Translations under genes and position numbers: made by a program | DNA from: Nitrososphaerota archaeon | GTDB taxonomy: Archaea; Thermoproteota; Nitrososphaeria; Nitrososphaerales; Gagatemarchaeaceae | DNA: 47,789 nucleotides | Assembly: GCA_027886975.1 (NCBI GenBank) | Contig: JAPCJK010000004.1 | Span: 1-47,789 of the forward strand | Reading direction: 5' to 3' | Shown: one piece after another, positions 1 to 47,789 of the stretch | Numbering within the stretch: position 1 is the stretch's first letter | How the letters are laid out: each line of letters starts with the position of its first letter | The notes under the pieces: model-generated | Told to the model about the DNA's origin: nothing | The model's database searches: none | Seen by the model: the letters and a program-made list of their open reading frames with translations, nothing else

Positions 1-372
1 GTCAAGCCGCTCGCGAGAATTGTCGCCTACGAGACAGGCGGCTTGGAGCCAGCGCGAGTGATGGAGGCGCCGATTCCCACAACGAAGGCCCTGCTGAAGC
101 GAGTGAAGATGTCCATCGAGGACATGGACCTCGTAGAACATAACGAGGCTTATTCGACAGCGTCGATAGCCGTTAGGAAGGCTTTAGGAATCGACGAGGA
201 CAAGTTCAACATCACCGGCGGAGCCGTGGCTCTCGGCCACCCCATAGGCTGCAGCGGGGCCAGAGTCCTCACTACGCTAATTTACGGTCTGAAGAGGTCT
301 GGCAAGAAGCGAGGGCTGGCGACCCTTTGCCTGGGCGGCGGAAACGCCGTCTCAATGATTATTGAGCGGTAG
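1..372 (+). CDS. Thiolase / acetyl-CoA acetyltransferase, C-terminal part (5' truncated by window)
   Basis: Frame open from base 1; thiolase C-terminal motifs NEAYS, GGAVALGHPIGCSGAR, CLGGGNA. Confidence 0.93.
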   Translation, partial: VKPLARIVAYETGGLEPARVMEAPIPTTKALLKRVKMSIEDMDLVEHNEAYSTASIAVRKALGIDEDKFNITGGAVALGHPIGCSGARVLTTLIYGLKRSGKKRGLATLCLGGGNAVSMIIER

Positions 373-2038
373 GCGTCGCTTCTTTCAGCTTTCGCCTGAG
401 AACCTTTCCGACTAGCGTCTTTGGGAGGTCGGGGACGAATTCGACCATCCTCGGCACCTTGTACTTGGCAAGTCTGTTGCTGCAGAACTCCAGGATATCA
501 CCCTCGACCCTGCCCTTAGTGGACGGGTCCTTCAGAACTATGAAAGCTTTGACGGTTTCGCCCATGTACTGGTCTGGGATGCCGACGACGGCAGCCTCTT
601 TGACTGCTGGATGCTCGAACAATACCTCCTCTACTTCGCGGGGGTAGACCTTCAGACCTCCGACTGACACCATGTCCTTCTTCCTGTCCACGATATAGAA
701 GAAGCCGTCGTCGTCCATCCGCGCGATATCTCCTGTCAGAAGCCAACCATCCTTCATGACGAGGTCAGTCTCAGATTCATTGTTCCAGTAACCAGTCATG
801 ATCTGCGGGCCTTTGAGGACCAGTTCGCCTATCTCTCCAACTCCAAGCTCAGAGGACGGGTCGTCGAGGGAAACTATCTTGGCGTCCGTCGACGGGAAGG
901 GGAAGCCGATCGACCCTTCCCTGGGGGAACCATCTCTAAAGGGGTTCGTGGTGCCGACCGCAGAGGATTCGGTGAGCCCATATCCTTCTACTAGATTCCC
1001 ACCCGTCAGCTCATTGAATTTCCTTCTTACCGCTACGGGGAGGGGAGCGCCTCCCGAAAACGCGAGCCGTACCGTTTTGAGGTCGAACTTCGCTACGTCG
1101 GGGTGGTGGTTTATCGCGACGTACATCGTCGGGACCCCGCAGAAAACGGTGACCTTCTCTTTCTGTATTGCTCCCATCACCTCTTTGATGTCAAATCTGG
1201 GAAGGAGCACGATCTGTCCTCCCGCCCACAGCGGGGCGTTCATGACCCCTGTCATCCCGAAGATGTGGAAGAGTGGAAGGACCGCCAGACAGACGTCTGT
1301 CTGAGTCATTGGGAGTGTGGTCGCAGCAATCGCCGCCGCCGAAAGGAGGTTGTAGTGAGTAAGAATCGCGCCCTTGGAAACTCCGGTCGTCCCTCCTGTG
1401 TACTGCAGCACCGCGATGTCTTCAATTGGATTTGCATCGGCCGGGGCATCGATGGGCTCGCTCTTCCGTACGAGGTCTACGAATGCGACAGTGTCCCTCC
1501 GCCTCAGGTTCTTGACTTTCGCCAGGCCCGCCAGAGCTCGCTTGATGCCGGGAAGGTAGTCAGTAACGCTGGCCGTGATTACGTGAGCGAGACTTAGCCT
1601 GTCCCTGCAGCCCTCCAAGCTCGCGAAAAGGTCATTCCCCCGCACGACATCGTTGGCGGCGACGACCATGGTGGAACCAGAATCTCGGAGCTGAGCCTCG
1701 AGCTCGCGTTCCTTGTAAAGCGGACTACACGGAACTACGATGCCACCCGCTTTGAGTATCCCGAAGTAGCTGATAACAAATTGGGGCGTATTGGGGGAGA
1801 ATATCGCAATCCTGTCTCCCTTCTTAAGCCCAAGGCCCAAAAGGCCCGACGCGAACCTCGAAGACAGCTCGTCAACCTCAGAGTAGGCCATCGTCCTCCC
1901 TTGATAACGCAGGCAGGGCTTAGAGCCGAAATTCTTTGCAGAATTCGACAGGATGCGGTGCAAAGGTTGGGGCGGGACATTCACCTCCTTCGCGAGATAG
2001 GCAGGCCAGGACTTGTACCAAGTCCGCTCCAGCTGCAA
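359..2038 (-). CDS. AMP-dependent acyl-CoA synthetase/ligase (long-chain fatty-acid-CoA ligase type)
   Basis: AMP-binding motif YTGGTTGVSKGA, EGYGLTESS, LLTGDIARMDDDGFFYIVDRKKDMV, C-terminal PKTLVGKVLRRKL. Confidence 0.93.
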   Translation of the reverse strand: MQLERTWYKSWPAYLAKEVNVPPQPLHRILSNSAKNFGSKPCLRYQGRTMAYSEVDELSSRFASGLLGLGLKKGDRIAIFSPNTPQFVISYFGILKAGGIVVPCSPLYKERELEAQLRDSGSTMVVAANDVVRGNDLFASLEGCRDRLSLAHVITASVTDYLPGIKRALAGLAKVKNLRRRDTVAFVDLVRKSEPIDAPADANPIEDIAVLQYTGGTTGVSKGAILTHYNLLSAAAIAATTLPMTQTDVCLAVLPLFHIFGMTGVMNAPLWAGGQIVLLPRFDIKEVMGAIQKEKVTVFCGVPTMYVAINHHPDVAKFDLKTVRLAFSGGAPLPVAVRRKFNELTGGNLVEGYGLTESSAVGTTNPFRDGSPREGSIGFPFPSTDAKIVSLDDPSSELGVGEIGELVLKGPQIMTGYWNNESETDLVMKDGWLLTGDIARMDDDGFFYIVDRKKDMVSVGGLKVYPREVEEVLFEHPAVKEAAVVGIPDQYMGETVKAFIVLKDPSTKGRVEGDILEFCSNRLAKYKVPRMVEFVPDLPKTLVGKVLRRKLKEATPTAQ

Positions 2039-2115
2039 ATTCCCCGACTGCGAACGCGTGGTATGTCCCTTAAGGGTATCTGGGGCTCTCTAAGGGAGCA
2101 ACTCCTAGGCTTAAG

Positions 2116-2120
2116 TATAA
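2116..2120 (+). promoter_or_regulatory. TATA-box-like element, about 29 nt upstream of the ATG at 2146 (leaderless transcript predicted)
   Basis: ttaagtataaac at about -29 relative to the start codon. Confidence 0.55.
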
Positions 2121-2145
2121 ACAACCAAGATTCTGAATCGAAGCG

Positions 2146-3267
2146 ATGTCTCAGGCCGAAGAAAGGTATCTCGTTCTCTGCGTCGACAGGGACGATGACC
2201 TAGGGGTCAAGGCGAAGGTCGAATCTCCGGTCATCGGAAGGGACTCAACCCTGGCGGCCGCGACCAGGCTTGTTCTGGCGGACCCGGAGGAGGCAGATGC
2301 AAACGCGATGTTCGCCGCAGTCAGGAAATACGACGAGTTGTTGAAAGTGGGGACCCCTTGCGAGGTCGCGGTCGTTTGTGGCGAGGTCAACCGAGGGTTC
2401 GAGGCAGACAGAAGGGTGGGAAGGGAAGTCGCGAGCGTCCTCGCCGGGTCGAAATTCTCGGGGGTGGTGTTAGTATCCGACGGAGGCGAGGACGAACAGG
2501 TCATACCGATCATACAGAGCATGAAGCCGATTGTGTCTGTCCAAAGGGTGACGGTCAAGCACAGCCAGTCAGTCGAAGAGACCTACGAAGTGCTGGGGCG
2601 GTACCTCAGGATGCTCGTGTTCGACCCTCACTACTCCAGGTATGCGCTCGGTGTTCCCGGGCTGATTTTTGTCCTTGCTGGGATACTTATCGTAGCGGGC
2701 AGGGTATTCGAAGCCCAACTGGCGACCCTTTTGATCCTAGGCGGAGCCTTCTTGATTAGGGGGTTCGGCGTCGACAGGACTGTGGCGGGCCTCCTAAAGC
2801 GGGGGCCGACCGGGTACATACGTCTCGTTTCGATGATGTTTGCCGTATTGATCGTTTTGGTGGGGATTTTCACGGGCTACAATGCTATGCTGGGCGACTC
2901 GACGGCGGTGAGCGCGATACTTGCGAACCCCGGGGCCATCCTCGTCTACGGAGCGACACTCATAGGCTATCTTATCGGAGGTAGCTTGACCCTTGTGTGG
3001 GTAGGGATAGCGATCTACGCGACCGGTGCCTTGCTCTCGCACGTTGCAAGGGACAGCGCCAGGTGGCGGCGGGACGGATTCGTCCTAATCATGCTGGCGA
3101 TACTTTATTTTCCGCTCAGGACTTTCTCAGATTTCCTCGAAACTGGGACGGCCGTGTCTTCATTCCTCCTCATCTCAGCCGTTCTGATAGGGCTCGCTGC
3201 GATTTTCGCCGTGACCACTGCAATTTATCCCCGCGTCAGGACGAGGGGTACCCCCGAAAACGAGTAG
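2146..3267 (+). CDS. DUF373 family archaeal membrane protein
   Basis: N-terminal LCVDRDDDLG...A..LVLADPEEADANAMFAAVR pattern of archaeal DUF373 followed by several TM helices. Confidence 0.8.
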   Translation: MSQAEERYLVLCVDRDDDLGVKAKVESPVIGRDSTLAAATRLVLADPEEADANAMFAAVRKYDELLKVGTPCEVAVVCGEVNRGFEADRRVGREVASVLAGSKFSGVVLVSDGGEDEQVIPIIQSMKPIVSVQRVTVKHSQSVEETYEVLGRYLRMLVFDPHYSRYALGVPGLIFVLAGILIVAGRVFEAQLATLLILGGAFLIRGFGVDRTVAGLLKRGPTGYIRLVSMMFAVLIVLVGIFTGYNAMLGDSTAVSAILANPGAILVYGATLIGYLIGGSLTLVWVGIAIYATGALLSHVARDSARWRRDGFVLIMLAILYFPLRTFSDFLETGTAVSSFLLISAVLIGLAAIFAVTTAIYPRVRTRGTPENE

Positions 3268-3270
3268 TCC

Positions 3271-4053
3271 ATGTTAGAGTCAGCTCTCAGAATCCTAGGC
3301 GTTTACCGTCTGTATGAGGGGAGACTCAAGGCCCAGATTGAAGAGGGAGGCGTACCGACCCACATCGGGATAATTCTGGACGGCAACCGCAGGTGGGCGT
3401 CGAACCAGGGGGTGGCCGAGGGGTTCGGTCACGAGGAGGGGGCGAACAGGGCAGAAGAGCTCCTGGACTGGTGCCACGAACTCGGAATCAAAACTGTAAC
3501 CCTGTACGTGCTTTCGACTGAGAACCTGGACAGGACCCCGGAGGAGTTGAAGCAACTCTTCGAGCTCATCCAGGCCAGGCTCGAAAGGCTCCTCAATGAC
3601 GAGAGAATCGAGAGGTACAAGGTAAACGTGAGGGCGATAGGTCAGCTTGGCCTTCTTCCAGATTCGATCAACGAACTTCTTCATGCGATCGAGAAGAAGA
3701 CGGCAGGATACAACGACCACTACCTCAACATCGCGGTCGCCTACGGGGGGAGGGCGGAGATAACGGACATGGTGAGGTCAGTGGCCCAGGACGTGAGAAG
3801 CGGGAAGCTAGACCCCGATTCGATAAGCGAGGACACAGTCTCTGCCAGGCTCTACACGTCTTATCTTCCCAACCAGGAACCTGACCTTATCATCAGAACG
3901 TCGGGAGAGGAGAGAATGAGCGGCTTCCTCCTTTGGCAGGGGGCGTATTCAGAGCTGGTCTTCGTGGACGTCTTCTGGCCGGCCTTTCGGTTCATCGACC
4001 TGCTAAGGGCGATCAGGACGTACCAGAAACGCAGGAGAAGGCACGGCAGATAG
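3271..4053 (+). CDS. uppS: cis-prenyltransferase (polyprenyl / undecaprenyl diphosphate synthase family)
   Basis: HIGIILDGNRRWA, TLYVLSTENLDR, DLIIRTSGEERMSGFLLWQGAYSELVFVDVFWP. Confidence 0.95.
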   Translation: MLESALRILGVYRLYEGRLKAQIEEGGVPTHIGIILDGNRRWASNQGVAEGFGHEEGANRAEELLDWCHELGIKTVTLYVLSTENLDRTPEELKQLFELIQARLERLLNDERIERYKVNVRAIGQLGLLPDSINELLHAIEKKTAGYNDHYLNIAVAYGGRAEITDMVRSVAQDVRSGKLDPDSISEDTVSARLYTSYLPNQEPDLIIRTSGEERMSGFLLWQGAYSELVFVDVFWPAFRFIDLLRAIRTYQKRRRRHGR

Positions 4054-4062
4054 CGGCAACAA

Positions 4063-4068
4063 TTATAA
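4063..4068 (+). promoter_or_regulatory. TATA-box-like element for the eL22-like gene
   Basis: ttataa about 29 nt upstream of the TTG at 4095. Confidence 0.5.
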
Positions 4069-4094
4069 CCGATGGCGTCGGTGGGGATGTCTGC

Positions 4095-4520
4095 TTGAAG
4101 GTAACGCTTGGGACGCTGAAGAATAAGGGGGATGAGTTGGCCGCATTCCTGGAGCCGAGAGTCGGCTCGAAGCCTTCTCTGTCGGGGGACGAGATAGAGT
4201 TCGAAGACGCGAGCGTCAGGGCGGGGGTAAGGCCCAGACACGTTAAGACCTACATCAAGCGATTCCTGTACATGAATGGGGTCAGGAAGAAGTACCGGGT
4301 CTTTGTTTCTGGGAAGGAACTTACAATCCAGGAGATAGAAATCGCCGAGGAAGAAGAGGAGGAGAAAGGGCCCAAGAAGGCCTCGGAGGAAGCTGAACCT
4401 AAAGCGCCGGCAAAGGCCGCGGAGGAAGTGACTTCCAAAGGAGCCGCAGGGGAGCAGAAAGCGGCGAAGCCGAAGAAGGCCGCAGCAAAGAAACCGCGTG
4501 CGAAGAAGAAGAAAGAATAA
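4095..4520 (+). CDS. eL22 (L22e)-like ribosomal protein candidate with Lys/Ala/Glu-rich C-terminal tail
   Basis: TTG start placed from TATA spacing; KVTLG...FLEPRV...I.....VRAGVRPRHVKTYIKRFLYMNGVRKKYRVFVSGKELTIQEIEIAEEEEEE resembles the eukaryotic L22e core and acidic end. Confidence 0.6.
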   Translation: MKVTLGTLKNKGDELAAFLEPRVGSKPSLSGDEIEFEDASVRAGVRPRHVKTYIKRFLYMNGVRKKYRVFVSGKELTIQEIEIAEEEEEEKGPKKASEEAEPKAPAKAAEEVTSKGAAGEQKAAKPKKAAAKKPRAKKKKE

Positions 4521-4521
4521 T

Positions 4522-4914
4522 CTAGGATGAGCGGGCCTTTCTGGACCGCAGTAGTCGTTTCTCTCTGAGCAGCGCCCTGAGGTAGTTCCTCCCCTCTCGG
4601 AGCTCTCTTAGCGCTTGCCTGAAATCCCCCAACCTGAAGCTTTCCGCCCCTTTCTTCAGGTTCCGTAGGGCGAACTGCAGCGCTTGCCTTTCGTCTGGGA
4701 CGCCATAGGGCTTGAGCTTCACGAACACACCTGGGTTCTCCTCGTCCAGCTCGAACTTGATGAAAGCAATGCTCTTCTCGATTTCGAGATAGGCCCTCCA
4801 GATAGAGCGGAGCTGCTCCACCGAAGGCTCGCCAGAGACCTTCTCGACCAGCGATGCCAATCTCCGCCCTGCATCTGCGAGGTCGTTCGCTGTTTCGTTT
4901 CTCCACTCGCTCAC
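4522..4914 (-). CDS. Conserved hypothetical, helical protein (130 aa)
   Basis: Intact ORF filling the gap between flanking genes; charged helical composition; no domain recognised. Confidence 0.6.
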   Translation of the reverse strand: MSEWRNETANDLADAGRRLASLVEKVSGEPSVEQLRSIWRAYLEIEKSIAFIKFELDEENPGVFVKLKPYGVPDERQALQFALRNLKKGAESFRLGDFRQALRELREGRNYLRALLREKRLLRSRKARSS

Positions 4915-4972
4915 GGCAGCACTTTCGTGCCGGGGCTTTTAGTCGGAAATATCGGTTTGCCTTCTTTCAAGC

Positions 4973-4978
4973 TTATAA
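4973..4978 (+). promoter_or_regulatory. TATA-box-like element for the 5004 gene
   Basis: ttataa about 29 nt upstream of the TTG at 5004. Confidence 0.5.
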
Positions 4979-5003
4979 CCAACAGATAGGCGGCGGGCAA
5001 TCG

Positions 5004-5681
5004 TTGCCCAAGAAGGAGGAGCAGAGGATCGGGGGCGCGTGCTACGTTGGCCTCGACTCGCTTGTCGAACTCGGGAGGCTGTCCTGCGCCCTTGAAAGGG
5101 CACCCTTCCCCCTCTTCGCATTCAAACACGGGAGGTTCACGAGAATCGCGGCCCAGGCTGACCTGTTCATGGGGACCCCGATCTTTTACTACTTTGACAA
5201 CGGACAGGTTGACGAGTTCCTCGCCTACAGGATTTCCGGGGAAGGGGAGGAAGTGCAACTTGTGAGTTCGGCCAGCAACGCTTCTTACCTCTACGCGCCC
5301 GTCATCAGGGTCCAGAAAATGCCGAAGCCGCTTGCCGAAAAGGTAGAGTTCCCTGACAAGTTCATGTCGGTGGAAGTAGAGAACATCCCTAGTCTCGTGA
5401 AGGTTGGCGCCTACAAGACCCTCTTCGAAGAGCCGCCCCTTCCGCTCTTTGCCTTCAAAGATGGTGACGGGTGGGTGGTCGGGACTTTCGCTCGGATTGA
5501 CGACTACGAGGAGGCTTCGATATTCTTCTACACCCGTTCAAAGGACGAGCCATCGGGGTTCCTAAGGTACTCCTACGACAAGATCACAGAGACGACGTAC
5601 GTGAAGAGAACCGACGAACCGGGATACCATTACATCAAGGTCGTTAAGCTCACGGCGCGCCACCCACTCGTGGAATTCTAG
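5004..5681 (+). CDS. Hypothetical protein with an internally duplicated PLFAFK-containing domain
   Basis: Two copies of [AP]P[FL]PLFAFK[HD]G..(F)..[I/F]FYY/T...FL.Y within one ORF; TTG start from TATA spacing. Confidence 0.65.
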   Translation: MPKKEEQRIGGACYVGLDSLVELGRLSCALERAPFPLFAFKHGRFTRIAAQADLFMGTPIFYYFDNGQVDEFLAYRISGEGEEVQLVSSASNASYLYAPVIRVQKMPKPLAEKVEFPDKFMSVEVENIPSLVKVGAYKTLFEEPPLPLFAFKDGDGWVVGTFARIDDYEEASIFFYTRSKDEPSGFLRYSYDKITETTYVKRTDEPGYHYIKVVKLTARHPLVEF

Positions 5682-6091
5682 GCCGGGTGCCTGACGAACT
5701 TCTCGGCTTCCGCCAGCGTGACTTTCGAGTTGTCGTAGGACGCCTTGTCCATGGCCTCGCGGTACTCGAACCACCCATATCCTTGATGTTCGAATGAGAT
5801 CTTTACGCTCTCGTCATCGGTGACCGCAAGGAGGTAAACCACCTGCTTGTGTACGTTCTTACCATTCCTCCTGTAGAAATATTCTATTACTTTCCTGAAA
5901 CCGTGGACGATCTTTACGTCCTTCAGCCCTGTCTCTTCCTTCACCTCTCTCAGGACCGTCTGCAATTCGCTCTCCCCTTTTTCCACTCCGCCTTTGGGGA
6001 AATCCCAACGCCCTGCGTTCTGTAGCAACAGGTACATCCGGCCGCCGGCGGAATCACGATAGACGACGGCTCCCGCCGACCTCTCTTCCAT
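5678..6091 (-). CDS. NUDIX hydrolase (Ap4A-hydrolase-like)
   Basis: Nudix box GGVEKGESELQTVLREVKEETGL; N-terminal SAGAVVYR. Confidence 0.92.
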   Translation of the reverse strand: MEERSAGAVVYRDSAGGRMYLLLQNAGRWDFPKGGVEKGESELQTVLREVKEETGLKDVKIVHGFRKVIEYFYRRNGKNVHKQVVYLLAVTDDESVKISFEHQGYGWFEYREAMDKASYDNSKVTLAEAEKFVRHPA

Positions 6092-6176
6092 CGCCGCGCT
6101 CGTTTGGCAGACTGATTATTAGGATTCTGTCGTGCGAAGGCCCAAATCATTTTAACGCCGATGCCGATGGGCGTCA

Positions 6177-7247
6177 GTGCCAAGATTGCGAAAAATCAAA
6201 GTGGCAATAGCCGGCGTCGGCAATTGCGCCTCGGCTCTCGTGCAGGGCCTCCAGTACTACTCCAAGAAAGGGCCGGACGACGGACTGACGTACTGGGACT
6301 TGGGCGGTTACACCCCAAAGGATATCGAGTTTGTCGCTGCCTTTGATGTGAATTCGCGGAAGGTGGGTAAGGACCTGTCTCAGGCAATACTTCAGCCCCC
6401 CAACAACACGGTCAAGATCGTAGACGTCCCGAAGCTCGGGGTTCAGGTGAAGAAAGGTCCTGTCCTCGACGGGATAGGGAAGTACCTGAAAGATGTCGTA
6501 AGCGTATCAGGGCAACCGGCGCAGGATGTTGTCCAGGAACTAAAGGACACCGGGGCAGAGATTCTCGTGAACTACCTGCCGGTAGGGAGCACCGAAGCTT
6601 CTCGGAACTACGCCGAGGCCGCCTTGGCGGCAAGGGTCGCCTTCGTCAACGCAATTCCGGTCTTTATCGCTTCCGACAGTGCGTGGGCGGCTCGATTCGA
6701 GAAGGCTGGGCTGCCGGTCGCGGGGGACGATGTGATGAGCCAAATTGGGGCAACGGTACTTCATAAGACGCTCGTGAAGATGGCCATCGACAGGGGGGTC
6801 AAGGTGGACGAGACGTACCAGCTCAACATCGGAGGAGACACCGACTTCCTGAACATGCTGGAAGAAAGCAGGTTGAAAGACAAGAGGGAGAGCAAGACAA
6901 GCGCGGTCAGGGCCATGTCCCCTTACGAGGTCCCGACCAGGATAGGTCCGAGCGACTACGTCCCGTTCCTTGAGAACGATAAGGTATGCTACATTTGGCT
7001 GAAGGGACGGTACTTCTGAGGATGTGTCGTGAAGGTCGACGTGAAGCTTCACGTTGTCGACGCCTACGACAGCGGAGGGGTGATGGTCGACGCCATAAGG
7101 GGGGCGAGGGTCGCCCTTGACAGGGGAGTCGGAGGTCAGCTGGTCAGCGTCTCTGCATTCTGCTTCAAGCACCCACCGGTGCAGATGACGTATCAGGCGG
7201 CTAAGGCAGCCTTCGAAGAATTCACTTCGGGGGAGAGGGAGCGCTAG
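6177..7247 (+). pseudogene. ino1: Inositol-1-phosphate (myo-inositol-3-phosphate) synthase, interrupted by in-frame TGA at 7017-7019
   Basis: 280 aa (6177-7019) IKVAIAGVGNCASALVQG...CYIWLKGRYF, then same-frame continuation from 7020 (GTG 7029) VKVDVKLHVVDAYDSGGVMVDAIRGARVALDRG, the usual C-terminus of the same enzyme. Confidence 0.8.
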
Positions 7248-9972
7248 GCGCGGCCTTTCTCCTGACGTACAAAGCTGTCACCAGCAGGACAAGCAGGATG
7301 AAGGCGGTCGGGATAAGGTATCGAGTGGTCACGTCTTCCCCGACGGCGATTCCTTTGGACGGGACGATTCCGTTTATGGTCACGCCAGAGTAGCTGAAGG
7401 TCAACTTGCCCTTGTCGAATGGGACCAGTATGCCTGAGCTGGCCACAGCGACCGCGCTCGCGCCGGTTGAAGAGTGCGGGGAAAGTGACGCTGACGATAT
7501 TGTGAGGGTTCCCCCGGAAACCTGTGCATTCCGCAGGTGGGATAGGGCCAAACCACTGGGGACCGGGAGCGTGAACAGCACGTTGGACACTGGGACCCCC
7601 GACGGGTTGGTTATCTGGAAGTTTATTGTGAAATTCTTACCCTCTTCTGGAGTCGCCGGGGTCGTCGCTATTGAAACGCTCACCGGAGTATAGATTCGCA
7701 CGACTGGGGCCAAGCCCCGGGTTGAAAATGAGGTTCCGCCGAAGAAGAAGTTAGCAGAGGCAGCCGAGGCGGTCAGATTCCCCGATGTCCCGGACACGGT
7801 AACCGCGTAGGACAAGCTCGAGTTTCCTCCGGGGGTCAGTCTCTGCACTGTTTTCGTAAGCGAGGCCGAGCTGGCCAGCGAATCGAAACTATCGATAGAC
7901 GTAGAGAGCGTGAAATTGTAGGCAGTGAGAGGGCCAGCGTTGGTCGCAAGGATTGTCACCGTTGATGACATGCCACCGAAGAGGCTTGACGGCGAGAACT
8001 GCTTTGAGAGGACGACCCCGCTCGGGACAGCGACTGGGTTGGACTTTCCCGTCATATTGATTCCTGAAGTCGACCCCTGAAAGGCTATGGGGCCGACGAA
8101 ATAGTTGAGAGGGTTGGTCAGGTTATACTTCATGTAGGTGTTCGCCGTGGAAGAGATGTTCAGAACGCGGTAGATTATGCTGAGCTGGTTTCCTGAGCAG
8201 GAGATTCCTGCGCCGCTCACCTTGCCGCACCCCAGGCCTGCAGGGAGGCTTAGTTTGGCTGAGAACGTGGTGATGTTGGCAAGTCCAGGGTTCGAAGTGG
8301 TGAATGTCAGGGTTAGGTTCGTCCTATGGTTGGAGAGAGGGGCCAGAAGTGCGCTCGAGACGAGCGAAGGCAATCCCACCCTCATGGACGAATGCGAGAA
8401 TACGTCGGAAACTACGTTGGTAGTCGCGTTGAGCGAACTCCCGGCGGGATCCTGGTAGGTCGCACCGAAGGACCTGGTGAAGTTGACCCCAAGCAGCCCA
8501 AGAGCCATCTGCGATACCGACACAGTGGCCGATCCTCCCGAGGAACTACCCGACTTCGCGGCCAGCCCTGGAATCGAATGACCGGCAACGACGACCGTAG
8601 ACGCGGGGAGCGTCCCCACGTTGGTCACTGTGACGTTGAACCCCTGGCTTGCGCCCACCGGCTTCCCAAAGCCCCCGCTCGGGGTGACCGAGGCGTATAC
8701 GATTGCATCGTCCTTTCCGAGGGAAAGGCGTATCGGGTTCAGGACGGCGGTTGCATTGAAGGTTGAACCTCCGATCAAGTAACTGTACCTGACAATTGAG
8801 GCCGGAATCGTTATGCTTCCAGTGCTGGTTCCGTTGTACTGAACCCGGTAGACCGGGGTGACCGTGCCGCCGGCGCTGATGGTCCCGCTAGGCGCGGTGA
8901 AGTTCCCACTTGCGAACCTGAAACCTGCTATGCTGTTCCACCAATTGTCGGAGAAGGTGACCTTGGTTATCGGAGTGGCGGGTGAGAGATTTCTCAGGAT
9001 GATGGTGACAGCGAGGTAGTCGCCAGTGCGCAGTACACCCCCGTCGACGGCCCTGGTCGCTAGAAGAACCGGAGGGACCTGCACGACCGTGGCGTTGATC
9101 CTCGTGACCTGTTTGCCAGCCTGGACGTTGAGAGTGTAAGAGCCGGTGAATCTGATGCTGTCATGGGTGACAGTTGCCGGGTCGGCCGAACTGACTATGC
9201 CGTCGAGGAACTTGATTTGCACGATGGACGAGGATGCTTGACCGGAAGCCTTCAAGGAGGTGACCGTGGAACCGAAGTAACCCAGGATGTTAGGCCTGTT
9301 GGAAGAGTCGAGGGCCGCGGCGCTTATCGAGCCCACCACCAGGTCGTGCGAAAAGCCTGAACCAGACTTCTGCCCTTCAAGGACGACGAAGGGGGACAGT
9401 GTCGACTGGAACCCGGAGCTGGAGATGGCGCTGGCGAACCCACCTCTGACCGTCGGTAGGAAACTGAGCAGGGTGGACGGGACTACGTCGCCGAAAGAAA
9501 TAGGACTGTGGAACGAGTAGGAGGTGCTAGTTCCGTTCGATAGTGAGATGACAGTTCCGTTCGACAGTGAAACGAAAGAAGTCAGCATGTACGATCCCAA
9601 AGCTGAAGCGGCTGCCGACGCATCCGCGTACGAATCCGAGCCCACTGTCAGGAAGAGTCCCTGAGACGGGGTGAACGGTACTGGAAGCAGATTGTAACCC
9701 TTCGTTCCGAAAAGCTGGAAATCGGACTTCCAGCCCGTCGTCTTAATGGCCGTGACGTTGTACCAAGCGAGGCCTGCAGTGGACTCGAGGGCCGACAGCT
9801 TAGAGGAGCCGTTGATGCCGTTGAAAGAGAAGTACCAAAGCGCGTCCGACCCTGCTATGAAGACGTTGAGTTTCTCGGAATATGCTCCCTGACCCTGCAC
9901 CTGCTGCAGAGGAAACGCCGAAAGTACCATTAGGGCCACGAATGAGGCCGCGAGCACCTGAGAACGCTTCAA
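7222..9972 (-). CDS. Large secreted/cell-surface protein with signal peptide and C-terminal TM anchor (S-layer/adhesin-like)
   Basis: N-terminal signal MKRSQVLAASFVALMVLSAFP; Ser/Thr/Gly/Asn-rich beta-type repeats; C-terminal YLIPTAFILLVLLVTALYVRRK. Confidence 0.8.
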   Translation of the reverse strand: MKRSQVLAASFVALMVLSAFPLQQVQGQGAYSEKLNVFIAGSDALWYFSFNGINGSSKLSALESTAGLAWYNVTAIKTTGWKSDFQLFGTKGYNLLPVPFTPSQGLFLTVGSDSYADASAAASALGSYMLTSFVSLSNGTVISLSNGTSTSYSFHSPISFGDVVPSTLLSFLPTVRGGFASAISSSGFQSTLSPFVVLEGQKSGSGFSHDLVVGSISAAALDSSNRPNILGYFGSTVTSLKASGQASSSIVQIKFLDGIVSSADPATVTHDSIRFTGSYTLNVQAGKQVTRINATVVQVPPVLLATRAVDGGVLRTGDYLAVTIILRNLSPATPITKVTFSDNWWNSIAGFRFASGNFTAPSGTISAGGTVTPVYRVQYNGTSTGSITIPASIVRYSYLIGGSTFNATAVLNPIRLSLGKDDAIVYASVTPSGGFGKPVGASQGFNVTVTNVGTLPASTVVVAGHSIPGLAAKSGSSSGGSATVSVSQMALGLLGVNFTRSFGATYQDPAGSSLNATTNVVSDVFSHSSMRVGLPSLVSSALLAPLSNHRTNLTLTFTTSNPGLANITTFSAKLSLPAGLGCGKVSGAGISCSGNQLSIIYRVLNISSTANTYMKYNLTNPLNYFVGPIAFQGSTSGINMTGKSNPVAVPSGVVLSKQFSPSSLFGGMSSTVTILATNAGPLTAYNFTLSTSIDSFDSLASSASLTKTVQRLTPGGNSSLSYAVTVSGTSGNLTASAASANFFFGGTSFSTRGLAPVVRIYTPVSVSIATTPATPEEGKNFTINFQITNPSGVPVSNVLFTLPVPSGLALSHLRNAQVSGGTLTISSASLSPHSSTGASAVAVASSGILVPFDKGKLTFSYSGVTINGIVPSKGIAVGEDVTTRYLIPTAFILLVLLVTALYVRRKAAPSAPSPPK

Positions 9973-10024
9973 GCGAGACGCTGGGGGGCGCCCGATTCAC
10001 CCTATAAAACCGTATGCGGGTTTG

Positions 10025-11017
10025 TTACTTCTTCCTTATCATTTCTTCGGACGGGTCGTCTACTCCTTTCTCGTCTAGCATGAAGACCGCGTCCCTCTCC
10101 GGGTGGTAGGGGCTGTCGACCATCCTAGCGATGCGGTTCTTGGCTGCCTTCCTAAGGTAGATCCGGTAGGTGCTCGTGTGTGCGACGACGTGCCCTCCCG
10201 TTGGTCTGGTCGGGTCGCCGAAGAACGAGTCGGGGGCTGACTGCACCTGGTTGGTGACTACGACTGCGATGTTGTAAATCTCCGCTGTCCGCAGCAACTG
10301 GTGCATGAACTTGTTCAAGCGCTGCTGCCTCTCGGAAAGAGTTCCCCTCCCCAGGTACTCGGCCCTGTAGTGCGCCACGGCACTGTCCAGTATTACGAGT
10401 TTCACCTTGTTCGGCTCGATTATCCTTCCTAGGTCTTTGACGATGAGCTCCTGATGGGCACTGTTGTAAGCCCGGGCAACGGTGATTCGCGAAAGAACCT
10501 TGTCCGAATCCATCTCCCTCGCCTCTGCGATCTCTGCGATTCTCTCGGGCCTGAAGGTGCCTTCGGTATCGACGTAAATTGCTCCAGCGTCAAGGCCCCC
10601 CTCTCCCCTGGGAGCCTGTACCATGACGGAGAGTGTGTGGCAAATCTGGCTCTTGCCTGACCCGAATTCACCGTAGAATTCGGTCATGGCCCAAGTTTCG
10701 ATGCCGCCTCCCAGGAGGTCGTCAAGGTTCTTCGAGCCCGTCGATACCCGGTCGATTGCCTTTCTCTTTACCAGGAGGTCTGCGGCGTTGATGAAGTCCG
10801 GTTCCAGGCGGTTCAGTTCCACCAGTTTCTTGCGCGCCTTGTTGTTTAGCTCAACTGCTTTCGAGACGTCGATATCCATAGCATCGGCGATGTCCATGGG
10901 GCCCGCAACCGCCAGGTCAAGTATTGTTTCGATGCCCGCGTCCTTCAGTTTCTGTTTGGTGGCCGGACCCACGCCGGGAAGTGAGTCGACCTCGAGATCT
11001 TCTTCGGTTTCTGTCAA
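10025..11017 (-). CDS. radA: DNA repair and recombination protein RadA
   Basis: HhH LPGVGPATKQKL; Walker A GEFGSGKSQ; VTNQVQSAPDSFFGDPTRPTGGHVVAHTSTYRIYLRK. Confidence 0.98.
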   Translation of the reverse strand: MTETEEDLEVDSLPGVGPATKQKLKDAGIETILDLAVAGPMDIADAMDIDVSKAVELNNKARKKLVELNRLEPDFINAADLLVKRKAIDRVSTGSKNLDDLLGGGIETWAMTEFYGEFGSGKSQICHTLSVMVQAPRGEGGLDAGAIYVDTEGTFRPERIAEIAEAREMDSDKVLSRITVARAYNSAHQELIVKDLGRIIEPNKVKLVILDSAVAHYRAEYLGRGTLSERQQRLNKFMHQLLRTAEIYNIAVVVTNQVQSAPDSFFGDPTRPTGGHVVAHTSTYRIYLRKAAKNRIARMVDSPYHPERDAVFMLDEKGVDDPSEEMIRKK

Positions 11018-11054
11018 CGTTTCACGCGCGCCCTTTCAACTAGATAAGTTTGAC

Positions 11055-12356
11055 CTAGGGAGAGATCCGCGAAAGTGTTCGGGGGAAGAGACTCGCAGAG
11101 CGTATGTGCTTCAGTCCTGCGATCCAGCGGGTCGACCTCTCTACCCCGATGCCGAAGCCCGAGTGCGGGGGCATACCAAACTTTCTCAGTTCGAGGTACC
11201 AGGAAAAAGATTCTGAGGGAAGGTCCTGGGCAGCGATCCTGTCCATCAGCTCCTTGTAGTCATGAATCCTCTGACCCCCAGTCGCGAGTTCTCCGAACCC
11301 TTCGGGGGCTATGAGGTCAGCGGACTTGGTCACCTTCGGCCTGTCTGAATAGGTCATGTGGTAGAAGGCCCTGGCGGAGAGAGGGTAGTCGGTGATGAAG
11401 AAAGGCGACTCCTGGGTTAAGCTGATGGCTCTCTCAGCCTCGGTGGGGAGGTCTTCGCCCCATTCGAACCCAAACCCGGACTTCTCCGCGGTGGCACGGG
11501 CTTCGTCGTACGTTACCCTTTGGAATGGGAGTTCGGGCTGCTTCAGGTTCCGCCCAAGGGTCTTCAGTTCTCCCTGTCTCCTTTCTAGGACACGCTCGAC
11601 CATCTTTGAAAGTAGCTCCTCTTGAACCCTCATGTTCACCGACTGATCAGCGAAGGCCTGCTCCGCCTCGATCATCCAGAATTCAGTTAGATGCTTGGCG
11701 GTCTTGGACTTCTCGGCCCGGAAGGCAGGCTGAAATATCCAAACCTTTTGAAGCGCGGGGAGGGCCGCCTCCTCGTAGAACTGGGCACTCTGACTGAGGT
11801 TTGCCTTCTTCCCAAAGTAATCTACCGAAAAGAGGGTCGACCCTCCCTCCACAGCCGCTTGGACGAACGTGGGGGCACTGATCAGGTGGAAGCCGTTCTC
11901 CCGGAAATAGTCGAAGGCAGCCCCTATCACTTCGGCTCTGATCTTCATGGTCGCTATTGCTTTGGGGCCCCGGATACTGAGGTGCCTCTTGTCGAAGAGG
12001 AACGATGCGGCCTTGGCCGCGGTCCGGGTGATCGGCCAGGTTTCTGCCTGTGATACGACTTCGAACTCTTTGACGGAGACCTCCTTGCCTCCGGGAGCTC
12101 GCCTGTCTTCCCTAACTTCCCCCCTGATTGTCACCGCCGATTCCATTGTGACCCCCTTTGCAGCATCGAATGCGGCATCGGCAACCCCCTTCTTGGCTGA
12201 GGCCTGGAGGTAGCCGGACCCGTCCCTGATGATGACGAACACAAGCCCTCCGACAGTGTGCTTCCGTGCGACCCAACCCTTGACTTCGACCAAGAATTCG
12301 GAACGGCCCGCCAGGATGTCCGCCGCGCTGGCAAGCTTGAACCTTCCCGCTTTCAC
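11055..12356 (-). CDS. asnS: Asparaginyl-tRNA synthetase (class IIb)
   Basis: OB-fold N-terminus, HLSIRGPK, FRAEKSKTAKHLTEFWMIEAE, C-terminal GFGIGVERSTRWIAGLKHIRSASLFPRT; EFWMIEAE favours AsnRS over AspRS. Confidence 0.9.
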   Translation of the reverse strand: MKAGRFKLASAADILAGRSEFLVEVKGWVARKHTVGGLVFVIIRDGSGYLQASAKKGVADAAFDAAKGVTMESAVTIRGEVREDRRAPGGKEVSVKEFEVVSQAETWPITRTAAKAASFLFDKRHLSIRGPKAIATMKIRAEVIGAAFDYFRENGFHLISAPTFVQAAVEGGSTLFSVDYFGKKANLSQSAQFYEEAALPALQKVWIFQPAFRAEKSKTAKHLTEFWMIEAEQAFADQSVNMRVQEELLSKMVERVLERRQGELKTLGRNLKQPELPFQRVTYDEARATAEKSGFGFEWGEDLPTEAERAISLTQESPFFITDYPLSARAFYHMTYSDRPKVTKSADLIAPEGFGELATGGQRIHDYKELMDRIAAQDLPSESFSWYLELRKFGMPPHSGFGIGVERSTRWIAGLKHIRSASLFPRTLSRISP

Positions 12357-12404
12357 ACTGAGGGGCTCCGCCTACTCGTGCTAAAAGTATGATGCGGAAC
12401 GTCA

Positions 12405-13421
12405 ATGGTTAAAGAAGCCAAAGGGGGCCGGCGAAGCAAAATCTCAATGCCTCGCAAAAGGAGTGCGATAGTTAGATGGACCGGCCGGGGCGACGTGGGT
12501 CAGTTCGAGTCGTCGGTCAGGTACCTACTGTGGGAACGGGGCGCTGTGCCTCGAACTTGGAGGAGCGGAGGTTCAATCGTAGTCGAAGGGATGGAGCCTC
12601 TCCTCGTCGCGGCTTTGCTGGAACATACTCCCGGGGTGAGCTGGATTGCTGCGGGAATGGCCTCCAGGTCCTTCAAGGAACTCTTGGAGGATTCGGTTAC
12701 CCTCGCCAGGAACTACCTGAAGCGCGGGGACACATTCTCCGTGGACGCCGAAGGTAGCGGCTGGATGAGGAAGTCCGATGTCGCGGGAGGGGTGACGTCC
12801 AAGATCCTAGAATCTGCCAAGAGGACCAGAGTCTCTCAGGAGGACGCTAGAATCAGGTTCAGGACAGCCTTCGACGGGTCGAAGGGCGTAATTGGAGTGG
12901 AAATCGCTAGTGGGCCCGGTGGAGTCCCAACCGGGGTTGATAGCGTGACTTGCCTGGTGTCGGGAGGAAGGCACAGCTCAGTAGTGTCGTGGATGGCCTT
13001 GCTAGCCGGTCACAAGGTCCGATTGGTCCACGCAAATGTTAACGATGAGAGTTTGCTTGGAGCAGCCCGTCTGTACGCCGAATTGTCTCACAGGACCGAC
13101 CCTCGGGGGCTGATGCTCCAAGTTGTGGACGGCAAGTCTCTTGCGGGGGCCCTGTTGGGAGCCGTCAGGCGTTTGAATGAACCAGTGTTCGGTGGATTCC
13201 AGTCGTTGGGCGGGCCGATCCCTAGACCCCTCAGGGGCCTCGTCATTGCTCCTCTTTACCTCCTAGCTGAAGAGATGTTCGACGACGTGTTTGATTCTCT
13301 CGCATTGAAGAGTTACGATGCAAAGATGAGCTGGGATCTAGGCAAAATCGAGCACGTGCACATCAGGAGCTTCGGAGGTGTCATGGCCGATGTCAGTGAG
13401 GTTGTCGACGGGCTCGCATAG
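12405..13421 (+). CDS. Degenerate ThiI-like (THUMP + PP-loop fold) paralogue
   Basis: GPGGVPTGVDSVTCLVSGGRHSSVVSWMALLAGHKVRLVHANVND aligns by eye with [43 protein letters not shown] of ThiI at 17698-18930; PP-loop SGGxDS replaced by SGGRHS. Confidence 0.6.
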   Translation: MVKEAKGGRRSKISMPRKRSAIVRWTGRGDVGQFESSVRYLLWERGAVPRTWRSGGSIVVEGMEPLLVAALLEHTPGVSWIAAGMASRSFKELLEDSVTLARNYLKRGDTFSVDAEGSGWMRKSDVAGGVTSKILESAKRTRVSQEDARIRFRTAFDGSKGVIGVEIASGPGGVPTGVDSVTCLVSGGRHSSVVSWMALLAGHKVRLVHANVNDESLLGAARLYAELSHRTDPRGLMLQVVDGKSLAGALLGAVRRLNEPVFGGFQSLGGPIPRPLRGLVIAPLYLLAEEMFDDVFDSLALKSYDAKMSWDLGKIEHVHIRSFGGVMADVSEVVDGLA

Positions 13422-14559
13422 CGGCCGATTCGATGGTGCGAACGATATCGGCCTTGGCATCGAATCTCCGGGCTAGGTCACCAATGCGTTTTGTCGCGGC
13501 TTGATAATTCCCGCTCAGGAGGGCGCCGAACGACTCCTCCAAGACCTCCGCGGACAATGCTTCCTGCCGATGCCAAATCGAGACTCCCAGCTTCGCGGCC
13601 TTCTCCGCGTTTCCCTCTTGTTCAGGCTGCTTTGGAATGGGGACGAGGAGTGAGGGCTTGGACCACAGGATAGCTTGGCCGATTGTGCCGTGTCCTGCTC
13701 TGGAGACGACCAAGTCGCAAGCCTTGAAGTAGAACTCAGCGATTCCGCACCAGCCGTAATACCATCCTCCGCGAAAACGAGTGGGGGAAGTGCTCGCTAG
13801 AGGGTCGCCCCCGGAGACGACAAAAGAGTACTTTTCGGCCAGGGCCTCAGAGTACTCCATGGCCATTCTGAGGAAGCTCGACCTCGTCTTTGGAGGGCCA
13901 GATACCTGCCAGAAGATTTTGGGGCGATTATCATTGATGAACTCGACCGCTGCGTGGTCGGGATTCCCTCCTCCAGAGGGGGCGAGGAACCCGACATAAC
14001 GAGTCTTCTCGACGTTGCTCCCCCAGAGATTCTTCTCGCTGATAGTATAGGGCGGGGGAAGATCGGGGAGGAGGACCTCGTCGCTGAACTCCCAGAGTCT
14101 CCCCATGCCGGCGGACGTTCCGACGGAGAGTAGCCTCGAGAGCACGCCTTTGTTTCCGTGGGAACTCGTCAGGTTGAGCTGGTTCAGGACAGTGTAGGCG
14201 GGAACTCGCAGGATCTTGGCGGCTAGAACCGTCGGGAGCGCTGAGTCGCTCAGCACGACATCAGGCCCGAAACGTTCGATGTTCGCGATCTCATCGCCCA
14301 GCTGGCGGTATGTACGGGCCAAGATGGTGGGGTAAGCAACCAACGTCGCTTTGAGAAGGAAGGCGCCCGATTCTGAGTACCGCACATCTGCCAGAGGAAG
14401 GTCGTTGCATGGATAGCCGTGGCCCCTAATCAGGGAAGCGACCTCGCCTGAAGACGAGAATTCCACCAGGGCGTTCCTTGCACTGAGTTCCTTCGCCACT
14501 TCCAGCATCCTGCTTGCGTGGCCGAGGCCGGACCCGAAGCAGCCGATGTAGACCTTCAT
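13393..14559 (-). CDS. MurG/MJ1255-like glycosyltransferase (GT-B family)
   Basis: MKVYIGCFGSGLGHASRMLEVAKEL, DVVLSDSALPTVLAAKILRVPAY, CDLVVSRAGHGTIGQAILWSKPSLLVPIPKQPEQEGNA. Confidence 0.85.
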   Translation of the reverse strand: MKVYIGCFGSGLGHASRMLEVAKELSARNALVEFSSSGEVASLIRGHGYPCNDLPLADVRYSESGAFLLKATLVAYPTILARTYRQLGDEIANIERFGPDVVLSDSALPTVLAAKILRVPAYTVLNQLNLTSSHGNKGVLSRLLSVGTSAGMGRLWEFSDEVLLPDLPPPYTISEKNLWGSNVEKTRYVGFLAPSGGGNPDHAAVEFINDNRPKIFWQVSGPPKTRSSFLRMAMEYSEALAEKYSFVVSGGDPLASTSPTRFRGGWYYGWCGIAEFYFKACDLVVSRAGHGTIGQAILWSKPSLLVPIPKQPEQEGNAEKAAKLGVSIWHRQEALSAEVLEESFGALLSGNYQAATKRIGDLARRFDAKADIVRTIESAAMRARRQPH

Positions 14560-14560
14560 T

Positions 14561-15178
14561 TCAGGACTCTGGGTTCAGGCGGACTACTTTCCCTCTCGGA
14601 TGGGACTCGGCGAAGATTTCAGCCTGGAAGACCTGGACCTTGGTCTCTCCGTCGAGCCAGGAGTCTGCGGGGAGCCCAGCCTTCAAGCAGGCTTGCGAGA
14701 GGAATTCGGTCTGGTCCAAATTGAATTCAGTCGCGACCTGTGGGAGCAAAAGGCCGCTCAGGTAGGAGCGGGAGACTATCAGGCCGTCGGTGCCGATCCT
14801 GACTCGGGCCGGTAGGTCCTGGGGGCGGGAGACTTCGATTGCTTCTGGTCTCGTCAGGATGCTCACCTCGATCACCACGGAATCGAGCTCAGATTTCGCG
14901 ATGGGGGGGAATCGAGGGTCCTCGGAAGCCGCAGCTACCGTAGCTTCGCGGATTGCTTCCCCGAGCTTCTTCACCGGAAGGGGAAATCCTATGCAACCCC
15001 TCAGTCTTTCTTCGACGGAAGCTGAAGCGAGATTGAGAGTTACGAACACGCCTCTCTGTTCTGAAAGTGCATCCAGTGACAAGGGCCTTGGCTTGGCGAC
15101 GGCACCGGAGACATGGGCGTCCAATGTCTCTCTGGCGAGGACTACGGCGGCCGCTCCCTCTTCAAGGGAAAATGGCAT
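14561..15178 (-). CDS. AMMECR1 domain protein
   Basis: GVFVTLN....LRGCIGFP.P..KLGEAIREATVAAASEDPRFPPI...EL....IEVSILTRPEAI. Confidence 0.93.
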   Translation of the reverse strand: MPFSLEEGAAAVVLARETLDAHVSGAVAKPRPLSLDALSEQRGVFVTLNLASASVEERLRGCIGFPLPVKKLGEAIREATVAAASEDPRFPPIAKSELDSVVIEVSILTRPEAIEVSRPQDLPARVRIGTDGLIVSRSYLSGLLLPQVATEFNLDQTEFLSQACLKAGLPADSWLDGETKVQVFQAEIFAESHPRGKVVRLNPES

Positions 15179-15179
15179 T

Positions 15180-15671
15180 CTATTTCGGCTCGAGGCGCCG
15201 TGACAGCGAGCTTAACTTTTTCCAGTGGCTCCCTCGCCAGTAGAGGTGCCCGCAGCCTCTGCAACGGTAGAAGACGCGGTGGTGGCTTATCACGGCGAGT
15301 GGGACTTCATCTGAGACGTCGATTCTTCGAAGGGTCGCCAGCTCGCAGCCGCAAAGAGAACACAGAGGGTCCCCCCTGACTAGTCGTGTCCCTGAAGCGG
15401 CCGCAGCTCGAGACATGGCCGAGATCCGCTCCTCGTCACTCTTTCCTGCCAACAGTATCGCACCTAGGCCTTTGGACGAGGCCAATGCCGCAAGAGAACG
15501 GTCAGAGGTCAGTATGATGCGCTTCTGAGCAAGGGCGGCCTCGATCATTCCTGAGTCGCTTCCTGCTTTGTAGTAGGAAGTGTCGAACCCTAAAGCTCGT
15601 AGCTTGCGGCAGAGGGAGCCCAGCATTGCGTCTGCGACGAAACGAGTCCTCACTTCGCCATTGAGAGGCAT
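15180..15671 (-). CDS. Mut7-C RNase domain (PIN-like) protein with zinc ribbon
   Basis: RFVADAMLGSLCRKLRALGFDT, RIILTSDRSLA, CSLCGCEL...VFYRCRGCGHLYWRGSHWKKL. Confidence 0.92.
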   Translation of the reverse strand: MPLNGEVRTRFVADAMLGSLCRKLRALGFDTSYYKAGSDSGMIEAALAQKRIILTSDRSLAALASSKGLGAILLAGKSDEERISAMSRAAAASGTRLVRGDPLCSLCGCELATLRRIDVSDEVPLAVISHHRVFYRCRGCGHLYWRGSHWKKLSSLSRRLEPK

Positions 15672-15689
15672 CTAGCCACCTGAGCTGCC

Positions 15690-16778
15690 CTATCTCGTCG
15701 TTTCTGCGGCTTTGACCGATTCGTATAGTTTCTTTGCGGAGGGGTCTTTTTCGAAATGTTCACGGATGGGCGCGATGATCTCGTCCATCGCCTCGCCCAC
15801 CCCCCGTTTCAGGTCAGCGGGGTGAAGGTGCCCGGCTCGGTAAGCGCTCTCGAGCTCACCGGCCGATTGAAATTCGATTGTACCGCCATACTTCTCGGAC
15901 CGCACAACCTTCAGAGATTGCCTTTTCCGGAAAATGATGTACTTCGAATATTCGATGAGGACGTTCCCTTCCAGTATCTTGGGAGGGCAGTAGGCGGAGT
16001 CAATCTTCTTCATGATCACGTCACTGTTGTCATGGACGAAGATCGAAGTCTCCGGCTTGCTCTTACTCATCTTGCTGGCTATCTCTTCGTCCAACTTTCC
16101 ATTTTCGTCGTAGCCCTCTGGGTCTTTCCTCCCCTGAAGGCCGATGAGCATGTGGTGGTGGACCGCGACTGGCTTCTTCCACTTCATTTTTTCAGCGATC
16201 TCCCGGGCCAGAATGTTCGCCCTCCTCTGGTCAACGCCTAGTTGGCAGATGTCTACATCAAGCCAGAAGATGTCCGCGACCTGCATCATCGGGTAGAAGA
16301 GCTGGGCCGTCTGTACCGACTCCTTCGTCGTCCTCCCGGCGATGGTGAGCGCCCGCTGAGCCCTTGCGAGCGTGGAGTTCTGGGCGACCGTTATTACCTT
16401 CTTCCAGTATTCCTCATTCTTGGCGGCGTCGCTTGTCCAGAGAATCTCGACCTTGCTCATATCGACCCCGGCCGCCCGCCAGACCTCGATGAAGTACTTG
16501 CCGACTTCCCGGATCTTTTCTAGGTCCCCTCCCATCTTGTTGTTGACCCAGGCGAACCAGTCCGCGATCCATAGCTTCATCCTCACCCCTGCTTTGAGCA
16601 TGTCTTCCACGAGGATGGGCCGAAGCACTCCAAAGGGGAGGTGTGCGAGACCGCTCGGCTCAAAGCCGTCATAGGCCGATGGGTGCTCGTTGGTCTCCAG
16701 GAGGGTTCTTAGCTCCCTTTCGGTTATGATCTCTTCGCCCACGCTTTTGATGAGGTCGAGCCTAGTTTCGAAGTCCAA
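15690..16778 (-). CDS. tyrS: Tyrosyl-tRNA synthetase
   Basis: YDGFEPSGLAHLPFGVLR, IADWFAWVNNKMGGDLEKIR, YPMMQVADIFWLDVDICQLGVDQRR, KMSKSKP. Confidence 0.95.
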   Translation of the reverse strand: MDFETRLDLIKSVGEEIITERELRTLLETNEHPSAYDGFEPSGLAHLPFGVLRPILVEDMLKAGVRMKLWIADWFAWVNNKMGGDLEKIREVGKYFIEVWRAAGVDMSKVEILWTSDAAKNEEYWKKVITVAQNSTLARAQRALTIAGRTTKESVQTAQLFYPMMQVADIFWLDVDICQLGVDQRRANILAREIAEKMKWKKPVAVHHHMLIGLQGRKDPEGYDENGKLDEEIASKMSKSKPETSIFVHDNSDVIMKKIDSAYCPPKILEGNVLIEYSKYIIFRKRQSLKVVRSEKYGGTIEFQSAGELESAYRAGHLHPADLKRGVGEAMDEIIAPIREHFEKDPSAKKLYESVKAAETTR

Positions 16779-16813
16779 ACACTTCGGGCGCGGGTCATGC
16801 CCGATAAAAGGAA

Positions 16814-17257
16814 TCAGGCCTTGCGGAAGGAAACTGCTGTGGCCCCGACGATGAATCCAAACACGAGGAGTGCGAATGCCTGGTGGAGAGTCACGACAGG
16901 GGCGGAGAGGTTTGTGTTGACCACCACCCCCCCAATCACAATTTCGACAAACACCGAAACCAACGCGAGGTAAATCAGCTTCTTTGCACCAGATGGTGCA
17001 TCCTTGGACCTCCAGAAGACCAAGGCCGTAATAATCAGGAAGAGTCCGGAGAGCGACGCAAGAATCCTATGAGTGTACTCGATGACCGGCCCTAGGCTCG
17101 GGGGCGGGAAGAGCTGTCCGTTGCAGAGTGGCCAGTCTTCCGGAGTGTTGAGGCCGCAAAGACCTCCGTAGCCAGCGGCAGTGACGTATGCACCCACGAC
17201 GAGCAAGGAGAACACGATGACGACTGTTGAGCCAAGAAGTGCGTTCCTGCCCTGCAT
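16814..17257 (-). CDS. ctaA: Half-length CtaA/COX15 family heme A synthase
   Basis: About 4 TM; G-Y-G-G-L-C-x-L-N...W-P-L-C-N-G cysteine pair, EYTHRILAS and TLHQAFA histidine motifs. Confidence 0.85.
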   Translation of the reverse strand: MQGRNALLGSTVVIVFSLLVVGAYVTAAGYGGLCGLNTPEDWPLCNGQLFPPPSLGPVIEYTHRILASLSGLFLIITALVFWRSKDAPSGAKKLIYLALVSVFVEIVIGGVVVNTNLSAPVVTLHQAFALLVFGFIVGATAVSFRKA

Positions 17258-17292
17258 TGAGCCCAGCCGTTCGAGTTTGCGTCTTAAGTATT

Positions 17293-17628
17293 CTATAAGT
17301 TCTTGGTGAGGGCGTCGACCTTTGATTTCAGGACGGCTGAAGGGACCGCGCCTATTACGATGTCCTCGACCTTGCCCTTGGAGAAGAACATGACGGTCGG
17401 AATACTCATGATCCCGAACTGCATCGCCAGCTCCTGATTGGCGTCCGTGTCAATCTTGACGAACTTCACCCTGCCCTGGTATTCTTCTGAAAGCTTGTGG
17501 ATGACAGGTTCTATGACCTTGCAGGGGCCGCACCAGTCGGCGTAGAAGTCCACGACAACGGGCTGACTCGATCTTACCACTTCTTCCTGGAACTTGCTCC
17601 CCTGAATCTGCGTTACAGTATCGCTCAT
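17293..17628 (-). CDS. trx: Thioredoxin
   Basis: VVVDFYADWCGPCKVIEP; SIPTVMFF. Confidence 0.97.
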   Translation of the reverse strand: MSDTVTQIQGSKFQEEVVRSSQPVVVDFYADWCGPCKVIEPVIHKLSEEYQGRVKFVKIDTDANQELAMQFGIMSIPTVMFFSKGKVEDIVIGAVPSAVLKSKVDALTKNL

Positions 17629-17697
17629 TGTTGTTTCAATCGGACTTGAATTTGTGCCTGCTTATAATTTTGTCCTGCGTGAAATCGAGGAGGGAGA

Positions 17698-18930
17698 CTA
17701 GTCTTCAGAAGGCGGAAGGATTAGGCGCCCCATCGGCGCCCTGGGGGCCAGCTCCGCCAGGGGCGTTGTTTTGAGGACGTCTCCAACCGGGTTGTATGTC
17801 ACAAGGGTTGCCCTTTCGAGTGACTTCCATACCAGGTCTTGAAGCGCAAACCTTTCAACGTATTCGGCGATGATGCCGGCCTTCAACCTTGTTTTCGGGT
17901 GCCGCGTGATCATGGCGCAGCAGTCTTTGTACTCCTCAATGGACAGCTCATAGGTGCCGATGCTCTTCGCGAGGCCGACAATCTCCTCTTTGTCGTAAGT
18001 GAGCAGAGGCCGGAGGATGGGAAGAGATGAGCCGTCGTCGAAGGAAGCGATGTTCCAAAGGGTCTGTGACGCCGCCTGCGAGAGCGAGTCCCCGGTCGAG
18101 AGTGCTGAGGCACCGAAACGTGGCCCCAGAGCCTCGGCGGTCATTCGCATGAATCTGCGGAAGAGTGAGGGTTCAATGTCCGAGGGGACACCGGCCGTCG
18201 CCAATTGATACTCGGCGAATGAGAACAGGACAAGCGTGCTCTTGCCGCCGTATTCGGAGAGCACCTTGACGAGCTTCGTTATCTTGCTCTCCAATGCAGC
18301 CTTGAGGGAAGGTGCAAGATAGAAGTGGACGTAGACGGGCCTGCAACCCCGCTTCATCAGAAGCCATGCAGCCACCGGAGAGTCTATTCCCCCGGAGAAG
18401 AGAAGCATCACTCGTCCCGCCGTTCCGATGGGGAGGCCCCCCGGGCCCCTCTGCTTGTCGGTGTAAACGAGGGCCTTACCTTGTATCACGTCCACGTGTA
18501 TTGCCACGTCCGGATTCGAAAGGTCGACAGACTTCCCGGTGGCCTTTACCACCTCGGCTCCGAGTCTTGTCGCCAGCTCCTGGGACGTCAGGGGGAAGGA
18601 CTTGTCGGAGCGCCTGGGGTCAATCTTGAAGGAGCCACCTGAAGCCGAACTGGCGGTCCCGAGGACCGAAGAAAGAATTTCTTGGTAATTGGGTTCCACA
18701 CTGGACACTGGAGCGAGCCAAGACACACCGAACACCTTGGAGAGCCTGCGGGTCACTTCGGCCTCGTCCCCTTCTGCTTCTACCATGAACCTCCCGTCGA
18801 TCAACGCCGTTTTGTGATTAATCCCAACGAGTGACTTGTTGATGTTCCTCCTTAGCGCCTTCATGAACTCTGGTCTGTTGTTTCCCTTGAGCGCCACTTC
18901 GGAGTAGTGCACCACGAAATTGGCAGCCAT
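17698..18930 (-). CDS. thiI: ThiI tRNA 4-thiouridine synthase/sulfurtransferase family
   Basis: YSEVALKGNNRPEF, THUMP region, RGPGGLPIGTAGRVMLLFSGGIDSPVAAWLLMKRG. Confidence 0.95.
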   Translation of the reverse strand: MAANFVVHYSEVALKGNNRPEFMKALRRNINKSLVGINHKTALIDGRFMVEAEGDEAEVTRRLSKVFGVSWLAPVSSVEPNYQEILSSVLGTASSASGGSFKIDPRRSDKSFPLTSQELATRLGAEVVKATGKSVDLSNPDVAIHVDVIQGKALVYTDKQRGPGGLPIGTAGRVMLLFSGGIDSPVAAWLLMKRGCRPVYVHFYLAPSLKAALESKITKLVKVLSEYGGKSTLVLFSFAEYQLATAGVPSDIEPSLFRRFMRMTAEALGPRFGASALSTGDSLSQAASQTLWNIASFDDGSSLPILRPLLTYDKEEIVGLAKSIGTYELSIEEYKDCCAMITRHPKTRLKAGIIAEYVERFALQDLVWKSLERATLVTYNPVGDVLKTTPLAELAPRAPMGRLILPPSED

Positions 18931-18979
18931 CCTAGGTATCGCTGACCGTCATCCAAGAAAAAGCTTGCTCAATCTCGTG

Positions 18980-19870
18980 CTAGCCTGGCAGCACAGCCGC
19001 GACCATGGCCACGAGGAAGATTACGGCGAGGTAGGGGCTCGAGAACTTGAAGGCGAGCCAGGCATTCGCTTTGTTGGGCGTCCTGAGCAGCTTCAGATTG
19101 GTCGCGAGCAGGAGGGCGTCGAAAACGACTGCAACCACCAAGTAAACGAGCAAGCCCAGGCCTGCGAGAAAGAAAGCCAGGAGGAGGCTCACCGGAATCA
19201 GAAGTAGTGTGTTGGCGACGATGTACCGGGAAGCAACCCGGGGCCCGACTTCAGACGGGAGCATCGGTATCCCGACGGCGGAGTAGTCCTGCTCTGTAAT
19301 TACTGCAAGGCTCCAGAAGTGCGTGGGGGTCCACACGAACACGAGCGCCCCGAGGATCCAGCCGACAATCGCGTTCGCCGAGGTTACCGCGTACCACCCA
19401 GCCAAAGCGGCGCAGCTCCCTGCAAAGCCCCCGAGGACTATGTTCCACGTTGTCCTGGGTTTTAGAAAAACGGTGTAGATGGGGACGTAGACGAACGCGC
19501 CGAGGCCGATGAAGAAGGTCGCTACGAGATTAAGAGTCAGAAATGCGACCAAGAGTCCTGCCGCGAGCAGGCCGAGGCCGGCGGCAAGCGCATGGGAGGG
19601 AGGGACGATCCTTTTTGCTGGCAGGGGCCTGTTCATCGTTCTCTTCATCCTCGAATCGATTCCCATTTCGAGATAGCTGTTTAGCGCGAGGGCGCCACCG
19701 GAAGCGAAGGCACCTCCCAGGAGCACGCCCACCACCACGGGCAGCGACGGAATTGATTTGGCAGCCACTATCGAAGATCCGATGGCCGCCAGGAGCAGGA
19801 GAGGAACTATCTTGGGTTTCGTTAGAGCAAGATAATCAGAAAAACTCAACCAATCAGGCTCCGATTCCAA
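18980..19870 (-). CDS. ctaB: Protoheme IX farnesyltransferase (heme O synthase)
   Basis: LTKPKIVPLLLLAA, NSYLEMGIDSRMKRTMNRPLP, FVWTPTHFWSLAV. Confidence 0.96.
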   Translation of the reverse strand: MESEPDWLSFSDYLALTKPKIVPLLLLAAIGSSIVAAKSIPSLPVVVGVLLGGAFASGGALALNSYLEMGIDSRMKRTMNRPLPAKRIVPPSHALAAGLGLLAAGLLVAFLTLNLVATFFIGLGAFVYVPIYTVFLKPRTTWNIVLGGFAGSCAALAGWYAVTSANAIVGWILGALVFVWTPTHFWSLAVITEQDYSAVGIPMLPSEVGPRVASRYIVANTLLLIPVSLLLAFFLAGLGLLVYLVVAVVFDALLLATNLKLLRTPNKANAWLAFKFSSPYLAVIFLVAMVAAVLPG

Positions 19871-19917
19871 GCCAACGCAATTTCAGCGTGTATTTTGGCT
19901 TTCCTTGGACCTGAAAC

Positions 19918-19925
19918 CCTTAAGA
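19918..19925 (+). promoter_or_regulatory. TATA-like element for tRNA-Tyr
   Basis: ccttaaga about 28 nt upstream of the predicted tRNA 5' end. Confidence 0.4.
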
Positions 19926-19949
19926 AATCTTGAGAGTCCGGGCGCCCGT

Positions 19950-20105
19950 CCCGCGGTAGCTCAGCCTGGTAGACCCAAAGGGGCCACAAGCTTCCGGCTG
20001 TAGAGGTCGGCCATCGGCTGACCCGTTCAGCCTACTCAGGCCACAGTCACCGGAGTGTCGTCGGCTCAAAGGCGCCCTAGGGCGCGGAGGTTCCGACCCG
20101 CGGGA
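19950..20105 (+). tRNA. tRNA-Tyr (anticodon GTA) with three predicted introns (19974-19989, 20004-20048, about 20071-20091)
   Basis: Acceptor CCCGCGG/CCGCGGG + A73; D-arm TA-GCTC-AGCCTGGTA-GA|GC; anticodon arm TCCGG-CTGTAG|A-CCGGA; T-arm GTCGG-CTCAAA|T-CCGAC; 74-nt mature molecule; C1-G72 typical of archaeal tRNA-Tyr. Confidence 0.82.
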
Positions 20106-20264
20106 CGGTTCAAATCAGGGTTATTCCTTGATTACGAGTCCGATATGACCTCTCTTTTTACATCGCGACTTGGCATGAAGCTGGACCAGACAGCCGAGGT
20201 AAGTGCTGAACTTCATCGCCCATGCCCCAAAGCATATGGAGAGGTCGGCGAGGACGACAATTCG

Positions 20265-20456
20265 ATGAAGCTTTGGGTTCCGGTTGCACTCGGAGGGCTT
20301 ATAGCAATCGCCTATGCTTTCTTTTATGAGCTTAGTTTGGCAGAGACCCAGGGGGCGGCCTCGTTTAGTCTTGCAAACTCCGTAGGTATCGTCGCTGTCT
20401 TTGTCGGCCTAATTGCTGCTGGGGTCATCCTCAGACGAGCTACCCCGCCGCAGTGA
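20265..20456 (+). CDS. Small two-TM membrane protein (start uncertain; could begin at 20145 or 20175)
   Basis: MKLWVPVALGGLIAIAYAFFYELSLAE...SVGIVAVFVGLIAAGVILRR; longer ORF would overlap the tRNA gene. Confidence 0.5.
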   Translation: MKLWVPVALGGLIAIAYAFFYELSLAETQGAASFSLANSVGIVAVFVGLIAAGVILRRATPPQ

Positions 20457-20508
20457 TTTTCGCCCCAGAAACGCTTAAGAACGATTAGAGGGTTGCGGTC
20501 ATTGAGCC

Positions 20509-21003
20509 TTGGACAAGGATTTCCTGGCCCTCTCCGTTGTCTTCATGCTGCTAGGTGTCGTCGGCATTCTTCTGTTCAGCAGCCTGTTCACACAGTACCG
20601 TTCGATCTTCCCGGTCATGACTCCGGCGGGGGACTCTTGCTATTGTATGATTTCCAGCCCTGAGCCCGAGGCGGCACAGGGAACATCAAGCATCCTCCTC
20701 GCACTCGGTGTCATGTTCTTTCCGATGGGCCTGATGAAGGGAGGGCTCCCGTCGTTCCGCAGAATCCCTACCGCCCCGGCTCCTGTGAAGCTCCTGAGCG
20801 GAAGGGTCGTTACGCCAGTGGCGGTTCTGAGCGGGAGGTTCTTTGCCTTCGGACTCATAGTTCTGCTGGTCGGAGTCGATGCAATACTGGTTCCCGGCTA
20901 TCTTATCTACAGGAACCTGTACTTCGAGCTGGCGGGAGCGCTTCTTGCTGCTGCAGGTGCGGTTTCTATGTTCTGGGGCCTAAGGAAACCAAAGACCGAG
21001 TAG
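20509..21003 (+). CDS. Hypothetical membrane protein (about 4 TM)
   Basis: TTG-start ORF with hydrophobic segments. Confidence 0.6.
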   Translation: MDKDFLALSVVFMLLGVVGILLFSSLFTQYRSIFPVMTPAGDSCYCMISSPEPEAAQGTSSILLALGVMFFPMGLMKGGLPSFRRIPTAPAPVKLLSGRVVTPVAVLSGRFFAFGLIVLLVGVDAILVPGYLIYRNLYFELAGALLAAAGAVSMFWGLRKPKTE

Positions 21004-21046
21004 ACGACCTCCCCTCAAGGAATCGTTTTATGCTCTACCTCCACGG

Positions 21047-21556
21047 GTGAGCAAGGTCTTGAGCTCCAAACCCGCAAAGAAGAAGTCAGAAGGGAAAGAA
21101 TCTCCTCGAACTCACACGGAAACCGCGCCGGTGAGGCCGACAGGGCGGGTCCCAACGGCCACCGTTGAGGCCAGACATGGTATGGGGATGGTCACTAGAG
21201 CGGGGAAGGGCTTTTCACTGGCGGAATTGTCTGATGCAGGAATCGTCCCCAGGATGGCTTCGAAATGGGGGGCCAGGCTCGACGGCAGGAGAAGAAGCAT
21301 GATTCAAGCCAACGTGAATTCGCTCAAGAACTGGGGGTCGCATGCGGTGAAGGCTGAGAGAACCATGGGGGAGGTCAAGAAATTGGAGGAGGAGGTTGTT
21401 AAGGTCGAGAAGAAAGTCAAGAAGGGTGCCGCAGAAGTGAAGAAGGAAATCGTAAAGATAGAGTCGATGGCGAAAAAGGAGACAACCAAGGCTCGGAGGA
21501 AGGTCAAGAAGAAGGCCGGAAAGCCCACCAAGGCTCGTCGGAAGAAGAAAAAATAG
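21047..21556 (+). CDS. Ribosomal protein eL13 (L13e) with long Lys-rich C-terminal tail
   Basis: RAGKGFSLAELSDAGI...A.KWGARLDGRRRSM...NVNSLK matches the L13e core pattern. Confidence 0.8.
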   Translation: MSKVLSSKPAKKKSEGKESPRTHTETAPVRPTGRVPTATVEARHGMGMVTRAGKGFSLAELSDAGIVPRMASKWGARLDGRRRSMIQANVNSLKNWGSHAVKAERTMGEVKKLEEEVVKVEKKVKKGAAEVKKEIVKIESMAKKETTKARRKVKKKAGKPTKARRKKKK

Positions 21557-21557
21557 T

Positions 21558-22472
21558 TCAGACGGAATCTTCACGGGCGGCCATATACAGGTACTGCTGG
21601 GCGTACCCTGCGAACATCCCGAAATGAGATCTGATTGAACTCGAAGCACGCCGATACTCCTGGATGGAGAGCTTGAACTTCAAGTCGGCAAGGAGCCTAC
21701 TTCGTAACGACTTGGGGAGGAGGTGAGGGTACGATTTCGCAAGTACCCTAGCAATCCAAACGTCGATGGGAAATGCTTCGTCCTTTCCCAAAGAGTAGAG
21801 AAGGACGCAGTCGGCGACTTTGGGGCCAACCCCCAGAAGGAGCTTCTCTCCAAAGAGTTCAGTGAGGAGGAGCTCCTGGGATTTGTCGTAGCTCAGGCTG
21901 GGCATCCTGCTGAAATCGACCTTACCTTCCGCTACGGACTTCGCAACGTGCTTGAGGAAGGGCGCCCGATAGCCAAGGCCCAACCCTCGAAGGTCGGGGA
22001 CCGAGGCTTTCGAAAGAATCTCGGGGTTCGGGAAGGCGTGGTAGGTGTCCCCCTCGAACTGCGTCGGTTCACCGTATCTTGAGCAGACGGAGGAGACCAT
22101 TTTCTTGATTCTCGGAATGTTGGCGTTCGTCGCAAGAACAAAAGATCCCAAGCACTCCCATGGGTCCTGCCTGACGAGTCTGAGTCCGTAGAATTTCTCG
22201 ATTGCCTTCGTGATTTCCTCGTCCTTGGCAATCGACGCAAGAATGTGGTCGAGGTCCTCGTCCAGCCTGAAATAGTTCGTCACGAAGGTGTTGTCAACGA
22301 GGTCCGAACCAGAGGAACAACGCAATGTGTCCCCCTCTTGCCTTACTTTGAATCCTGCGCCTGAAACAACGCCGAACCACCACTCGCCCCTCCTTTCCCA
22401 GCGGAAGAGCTGGCCGCTCCCAAGGGTGTGCTCTAGGCTGAAGGGGGTATTGAGCGCAACAGTGAATTCCAT
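21558..22472 (-). CDS. ogg: 8-oxoguanine DNA glycosylase (OGG1-like, HhH-GPD)
   Basis: FSLEHTLGSGQLFRWERRGEWWFGVV; HhH-GPD LLLGVGPKVADCVLLYSLGKDEAFPIDVWI with catalytic K/D; the ORF extends to 22775 but homology starts at MEFTVALN. Confidence 0.9.
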   Translation of the reverse strand: MEFTVALNTPFSLEHTLGSGQLFRWERRGEWWFGVVSGAGFKVRQEGDTLRCSSGSDLVDNTFVTNYFRLDEDLDHILASIAKDEEITKAIEKFYGLRLVRQDPWECLGSFVLATNANIPRIKKMVSSVCSRYGEPTQFEGDTYHAFPNPEILSKASVPDLRGLGLGYRAPFLKHVAKSVAEGKVDFSRMPSLSYDKSQELLLTELFGEKLLLGVGPKVADCVLLYSLGKDEAFPIDVWIARVLAKSYPHLLPKSLRSRLLADLKFKLSIQEYRRASSSIRSHFGMFAGYAQQYLYMAAREDSV

Positions 22473-22562
22473 CCTCGAAGACGAGCCGGAAGAGGTCTGC
22501 GATTTATTGACTCTTCCGCCGGAAAACGGCTTGATATAGCCGCACGTGGCGTTGATGTCTTC

Positions 22563-23864
22563 TTGTCTTCGGCCTATCAAGCAAAGACGAAACGTTCGAA
22601 GCGTCTCTTTGAGAGGGCGCAGAAAGTCTTCGCTGGCGGAGTCAACCACAATGCGAGGTTCTACGAGCCTTATCCAATCTTTGTGACCAGAGCGCAGAGG
22701 CAACACATCTGGGACGAAGACGGTAAGAGATACACCGATTACTGGATGGGACACTTGGCATTGATCCTTGGACACTCACCCAAGGTCGTGACGGACGCCC
22801 TCGCCGTTCAGATCGAAAAGGGGACCCACTTTGGAATGGGGAGCAGACTATCTGTGGAATTTGGAGAGGAGATACAGAGGACTGTCCCCTGTGCCGAGGC
22901 CATGCGTCTATGCAACACCGGGGCGGAAGCTACCATGTACCTGGTGAGATTGGCAAGAGCATTCACCGGGAAACGGGTGGTCGTGAAAATGACTGGCGGA
23001 TGGCACGGGTACAACACTGAGCTGAACAAGGGAGTGAATCGTCCCTTCGACAAGACAGAAAGCGCAGGGATACTTGAGGAAGAGCAAGAACATGTAAGGA
23101 GCGTCAGGTTCAATGACCTGGCCGGGGCCGAGGCGGAAGTCAAGCGGGCTCGCAGAGACGTCGCCGCGATTTTCCTCGAACCCGTCCTCGGAGCGGGAGG
23201 GTGCATACCTGCGGACAAGGATTACCTGAAGGGGTTGAGGGAGCTCGCGGACAGGGAGGGCACGCTTCTTGCTTTCGACGAGATAATCACGGGGTTCAGG
23301 CTTGCACTCGGAGGAGCCCAGGAATGGTATGGGGTGAAGCCGGACCTGGCAACATTCGGAAAGGTGGCCGGCGGGGGCCTGCCTCTGGGGCTCGTGGCGG
23401 GGCGCAAGGAAATCCTCTCTCTTGCCGACCCCTCGAGGAAGGAAGGCTTCGTATCCATCGGTGGGGGAACCTTCTCCGAGAACCCACTCACCATGACGGC
23501 TGGGCTCGCTACAGTCAGACATCTAAGGCGGCATAGGGCGACTCTGTACCCCATTCTCGAGAATCTTGGGAGGACCGTTCGTGAGGGGGTCGACAGAGCC
23601 TTCGCGGAGGGAGGGGTCGAAGCCCACACGACCGGCCTAGGCTCACTCTTCCAGACGCACTTCGGAGCGAATCCGCGCAGCGCAGAGGACGTCGCGGCCG
23701 AGGACAGACGTCGGACGAAGGACTACGCTCTCTTTTTGATGTCGGCTGGAGTTTTCGTCCTCCCGGGGCACCTCGGGGGAGTTTCGTCAGAGCATAGCTT
23801 CAGCGATATCCGCAAGCTGATTGGGCTTAGCGCCAAATTCAGCGGGTCAATCAAACACTCTTGA
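22563..23864 (+). CDS. Glutamate-1-semialdehyde 2,1-aminomutase-like class III aminotransferase
   Basis: KVFAGGVNHNARF, NTGAEATMYLVRLARAFTGK, FDEIITGFRLALGGAQEWYGVKPDLATFGKVAGGGLPLG. Confidence 0.92.
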   Translation: MSSAYQAKTKRSKRLFERAQKVFAGGVNHNARFYEPYPIFVTRAQRQHIWDEDGKRYTDYWMGHLALILGHSPKVVTDALAVQIEKGTHFGMGSRLSVEFGEEIQRTVPCAEAMRLCNTGAEATMYLVRLARAFTGKRVVVKMTGGWHGYNTELNKGVNRPFDKTESAGILEEEQEHVRSVRFNDLAGAEAEVKRARRDVAAIFLEPVLGAGGCIPADKDYLKGLRELADREGTLLAFDEIITGFRLALGGAQEWYGVKPDLATFGKVAGGGLPLGLVAGRKEILSLADPSRKEGFVSIGGGTFSENPLTMTAGLATVRHLRRHRATLYPILENLGRTVREGVDRAFAEGGVEAHTTGLGSLFQTHFGANPRSAEDVAAEDRRRTKDYALFLMSAGVFVLPGHLGGVSSEHSFSDIRKLIGLSAKFSGSIKHS

Positions 23865-23884
23865 AAATAGGGATTCGAAGGTCT

Positions 23885-24490
23885 CTATTGGACCTTCGAT
23901 AATCTCGAGTCAACGTCAGACCAGTTGACCACATTCCACCATGCTTCCACGTACTTGCCGCGGTCGTTCAGGTAGTCAAGATAGTAGGCGTGCTCCCAGA
24001 CGTCGAGTCCAAGCAAGATCTTCATCTGGGCAAGGTGCATGAAGTTCTGTTTCTCGACTTGAGTCAGGACGAGTTGGTCGGTTTCGTGGTCGTGGAGAAG
24101 GAGTGCCCAACCACGTCCTTCCACGGTCTTGGCAGCGTCGCTGAACTGTGCCTTGAATTTGTCGAAGCCGCCGAAGTCCCTGTTGATCCAGTCTGCGAGT
24201 TTGCCGCCGGGTGAACCGCCTCCATTCCCTGGAGGGGCCATGTTTGGCCAGAAGATCGAATGTAGGATGTGCCCATCGACGTTGAAGCTGAAGTCCCTGA
24301 GGACCGCCCGAACGTCGATCTGCATCTCTCCCTTCCTAGCTTTCTCGAGCTTATCGAGGGCGGTGTTGGCCCCTGTCACATAGGCCTGATGATGCTTGTC
24401 GTGATGGAGGGTCATTATCTTCTCTGAGATGTGAGGTTGGAGGTCGCCGTACTTGTAAGGTAGTGGTGGCAGTGCGTATGTCTTTGCCAT
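23885..24490 (-). CDS. sod: Superoxide dismutase (Fe/Mn family)
   Basis: YALPPLPYKYGDLQPHISEKIMTLHHDKHHQAYV; DVWEHAYYLDYLNDRGKYVEAWWNVVNW. Confidence 0.97.
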   Translation of the reverse strand: MAKTYALPPLPYKYGDLQPHISEKIMTLHHDKHHQAYVTGANTALDKLEKARKGEMQIDVRAVLRDFSFNVDGHILHSIFWPNMAPPGNGGGSPGGKLADWINRDFGGFDKFKAQFSDAAKTVEGRGWALLLHDHETDQLVLTQVEKQNFMHLAQMKILLGLDVWEHAYYLDYLNDRGKYVEAWWNVVNWSDVDSRLSKVQ

Positions 24491-24527
24491 TGGAGACGTC
24501 GAATAAGCACCTCGTAAAAAGTTGTCT

Positions 24528-25193
24528 CTAGACGGTAATCGAGGGCTTTGTCCTCTTTGCCTTCTCCCAATCATCGAGAAAGCGCTTCAGCCCCAAGTCG
24601 GTAAGAGGATGCTTCATCATCTTGTCCATCACTTCGGGAGGCAACGTTGCGATGTCAGCCCCGACCTTTGCGGCCTCCAACACGTGCTGGGTGTGCCTTA
24701 TGCTCCCCACGAGGACCTCGGTTTTCAGCCTGTAGTTGTCGCGTATCTTCACTAAGTCTTCGACCACTTCCATCCCGCGCTGGCCGATGTCGTCGAGCCT
24801 CCCGATGAACGGGCTTACGAAGGAGGCCCCCGCCTTGGCTGCGAGAAGGCCCTGGTTCGCGGAGAATATGAGCGTCATGTTGACCCGTATGCCCATCCCA
24901 CTGACCGACTTCGTCGCCCTCAGCCCCTCCGGGATCATTGGTAACTTGACAACGACGTTCGGGGCGAGGGCCGAAAGGTGCTTTGCTTCGCTGACCATTC
25001 CGTCGAAATCCGTTGCGACGACTTCGGCACTCACGTCCCCCTTGACTTCTTTGCAAATCGCGACTATGATGGCCTCGAATTCACCGGGCTCCTCTGCTAC
25101 AAGCGTCGGATTTGTGGTTATTCCGTCGACAATTCCCATCCGGTTGAGCCTACGAATCTTCTCGAGGTTGGCCGTATCGAGGAAGAGCTTCAA
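24528..25193 (-). CDS. tal: Transaldolase (TalC/MipB/FSA-like family)
   Basis: MKLFLDTANLEKIRRLNRMGIVDGITTNPTLVA; KLPMIPEGL; ASFVSPFIGRLDDIG. Confidence 0.94.
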   Translation of the reverse strand: MKLFLDTANLEKIRRLNRMGIVDGITTNPTLVAEEPGEFEAIIVAICKEVKGDVSAEVVATDFDGMVSEAKHLSALAPNVVVKLPMIPEGLRATKSVSGMGIRVNMTLIFSANQGLLAAKAGASFVSPFIGRLDDIGQRGMEVVEDLVKIRDNYRLKTEVLVGSIRHTQHVLEAAKVGADIATLPPEVMDKMMKHPLTDLGLKRFLDDWEKAKRTKPSITV

Positions 25194-25227
25194 TTCCTCC
25201 GCAGTTTTCGACGTTTGATATTAAAGC

Positions 25228-26169
25228 CTAGTGGCCTTGGACCAGGCTGGAGGCGGCCTGCTCGATGTTCGCCGATGTCAGTCCGTACTTCTTTAGGAGC
25301 TCCCCAGCCTCGCCGCTTTCTCCGAAGGTGTCCATGACCCCCACCCGTTTCATGGGCGTCGGAGCCTTCTCCCCCAAGACCTCTGCCACGGCTGAACCCA
25401 TTCCGCCCATGACGTTGTGTTCTTCGGCGGTGACAACCCGGCCACATCTTTTGGCACATTCAACAATCAGGTCGGAATCTATGGGCTTGATAGTGTGAAG
25501 GTCGACCACCGAGGCTGAGACACCCAAAGCCTTCAGGGACTCGGACGCTTTCAAAGCCTCAGGGACCATTATTCCGCAGGCAAAGATTGCAACGTCGCTG
25601 CCCTCCCGGAGGAGGTTCGCCCTCCCTAGCTTGTACTCGAACCCTGAGTCGTATACTATGGGGGTCGACGGTCTTGTCAGGCGGACGTAGAAGGGTCCTG
25701 GGATTGAAGCTATCGCACCGATGGTCGACTTCGTCGAGACTGAATCGGCTGGGACGACCACCTTCATCCTTGGAATGCATCTCATGATTGCGATGTCTTC
25801 TACCTGCTGGTGAGAGGCCCCGTCGGGCCCTACAGAAATCCCTCCGTGCGAGCATACGATCTTGACGTTCAGGTTCGGGTAGGCGATGTTGTTCCTGATT
25901 TGGTCAACGGATTTTCCAGGGACGAAGATGGCGTACGTCCCTGCGTACACCACCTTTCCTGCAAGGGCCAAACCGGCAGCAATCGAAACTAGGTTCTGCT
26001 CTGCGATGCCCACGTTGAAGAAGCGCTCAGGAAACTTTGTAGCGAATACCCCGGACTTCAGGGAGCCAGTGGTGTCAGCCCCGACAACCACCACGTTTGG
26101 ATCAGTTGCACCAAGTTCGAGGAGCGCCTCGCCGTACGCATCCCTCATCGCCGCCTGTCTAGAAAGCAT
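25228..26169 (-). CDS. Transketolase, C-terminal (pyrimidine-binding) subunit
   Basis: VVVGADTTGSLKS...FPERFFNVGIAEQNLVSIAAGLAL; TAEEHNVMGGMGSAVAE. Confidence 0.94.
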   Translation of the reverse strand: MLSRQAAMRDAYGEALLELGATDPNVVVVGADTTGSLKSGVFATKFPERFFNVGIAEQNLVSIAAGLALAGKVVYAGTYAIFVPGKSVDQIRNNIAYPNLNVKIVCSHGGISVGPDGASHQQVEDIAIMRCIPRMKVVVPADSVSTKSTIGAIASIPGPFYVRLTRPSTPIVYDSGFEYKLGRANLLREGSDVAIFACGIMVPEALKASESLKALGVSASVVDLHTIKPIDSDLIVECAKRCGRVVTAEEHNVMGGMGSAVAEVLGEKAPTPMKRVGVMDTFGESGEAGELLKKYGLTSANIEQAASSLVQGH

Positions 26170-26855
26170 TAACCCTCCCTCCTTGCACTCTCCGCCCGCC
26201 TCCGGAGGACCGAGATTGCCGCGACAGGGTCCCTCTTTGCATAGACACCGGCACCTGCGACGAGGACGTTGCCCCCCCTCTTAACGACTTCGTGGACGTT
26301 ATCTTCCTCGACTCCGCCGTCGATTTCTATGTCGGTCTTGAGGCCCCTGGCCTTGATGAGGGCGCTGGTCTTCTCCAGCTTGGGCATCACGGACATATCC
26401 ATGGCCTGGCCGCTGAAGCCCGGATTGACGGTCATCACGACAAGGGTTGAGATCTTCTCGAGCCTGTCGACAGCCCAGGCCGGAAGGTCTGTCTCGGGCT
26501 TTAAAGCGAGGCCCACCTCCTTTCCGCGAGTGATTACGGTGCGGGAGAGTTCGTCGAAGCTTGGCCCGTTCAGAACCTCGGCGTGGAACGTGAGGAGGTC
26601 GGAACCGGCGTCAAGGAATTTCTCGACATAAAGTTGCGGCCGGTCAATCATGAGGTGCGTGTCGAACTTCAGGTCTGACCTTCGCCTCAGCGCTTTGACA
26701 GTCCCTGGACCGAAGGTGATGTTCGGGGCGAAGTGGCCGTCGATGACATCTAGGTGTACTTGGTCCGCCCCACCTTCGACAGATATCTCAACAGCCCGCT
26801 CAAGGTCGCCGAGGTCCCAGGCCAGGATTGAAGGTGCGATCCTGATTTCGTTCAA
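26169..26855 (-). CDS. rpe: Ribulose-phosphate 3-epimerase
   Basis: IAPSILAWDLGDLERAVE, DQVHLDVIDGHFAPNITFGP, MTVNPGFSGQ, EIDGGV; TTG start 26855. Confidence 0.94.
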   Translation of the reverse strand: MNEIRIAPSILAWDLGDLERAVEISVEGGADQVHLDVIDGHFAPNITFGPGTVKALRRRSDLKFDTHLMIDRPQLYVEKFLDAGSDLLTFHAEVLNGPSFDELSRTVITRGKEVGLALKPETDLPAWAVDRLEKISTLVVMTVNPGFSGQAMDMSVMPKLEKTSALIKARGLKTDIEIDGGVEEDNVHEVVKRGGNVLVAGAGVYAKRDPVAAISVLRRRAESARREG

Positions 26856-26856
26856 T

Positions 26857-27678
26857 TCATAACTCGAGTTCACTAAGGACGTCAGAGAGTTTGTCCTTGG
26901 AAGGAGCTGTCCCATGGTAGTGAGGCGACCACTCCATGAAGGAGATGCCTTTTCCTTTCACTGTGTGAGCGATGATCACAGTCGGCCTGTTTCGCGTGCT
27001 GGCGGCTAGGTCGAAGCCGTCCATTATCTGAGTGAACTCGTAGCCGTCGACCTCGATGACGTTCCAGTTGAAGGCCCTCCACTTTGCAGCCAGGGGTTCG
27101 ATGGGCATTATCTGTTCTGTCAAGCCGTCCTGCTGAATCCCGTTCCTATCGATAATCGCCGTGAGGTTGTCCAGCCTGTACTTCGAGGCCGCCATTGCTG
27201 CTTCCCATATCTGGCCTTCCTGTTGCTCGCCGTCCCCCATCATTACGTACGTCCTGAAGGTCTTTCTGTCGAGTTTCGCGGCCAAGGCCATGCCGACGCC
27301 GAGGGAGAGCCCGATTCCTTCTGACCCGGCGGGGGCCTCGACCCCGGGGATGCCCATGGAGGGGTGCCCCTGAAGCCTGGAGCCCATCTTCCGCAAGGTC
27401 ATCAGTTCTTCGACCGGGAAGTATCCCGCCTGGGCCAAGATAGAATATAGCAGCGGCGCCGCATGGCCTTTGCTCAGGAAGAACCTGTCCCTTTCGGCCC
27501 ATGTCGGATTCTTGGGGTCGTAATGCATGACGTGGAAATAAAGCGTGACCAGCAGCTCCACCGCCGAAAGAGAGCCGCCCGGGTGCCCGGACCCTGCCTC
27601 CGCAAGGCTCTCGAGTATGTGCTTCCGAGTGCTCCTCGCGAGTTCCTTGAGCCTTACGACTTCTTGAGCGGTCTCCAT
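26857..27678 (-). CDS. Transketolase, N-terminal (TPP-binding) subunit
   Basis: GHPGGSLSAVELLVTLYFHVM; MGDGEQQEGQIWEAAMAASKYRLDNLTAIIDRNGIQQDG. Confidence 0.95.
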   Translation of the reverse strand: METAQEVVRLKELARSTRKHILESLAEAGSGHPGGSLSAVELLVTLYFHVMHYDPKNPTWAERDRFFLSKGHAAPLLYSILAQAGYFPVEELMTLRKMGSRLQGHPSMGIPGVEAPAGSEGIGLSLGVGMALAAKLDRKTFRTYVMMGDGEQQEGQIWEAAMAASKYRLDNLTAIIDRNGIQQDGLTEQIMPIEPLAAKWRAFNWNVIEVDGYEFTQIMDGFDLAASTRNRPTVIIAHTVKGKGISFMEWSPHYHGTAPSKDKLSDVLSELEL

Positions 27679-28718
27679 CAACGCCTCACCGGCACCTGGA
27701 TTATTCTTTGAACGAAGTCCTCCGTGCCCTGGGCCCTGACTTCGAGATCGTGCAGTGAGAGCGAGGCCGTCCTCGGTAGCTCGCTCCTTGCCTCCCCTGC
27801 TACGTTGCTCAACACCGCCGCCTGGTAGGCGTTACCCCCCGACGCCACGGCTATGCTGAAGACCCCGGTCATAGCGTCCCTGACTCCGACCTTGCTGAAC
27901 AGGTTCTTCTTGCCTCTAATTGGCGGGAAGAGTGTCACGTTGTCCTTGTCGAAGAGGGTCACCCCCTGCTCTCCGCGCGTGATAAGAATCGCCCTGCACT
28001 CGAGCCTGCTCAACAGGTTCACCCCCATGTTCCTGAGGCTGGTCTCGTTGACCATCGCCATTCCCGTCGCGTGGGCTGCCTCTTCGAGGTTCGATTTCAC
28101 GTAGGTCACTCCAGAGAAATCGAGGTAATGGTGCATCTTTGGCTGCGCCACGACGATCTTCCCGGAAGCGTGAGCGGCGGCGACCACGCCCCCAATGAGA
28201 TAGCTCGAAATAGCCCCGCGATCGTAGTCGGATAGAATCACGCAGTCGACGTCTGGGATGTGAGGCTCAGCCTCCGAAAGGAGCTGCTTCGCCATCGCAA
28301 GGGGGACGTCCCTCCGGTCTTCCCTGTCTATCCTGAGCATGTGGAACGTGTTGACCATGATCCAGGTCCGGAGCGATGTGGGCCTGCTTGTGTCGGTTAC
28401 CACCCCTCCATACGAGACACCGTACTTCGAGAACTCTGATTTCAGCCAGTTGCCGTATTCGTCCGAACCGACTAGACCTACGAGACTGACGGACGCCCCC
28501 AGTGAAACGAGTTCCCTGGAGAGATTTGCGCCCCCGCCAGGAAGGAAGGTCTCGCCCACGTAGTCCCCTGCGGGCACCGGAGCTTCCCTCGCTAACTTGC
28601 GCGCAGCCACCTCGACGAATCTGCTTACCAGCAGGTCGCCAATGACCAGAATCTTCCGTCCCTGGAACTGCCGAAGTAGCCCGGTCAGTCTTTCTTTGTC
28701 GACCGAGTCCAGCGGCAA
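27678..28718 (-). CDS. PfkB-family sugar kinase, RfaE/HldE domain-1-like (heptose-7-phosphate kinase-like)
   Basis: ILVIGDLLVSRFVE....REAPVPAGDYVGETFLPGGGANLSRELVSLGASVSLVGLVGSDEYGNWLKSEFSKYGV; RIDREDRRD; CVILSDYDRGAI. Confidence 0.82.
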   Translation of the reverse strand: MPLDSVDKERLTGLLRQFQGRKILVIGDLLVSRFVEVAARKLAREAPVPAGDYVGETFLPGGGANLSRELVSLGASVSLVGLVGSDEYGNWLKSEFSKYGVSYGGVVTDTSRPTSLRTWIMVNTFHMLRIDREDRRDVPLAMAKQLLSEAEPHIPDVDCVILSDYDRGAISSYLIGGVVAAAHASGKIVVAQPKMHHYLDFSGVTYVKSNLEEAAHATGMAMVNETSLRNMGVNLLSRLECRAILITRGEQGVTLFDKDNVTLFPPIRGKKNLFSKVGVRDAMTGVFSIAVASGGNAYQAAVLSNVAGEARSELPRTASLSLHDLEVRAQGTEDFVQRIIQVPVRR

Positions 28719-28751
28719 CTTTTTTCGGAATTGCTTAGCTTCTTGCCCTCT

Positions 28752-29258
28752 TTAAGTCTTGGCGACCTTATTCTGGTCTGACCTTCCCTCCGATTTCCAT
28801 TTTTCTGCAAGGAGTTCGCCTATTACCCCCACAGCTTTGCGAAGCTCCCTGTCCATGGCCAAGGGGTCATAGCCTTTCGGAGGTGGGTAGTCGAGGAATT
28901 TCTGATTCGGGTCGGCGCTGAGGAAATCCCTGCTTGCCTCATAGATCGACATCAGCGCGGTACCATCGAGTCTTCCAAGCTCGGACTTCCAAGAGTGGTG
29001 GAACCCCTTATCTGAGAGGAAGGTCAGTTTCATATCCCCATCGGCTTCCTTCTTCACGTCCTCCCAGAAGACTCGGTCGATGTCCCCCTTCGTGACCTTG
29101 CCTGATTTCAGCTTCGATTCGTATGACTTGGCCAGAGATGCGGCTCTCTCGGGGGAGATTTCGAAGTTGGCTGAGATTTGATCGAATGTGAGGCCCAGTT
29201 GGGAGAGGTAGTAACAGCCTTCCTCCAAGATTTCATCGCTCACGTCGTCGGTTTGCAT
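28752..29258 (-). CDS. Hypothetical protein with possible helix-turn-helix N-terminal segment
   Basis: Intact 168-aa ORF; LTFDQISANFEISPERAASLAKSYESKL looks HTH-like. Confidence 0.55.
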   Translation of the reverse strand: MQTDDVSDEILEEGCYYLSQLGLTFDQISANFEISPERAASLAKSYESKLKSGKVTKGDIDRVFWEDVKKEADGDMKLTFLSDKGFHHSWKSELGRLDGTALMSIYEASRDFLSADPNQKFLDYPPPKGYDPLAMDRELRKAVGVIGELLAEKWKSEGRSDQNKVAKT

Positions 29259-29286
29259 TGGAGTCCTTGACCCTATTTGGTCCGCT

Positions 29287-32253
29287 TTAAGCGCTGTTAG
29301 CGGGGCTTCCCTGGTCGTAGAGGGCCTGGGACCGTTTTATGTAGGGAATCGGATTGTACCAATTCCATTTCCCTACAGTCGACATTACCGCAGGTACCAG
29401 GTACGTCCTCACTATGAGGGCGTCGATCAGGATCGAGAAGGCGAAGGAGAAGCCGAGTTCTTTTAGCAACAGGTCGCTGGAAAGCATCAGAGCGCCGAGG
29501 GAACCGGCCAGTATGATTGCGGCCGCGGTGATAATCCCACCCGTCTGTTCGATTGCTCCCACGATGGCATCGTTGAGATACTTGCCCTTGGTTGCCTCTT
29601 CTCGGATGCGAGTAAGGATGAAGACGTTGTAGTCCATCCCAAGGCCCAGGAGGGTGACGAATAGGAAGAACGGGACGATGAATAATATCTGGTAGTTGTA
29701 GAACTGTTGGAAGACGAGCTTGGTGACAGCCAGTGTCCAAACGATGCTCATCAGGACAGAGACCACGGCGAAGACGGGGAGGAAGAGCGAGCCAAGTACC
29801 ACCAGGAGGACAAGAGCAACGCCTACGGCGACTATGGGAACTACGGCATTGAACTGCGAATCGAATAGATTCTTGGTGTCCAGGATCGAGCCGGACGCGC
29901 CTCCCAGGAGGATTCCAGACACATCAGGGGAAGAGCCGAAACTCGCGTGAAGGTGCTGCCTGAGGGATTGGGTGTCGGAAATCGCCAGAGTCGAGTACGG
30001 GTCGATGCCAAAGTTCAGGGTCACGAGGACCGTCTTGTTGTCTTTGCCGATGCTCTGTGTCACGGCGCTGAACGCCAGTTTGCCGGATGAAGTCGAGTAG
30101 TTGATAGAATTGTAATCGAGCGGCTTCCCGTAGGGCATGGTGGGGCTCGTGACGTTTCGCACATGTGGCGAAGCCGCTATGCTCGTGCTGATGGCTCCGA
30201 TGGTTGCCATTTCTCCTTTGTTCAAAGTGTGCGACACGACCACTGGCTTGTCGAATGTGACGACCACGTACGAGGGGGACAGCCTCCCTGCCCCGAATGC
30301 AGAAGTCAGATGGTTCGATGCTGCGACCGATTCGAGGTTGCTCGGTGCTGCAGAAAGAAAGTCGAAGGTCGTAGTCGTGTTCGCGTAGACGTAGATAGCT
30401 GGGGCCGAGACTACGAGCGCTAGTACGACGAGCACTCTGGCCCGCTTGACTGCGAAGGCCCCACTTCTGGAGAAGTACCCTGACTTCCTTTCGAGCTTGG
30501 AAAGTACAGACACCGAATAGCGTTCGAAGCGTCCTCCCGAGTTGGGCCAGAACGTGCGGCCTCCTACTATGCTGACTATGGCGGGGACGAGGGTTAGCGC
30601 TACCAAGAGCGCGACCAGTACGCCCAATCCTACGACGTAACCGATCGTCTGCAGGAAGACGACGGAGGTGAGGGCCAGGGAAAGGAAGGATATTATCACG
30701 GTCGCGCCGCTTGTCGCGATGCTTTCACCGGCCCAGGTCACAGAAGTCTCGATAGCGCTCTGGACGGACGCTCCCTTGACCCTCTCCTCTCTGAATCGTG
30801 CGACTACAAAGACGCTGTAGTCAGTCCCCACCCCGATGAGTATCGTAAGAAGGATTGTTGGAACAGTGAAGTCTACCTTGGCTATGTACGTCCCGACCAG
30901 GACAATGAACACCTGGGAGATCCCAAGGGCCACCCCGATGGTGCCGAGTGTGATGAATGGTGTTAGGAGGGACCTGAAGAAGAGGCCAGTTGCCACTATT
31001 AGCAGGACGATCGTCACAGGGAGGATAAGACCAAGGTCGGCCTGAGTTGAATTCCCGAAGTCGTAGGAGATGGCGTCCTCCCCTGTAACCTGGGCCGACT
31101 GGATCCCCGAGCCTGGAGCCAGGCTCGACTCGACCGACGCGATATCGGACCTCACGGCCACGATGTTCTGGTTGGAAGATCGGTTCAAGCCCAAGGATAT
31201 CAGGGTCGTGTCCCCGGCCGGCGAGACGAGCGACGAAATGAGCGTGGATAGGCCTCTGCCCACGCCGTATTCCGAAGGTCTGTGAACAACGCTCCCAGCC
31301 AGCGAATGGAGCGACACGAGGCTGAAAGTCCTCCCCAGGGCGTAGGAGGAGTTCACGAATCTGTCTGAGAACCCAGACGAAATTGAGACGTAGGATACGC
31401 TAAAGGAAGCTAGTCTTGAATTTGCCTGAGCTCGGTTGTCGGTAAGGAATTCGGAAAGGCTGATGGAGTTTAGGACGGCTGAGCCGAATAAGTCGGAGCC
31501 GGGTTGGTAGGTTTTCAGGTACTGAACGCCGGCTATGCGGGCCGCGATGGACGCTCTGTCAATAGCTGTTAGGTTTGATAGCTGAGGGTCAGACCAAGCC
31601 GCAGTCCAGGCAGTATTGAAGAGGTTCAGGACATGCGAGGAATAAAGTCGGAATGCGGTTGCATTCTCGGATGCGAGTGTCCGAGCCGTGCTGTTGAATG
31701 CTGCCGTGTCGGCTTTTGTCAGATTCTGCGTCGAGGCGTAAGCCTGCTGCCAAACTCCGAAGTAAAGTGCAGGGACGCCTAGCAGAAGACGCGCGGTACC
31801 GTTTGCTCCGTCCAGCGTTGCGAAGGTCGCGCGATTGGTACCCTTGATGGCCGTGTAAAGAGGTGAGTAGACGTCAAGAGTCTGATTCAGTCCCCTGACC
31901 CCCGGGTCCGTCTTCAAAGATGTCGTAATCCGACTTATGAAATCCTGAGTGGCAGCAGAGGAGACGTTCGTCCCAGATATCACAATCAAAAGAGTGCTGT
32001 TGGGGACAGTCCTGGCGAATTGGAGCGAGATGAGTTGTGCAGCCTTTGCAGACTCGAGTTGATTTCCAGACGCCGCCCCCTGTTGAAGTGACGTGACCGC
32101 GCCTTCGTTCAAAATTGCGGGCACGACGGCAACCAAGCCGATAATCCAGGCGGCTATGATGTACTTCCTGCGCTTGTACACGAAGCCTCCAAGCCTCTTG
32201 AACGGAGCAGAGTCGCTTGAGCCCGGACGCGAAGGAGGCGAGTACATCATCAA
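29287..32253 (-). CDS. MMPL/RND superfamily transporter
   Basis: 988 aa, two blocks of 6 TM; GVGTDYSVFVVARFREE and GLGMDYNVFILTRIREE MMPL signatures. Confidence 0.93.
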   Translation of the reverse strand: MMMYSPPSRPGSSDSAPFKRLGGFVYKRRKYIIAAWIIGLVAVVPAILNEGAVTSLQQGAASGNQLESAKAAQLISLQFARTVPNSTLLIVISGTNVSSAATQDFISRITTSLKTDPGVRGLNQTLDVYSPLYTAIKGTNRATFATLDGANGTARLLLGVPALYFGVWQQAYASTQNLTKADTAAFNSTARTLASENATAFRLYSSHVLNLFNTAWTAAWSDPQLSNLTAIDRASIAARIAGVQYLKTYQPGSDLFGSAVLNSISLSEFLTDNRAQANSRLASFSVSYVSISSGFSDRFVNSSYALGRTFSLVSLHSLAGSVVHRPSEYGVGRGLSTLISSLVSPAGDTTLISLGLNRSSNQNIVAVRSDIASVESSLAPGSGIQSAQVTGEDAISYDFGNSTQADLGLILPVTIVLLIVATGLFFRSLLTPFITLGTIGVALGISQVFIVLVGTYIAKVDFTVPTILLTILIGVGTDYSVFVVARFREERVKGASVQSAIETSVTWAGESIATSGATVIISFLSLALTSVVFLQTIGYVVGLGVLVALLVALTLVPAIVSIVGGRTFWPNSGGRFERYSVSVLSKLERKSGYFSRSGAFAVKRARVLVVLALVVSAPAIYVYANTTTTFDFLSAAPSNLESVAASNHLTSAFGAGRLSPSYVVVTFDKPVVVSHTLNKGEMATIGAISTSIAASPHVRNVTSPTMPYGKPLDYNSINYSTSSGKLAFSAVTQSIGKDNKTVLVTLNFGIDPYSTLAISDTQSLRQHLHASFGSSPDVSGILLGGASGSILDTKNLFDSQFNAVVPIVAVGVALVLLVVLGSLFLPVFAVVSVLMSIVWTLAVTKLVFQQFYNYQILFIVPFFLFVTLLGLGMDYNVFILTRIREEATKGKYLNDAIVGAIEQTGGIITAAAIILAGSLGALMLSSDLLLKELGFSFAFSILIDALIVRTYLVPAVMSTVGKWNWYNPIPYIKRSQALYDQGSPANSA

Positions 32254-32303
32254 GAGGGTCTCCCTAGGTCGTGTAATTATGCATTGGAACGATTTGGGAG
32301 GAT

Positions 32304-32615
32304 TCAGCGCCTTTTGATGTGGAGGAAGCCGTCCATCTCCTTCACATCGTAGAGAGGCTCGTCCTCTAGCGGTTCGTCAAAGACCCCCTTCCCAGTCTTG
32401 AGGTCCCAGACGGTCCCGTGGCCGGCACAGGTGACTGCTGTGCCATCCAGCGTCCCCTCGGAAAGGTCCCACTGTTGGTGGGTACAGATGGCGCCCATGC
32501 CGTAGTATTTCCCATCAACATTCGCGATGAGAACCGATTCTTCGCCGACTTCTACGGTCACCATGGTATCAGGTGGCACCTTCGATGCCTCGATAGCCTT
32601 CGCGAAATCTGCCAT
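32304..32615 (-). CDS. Rieske [2Fe-2S] ferredoxin-like protein
   Basis: CTHQQWDLSEGTLDGTAVTCAGHGTVWDLKTG (CxH ... CxxH). Confidence 0.93.
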   Translation of the reverse strand: MADFAKAIEASKVPPDTMVTVEVGEESVLIANVDGKYYGMGAICTHQQWDLSEGTLDGTAVTCAGHGTVWDLKTGKGVFDEPLEDEPLYDVKEMDGFLHIKRR

Positions 32616-32708
32616 GTTCACCTGCCGGCTTGGGTCGCGGATAAATTCTTTCTCTAAGCGGCAGCCTGCCAAGACTCTTCCAGCCCACCCGGGCCATTCA
32701 GGCTCTCG

Positions 32709-33410
32709 CTAGCCCGTCGGGGTAGCTTGTTTGTTCTCCTCGAGTTCCTTCAAGTCCTTGAGGGAATCAACAAAGAACCACTCCCCGTAGTAGGGATACG
32801 AAAGCAGCTCCCCGCGCGCCACCAAGTTGGGGAACGTCTCTCTCTCGATGTCGCCGGAGTCCGGCAGGTACTTCTGCGCTCTCTTCGAGTTCAAAACATA
32901 AACCCCTCCGTTGATCCATACGTCTGGGAACGCCGGCTTCTCTTCGAAACCCCGCACAACCTTGAGCTTGTCGATCTTGACGACGCCGAATCGCGAGCGG
33001 TAGGGTACGACCAGCATGGACGCCGATATCTCACCCGCTTGTCGGTGGGCGTCGATCATTCGCTTTAGGGGCAGGTCAGTGATGATGTCCCCGTTGGTGA
33101 CCACCACAAGATCTTCTGGTTGATTCGTCGAGATTGCCTTCTTCACCCCTCCGCCGGTGCCAAGCGGTTCGTTTTCCACGGAATAATTCACCGGCACTCC
33201 ATTGAAGTTCGAGCCGAAGTGTTCTTTGAGCTTCTCCCATTTGTACCCGCAGGCGAACGTGATGGAATCAATGCCGCCTTCTTTTACAAGCCATTCGATT
33301 TGATACTCAGAAATCGGCCTTCCATTGACCGGAATGAGGGCCTTGGGTCTGTCGTCGGTCAACGGACGGAGCCGCATGCCTAGGCCTCCAGCAAGGACTA
33401 TCGCTTTCAT
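32709..33410 (-). CDS. Nucleotidyltransferase, NDP-sugar pyrophosphorylase family (GCD1-like)
   Basis: MKAIVLAGGLGMRLRPLTDDRPKALIPVNGRPISEYQIEWL; NEPLGTGGGVKKA; VTNGDIITD. Confidence 0.93.
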   Translation of the reverse strand: MKAIVLAGGLGMRLRPLTDDRPKALIPVNGRPISEYQIEWLVKEGGIDSITFACGYKWEKLKEHFGSNFNGVPVNYSVENEPLGTGGGVKKAISTNQPEDLVVVTNGDIITDLPLKRMIDAHRQAGEISASMLVVPYRSRFGVVKIDKLKVVRGFEEKPAFPDVWINGGVYVLNSKRAQKYLPDSGDIERETFPNLVARGELLSYPYYGEWFFVDSLKDLKELEENKQATPTG

Positions 33411-33559
33411 GCTTCCACCTAGGAAGGCATTCGCCCCTTTTTCCAAGCGATAAGGATTTCCCTGTCGCGACGTCGGTGACAATTGCGATGCATGTCCTTG
33501 CTCCCCCAGAGTCATCGTGGCCACCTTCGGACGGATGTAAGAACCGAGTCGCAACATGA

Positions 33560-33565
33560 TTTAAG
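33560..33565 (+). promoter_or_regulatory. TATA-like element for aIF2-gamma
   Basis: tttaag about 29 nt upstream of the start at 33592. Confidence 0.45.
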
Positions 33566-33591
33566 AAGGGCTCCTGAAGCGACTGTCGAGT

Positions 33592-34857
33592 TTGTCCGAA
33601 CAAGAACTGATGGCCCCAAGCATCCCTCGGCCCCTCCTGCCAAGGCAGCCCGAGGTCAACATTGGGAGCGCGGGTCACGTGGACCACGGCAAGACCACAA
33701 CGGTCCAGGCGATAACGGGGGTCTGGGCGAGCGCACATAGTGAGGAACTGAAGCGAGGAATCACGATCAAGGTTGGCTACGCGGACGCCGCTTTCTACAA
33801 GTGCTCTCACACCCCGATCCCGGCCGCATATTCCACAAGCCCGAAGTGCCCGGTCTGCGGGAGAGATACGAAGCTACTCAGAGCAGTGAGCTTTGTCGAC
33901 TGTCCAGGCCACGAGAGCTTGATGACCAACATGCTTGCCGGGGCATTCCTGATGGATGGTGCGCTCCTTGTGATCGCAGCGAATGAACCCGTGCCAAAGC
34001 CGCAAACGAGGGAACACCTGCAAGCTCTGCAAATGCTGGGCATGAAGAGGATTGTCATAGCGCAGAACAAGGTTGACCTGGTGAACGACTCCGAAGCGAC
34101 GAAGAATCACGCCGGGATTGAGAAGTTCGTCGAGGGCACCGTCGCCGAGGACGCCCCGATTGTCCCCATCTCAGCCCAGCAAAGGCTGAACATTGATGCT
34201 CTGATTGAAGCGCTCGAAGAGGTCGTCCCTACACCAAAGAGGGATCTTGGGGCGAACCCGCTGATGTACGTGGTCAGGAGTTTCGACGTGAATAGGCCGG
34301 GCGCGGAAATCTCCGCGCTATCGGGCGGCGTACTCGGAGGGAGCCTCACGAGAGGGGAACTGCATGTGGGGGAGGAGATAGAGCTGAGGCCGGGGATGGT
34401 CGACGAAAGGAGCGGCAAGTACCTCCCCGTAGTGACCAAAGTGGCGAGCTTGCAGACGGGCGCCGGCCCAGCAGAGAAGGTCGGTCCGGGGGGGCTCGTC
34501 GCCATAGGCACACATCTCGACCCGACCTTCACGCGGGGAGACCAGATGGTGGGGAGTGTCATCGGCAGGCCCGGGACGCTCCCGGAGACCCTGGAGCATG
34601 TCACATTGGACGTGACGCTGCTGGAGACCGCCGTGGGTTCGGCTGAGCTCGTCAAAGTCGAGAAGGTCAAGCTGGGAGAGATGATCAGGCTGAACCTTGG
34701 CACCGCGTCGACCTTGGCGGTGGTCACTTCGGTCAGGGGAGAAGTGGTTGAGGTGGACCTCAAGAAGCCAGTCGCCATCGAGATGGGGATGAGGGCCGCC
34801 ATAAGCAGGAGAATCGCCGAAAGATGGCGCTTGATCGGCTCAGGCCTCCTCAAGTAG
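33592..34857 (+). CDS. eif2g: Translation initiation factor aIF2 gamma subunit
   Basis: QPEVNIGSAGHVDHGKTTTVQAITGVWASAHSEELKRGITIKVGYA; FVDCPGHESLMTNMLAGAFLMDGALLVIAANEPVPKPQTREHL. Confidence 0.98.
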   Translation: MSEQELMAPSIPRPLLPRQPEVNIGSAGHVDHGKTTTVQAITGVWASAHSEELKRGITIKVGYADAAFYKCSHTPIPAAYSTSPKCPVCGRDTKLLRAVSFVDCPGHESLMTNMLAGAFLMDGALLVIAANEPVPKPQTREHLQALQMLGMKRIVIAQNKVDLVNDSEATKNHAGIEKFVEGTVAEDAPIVPISAQQRLNIDALIEALEEVVPTPKRDLGANPLMYVVRSFDVNRPGAEISALSGGVLGGSLTRGELHVGEEIELRPGMVDERSGKYLPVVTKVASLQTGAGPAEKVGPGGLVAIGTHLDPTFTRGDQMVGSVIGRPGTLPETLEHVTLDVTLLETAVGSAELVKVEKVKLGEMIRLNLGTASTLAVVTSVRGEVVEVDLKKPVAIEMGMRAAISRRIAERWRLIGSGLLK

Positions 34858-34860
34858 TCT

Positions 34861-35229
34861 TTGCAGCGCGTAATATTTGACAGCAGTTTCCTGATGGCCG
34901 TGGCTGAGAATCCCACCACCTGGTTCCAAGATATCGTCGCAGGTTTGGGGAGTTTCGAACCCATCTTGCCGGCATGCGTCCGCGACGAGCTGTCGAAGCT
35001 GGCCTCTGGTCGTGGGAAGCGGGCGCGTGAAGCACGAGTGGCCCTAGACCTGGCTTCGAACTTCGCCTCCATTCCATGCGGTAAAGCGGCGGTCGACGAC
35101 GAAATAGTGTCGGCCGCCCTCACGAAAGGGGCGCTCGTCGCTACAACGGATGCTGACCTTGTGCTCTCTCTAAGAGCGGCGCACCTCAAAGTCGTTTCGC
35201 TCAGGTCTGGGAGGGTGGCGTTGGGATAG
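34861..35229 (+). CDS. PIN-domain nuclease (FCF1/Utp24-like family)
   Basis: VIFDSSFLMAVAE, VRDELSKLA, VDDEIVSAALTKGALVATTDADLVLSLRAAHLKVVSLRSGRVAL. Confidence 0.85.
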   Translation: MQRVIFDSSFLMAVAENPTTWFQDIVAGLGSFEPILPACVRDELSKLASGRGKRAREARVALDLASNFASIPCGKAAVDDEIVSAALTKGALVATTDADLVLSLRAAHLKVVSLRSGRVALG

Positions 35230-35235
35230 ATTTCG

Positions 35236-36072
35236 ATGACAACAATCCAAGAACCCGTTAATATCCCAGCGCACAGGATTGCCCTCGAGTTGGTTCTCGC
35301 GAAGATCAGCCCTCAAAGAGAAACAAGAAGGATTGTTGGGTTCGTCCGGAAGACTGTAACTGGAGCCCGTGCTGGAGGGGTGGTTGTGGGCCTCAGCGGA
35401 GGGGTCGACAGTTCGGTCGTGGGAGCGCTTTGCGTCAGGGCCTTGGGCAAGGAGAGAGTCCTTGCACTGTTGATGCCATCTGACCATACTCCGAAACAAG
35501 ATATCGAAGACGCGGAGGCTCTGGCGAAGTCCTGGCAGGTCGAGTCGTCGACCGTTCACATATCATCGTTGATGCGGTCGTTCAGCGCCGCAGTCGGATT
35601 GGAGGGGACAAAAGTCGCGAAAGCGAACGCAGTCGCAAGAATAAGGATGGCGATCCTATACTATTATGCGAACAGCCTCGGATATCTAGTTGGAGGGACG
35701 GGGGACAGGAGCGAGAATTTACTGGGTTATTTTACGAAGTGGGGGGACGGTGGTACAGACTTCTTGCCGATAGCGCATCTCTACAAGACCCAGGTCCGGG
35801 AGCTGGGGGCGTACCTCGGCTTGCCAAAAGGGGTTGTTGAGAAACCCGCATCCCCTCAGCTTTGGGCCGGCCAAAGGGCCACGGATGAGATTCCGGCGGA
35901 CTACGACAGGCTTGACGTTGTCCTTCACTACCTATTCGACATGAAGGCTTCAAGAGCCAAGGCTGCGAAGGCAGCCGGACTTACGATCGAAGTAGTGGAC
36001 AAAGTGGTGGAAATGCACAACGGGTCCGCGCACAAAAGAGTTCCCCCGCCTTCACTTATCGAAGAAAGTTAG
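35236..36072 (+). CDS. nadE: NAD+ synthetase (NH3-dependent)
   Basis: VVGLSGGVDSSVVGALCVRALG; GTGDRSENLLGYFTKWGDGGTDFLPIAHLYKTQVRELGAYLGLP. Confidence 0.97.
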   Translation: MTTIQEPVNIPAHRIALELVLAKISPQRETRRIVGFVRKTVTGARAGGVVVGLSGGVDSSVVGALCVRALGKERVLALLMPSDHTPKQDIEDAEALAKSWQVESSTVHISSLMRSFSAAVGLEGTKVAKANAVARIRMAILYYYANSLGYLVGGTGDRSENLLGYFTKWGDGGTDFLPIAHLYKTQVRELGAYLGLPKGVVEKPASPQLWAGQRATDEIPADYDRLDVVLHYLFDMKASRAKAAKAAGLTIEVVDKVVEMHNGSAHKRVPPPSLIEES

Positions 36073-36142
36073 CATTTTCGTCTCACATTAGCCAAAGATT
36101 AATATCGCCGACTCAAAGCGGTGGCCGCGTTTCTGACAATTC

Positions 36143-36727
36143 ATGTTTGAGCTAGTCAACCTTGAGGATGTAGTCCGCGTCCCCCCGGACAAGTTCGGAT
36201 CTCCACTGGAGAAAGTTGCATTGGACCTGCTCAAGCTGAAGTATGAAAGCACCATCAACCCAGACCACGGGTATCTTGTCCTCGTCACCAAGGTCGACGT
36301 GGACAAGGTCGGCAAAATCATAGCCGGGGACGGAGCGACATATCACAGGGTGAGGTTCGAAGTCCTGTCCTTCTTCCCCTTGAAGCAGGAGATTGTCGAA
36401 GGGGAGATAGTCGAAGTCACGGACTTCGGCGCTTTCGTTCGCATCGGCCCGGCCGACGCTCTACTGCACCTGAGCCAAATTATGGACGACTACCTGACAA
36501 GTGATGTAAAATCAGGAATCATAACCGCATCGCAGAGCAAGCGAACATTGAGGGTGGGGAGCAAGGTCAGGGTCAGAATCACTGCGGTCAGCCTGGGGCA
36601 CGGAATCTCGATGGGGAAAATCGGAGTCACCTGCAGGCAGCCGTTCCTGGGGGCTCTCGAGTGGATCGATGAGGAGATTAGCAAGGCAGCCAAGGCTCGG
36701 AAAGCAGACGAGCGGGCGGAGAAGTAG
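36143..36727 (+). CDS. rpoE1: DNA-directed RNA polymerase subunit E' (Rpo7)
   Basis: Rpo7 N-terminal fold plus S1 domain IVEGEIVEVTDFGAFVRIGPADALLHLSQIMDDYL. Confidence 0.95.
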   Translation: MFELVNLEDVVRVPPDKFGSPLEKVALDLLKLKYESTINPDHGYLVLVTKVDVDKVGKIIAGDGATYHRVRFEVLSFFPLKQEIVEGEIVEVTDFGAFVRIGPADALLHLSQIMDDYLTSDVKSGIITASQSKRTLRVGSKVRVRITAVSLGHGISMGKIGVTCRQPFLGALEWIDEEISKAAKARKADERAEK

Positions 36728-36735
36728 AGAAGGAA

Positions 36736-36921
36736 TTGAAGGAGCTGGCTTGCAGGAAATGCCGGACTCTGACCACCGAGAAAGCCTGCCCCAACGACGG
36801 TTCGACGGAGCTAAGCAACGAATGGTCAGGCCTGATAATAATCATCAACCCGGCGAAATCCCAGGTGGCGAAGACCCTGGGGATAGTCAAGCCTGGAAGA
36901 TACGCACTCAAGGTAAGCTGA
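36736..36921 (+). CDS. spt4: Transcription elongation factor Spt4 (RNA polymerase subunit E'')
   Basis: ACRKCRTLTTEKACPNDGSTELSNEWSGLIIIINPAKSQVAKTLGIVKPGRYALKVS. Confidence 0.95.
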   Translation: MKELACRKCRTLTTEKACPNDGSTELSNEWSGLIIIINPAKSQVAKTLGIVKPGRYALKVS

Positions 36922-36925
36922 CCCC

Positions 36926-37462
36926 TTGCGCAGGGTGTTCAGGCTCCCTGAAGGAATGAGGCTGAAGCTCGCGAGGCCTCTAGGTCGAGTGTTCAGAGGC
37001 GAGGAAGTGAACAGCCCGGAGTTCGGGAAGTTGGTGAGCGAATCTACGATGGTGGTGACAGTGGGGGACAGGGTTACAGACACGATCGGAGCTCTGGGAA
37101 GGACGCCCGAAGTGCAGGTGGTGGACGGCGTTGAGAGGAGGAAGCGCAGGGAACCCCCAAAGGTGCCCTACTCGAGGCTAGTGAAGGTTGAGAATCCTGC
37201 CGGGACACTGACCCGTGAAGCCATCGACGGGATGCGGAAGGCCTTCGGAGGGAGCAAGCCGGTCCGGGTCTTGGTTGAGGGGGAGGAGGACCTTATGACG
37301 ATACTGGCAGTCGCGATGGCCCCAGCATCAGCGGTCGTGTTTTACGGACAGCCGGGGGAGGGGGTCGTTGTCATCCGAGCCGACGGCATCGCAAAGTCGA
37401 GGAACAGGGAGATCCTCGGCAAGATGGGGATCAGGGGGATACATCGATTCTCATCAAGTTAA
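36926..37462 (+). CDS. GTP-dependent dephospho-CoA kinase (DUF359)
   Basis: VVTVGDRVTDTI....; VEGEEDLMTILAVAMAPASAVVFYGQPGEGVVVI. Confidence 0.93.
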   Translation: MRRVFRLPEGMRLKLARPLGRVFRGEEVNSPEFGKLVSESTMVVTVGDRVTDTIGALGRTPEVQVVDGVERRKRREPPKVPYSRLVKVENPAGTLTREAIDGMRKAFGGSKPVRVLVEGEEDLMTILAVAMAPASAVVFYGQPGEGVVVIRADGIAKSRNREILGKMGIRGIHRFSSS

Positions 37463-37490
37463 TATCCACGCTGAAAACGGGTGGCCGGGA

Positions 37491-37835
37491 TTGCATCTAG
37501 AGAAGAAATCTCGGTCTGAGGTACTCGACAGGACGTACGTTGAGGCTCACATCGAGGACAAGGCCGGAAGGTTCTCGAGGAAGGAGGCCATAGCGATGGT
37601 CGCCCAGGAACTGGGGGTGCCCGCTGAGAATGTGGCCCTGGTCAGGATCGATGGCCAGTCTGGGACCACCAACCTGCTTGGGAAATTCTACGTGTACGGT
37701 TCTACTCAGTCCAAAAACAGGGTCCACCCAAAGTATTTGGAGGAAAGGATGCTAACAAAGGCAGAAAGGGACAAGCTCAAGCAAGAGCGCAAGAAGGCCG
37801 CGGCTCCGGCTGCTCAGACTGAGGCGAAGAAGTAA
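37491..37835 (+). CDS. rps24e: Ribosomal protein eS24 (S24e)
   Basis: SRKEAIAMVAQELGVPAENVALVRIDGQSGTTNLLGKFYVYGS; TTG start placed about 29 nt after ttaata. Confidence 0.93.
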   Translation: MHLEKKSRSEVLDRTYVEAHIEDKAGRFSRKEAIAMVAQELGVPAENVALVRIDGQSGTTNLLGKFYVYGSTQSKNRVHPKYLEERMLTKAERDKLKQERKKAAAPAAQTEAKK

Positions 37836-37837
37836 GG

Positions 37838-38107
37838 TTGTCGAAGCAGCAACCAGCACCTCCACCTCCGGCTCCGGCGCCTGCTGAAGCTGCCCCCGTA
37901 GAAGAGAAGAAGCCCGAGAAGAAGCAGAAGCCAAAAGCACCGAAAAGGAGGATTCAGGTTTACAAGCTCTACAAGGTGGAGGGGGAAACCCTCTCGAGGC
38001 TCAGGAAGGAGTGTCCGAGGTGCGGGAAGGGCTATTTCATGGCTCAGCATGGCAACAGGCTGACCTGCGGGCATTGCGGATACACGACGTATACTCAGAA
38101 GACCTAG
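37838..38107 (+). CDS. rps27ae: Ribosomal protein eS31 (S27ae) with Pro/Ala/Lys-rich N-terminal extension
   Basis: YKVEGETLSRLRKECPRCGKGYFMAQHGNRLTCGHCGYTTY zinc ribbon. Confidence 0.94.
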   Translation: MSKQQPAPPPPAPAPAEAAPVEEKKPEKKQKPKAPKRRIQVYKLYKVEGETLSRLRKECPRCGKGYFMAQHGNRLTCGHCGYTTYTQKT

Positions 38108-39729
38108 GCAAAAGACAGCATCGAGTCCTTCAGCATCCTGGCCATGCCTGGGGTTACGAACGGGCTAAAGGGCCTGAAGTATTTTGGACCCCGAGCTTTT
38201 TGGATGCATGACCTGTCACCGGACTTCGCGTACGATTCCAAGAACGTCATGGCGATCTTCTTCATTGCTTCTTCGCGATTCGAGAGCTTGGCCGTGTAGT
38301 AGAGGAATTCGGCTATGTCCCATGATTTGTCCCCCCCGGGGAAGGCCTGTTCGAGGTCGGTTAGGAAGAGACCGCCCTCGGACACGACGACGTTGCTAGG
38401 TTTCGTATCCCCTAGGACCAGGCCATTCGAATGTAACCGCGCCATGAGCTCGCCGTAGGCCGACACTGGACCGATACCATCGGAGGGTCCCTTTAGGTAA
38501 GTGTTGATCATGTTGGACAGATTAAGGCCGGAAACGAATTCCTTTACCAGAATCCTCTCCGCCGGAGCGACGGCGAGAACCGCCGGAACCAGTACACCAA
38601 GGCCCCCGAGTCTAAGAGTCATACCGTATTCACGGTCCATTCTTGCCAGAGGGGCCGTACTGAATTTGTTGGCTGCGGATGCCCAGACGCCGAGTAGCGC
38701 CCACTTCAACGACCTGACGTCTGTGTAGTTCTTCACGACAACTGATTTCTCGCGAGTGGAATCCTTGAACGTCAAGATTCTTGTGGTCGAGTACGGTTCT
38801 CCGATGTCCTTTTCCTTGGTCGAATAAGTCTCGAACCCGAAGAGACGGGCCAACTCCTTTACCAGAAACGCCGCGTCGGAGACGAAAGCCCCCTGCTCTA
38901 GCCGAATCAAGGAGCGGGGGTTGGCCAAGGGAACGAAAGGAGGAGGGTTTTCCCTCATACGCCTGAGCTTCGAAAGTGCCTCCCGGCTGAACACTGAAAG
39001 ACCAACCCTCCCCGCATACCCGTGAATCGCGTATTGGGTGACCCCCCGAGCAGTTACAGAGAATAGGGACTGTACTCGAGTGAAAGCGTCCATCTTCAGC
39101 TTCTCTGGGACGATCCTTACCCCACCTTGACCAGCTTGAAGAAGCCCCCGCCGTTCCAGGGACATGGCCGCTTCAGCAAACCCCTCGGTTGAGACAGTCA
39201 TGTTCTCTTCGCCAAGTGGACAGGTGTAAGTGTGAACGTAGCTGTAGAGCGCGGGGGGGTAAATCGAAGCTCTCTTGTTCAATTTGTCGAACAAGAAGTA
39301 CTCGTAAGGGACGACCAGATGCCGGCCGAATTCTCCGTAGTCTGCGGACAGCTCGAGCAGCGCCTCCAAGAGCACTCTCCTCTTGTACCCGACTTCAATT
39401 GTCCTCAGGAGCCCTGGGCCGGCTATTGACTCGTAGATGTTGAGGAGGCGTCCCACTACGAAATCCCCCAGGTAGGAGGATCCCGCATCCTGATTGAGGA
39501 GGTCTTCGTCGACGATCAGGGCGGAAGCGGCCACGGGCGCGTCGACGTACCTGTATCTGACCCCTTCGCCGAATCTCTTGAGGACTATGAGGATGTCGTA
39601 GTCCGAGTCGTCGCGTGCATAGCCAGCCACCTTTGAGCCGTATGCGCAGAGGGCTGAAATCTTGGAATTGTGAACGAGCGACGAAGCGATGTCCCTAATT
39701 GAGGATCGCTCGCTTTCCGAGAGCCTCAA
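38104..39729 (-). CDS. MNT-type nucleotidyltransferase fused to Bud32/RIO-like kinase domain
   Basis: N-term ALCAYGSKVAGYARDDSDYDILIVL (GS...DxD); C-term LMARLHSNGLVLGDTKPSNVVVSEGGLFLTDLEQAFPGGDKSWDIAEFLYYTA; TTG start overlapping the upstream stop (TTGA). Confidence 0.8.
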   Translation of the reverse strand: MRLSESERSSIRDIASSLVHNSKISALCAYGSKVAGYARDDSDYDILIVLKRFGEGVRYRYVDAPVAASALIVDEDLLNQDAGSSYLGDFVVGRLLNIYESIAGPGLLRTIEVGYKRRVLLEALLELSADYGEFGRHLVVPYEYFLFDKLNKRASIYPPALYSYVHTYTCPLGEENMTVSTEGFAEAAMSLERRGLLQAGQGGVRIVPEKLKMDAFTRVQSLFSVTARGVTQYAIHGYAGRVGLSVFSREALSKLRRMRENPPPFVPLANPRSLIRLEQGAFVSDAAFLVKELARLFGFETYSTKEKDIGEPYSTTRILTFKDSTREKSVVVKNYTDVRSLKWALLGVWASAANKFSTAPLARMDREYGMTLRLGGLGVLVPAVLAVAPAERILVKEFVSGLNLSNMINTYLKGPSDGIGPVSAYGELMARLHSNGLVLGDTKPSNVVVSEGGLFLTDLEQAFPGGDKSWDIAEFLYYTAKLSNREEAMKKIAMTFLESYAKSGDRSCIQKARGPKYFRPFSPFVTPGMARMLKDSMLSFA

Positions 39730-40412
39730 CGGCGAACCTTCTCTTGCAGTGCGGCAACTTTCGACACCACGGCGGGGTCGAACCTTGTCCCGGCTACGAC
39801 CCTCATGGCCAGCTTCACCCGATTTTCTTCCGGGCCAACCCAGCGGATCGGCAGGTTCTTGGCAATCCACGATTCCCCAACTTTCTTGTTGAGGGCCTGG
39901 TCTGAAAGATTCTCCTTGAACTTCCGGCTGACGAGCGACACCAGGGACTTGTCGGAGAAGAGGAGCCGAGGAGGGACCGTCCGTTCAGCGTCCGCGAAAG
40001 ATGCCTCGTAAAGTGTTGTGGCGACCTCGTCGGTTGTGACGTTTGTCGTGCTGAGCTTCCTAACTAGATCGACGTAGTGTGTGAACTCGTGGGCTGCGAC
40101 GGCCTCTATCGTACCCTTGGTCCCGAAGGCAACGAGGGCTGCTGTAAACTGCACCAGTATCACCACGCTTCCGGTCATTGTGGTAGGAATGACTCGGGCG
40201 AACAGAACACCCAACTCGCCGTACTCCCCGCCCCCCTTTGACAAGGGGAGGACAGGTTCGACATAGTACGGGGGGTAACGAAGGCCGCTCGCCCTCTCGA
40301 CCCGTTGGACGGCACCTACGACGTACTTCATCCGAAGCCTCACCTTCTTGGCCATCGCCCTCGGGACCTTCCCCTGCGCTACTGCTTGGTCCAGAAGAAT
40401 CAGCGGGTCCAA
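39726..40412 (-). CDS. Putative HEXXH metallopeptidase-like protein
   Basis: IEAVAAHEFTHYVDLVRKL (HEFTH) with downstream Glu-rich helix; no family recognised. Confidence 0.6.
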   Translation of the reverse strand: MDPLILLDQAVAQGKVPRAMAKKVRLRMKYVVGAVQRVERASGLRYPPYYVEPVLPLSKGGGEYGELGVLFARVIPTTMTGSVVILVQFTAALVAFGTKGTIEAVAAHEFTHYVDLVRKLSTTNVTTDEVATTLYEASFADAERTVPPRLLFSDKSLVSLVSRKFKENLSDQALNKKVGESWIAKNLPIRWVGPEENRVKLAMRVVAGTRFDPAVVSKVAALQEKVRR

Positions 40413-40454
40413 GGATTTCGCAGCCGGCCCGGCGTGCTTATGAATATTCGTCGG

Positions 40455-40913
40455 TTAGTCTACGAGGCGGAAGTTGACCGGAGGATTTCTGCGCGAAACT
40501 TCCATGAAGATTTCAGTGTGCATGACGCCCGGGATCTTTCCGATTACGTCGTAGACCGCCCGGTGCAGTTCGTCGAGGGACTGTCCCTTGAGGTTGGCGA
40601 TAATGTCGAAGCGGCCCGTCACTTCTCGGATGAGCCTGACCCCCTCGATCTTTTCGATCTCCCTCAGCACAGTTTCTCGCTGCTTCGGGTCGATGTTGAG
40701 CCCAGCCAGGGCACCCGCCCGCATCCCCAGTCTGTCTTCGTTCACCTGTACGGTGAATCGCTCTATCACCCCTCGCTTCTGGAGTCGCTTTATCCTGCTG
40801 TACATGACAGAGAGGTTGACACCAAGGTCCTTGCTAAGCTTCGGGACCGAGATTGACGCATCGGAGTAGAGAGAGGAAAGTATCTTCATGTCAAGGTCGT
40901 CCAGCCTCGCCAC
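40455..40913 (-). CDS. Lrp/AsnC family transcriptional regulator
   Basis: LDDLDMKILSSLYSDASISVPKLSKDLGVNLSVMYSRIKRLQKRGVIERFTV; C-terminal RAM domain. Confidence 0.96.
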   Translation of the reverse strand: MARLDDLDMKILSSLYSDASISVPKLSKDLGVNLSVMYSRIKRLQKRGVIERFTVQVNEDRLGMRAGALAGLNIDPKQRETVLREIEKIEGVRLIREVTGRFDIIANLKGQSLDELHRAVYDVIGKIPGVMHTEIFMEVSRRNPPVNFRLVD

Positions 40914-40993
40914 TCAAGAATCGCCTTCGGGGTCGTCTTCGCGGCCCAGATATTTCTACTTTTCAGCCGAATGTCCTGAAGGATTGCGCGAAA

Positions 40994-41353
40994 CTAGCTG
41001 CTCTTCGCCGAGTCCTCTATCTGCTTGGCGTTGACCTGATAGGTCTCCTCGGTGATCGTGTTGCCCCGGACGAGCTTCCGCTTCTTCGCCCCATCCTCCT
41101 TCGTCCGGTACCCCACTCCCGCCGTGAGAAGTATGTAGTTCTTCCCCCCGCCGAGGGTGTCCCTTCTCATCGGGAAGCCAGCCTTGTCGCTCCCTCCTGT
41201 AATCATTATCTTTCCCGCCAGGCCAATCGAGGCCGCATCAAGAACATCGCCTATCTTTCTGCCAACGAGGAGCTGGGCGCCTGCGTCCTTCACTTCGTGC
41301 GCTTGCGACTTGCCGGTCTTCGGGTCAGATACCACGAGCTTGAATGCGGGCAT
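40994..41353 (-). CDS. rps6e: Ribosomal protein eS6 (S6e)
   Basis: LVVSDPKTGKSQAHEV, LVGRKIGDVLDAASIGLAGKIMITGGSDKAGFPMRRDTLGG, RKLVRGNTITEETYQVN. Confidence 0.96.
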   Translation of the reverse strand: MPAFKLVVSDPKTGKSQAHEVKDAGAQLLVGRKIGDVLDAASIGLAGKIMITGGSDKAGFPMRRDTLGGGKNYILLTAGVGYRTKEDGAKKRKLVRGNTITEETYQVNAKQIEDSAKSS

Positions 41354-41386
41354 TTGACCGTCTGCGAATCTGTCGGGGATATAAAC

Positions 41387-43183
41387 CTAGAAGCCGAATA
41401 GAGGGTCAACGGCTGATTTGATTCGGATGATCTCGTCAAGGACGGCGTGTTCTTCGACTGTTAGTGATGCCGACAGCTTCGTCCTCAGGAGTTTCGCTTC
41501 GTGGCTCCGCGGCATCGTGTATATGATGTCGTTCTCTCTTACCTGACGGCCAAGTGTAGGGCCGTCCACTGAAATCGCCACTTTGTCTCCCTGCCTCGCC
41601 TCGCTCAGGGCCTTTCCCTGATCCTGTACCTGCTCTACGATCCCCAGGTCCATTCCCTCAGCCGACATCAGTTTCACCTTGGGACGGAGCCTCCCTGTCA
41701 CGACGTCGACGCCGAACACCGCGGGGTCGTTGCGCCTGAAGAACATTCCCGGGATTACCTTCAGTTTCGCAGGCCGAGTGAGGTTCGAAAGTGCAGTCTT
41801 TTCGTCCGCGTCTCGCTTTGCAGCTGCCCAGTTGACGTAGTTGTCAATGACCTCGTATATGATCCCTGAAACGAAAATGGGACTGGCGCCGACGTATTCC
41901 TTGGCTTCGGGAAGGACCTTGGAGTCGAACCCAAGGATCGCTCCGAGGTATGGGTCGTGGTCTCCGACAACCTGCGCGTCGACTATGTCGTTCTTCGAAA
42001 TGTCCCCTATGTCAGCCTGACGGACGGGGACGCCCCTCTCTTCGAGCATCCTGAGAAGGGCCTCCAGACCACCGATGCTCCCGGCTTTCACAATTACCCC
42101 CATGTTGTCTGTCTTGACAACTATGCTGGTTAGTTCCTTCTCCATCTCGGCCTTCAGGGACCGGAACTGCTGTTCAGTCTTGAAGGAGACGACGGAGGTG
42201 CCCGGTACCACCCCTGCGAGGTCGGGGGAGACCAGCTTCACACCAGCGGCCGCGAATACCGAATTGACCGGTGTGAACTTATCGCGCGGGTCGCGCATTT
42301 CATCCAGAGGCTTTGGCATGAACAGCGCCTTGACCTTGGACTTGAAGGCTCCGTCTCTCCTGACGAGGCCTATCGAATCACCTACGTTCAGGGTTCCCTC
42401 AGTAAGTATTACGTTTGCAGTCTCTCCAATGCCGACCTCTTCCTGCAACTCTAGAATGATCCCTCTGGCGGCCTTGTCCTTGGAATCCGCAGACTCTAGC
42501 CTCCCCTTGAGGAACTGCTGGGCGAGTCCGATCAGCATGGCAAGCATCTCCGGGATCCCCGCGTGAGTCCGCGCAGATACCGGGATGATCGAGACCTGCT
42601 GTCGGAAATCTTTGACGCGGTAGTATGAGTCTGATTGGAAGCCGAGGCGGGAGAGCCCGCCTACAATGTTGTAGAGTCGTTCTTCGAGCTCGTCATTCCA
42701 TTCAGGAGGCTGTTCTTTGAAGATCTGTAGGAGGGGCCCCTCGCTCCCCTTTTTCCAGCCCTTGATCATGTCGATCTTGTTCATAGCTATCAGATATGGG
42801 ACCTTTCGTTGCTTGAGGATGTCGATGCTCTCCAGAGTCTGATTTTCAAGCCCCTTCAGGGCGTCAATTACAAGTATCGCGATATCCGCCGCAGACCCGC
42901 CCCGAAGGCGGAGGTTTGAGAAGACGGCGTGGCCGGGGGTGTCGATCATCAGAAGGCCGGGAATCTGGAGTTCACCTCCAGCTTTGTCTAGGAGAGGCCC
43001 GCAGATCTGTCGAAGCGTTTCCATCGGGAAGAAGCTTGCCCCGATTTCCTGGGTAATCCCCCCTACCTCCCGGGCTTGGACTCCGGTACCCCTCAAAGCG
43101 TCCGCTAGGCTTGTCTTCCCGCTATCTACGTGTCCGAGAATGACTACTACCGGCTGCCTCATTCGGCTTTTCTGTTCTGACAT
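41387..43183 (-). CDS. infB: Translation initiation factor aIF5B (IF-2)
   Basis: QPVVVILGHVDSGKTSLADALRGTGVQAREVGGITQEIGASFFP; MIDTPGHAVFSNLRLRGGSAADIAILVIDALKGLENQT. Confidence 0.98.
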   Translation of the reverse strand: MSEQKSRMRQPVVVILGHVDSGKTSLADALRGTGVQAREVGGITQEIGASFFPMETLRQICGPLLDKAGGELQIPGLLMIDTPGHAVFSNLRLRGGSAADIAILVIDALKGLENQTLESIDILKQRKVPYLIAMNKIDMIKGWKKGSEGPLLQIFKEQPPEWNDELEERLYNIVGGLSRLGFQSDSYYRVKDFRQQVSIIPVSARTHAGIPEMLAMLIGLAQQFLKGRLESADSKDKAARGIILELQEEVGIGETANVILTEGTLNVGDSIGLVRRDGAFKSKVKALFMPKPLDEMRDPRDKFTPVNSVFAAAGVKLVSPDLAGVVPGTSVVSFKTEQQFRSLKAEMEKELTSIVVKTDNMGVIVKAGSIGGLEALLRMLEERGVPVRQADIGDISKNDIVDAQVVGDHDPYLGAILGFDSKVLPEAKEYVGASPIFVSGIIYEVIDNYVNWAAAKRDADEKTALSNLTRPAKLKVIPGMFFRRNDPAVFGVDVVTGRLRPKVKLMSAEGMDLGIVEQVQDQGKALSEARQGDKVAISVDGPTLGRQVRENDIIYTMPRSHEAKLLRTKLSASLTVEEHAVLDEIIRIKSAVDPLFGF

Positions 43184-43209
43184 TTCTCAAGCAGCTCCTT
43201 ATGACGCCT

Positions 43210-43632
43210 TCACGCTCCAGACTTCGTGAAAAAGGCGGCGCGCTCCTTTGTAAAGCTCTCTGCCGAATCTGAAGCGTGGATTGTGTTGTCCGTGAGCCCT
43301 AACCCAAAGTCGCCCCTTATGGTCCCTGCTGTCGCCTCCCAACTCTTCGTCGCGCCTACCATCCGCCTGACTGTGGCGACGGCGTCTCTCCCCGAAAGGA
43401 CCGCGCCCACTACCGGGCCCGAAGTTATGAAGGCGACGAGTTCGCCGAAGAAAGGCTTCTCCTTGTGTACGCTGTAGAAATTCTCGGCCTGGGGCATGGA
43501 CATCGTCTGCATCTGAAGGTGCTTGATTGTGAACCCCTTTTCCTCGAACCTGCCTAAGATCACCCCTACGAGCCCCCGCCGGACGCCGTCGGGTTTTACG
43601 ACGATCAGTGTTTCTTCGACGCTGGCTGTCAC
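43210..43632 (-). CDS. ndk: Nucleoside diphosphate kinase
   Basis: ETLIVVKPDGVRRGLVGVILGRFEEKGFTI; NTIHASDSAES; GTG start overlaps eL24 stop (GTGA). Confidence 0.97.
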   Translation of the reverse strand: MTASVEETLIVVKPDGVRRGLVGVILGRFEEKGFTIKHLQMQTMSMPQAENFYSVHKEKPFFGELVAFITSGPVVGAVLSGRDAVATVRRMVGATKSWEATAGTIRGDFGLGLTDNTIHASDSAESFTKERAAFFTKSGA

Positions 43633-43811
43633 TGCTTCTTGGCACCTCGAGCCCACTTCAACTTCCTTGGGTCTCGGCCAAGCTTAAGGTCGTTCACCTT
43701 GCACTTCGAAGAGCAGAAAGACCGAGTCGATCCGTCGTTTCTTACGAAAAGAATCCCTGAACCGAGTCTGACGTCCTTGCCGCAGAAAGCACATTTCTTT
43801 GGAACATACAT
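43629..43811 (-). CDS. rpl24e: Ribosomal protein eL24 (L24e)
   Basis: KKCAFCGKDVRLGSGILFVRNDGSTRSFCSSKCKVNDLKLGRDPRKLKW. Confidence 0.96.
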   Translation of the reverse strand: MYVPKKCAFCGKDVRLGSGILFVRNDGSTRSFCSSKCKVNDLKLGRDPRKLKWARGAKKQ

Positions 43812-43874
43812 CTCAGGTTATTACGCCTCCAACGAACGTATAGCCTTAAGAGATTCGACTCCAGCCCCTTGGCC

Positions 43875-45203
43875 ATGGCTGGCGGAAGGGAACTTCTCTC
43901 CGACAAGGACGTGAAACGCTGGCATGACAATCTCCTGAAAGGGTCTCATTGGACGGGGAGAAATTGGCTATATAACCTCAGTGCCTACTCAAAGTATCGG
44001 AACCTCCCTCCAAAGGCCCTGATTGAAGAATTTCGAACCGATAAGAAGGCAGGTCAAGACGCTCTCGAGGACTATCTGAACCAACTGGCCCTCGATAAGA
44101 AAGCACCATCGACGATTAAGGCAGCCTTGGATGCTTTCAGGTCTTTCCTTCGGCATTTTGAACTCAGTGTGACCAGAGAAATAAACATCAAGGACATCGG
44201 CACCAACCCTACAATTGCAGATGAACGGACGCCCGAAAGAGCGGACTTCGAAAGAGTGCTGAATCAGGCCGATGTCCGCACTCGCACAATTCTATCCTGC
44301 ATCAGCCTTGGAGGAATACGATACGAATCGATGTCGGGCCTAGTCCTGCGGGACTTGGTCGAGTTTGACATGGCAACCTGCAAGGCCCTGAAGACCCCGA
44401 TGAGGGTGAACATTCGGAAGGAAAACAGCAAGAACAGGAAGCCCTACTTTACCTTCATCCAGCGGCCGGAATACTTGGAGGCGTATATGGCCGAGCGGAA
44501 GAGTTGGGATACCCTGACTCCCAGTTCGCACGTCTTCGTCGCCCAGAGAACGTCTGGCAAACGTGATGGCGGGAGGGTCACAAAAGGCGACCCGCTCGGA
44601 AGCGGAGCGTTGTCAATGGAGGTCAGGAGAGCGATGCGGGTCGCTGGTCTGACCCAGCGACCATATGTCTGGCGGGCTTTCTACGACAGTGCTTTACTCG
44701 AGGGCCGAATCAATTCTGAAATTCAATATTTTATCATGGGCCATACTGGAACCATTGAAGCGACCTATACTACTCGAAAGAACCTAAGCGAAAAGCAGGT
44801 GGATGACATTCGGGCTGAATACAGCAAAGTTTTCACTACCCCAATCCCACTTGACGAAGACAGGGTAATGGCCATCGTCGAGGAACGGGTTCAGAAGGTA
44901 ATTGCTAGGCATTTGGAAGAGACAGGGAGGGAAATCGATGATGATTTGAGGCAAGAAGTTCAAGAAGGCATGTCGAAAGCGGTGCGAGAAGGCCTAGAGG
45001 AATTTCCTATGGATAAGGAGAACCAACCAGAAGCAACTCCGAAACTACTGAAAGAACTTGTGAAGAACGGAACTGGTACTTACGATGTCAAGGTAGTATC
45101 GAAGACTGATGAAAAGGGAATACTCAGCCTGTTGGAAGATGGGTTCTCCTGGGTGCAGGACTTGGGTGCTGGAAGGGCAGTCTACAGGAAGAAGAAAGAG
45201 TAG
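43875..45203 (+). CDS. Tyrosine recombinase/integrase (archaeal type) with C-terminal extension
   Basis: Catalytic-like LGGIRYESMSGL, YVWRAFYDSALL, QYFIMGHTGTIEATYTTRKNLSE; N-terminal SAM-like core-binding region. Confidence 0.88.
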   Translation: MAGGRELLSDKDVKRWHDNLLKGSHWTGRNWLYNLSAYSKYRNLPPKALIEEFRTDKKAGQDALEDYLNQLALDKKAPSTIKAALDAFRSFLRHFELSVTREINIKDIGTNPTIADERTPERADFERVLNQADVRTRTILSCISLGGIRYESMSGLVLRDLVEFDMATCKALKTPMRVNIRKENSKNRKPYFTFIQRPEYLEAYMAERKSWDTLTPSSHVFVAQRTSGKRDGGRVTKGDPLGSGALSMEVRRAMRVAGLTQRPYVWRAFYDSALLEGRINSEIQYFIMGHTGTIEATYTTRKNLSEKQVDDIRAEYSKVFTTPIPLDEDRVMAIVEERVQKVIARHLEETGREIDDDLRQEVQEGMSKAVREGLEEFPMDKENQPEATPKLLKELVKNGTGTYDVKVVSKTDEKGILSLLEDGFSWVQDLGAGRAVYRKKKE

Positions 45204-45248
45204 AGCCGCTTTAGGCGATAAGGCGATTGTTAACGCCGTCAGTAACTC

Positions 45249-45295
45249 TTGCAATTCTTGGGCAGTTTCGATTGCGCGTAGTTTGCAATTCTTGG
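45249..45295. repeat. Direct repeat TTGCAATTCTTGG (45249-45261 and 45283-45295)
   Basis: Two exact 13-mers, 34 bp apart, just downstream of the integrase stop. Confidence 0.75.
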
Positions 45296-45333
45296 ATGTT
45301 CGTTTGGTGGCCGACGCCGCTGCAAACTCGACC

Positions 45334-45350
45334 TTAACGAGTTCCGTTAA
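45334..45350. repeat. Inverted repeat TTAACG-agttc-CGTTAA
   Basis: Perfect 6-bp arms with 5-nt spacer in the integrase 3' intergenic region. Confidence 0.7.
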
Positions 45351-45356
45351 CTTCGC

Positions 45357-45662
45357 CTAATGGACGAGAATATGCAGATTGATGAGAATTGAGACGACGG
45401 CCATCCCTGCGAGAACGGTTGTTGAGAGGGCAAGTATGCGGTTCCAACGAATGAGGCTCCGAGTCAAATCAGCGACAGTCTCCTGAAGCCCAAGAAACAG
45501 TTCGCTAGAGAGGGCATATGCTCTGCTTTGGTAGTTGATTCCTGCACTAACCGAATCGGAAACGGCGTGCTCTTGTCGTAGTGTGTCCATCAATTCGTCC
45601 AACTCGTCTAGTATCTCGTCTCTAGTCCGATGTCCAGTTTTTCCAGTCTTTGACATGAACAA
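45357..45662 (-). CDS. Hypothetical single-TM, coiled-coil protein
   Basis: EILDELDELMDTLRQEH... then ILALSTTVLAGMAVVSILINLHIL TM at C-terminus. Confidence 0.55.
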   Translation of the reverse strand: MFMSKTGKTGHRTRDEILDELDELMDTLRQEHAVSDSVSAGINYQSRAYALSSELFLGLQETVADLTRSLIRWNRILALSTTVLAGMAVVSILINLHILVH

Positions 45663-45717
45663 TGTGAGCCGACCACTTCCCTAAAAGAACTATTTTCGGG
45701 GAGGTTCTTTGGTGCGA

Positions 45718-45891
45718 CTAGAAGAGGAATGAGAAGAGAGACTTTCGACGCGTCTTGTAACTGCTCGCTTTGTATTCCACACCCGCAACGATGACAAGCC
45801 TCATTAGCGGGTCGGGCACCAAAATGCCACCTAACGCGTAGAAGGCAACACACCCCATGCCGGTCAGGATGAGTAGGACGATTTTGTCCAT
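45718..45891 (-). CDS. Small membrane protein (57 aa; below cutoff of supplied ORF track)
   Basis: Hand translation of the minus strand: MDKIVLLILTGMGCVAFYALGGILVPDPLMRLVIVAGVEYKASSYKTRRKSLFSFLF*. Confidence 0.5.
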   Translation of the reverse strand: MDKIVLLILTGMGCVAFYALGGILVPDPLMRLVIVAGVEYKASSYKTRRKSLFSFLF

Positions 45892-45958
45892 CTAGGTTGC
45901 CATGTGCGTGGTTCGTATAAAAGCACCATGAGTGGGAGGTCGGTTCTCTGAGAACATT

Positions 45959-46573
45959 TCAGGGTAAAGGACTCGAAGCAGGTGCAATCGAAGGACGGGA
46001 TATTGATGACATTTCATATGCCTGAGGATACCTGTTCTCCAAATGAATATTTTTGGTCTTGAAGAATAGATACATCTCGTCTTCAGTGTCATGCTCAACT
46101 CTCTGTATCGCTCCGACTTTGGCCAATTCGCGGACATACCTTGGCACCCAGAAAGCCCAATTCCAGAGGGTGTTGAGCACGTATTCTGGTCTGTTGGGAT
46201 AGCCTTCTCTGATGCCTAAATCAATGTAGTGAACGATTAGGTGAGAATATTTGGGAAGGTTGTCTATCACCGCCATAAGTTCCATGACGGAGCGTGCTTG
46301 CCGCTTTCCTCTGAGAAAGTATCTGGCAAGTAAGAATGCGAACAATTCAACCAACCCGAAGGAAAGCACAGTAGGGACTTGAACAAGGTTGTAGGCGATG
46401 GCATATGACAGTCCATAAAGGAACGCTACAAGCAAAAGTAAAGCCCAAAAGGTATACCACAGACCTTTGATTGAGTCCCTGGTGTCCTCCGACCGATGCT
46501 TCCAATAATGGTAAAGCCAGATTAGGACTCGTTCCCCGTTCAGCCGCTTCGGCTTGGTTGCTTGGGTCATCAC
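45959..46573 (-). CDS. Hypothetical membrane protein, 2 TM plus cytoplasmic domain
   Basis: GLWYTFWALLLLVAFLYGLSYAIAY..TVLSFGLVELFAFLLARYFLRGKR, then soluble possibly winged-helix-like region. Confidence 0.6.
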   Translation of the reverse strand: MMTQATKPKRLNGERVLIWLYHYWKHRSEDTRDSIKGLWYTFWALLLLVAFLYGLSYAIAYNLVQVPTVLSFGLVELFAFLLARYFLRGKRQARSVMELMAVIDNLPKYSHLIVHYIDLGIREGYPNRPEYVLNTLWNWAFWVPRYVRELAKVGAIQRVEHDTEDEMYLFFKTKNIHLENRYPQAYEMSSISRPSIAPASSPLP

Positions 46574-46707
46574 TACGGATTCCTATTGGTTCTCTATAAG
46601 CATCAACCGAACTTACACGCTTAGGGCTGTCGGTCATTTCAACCGACAACTTCCCAGTTCCTTCCAACGTTAGAGATATAACAACATGATGCTCATGAGT
46701 CTCCCTG

Positions 46708-47520
46708 ATGGGTGCAGCCTCCACCTCTCCGCTTCTCGAGTTCGCTTTAGAATCATTTGACCTAGCACTCGAACAGTACCAGAAGGCGACTCCAAAAGGG
46801 AGGAGGTTGAGCGTTCTGCTCTGCGACCAGGCAATCGAACTCGTTCTGAAGGAAAAACTACGCTCAATGGGAGTTTCGATATTCAAGCAGAATGGAAGGA
46901 CAATTGACTTCCACGAGGCTCTCGACACATTGATGAGACAGAACGGCATCAAGATTCCCGAGTTGTCTGACTTGGAATTGATTCATGATACGAGAAATGT
47001 GATTCAGCACAAGGGCGCTTCCATCTCTGGAAAAGAAGCAGTGTTCTACGTGTTGAAAGGACACGACTTCATAAAGAGATTCGTAAAGGACGAACTTGGC
47101 CTGAATCTAAGAAGGAAGGTGCCCATCCTGCGAAGGCGGCGTCGCATTGAAACTGGGTTACGAAAAGGTCAGGGAGCAGCCGCGATTGTCCCTACTCCAC
47201 AATTCAACCTCACAATACCCCGCCAATCAGCAGGATTGTTGATGGAGTTCTACCAAATTGAGAATCTTCTGGTAACTCAGAAGTTCGAGGAAGCAATCTC
47301 AACTCACACCGACTCAACTAATCTGTCGTTTGACCGATACTTGGATAACCCGACGTCACTTTCCGAAGAAGAACAAACACGTTGGAAGGAAGCAAGGACG
47401 TTTCGGAATCGGCTTGCGCATACAGACGCACTCCTGAGTGAAGAAGAGGTAAGGCGCTATCTTGAGAATATCAGGGTCTTGAAGAATGCCTTGGTGAAGA
47501 CGAAGTCCTCGTCTCGTTAA
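46708..47520 (+). CDS. Protein with two HEPN-like segments (RNVIQH and RNRLAH Rx4H motifs)
   Basis: CDQAIELVLKEKL...LIHDTRNVIQHKGASISGKEAVFYVLKGHDFIKRF and WKEARTFRNRLAHTDALLSEEEVRRYLENIRVLKNAL. Confidence 0.65.
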   Translation: MGAASTSPLLEFALESFDLALEQYQKATPKGRRLSVLLCDQAIELVLKEKLRSMGVSIFKQNGRTIDFHEALDTLMRQNGIKIPELSDLELIHDTRNVIQHKGASISGKEAVFYVLKGHDFIKRFVKDELGLNLRRKVPILRRRRRIETGLRKGQGAAAIVPTPQFNLTIPRQSAGLLMEFYQIENLLVTQKFEEAISTHTDSTNLSFDRYLDNPTSLSEEEQTRWKEARTFRNRLAHTDALLSEEEVRRYLENIRVLKNALVKTKSSSR

Positions 47521-47565
47521 CCGAACCCTTTACGCTACCTGGAGGACTCGCAAAGCGACTTGACC

Positions 47566-47789
47566 TCATATCCTTCGGCGAAGTCGTCGAAGGTAGAATA
47601 CTACGACGACGCCCACCACCAGAAAAATCAAGGCGGCTTCAATACTTCCAAGGATGACTAAATTACTCAAAACTGCCACTCCGATTGCTATCAATACACC
47701 GTAGACCAAGACATTGAGAAGGCCGCGTCCGGTGAAATCACCTTCAGTCCTACGGTAATATTTTGCTGTCGCCCAGCCTAGGGGGAATA
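47566..47789 (-). CDS. Membrane protein, C-terminal part (5' end beyond window)
   Basis: Hand translation of the minus strand: ...FPLGWATAKYYRRTEGDFTGRGLLNVLVYGVLIAIGVAVLSNLVILGSIEAALIFLVVGVVVVFYLRRLRRRI*; not in the ORF track because truncated. Confidence 0.55.
   Translation of the reverse strand, partial: FPLGWATAKYYRRTEGDFTGRGLLNVLVYGVLIAIGVAVLSNLVILGSIEAALIFLVVGVVVVFYLRRLRRRI

Follow-up and report, generated by a model that had tools for sequence, protein, structure and literature searches.

A three-intron tRNA-Tyr(GUA) gene of a Nitrososphaerota archaeon with a conserved intron that pairs with the D-loop and may form an H/ACA-like guide for U35

The window, the whole 47,789-nt stretch of DNA analysed here, comes from a metagenome-assembled genome (MAG) of the Nitrososphaerota (Thaumarchaeota). 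On the evidence of its sequence, one locus in it is a functional tRNA-Tyr(GUA) gene. It contains three introns (Table 1), of which the second is conserved across the phylum and almost certainly pairs with the D-loop of its own transcript in a helix of about 9 bp (P1). The explanation that best accounts for the data as a whole is probably that of a functional tRNA-Tyr with three bulge-helix-bulge (BHB) introns, the second of which would act as an H/ACA-like guide in cis. The more specific proposal that the precursor itself directs the formation of Psi35, with Cbf5 acting on U35 in cis before splicing, is held with less assurance, the balance tilting slightly in its favour.

Table 1. Coordinates of the tRNA-Tyr(GUA) gene, its exons and introns, and the elements of intron 2 and its pairing partners in the window.
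Feature	Position	Strand	Basis or remark
tRNA-Tyr(GUA) gene, three introns at 22/23, 37/38 and 59/60	19950-20105	+	
Exon 1 (nt 1-22: acceptor 5' strand, D-stem 5' strand, D-loop)	19950..19972	+	spliced cloverleaf; same exon in relatives
D-loop G15-G22 (GCCTGGTAG), P1 5' strand	19964..19972	+	covariation with intron 2
Intron 1, 16 nt, 22/23, BHB with UGGU x GCCA central helix	19973..19988	+	variable; absent in L047, L059
Exon 2 (nt 23-37), anticodon GTA 20000-20002 = G34-U35-A36	19989..20003	+	
nt 30-34 (GGCTG), putative P3 5' strand, partner of CAGCC in intron 2	19996..20000	+	unconstrained MFE folds; CAGC conservation
U35, proposed pseudouridylation target	20001..20001	+	pocket geometry
Intron 2, 45 nt, 37/38, conserved across the phylum	20004..20048	+	covariance models R1, R2
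Hairpin H1 (GGTCGGCC-ATC-GGCTGACC), putative upper stem	20005..20023	+	stem sequence varies, pairing kept
CAGCC, complementary to nt 30-34	20028..20032	+	
P1' (CTACTCAGGC, one bulged T at 20036), complementary to D-loop G15-G22	20032..20041	+	
ACA triplet, 15 nt downstream of the G34 partner	20043..20045	+	ACAG 20043-20046 is also the BHB strand of intron 2
Exon 3 (nt 38-59)	20049..20070	+	
Intron 3, 21 nt, 59/60, BHB with GCGCC/GGCGC stem	20071..20091	+	variable; absent in L047, L062, L064, L144
Exon 4 (nt 60-73): 3' T-stem, acceptor 3' strand, A73 discriminator	20092..20105	+	

Removal of the three introns left a 74-mer that folded into a perfect cloverleaf (-32.5 kcal/mol) with the GUA anticodon, C1-G72 and A73 of a tRNA-Tyr(GUA). 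It aligned end to end with the tRNA-Tyr of M. jannaschii. Both the gene sequence and the spliced 74-mer were identical to those of the original prediction, which had proposed a tRNA-Tyr(GUA) interrupted by three introns. The cloverleaf, the BHB contexts and the intron-less relatives agreed with this description; one of the introns is canonical and the other two are not. The expectation that standard callers would miss the gene also held, as ARAGORN and Rfam searches gave no tRNA at 19950-20105. There was no second GUA tRNA among the 33 matches of the tRNA family search of the genome, and the covariance models R1 and R2 (see below) each matched the genome once; another tRNA-Tyr, the existence of which had been raised as a possibility, was thus not detected by either approach. 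A pseudogene or assembly artefact would be one way to read a gene that escapes tRNA finders. The perfect cloverleaf speaks against it, and so do the lack of another detected tRNA-Tyr in the genome and the orthologues conserved upstream of ctaB, in divergent orientation, in most of the genomes sampled from the same genus. Because the locus is conserved, this reading is refuted, and we regard it as extremely improbable.

Genes named from their sequences as tyrosyl-tRNA synthetase (TyrRS) and a ThiI-like tRNA modification gene were located at 15690-16778 (-) and 17698-18930 (-), within about 4.5 kb of the tRNA-Tyr; TyrRS and ctaB stayed within about 10 kb in several genomes of the genus. The open reading frame previously noted over the 3' part of the tRNA was present at 20055-20456 (+), with a GTG start inside the tRNA. 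It encodes a small membrane protein, whose translation more probably begins at an in-frame ATG (MTSLFTSRLG...) shortly after position 20140. Intron-like insertions were also seen in other tRNA genes of this genome (L004, L013/L014, L026, L028, L029, L031, L032, L033), some at non-canonical sites, such as the D-loop of a tRNA-Asn; they are probably the reason why several isotypes were missing from the Rfam search of the genome.

The BHB cut was placed after the second bulge nucleotide at every junction (marked by a slash). Read from the sequence and the folds, each of the three junctions fitted the motif for which a check had been proposed, with two bulges of about 3 nt around a helix of about 4 bp. 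In intron 1, UGGU x GCCA was flanked by the bulges AG/A and CA/A, and the outer helix was weak. Intron 2 had a complete central helix, CUGU (32-35) x ACAG, with the bulges AG/A and UC/A; intron 3 had CUC(A) x (G)GAG with the bulges AA/G and GU/U and one A.G in the central helix. Introns 2 and 3 thus stayed where the original prediction had put them, but the BHB geometry moved intron 1 from 19974-19989 to 19973-19988, after G22, a one-base shift that leaves the mature RNA unchanged.

Relatives served as natural controls for introns 1 and 3. Within the same genus, L047 lacked both, L059 lacked intron 1, and L062 and L064 lacked intron 3; the sites of the missing introns were unbroken exon sequence (e.g., GGTAGAGCTTCCGG and GTCGGCTCAAATCCGAC), and the exons of the window rejoin as in these relatives and in L144. 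All four combinations of presence and absence of introns 1 and 3 were found among 68 distinct genes drawn from named and unnamed records. L144 shared introns 1 and 2 with L048 and differed from it essentially in lacking intron 3 exactly, so that this intron was gained or lost with precision. The apparent insertion in L122 was an assembly repeat containing an N. Introns 1 and 3 changed in sequence and length across the genus, whereas intron 2 was nearly constant and occurred in every orthologue seen in the genus, which leaves it with no intron-less control.

The C54 of the mature T-loop, remarked on earlier as unusual, was genuine. Relatives without introns 1 or 3 have C54 too, which rules it out as a by-product of intron placement. 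C54 (window 20065) went together with the 59/60 intron: most C54 genes (the window, L044-L064, L222, L241, L242, L266 and L213) had the intron, the few without it being relatives of carriers, and most T54 genes lacked it, in a comparison where the script misassigned two rows. With C54, the central helix in the BHB of intron 3 would be more stable. The 59/60 intron recurred with T54 in the tRNA-Tyr of other families (L203, L236, L254-L256, L275, L277).

Two different proteins with the PF01974 endonuclease domain (frames of 184 and 202 aa) were encoded in the genome. By inspection, one had the catalytic Tyr/His/Lys layout and the other was without the His. Such a pair, one subunit catalytic and the other not, suits an enzyme of the alpha2beta2 type, which bears on the architecture asked about at the outset; this type has been linked to non-canonical introns and assigned to Thaumarchaeota (review, PMC4090602). 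Multi-intron archaeal tRNAs are known (PMC8450103, PMC3218864), and the view that multiple non-canonical introns occur mainly in Thermoproteales and a few other archaea needs widening, since both non-canonical and multiple tRNA introns are known in Thaumarchaeota (PMC8450103). For this reason, a three-intron gene alone is of an already known kind. The gene described here resembles the multi-intron tRNAs of Thermoproteales and Thaumarchaeota in having BHB introns at both canonical and non-canonical sites, of which up to three per gene are reported, and in the alpha2beta2 endonuclease, but differs from them in an intron 2 that is conserved phylum-wide and pairs with the D-loop, a combination for which no report was found in the literature searched. 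The tRNA-Tyr of Thermofilum pendens likewise has a break at 59/60 and a canonical intron, but its halves are permuted (PMC3218864), whereas they are in order here. Apparently four introns (30/31, 37/38, 53/54 and 59/60) were seen in the tRNA-Tyr of L271 (1491-1683, +), L251 (minus strand, about 214-8), L249, L267 and L274. Hand-spliced L271 and L251 folded as cloverleafs (-32.2 and -34.2 kcal/mol, respectively); the highest number stated in the literature searched is three introns per tRNA gene (PMC8450103).

The conservation of intron 2 was followed with two covariance models. R1, a model of the intron built with a local hairpin GCCU/AGGC, was run on a phylum-wide sample of 398 genomes; it matched in 136 and gave exon-only matches for genes with a 13-nt intron. 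R2, a model of the D-loop and intron together, matched in 272 of the 398, a count above the true number of genomes with the element because the weakest matches may be exon only. R2 also detected the element in 13 of 14 additional genomes from the order. The exon/intron-2 pattern occurred in records named Nitrosotalea, Nitrosocaldus, Nitrosopumilales, Ca. Gagatemarchaeum and others, a few matches bearing bacterial record names, and cultured ammonia-oxidising archaea have the element. The stronger R1 matches kept CAGCCUA, then RGGC, then ACAG, while H1 was rewritten with its pairing kept: at least 5 pairs were present in 121 of 122 introns, and 77 different stems occurred among the 122. The hairpin H1 of intron 2 is thus shown by covariation. 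The local hairpin GCCU/AGGC was broken in L209, L210 and others where the D-loop pairing holds, and P1 was preferred to it. The tRNA-Trp intron was rejected as a neutral control of conservation; it is fairly conserved itself and possibly a box C/D guide, and introns 1 and 3 of the same gene were used instead for that reason. Intron 2 remains a canonical 37/38 intron, as first described, and the conserved element that pairs with the D-loop goes beyond that description.

P1' before the ACA, CTACTCAGGC in the window and CTACCAGGC elsewhere, complements the D-loop GCCTGGTAG of the same gene. Compensatory changes kept P1 in many families, both within the order of the window and in the wider phylum. 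The D-loop GCTTGGTAG was accompanied by the intron sequence CTACCAAGC in L209, L251, L254, L256, L272 and L278 and by CTATCAAGC in L253, L258, L271 and L280; GCCTGGAAG occurred with CTTCCAGGC, CTTCCAGGT or CTTCTAGGC (L213, L239, L204, L257), GCCTGGCAG with CTG(C/T)...AGGC (L078, L208, L216, L223, L225-L227), and GCTTGGCAG with CTGCCAAGC (L267) and CTGTCGAGC (L274). The wholly different D-loop of L210, GCTCAATGGT, was matched by the intron sequence GCCATTGAGC. All nine pairs formed between the D-loop GCCTGGCAG and its own intron in 10 of 10 cases, compared with 3 of 91 introns of the common D-loop; for GCCTGGAAG, the corresponding values were 4 of 6 and 2 of 91. Ten of the 11 AAGC introns had GCTT in the D-loop, and no GCTT gene was without AAGC; Fisher p-values for such associations overstate their independence because the events were not counted on a tree. 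In alignment A4, the rows of which were chosen for a 9-nt P1', P1 and P3 (nt 30-34 with CAGCC) paired in 221 of 221 cells, compared with 15-49% when slid. The variant D-loops of three genes (L212, L236, L260) matched the intron only partially. The tRNA-Tyr of L190, L265 (f22) and L280 (f14) carried an intron inside the D-loop near 15/16, and its removal restored a D-loop matching intron 2.

These data bear on the reading of the gene as an ordinary multi-intron tRNA, in which intron 2 would be conserved only through the constraint of splicing and BHB folding. Such tRNAs, and non-canonical introns of Thaumarchaeota, are known, as cited above, and ACAG does pair with CUGU in the BHB. However, the other two introns of the gene are freely variable within the genus, intron 2 follows D-loop changes that lie outside the BHB, and P1'-ACA persists where another strand makes the BHB. 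This reading was already disfavoured, and we consider it improbable.

The remainder of intron 2 was arranged around U35 in a manner resembling an H/ACA RNA. Immediately 5' of the D-loop complement, 107 of 129 introns had CAGC, which faces nt 31-34 beside U35. TAGC and CGGC occurred in its place and were still able to pair, the fifth pair was lost in introns with CAGCA (L074, L081, L140, L220), and L219 and L264 had lost the CAGC complement; CAGC:31-34 never covaries because nt 31-34 were invariant in the set. The distance from the G34 partner to the ACA was 15 nt in 79 of 97 introns, and archaeal H/ACA RNAs use an ACA ruler of 14-16 nt (PMC7991803). Among the 26 introns in which P1' ended at least 10 nt before the splice site, the ACA lay within a few nucleotides after P1' in 25, and its position cannot be attributed to the splice motif alone. 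The ACA of L210 and L234 was completed by exon A38 (AC/A across the 3' splice site). The features of an H/ACA RNA that were found are therefore a lower stem followed by an ACA at 14-16 nt and an upper stem, H1, above the pocket. A second (5') guide strand was not seen; the only guide strand is the 3' one (CAGC/CAGCC), and the target runs straight into H1. By inspection, the H1 stems of 122 introns contained no k-turn or k-loop for L7Ae, and an Rfam search of the locus gave no match to a known H/ACA family. Because the k-turn and the 5' guide strand are lacking and a TruD homologue is present, the element is described as H/ACA-like and not classed as H/ACA. For the box C/D signature (C box RUGAUGA, D box CUGA), CTGA was found inside H1 and no C box in intron 2, which ruled out a box C/D guide. 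A trans H/ACA guide with two guide strands was rejected as well, the 5' guide strand not fitting.

Of 93 precursors folded without constraints, 87 formed P1 and 73 formed P3; 59 combined the two helices with an unpaired U35. For the window without introns 1 and 3, the minimum free energy fold (-55.6 kcal/mol) contained P3, H1 and P1, and the best fold with the cloverleaf and the intron 2 BHB (-41.6 kcal/mol) was about 14 kcal/mol less stable; with all three introns retained, the precursor likewise formed the P3, H1 and P1 fold. In the ensemble for the window, P3 and H1 were near certain, and the exact register of P1 had a mean probability of 0.35, which is low owing to a possible slip of the helix by one. 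Neither the cloverleaf D-stem nor the BHB motifs of introns 1 and 2 can form alongside P1 and P3; P1 (nt 15-22) overlaps the intron 1 BHB (nt 17a-20), and the two cannot coexist.

This exclusion (of UGGU x GCCA in the case of intron 1), together with the preference for the alternative fold and the strong covariation of P1, would equally suit a helix that serves as a conformational check and not as a modification guide. The precursor would then be prevented from adopting the L-shape, which would delay charging, the action of elbow-recognising enzymes or splicing, or the helix would set the splicing order of introns 1 and 2. A check of this kind does not predict that CAGC faces nt 31-34 beside an unpaired U35, nor that the ACA stands at a fixed 14-16 nt where the BHB has no need of it, and we hold it to be unlikely, although the most credible of the alternatives. 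It is also conceivable that intron 2 acts in trans after its excision, pairing with mature tRNA-Tyr to guide modification. The complementary exon segments exist in the mature tRNA too, and the box C/D guide in the haloarchaeal tRNA-Trp intron acts in trans (PMC11408192). However, the fold of tRNA-Tyr is fully nested and strongly favoured in cis, and the ACA of L210 and L234 spans the 3' splice site and therefore exists only before splicing. Action in trans thus seems very improbable, marginally more so than an ordinary multi-intron tRNA.

Under the preferred reading of intron 2 as a cis guide, P1 would form the lower stem before splicing, nt 30-34 would pair with CAGCC, and H1 would be the upper stem. 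U35-A36 would lie unpaired in the pocket, with the ACA just after P1. Cbf5-Nop10-Gar1 could then recognise the precursor as a single molecule that is both H/ACA-like guide and substrate, and convert U35 to pseudouridine, after which the RNA would refold and the alpha2beta2 endonuclease would cut out the introns at their BHB motifs. Since P1 and P3 exclude the structures needed for the cloverleaf and for splicing of introns 1 and 2, modification and splicing would have to be ordered. Introns 1 and 3 would sit in a precursor that is already switching folds, for which we infer a fixed order of events. Nop10 was encoded in the genome. A TruD/Pus7 homologue, encoded in the genome of the window and in most relatives, could make Psi35 alone, which counts against the guide reading. 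Its presence also left the absence of TruD/Pus7 unsupported as a reason for the intron; six element-bearing genomes were without a TruD match (G028, G034, G036, G038, G039, G040), three of them less than 85% complete.

In yeast, Psi35 of tRNA-Tyr is made by Pus7. Modification there likewise depends on the intron, but the enzyme is protein-only, and we know of no D-loop pairing in yeast tRNA-Tyr. Psi35 of Sulfolobus pre-tRNA-Tyr is reported to be made by a trans-acting H/ACA sRNP (Muller et al., 2009, as cited in PMC7991803). The ACA ruler is common to both cases, whereas here guide and target would be one molecule, formed by the intron and D-loop of the gene itself, with neither k-turn nor 5' guide strand. 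The tRNA-Trp intron of Haloferax is comparable in that a tRNA intron serves the modification of its own tRNA, but it is a box C/D guide for 2'-O-methylation acting in trans (PMC11408192), whereas the present element is H/ACA-like, would direct pseudouridine formation and is proposed to act in cis. In the excerpted text of a 2024 review of intron-dependent modification, the box C/D case is the only intronic guide named. Our literature searches found no archaeal H/ACA element in a tRNA intron. To our knowledge, no H/ACA-type guide inside a tRNA intron has been described earlier.

If the cis-guide reading is correct, intron 2 would be the H/ACA counterpart of the tRNA-Trp box C/D intron, and its role would be the reason why it has been retained since before these families split. 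The same role would explain its persistence beside introns 1 and 3, which are gained and lost, giving a testable reason for the long retention of one archaeal tRNA intron among less stable neighbours in the same gene. The order of modification and splicing would then be a structural necessity and not a preference, and this may be tested in the cultured ammonia-oxidising archaea that carry the element.
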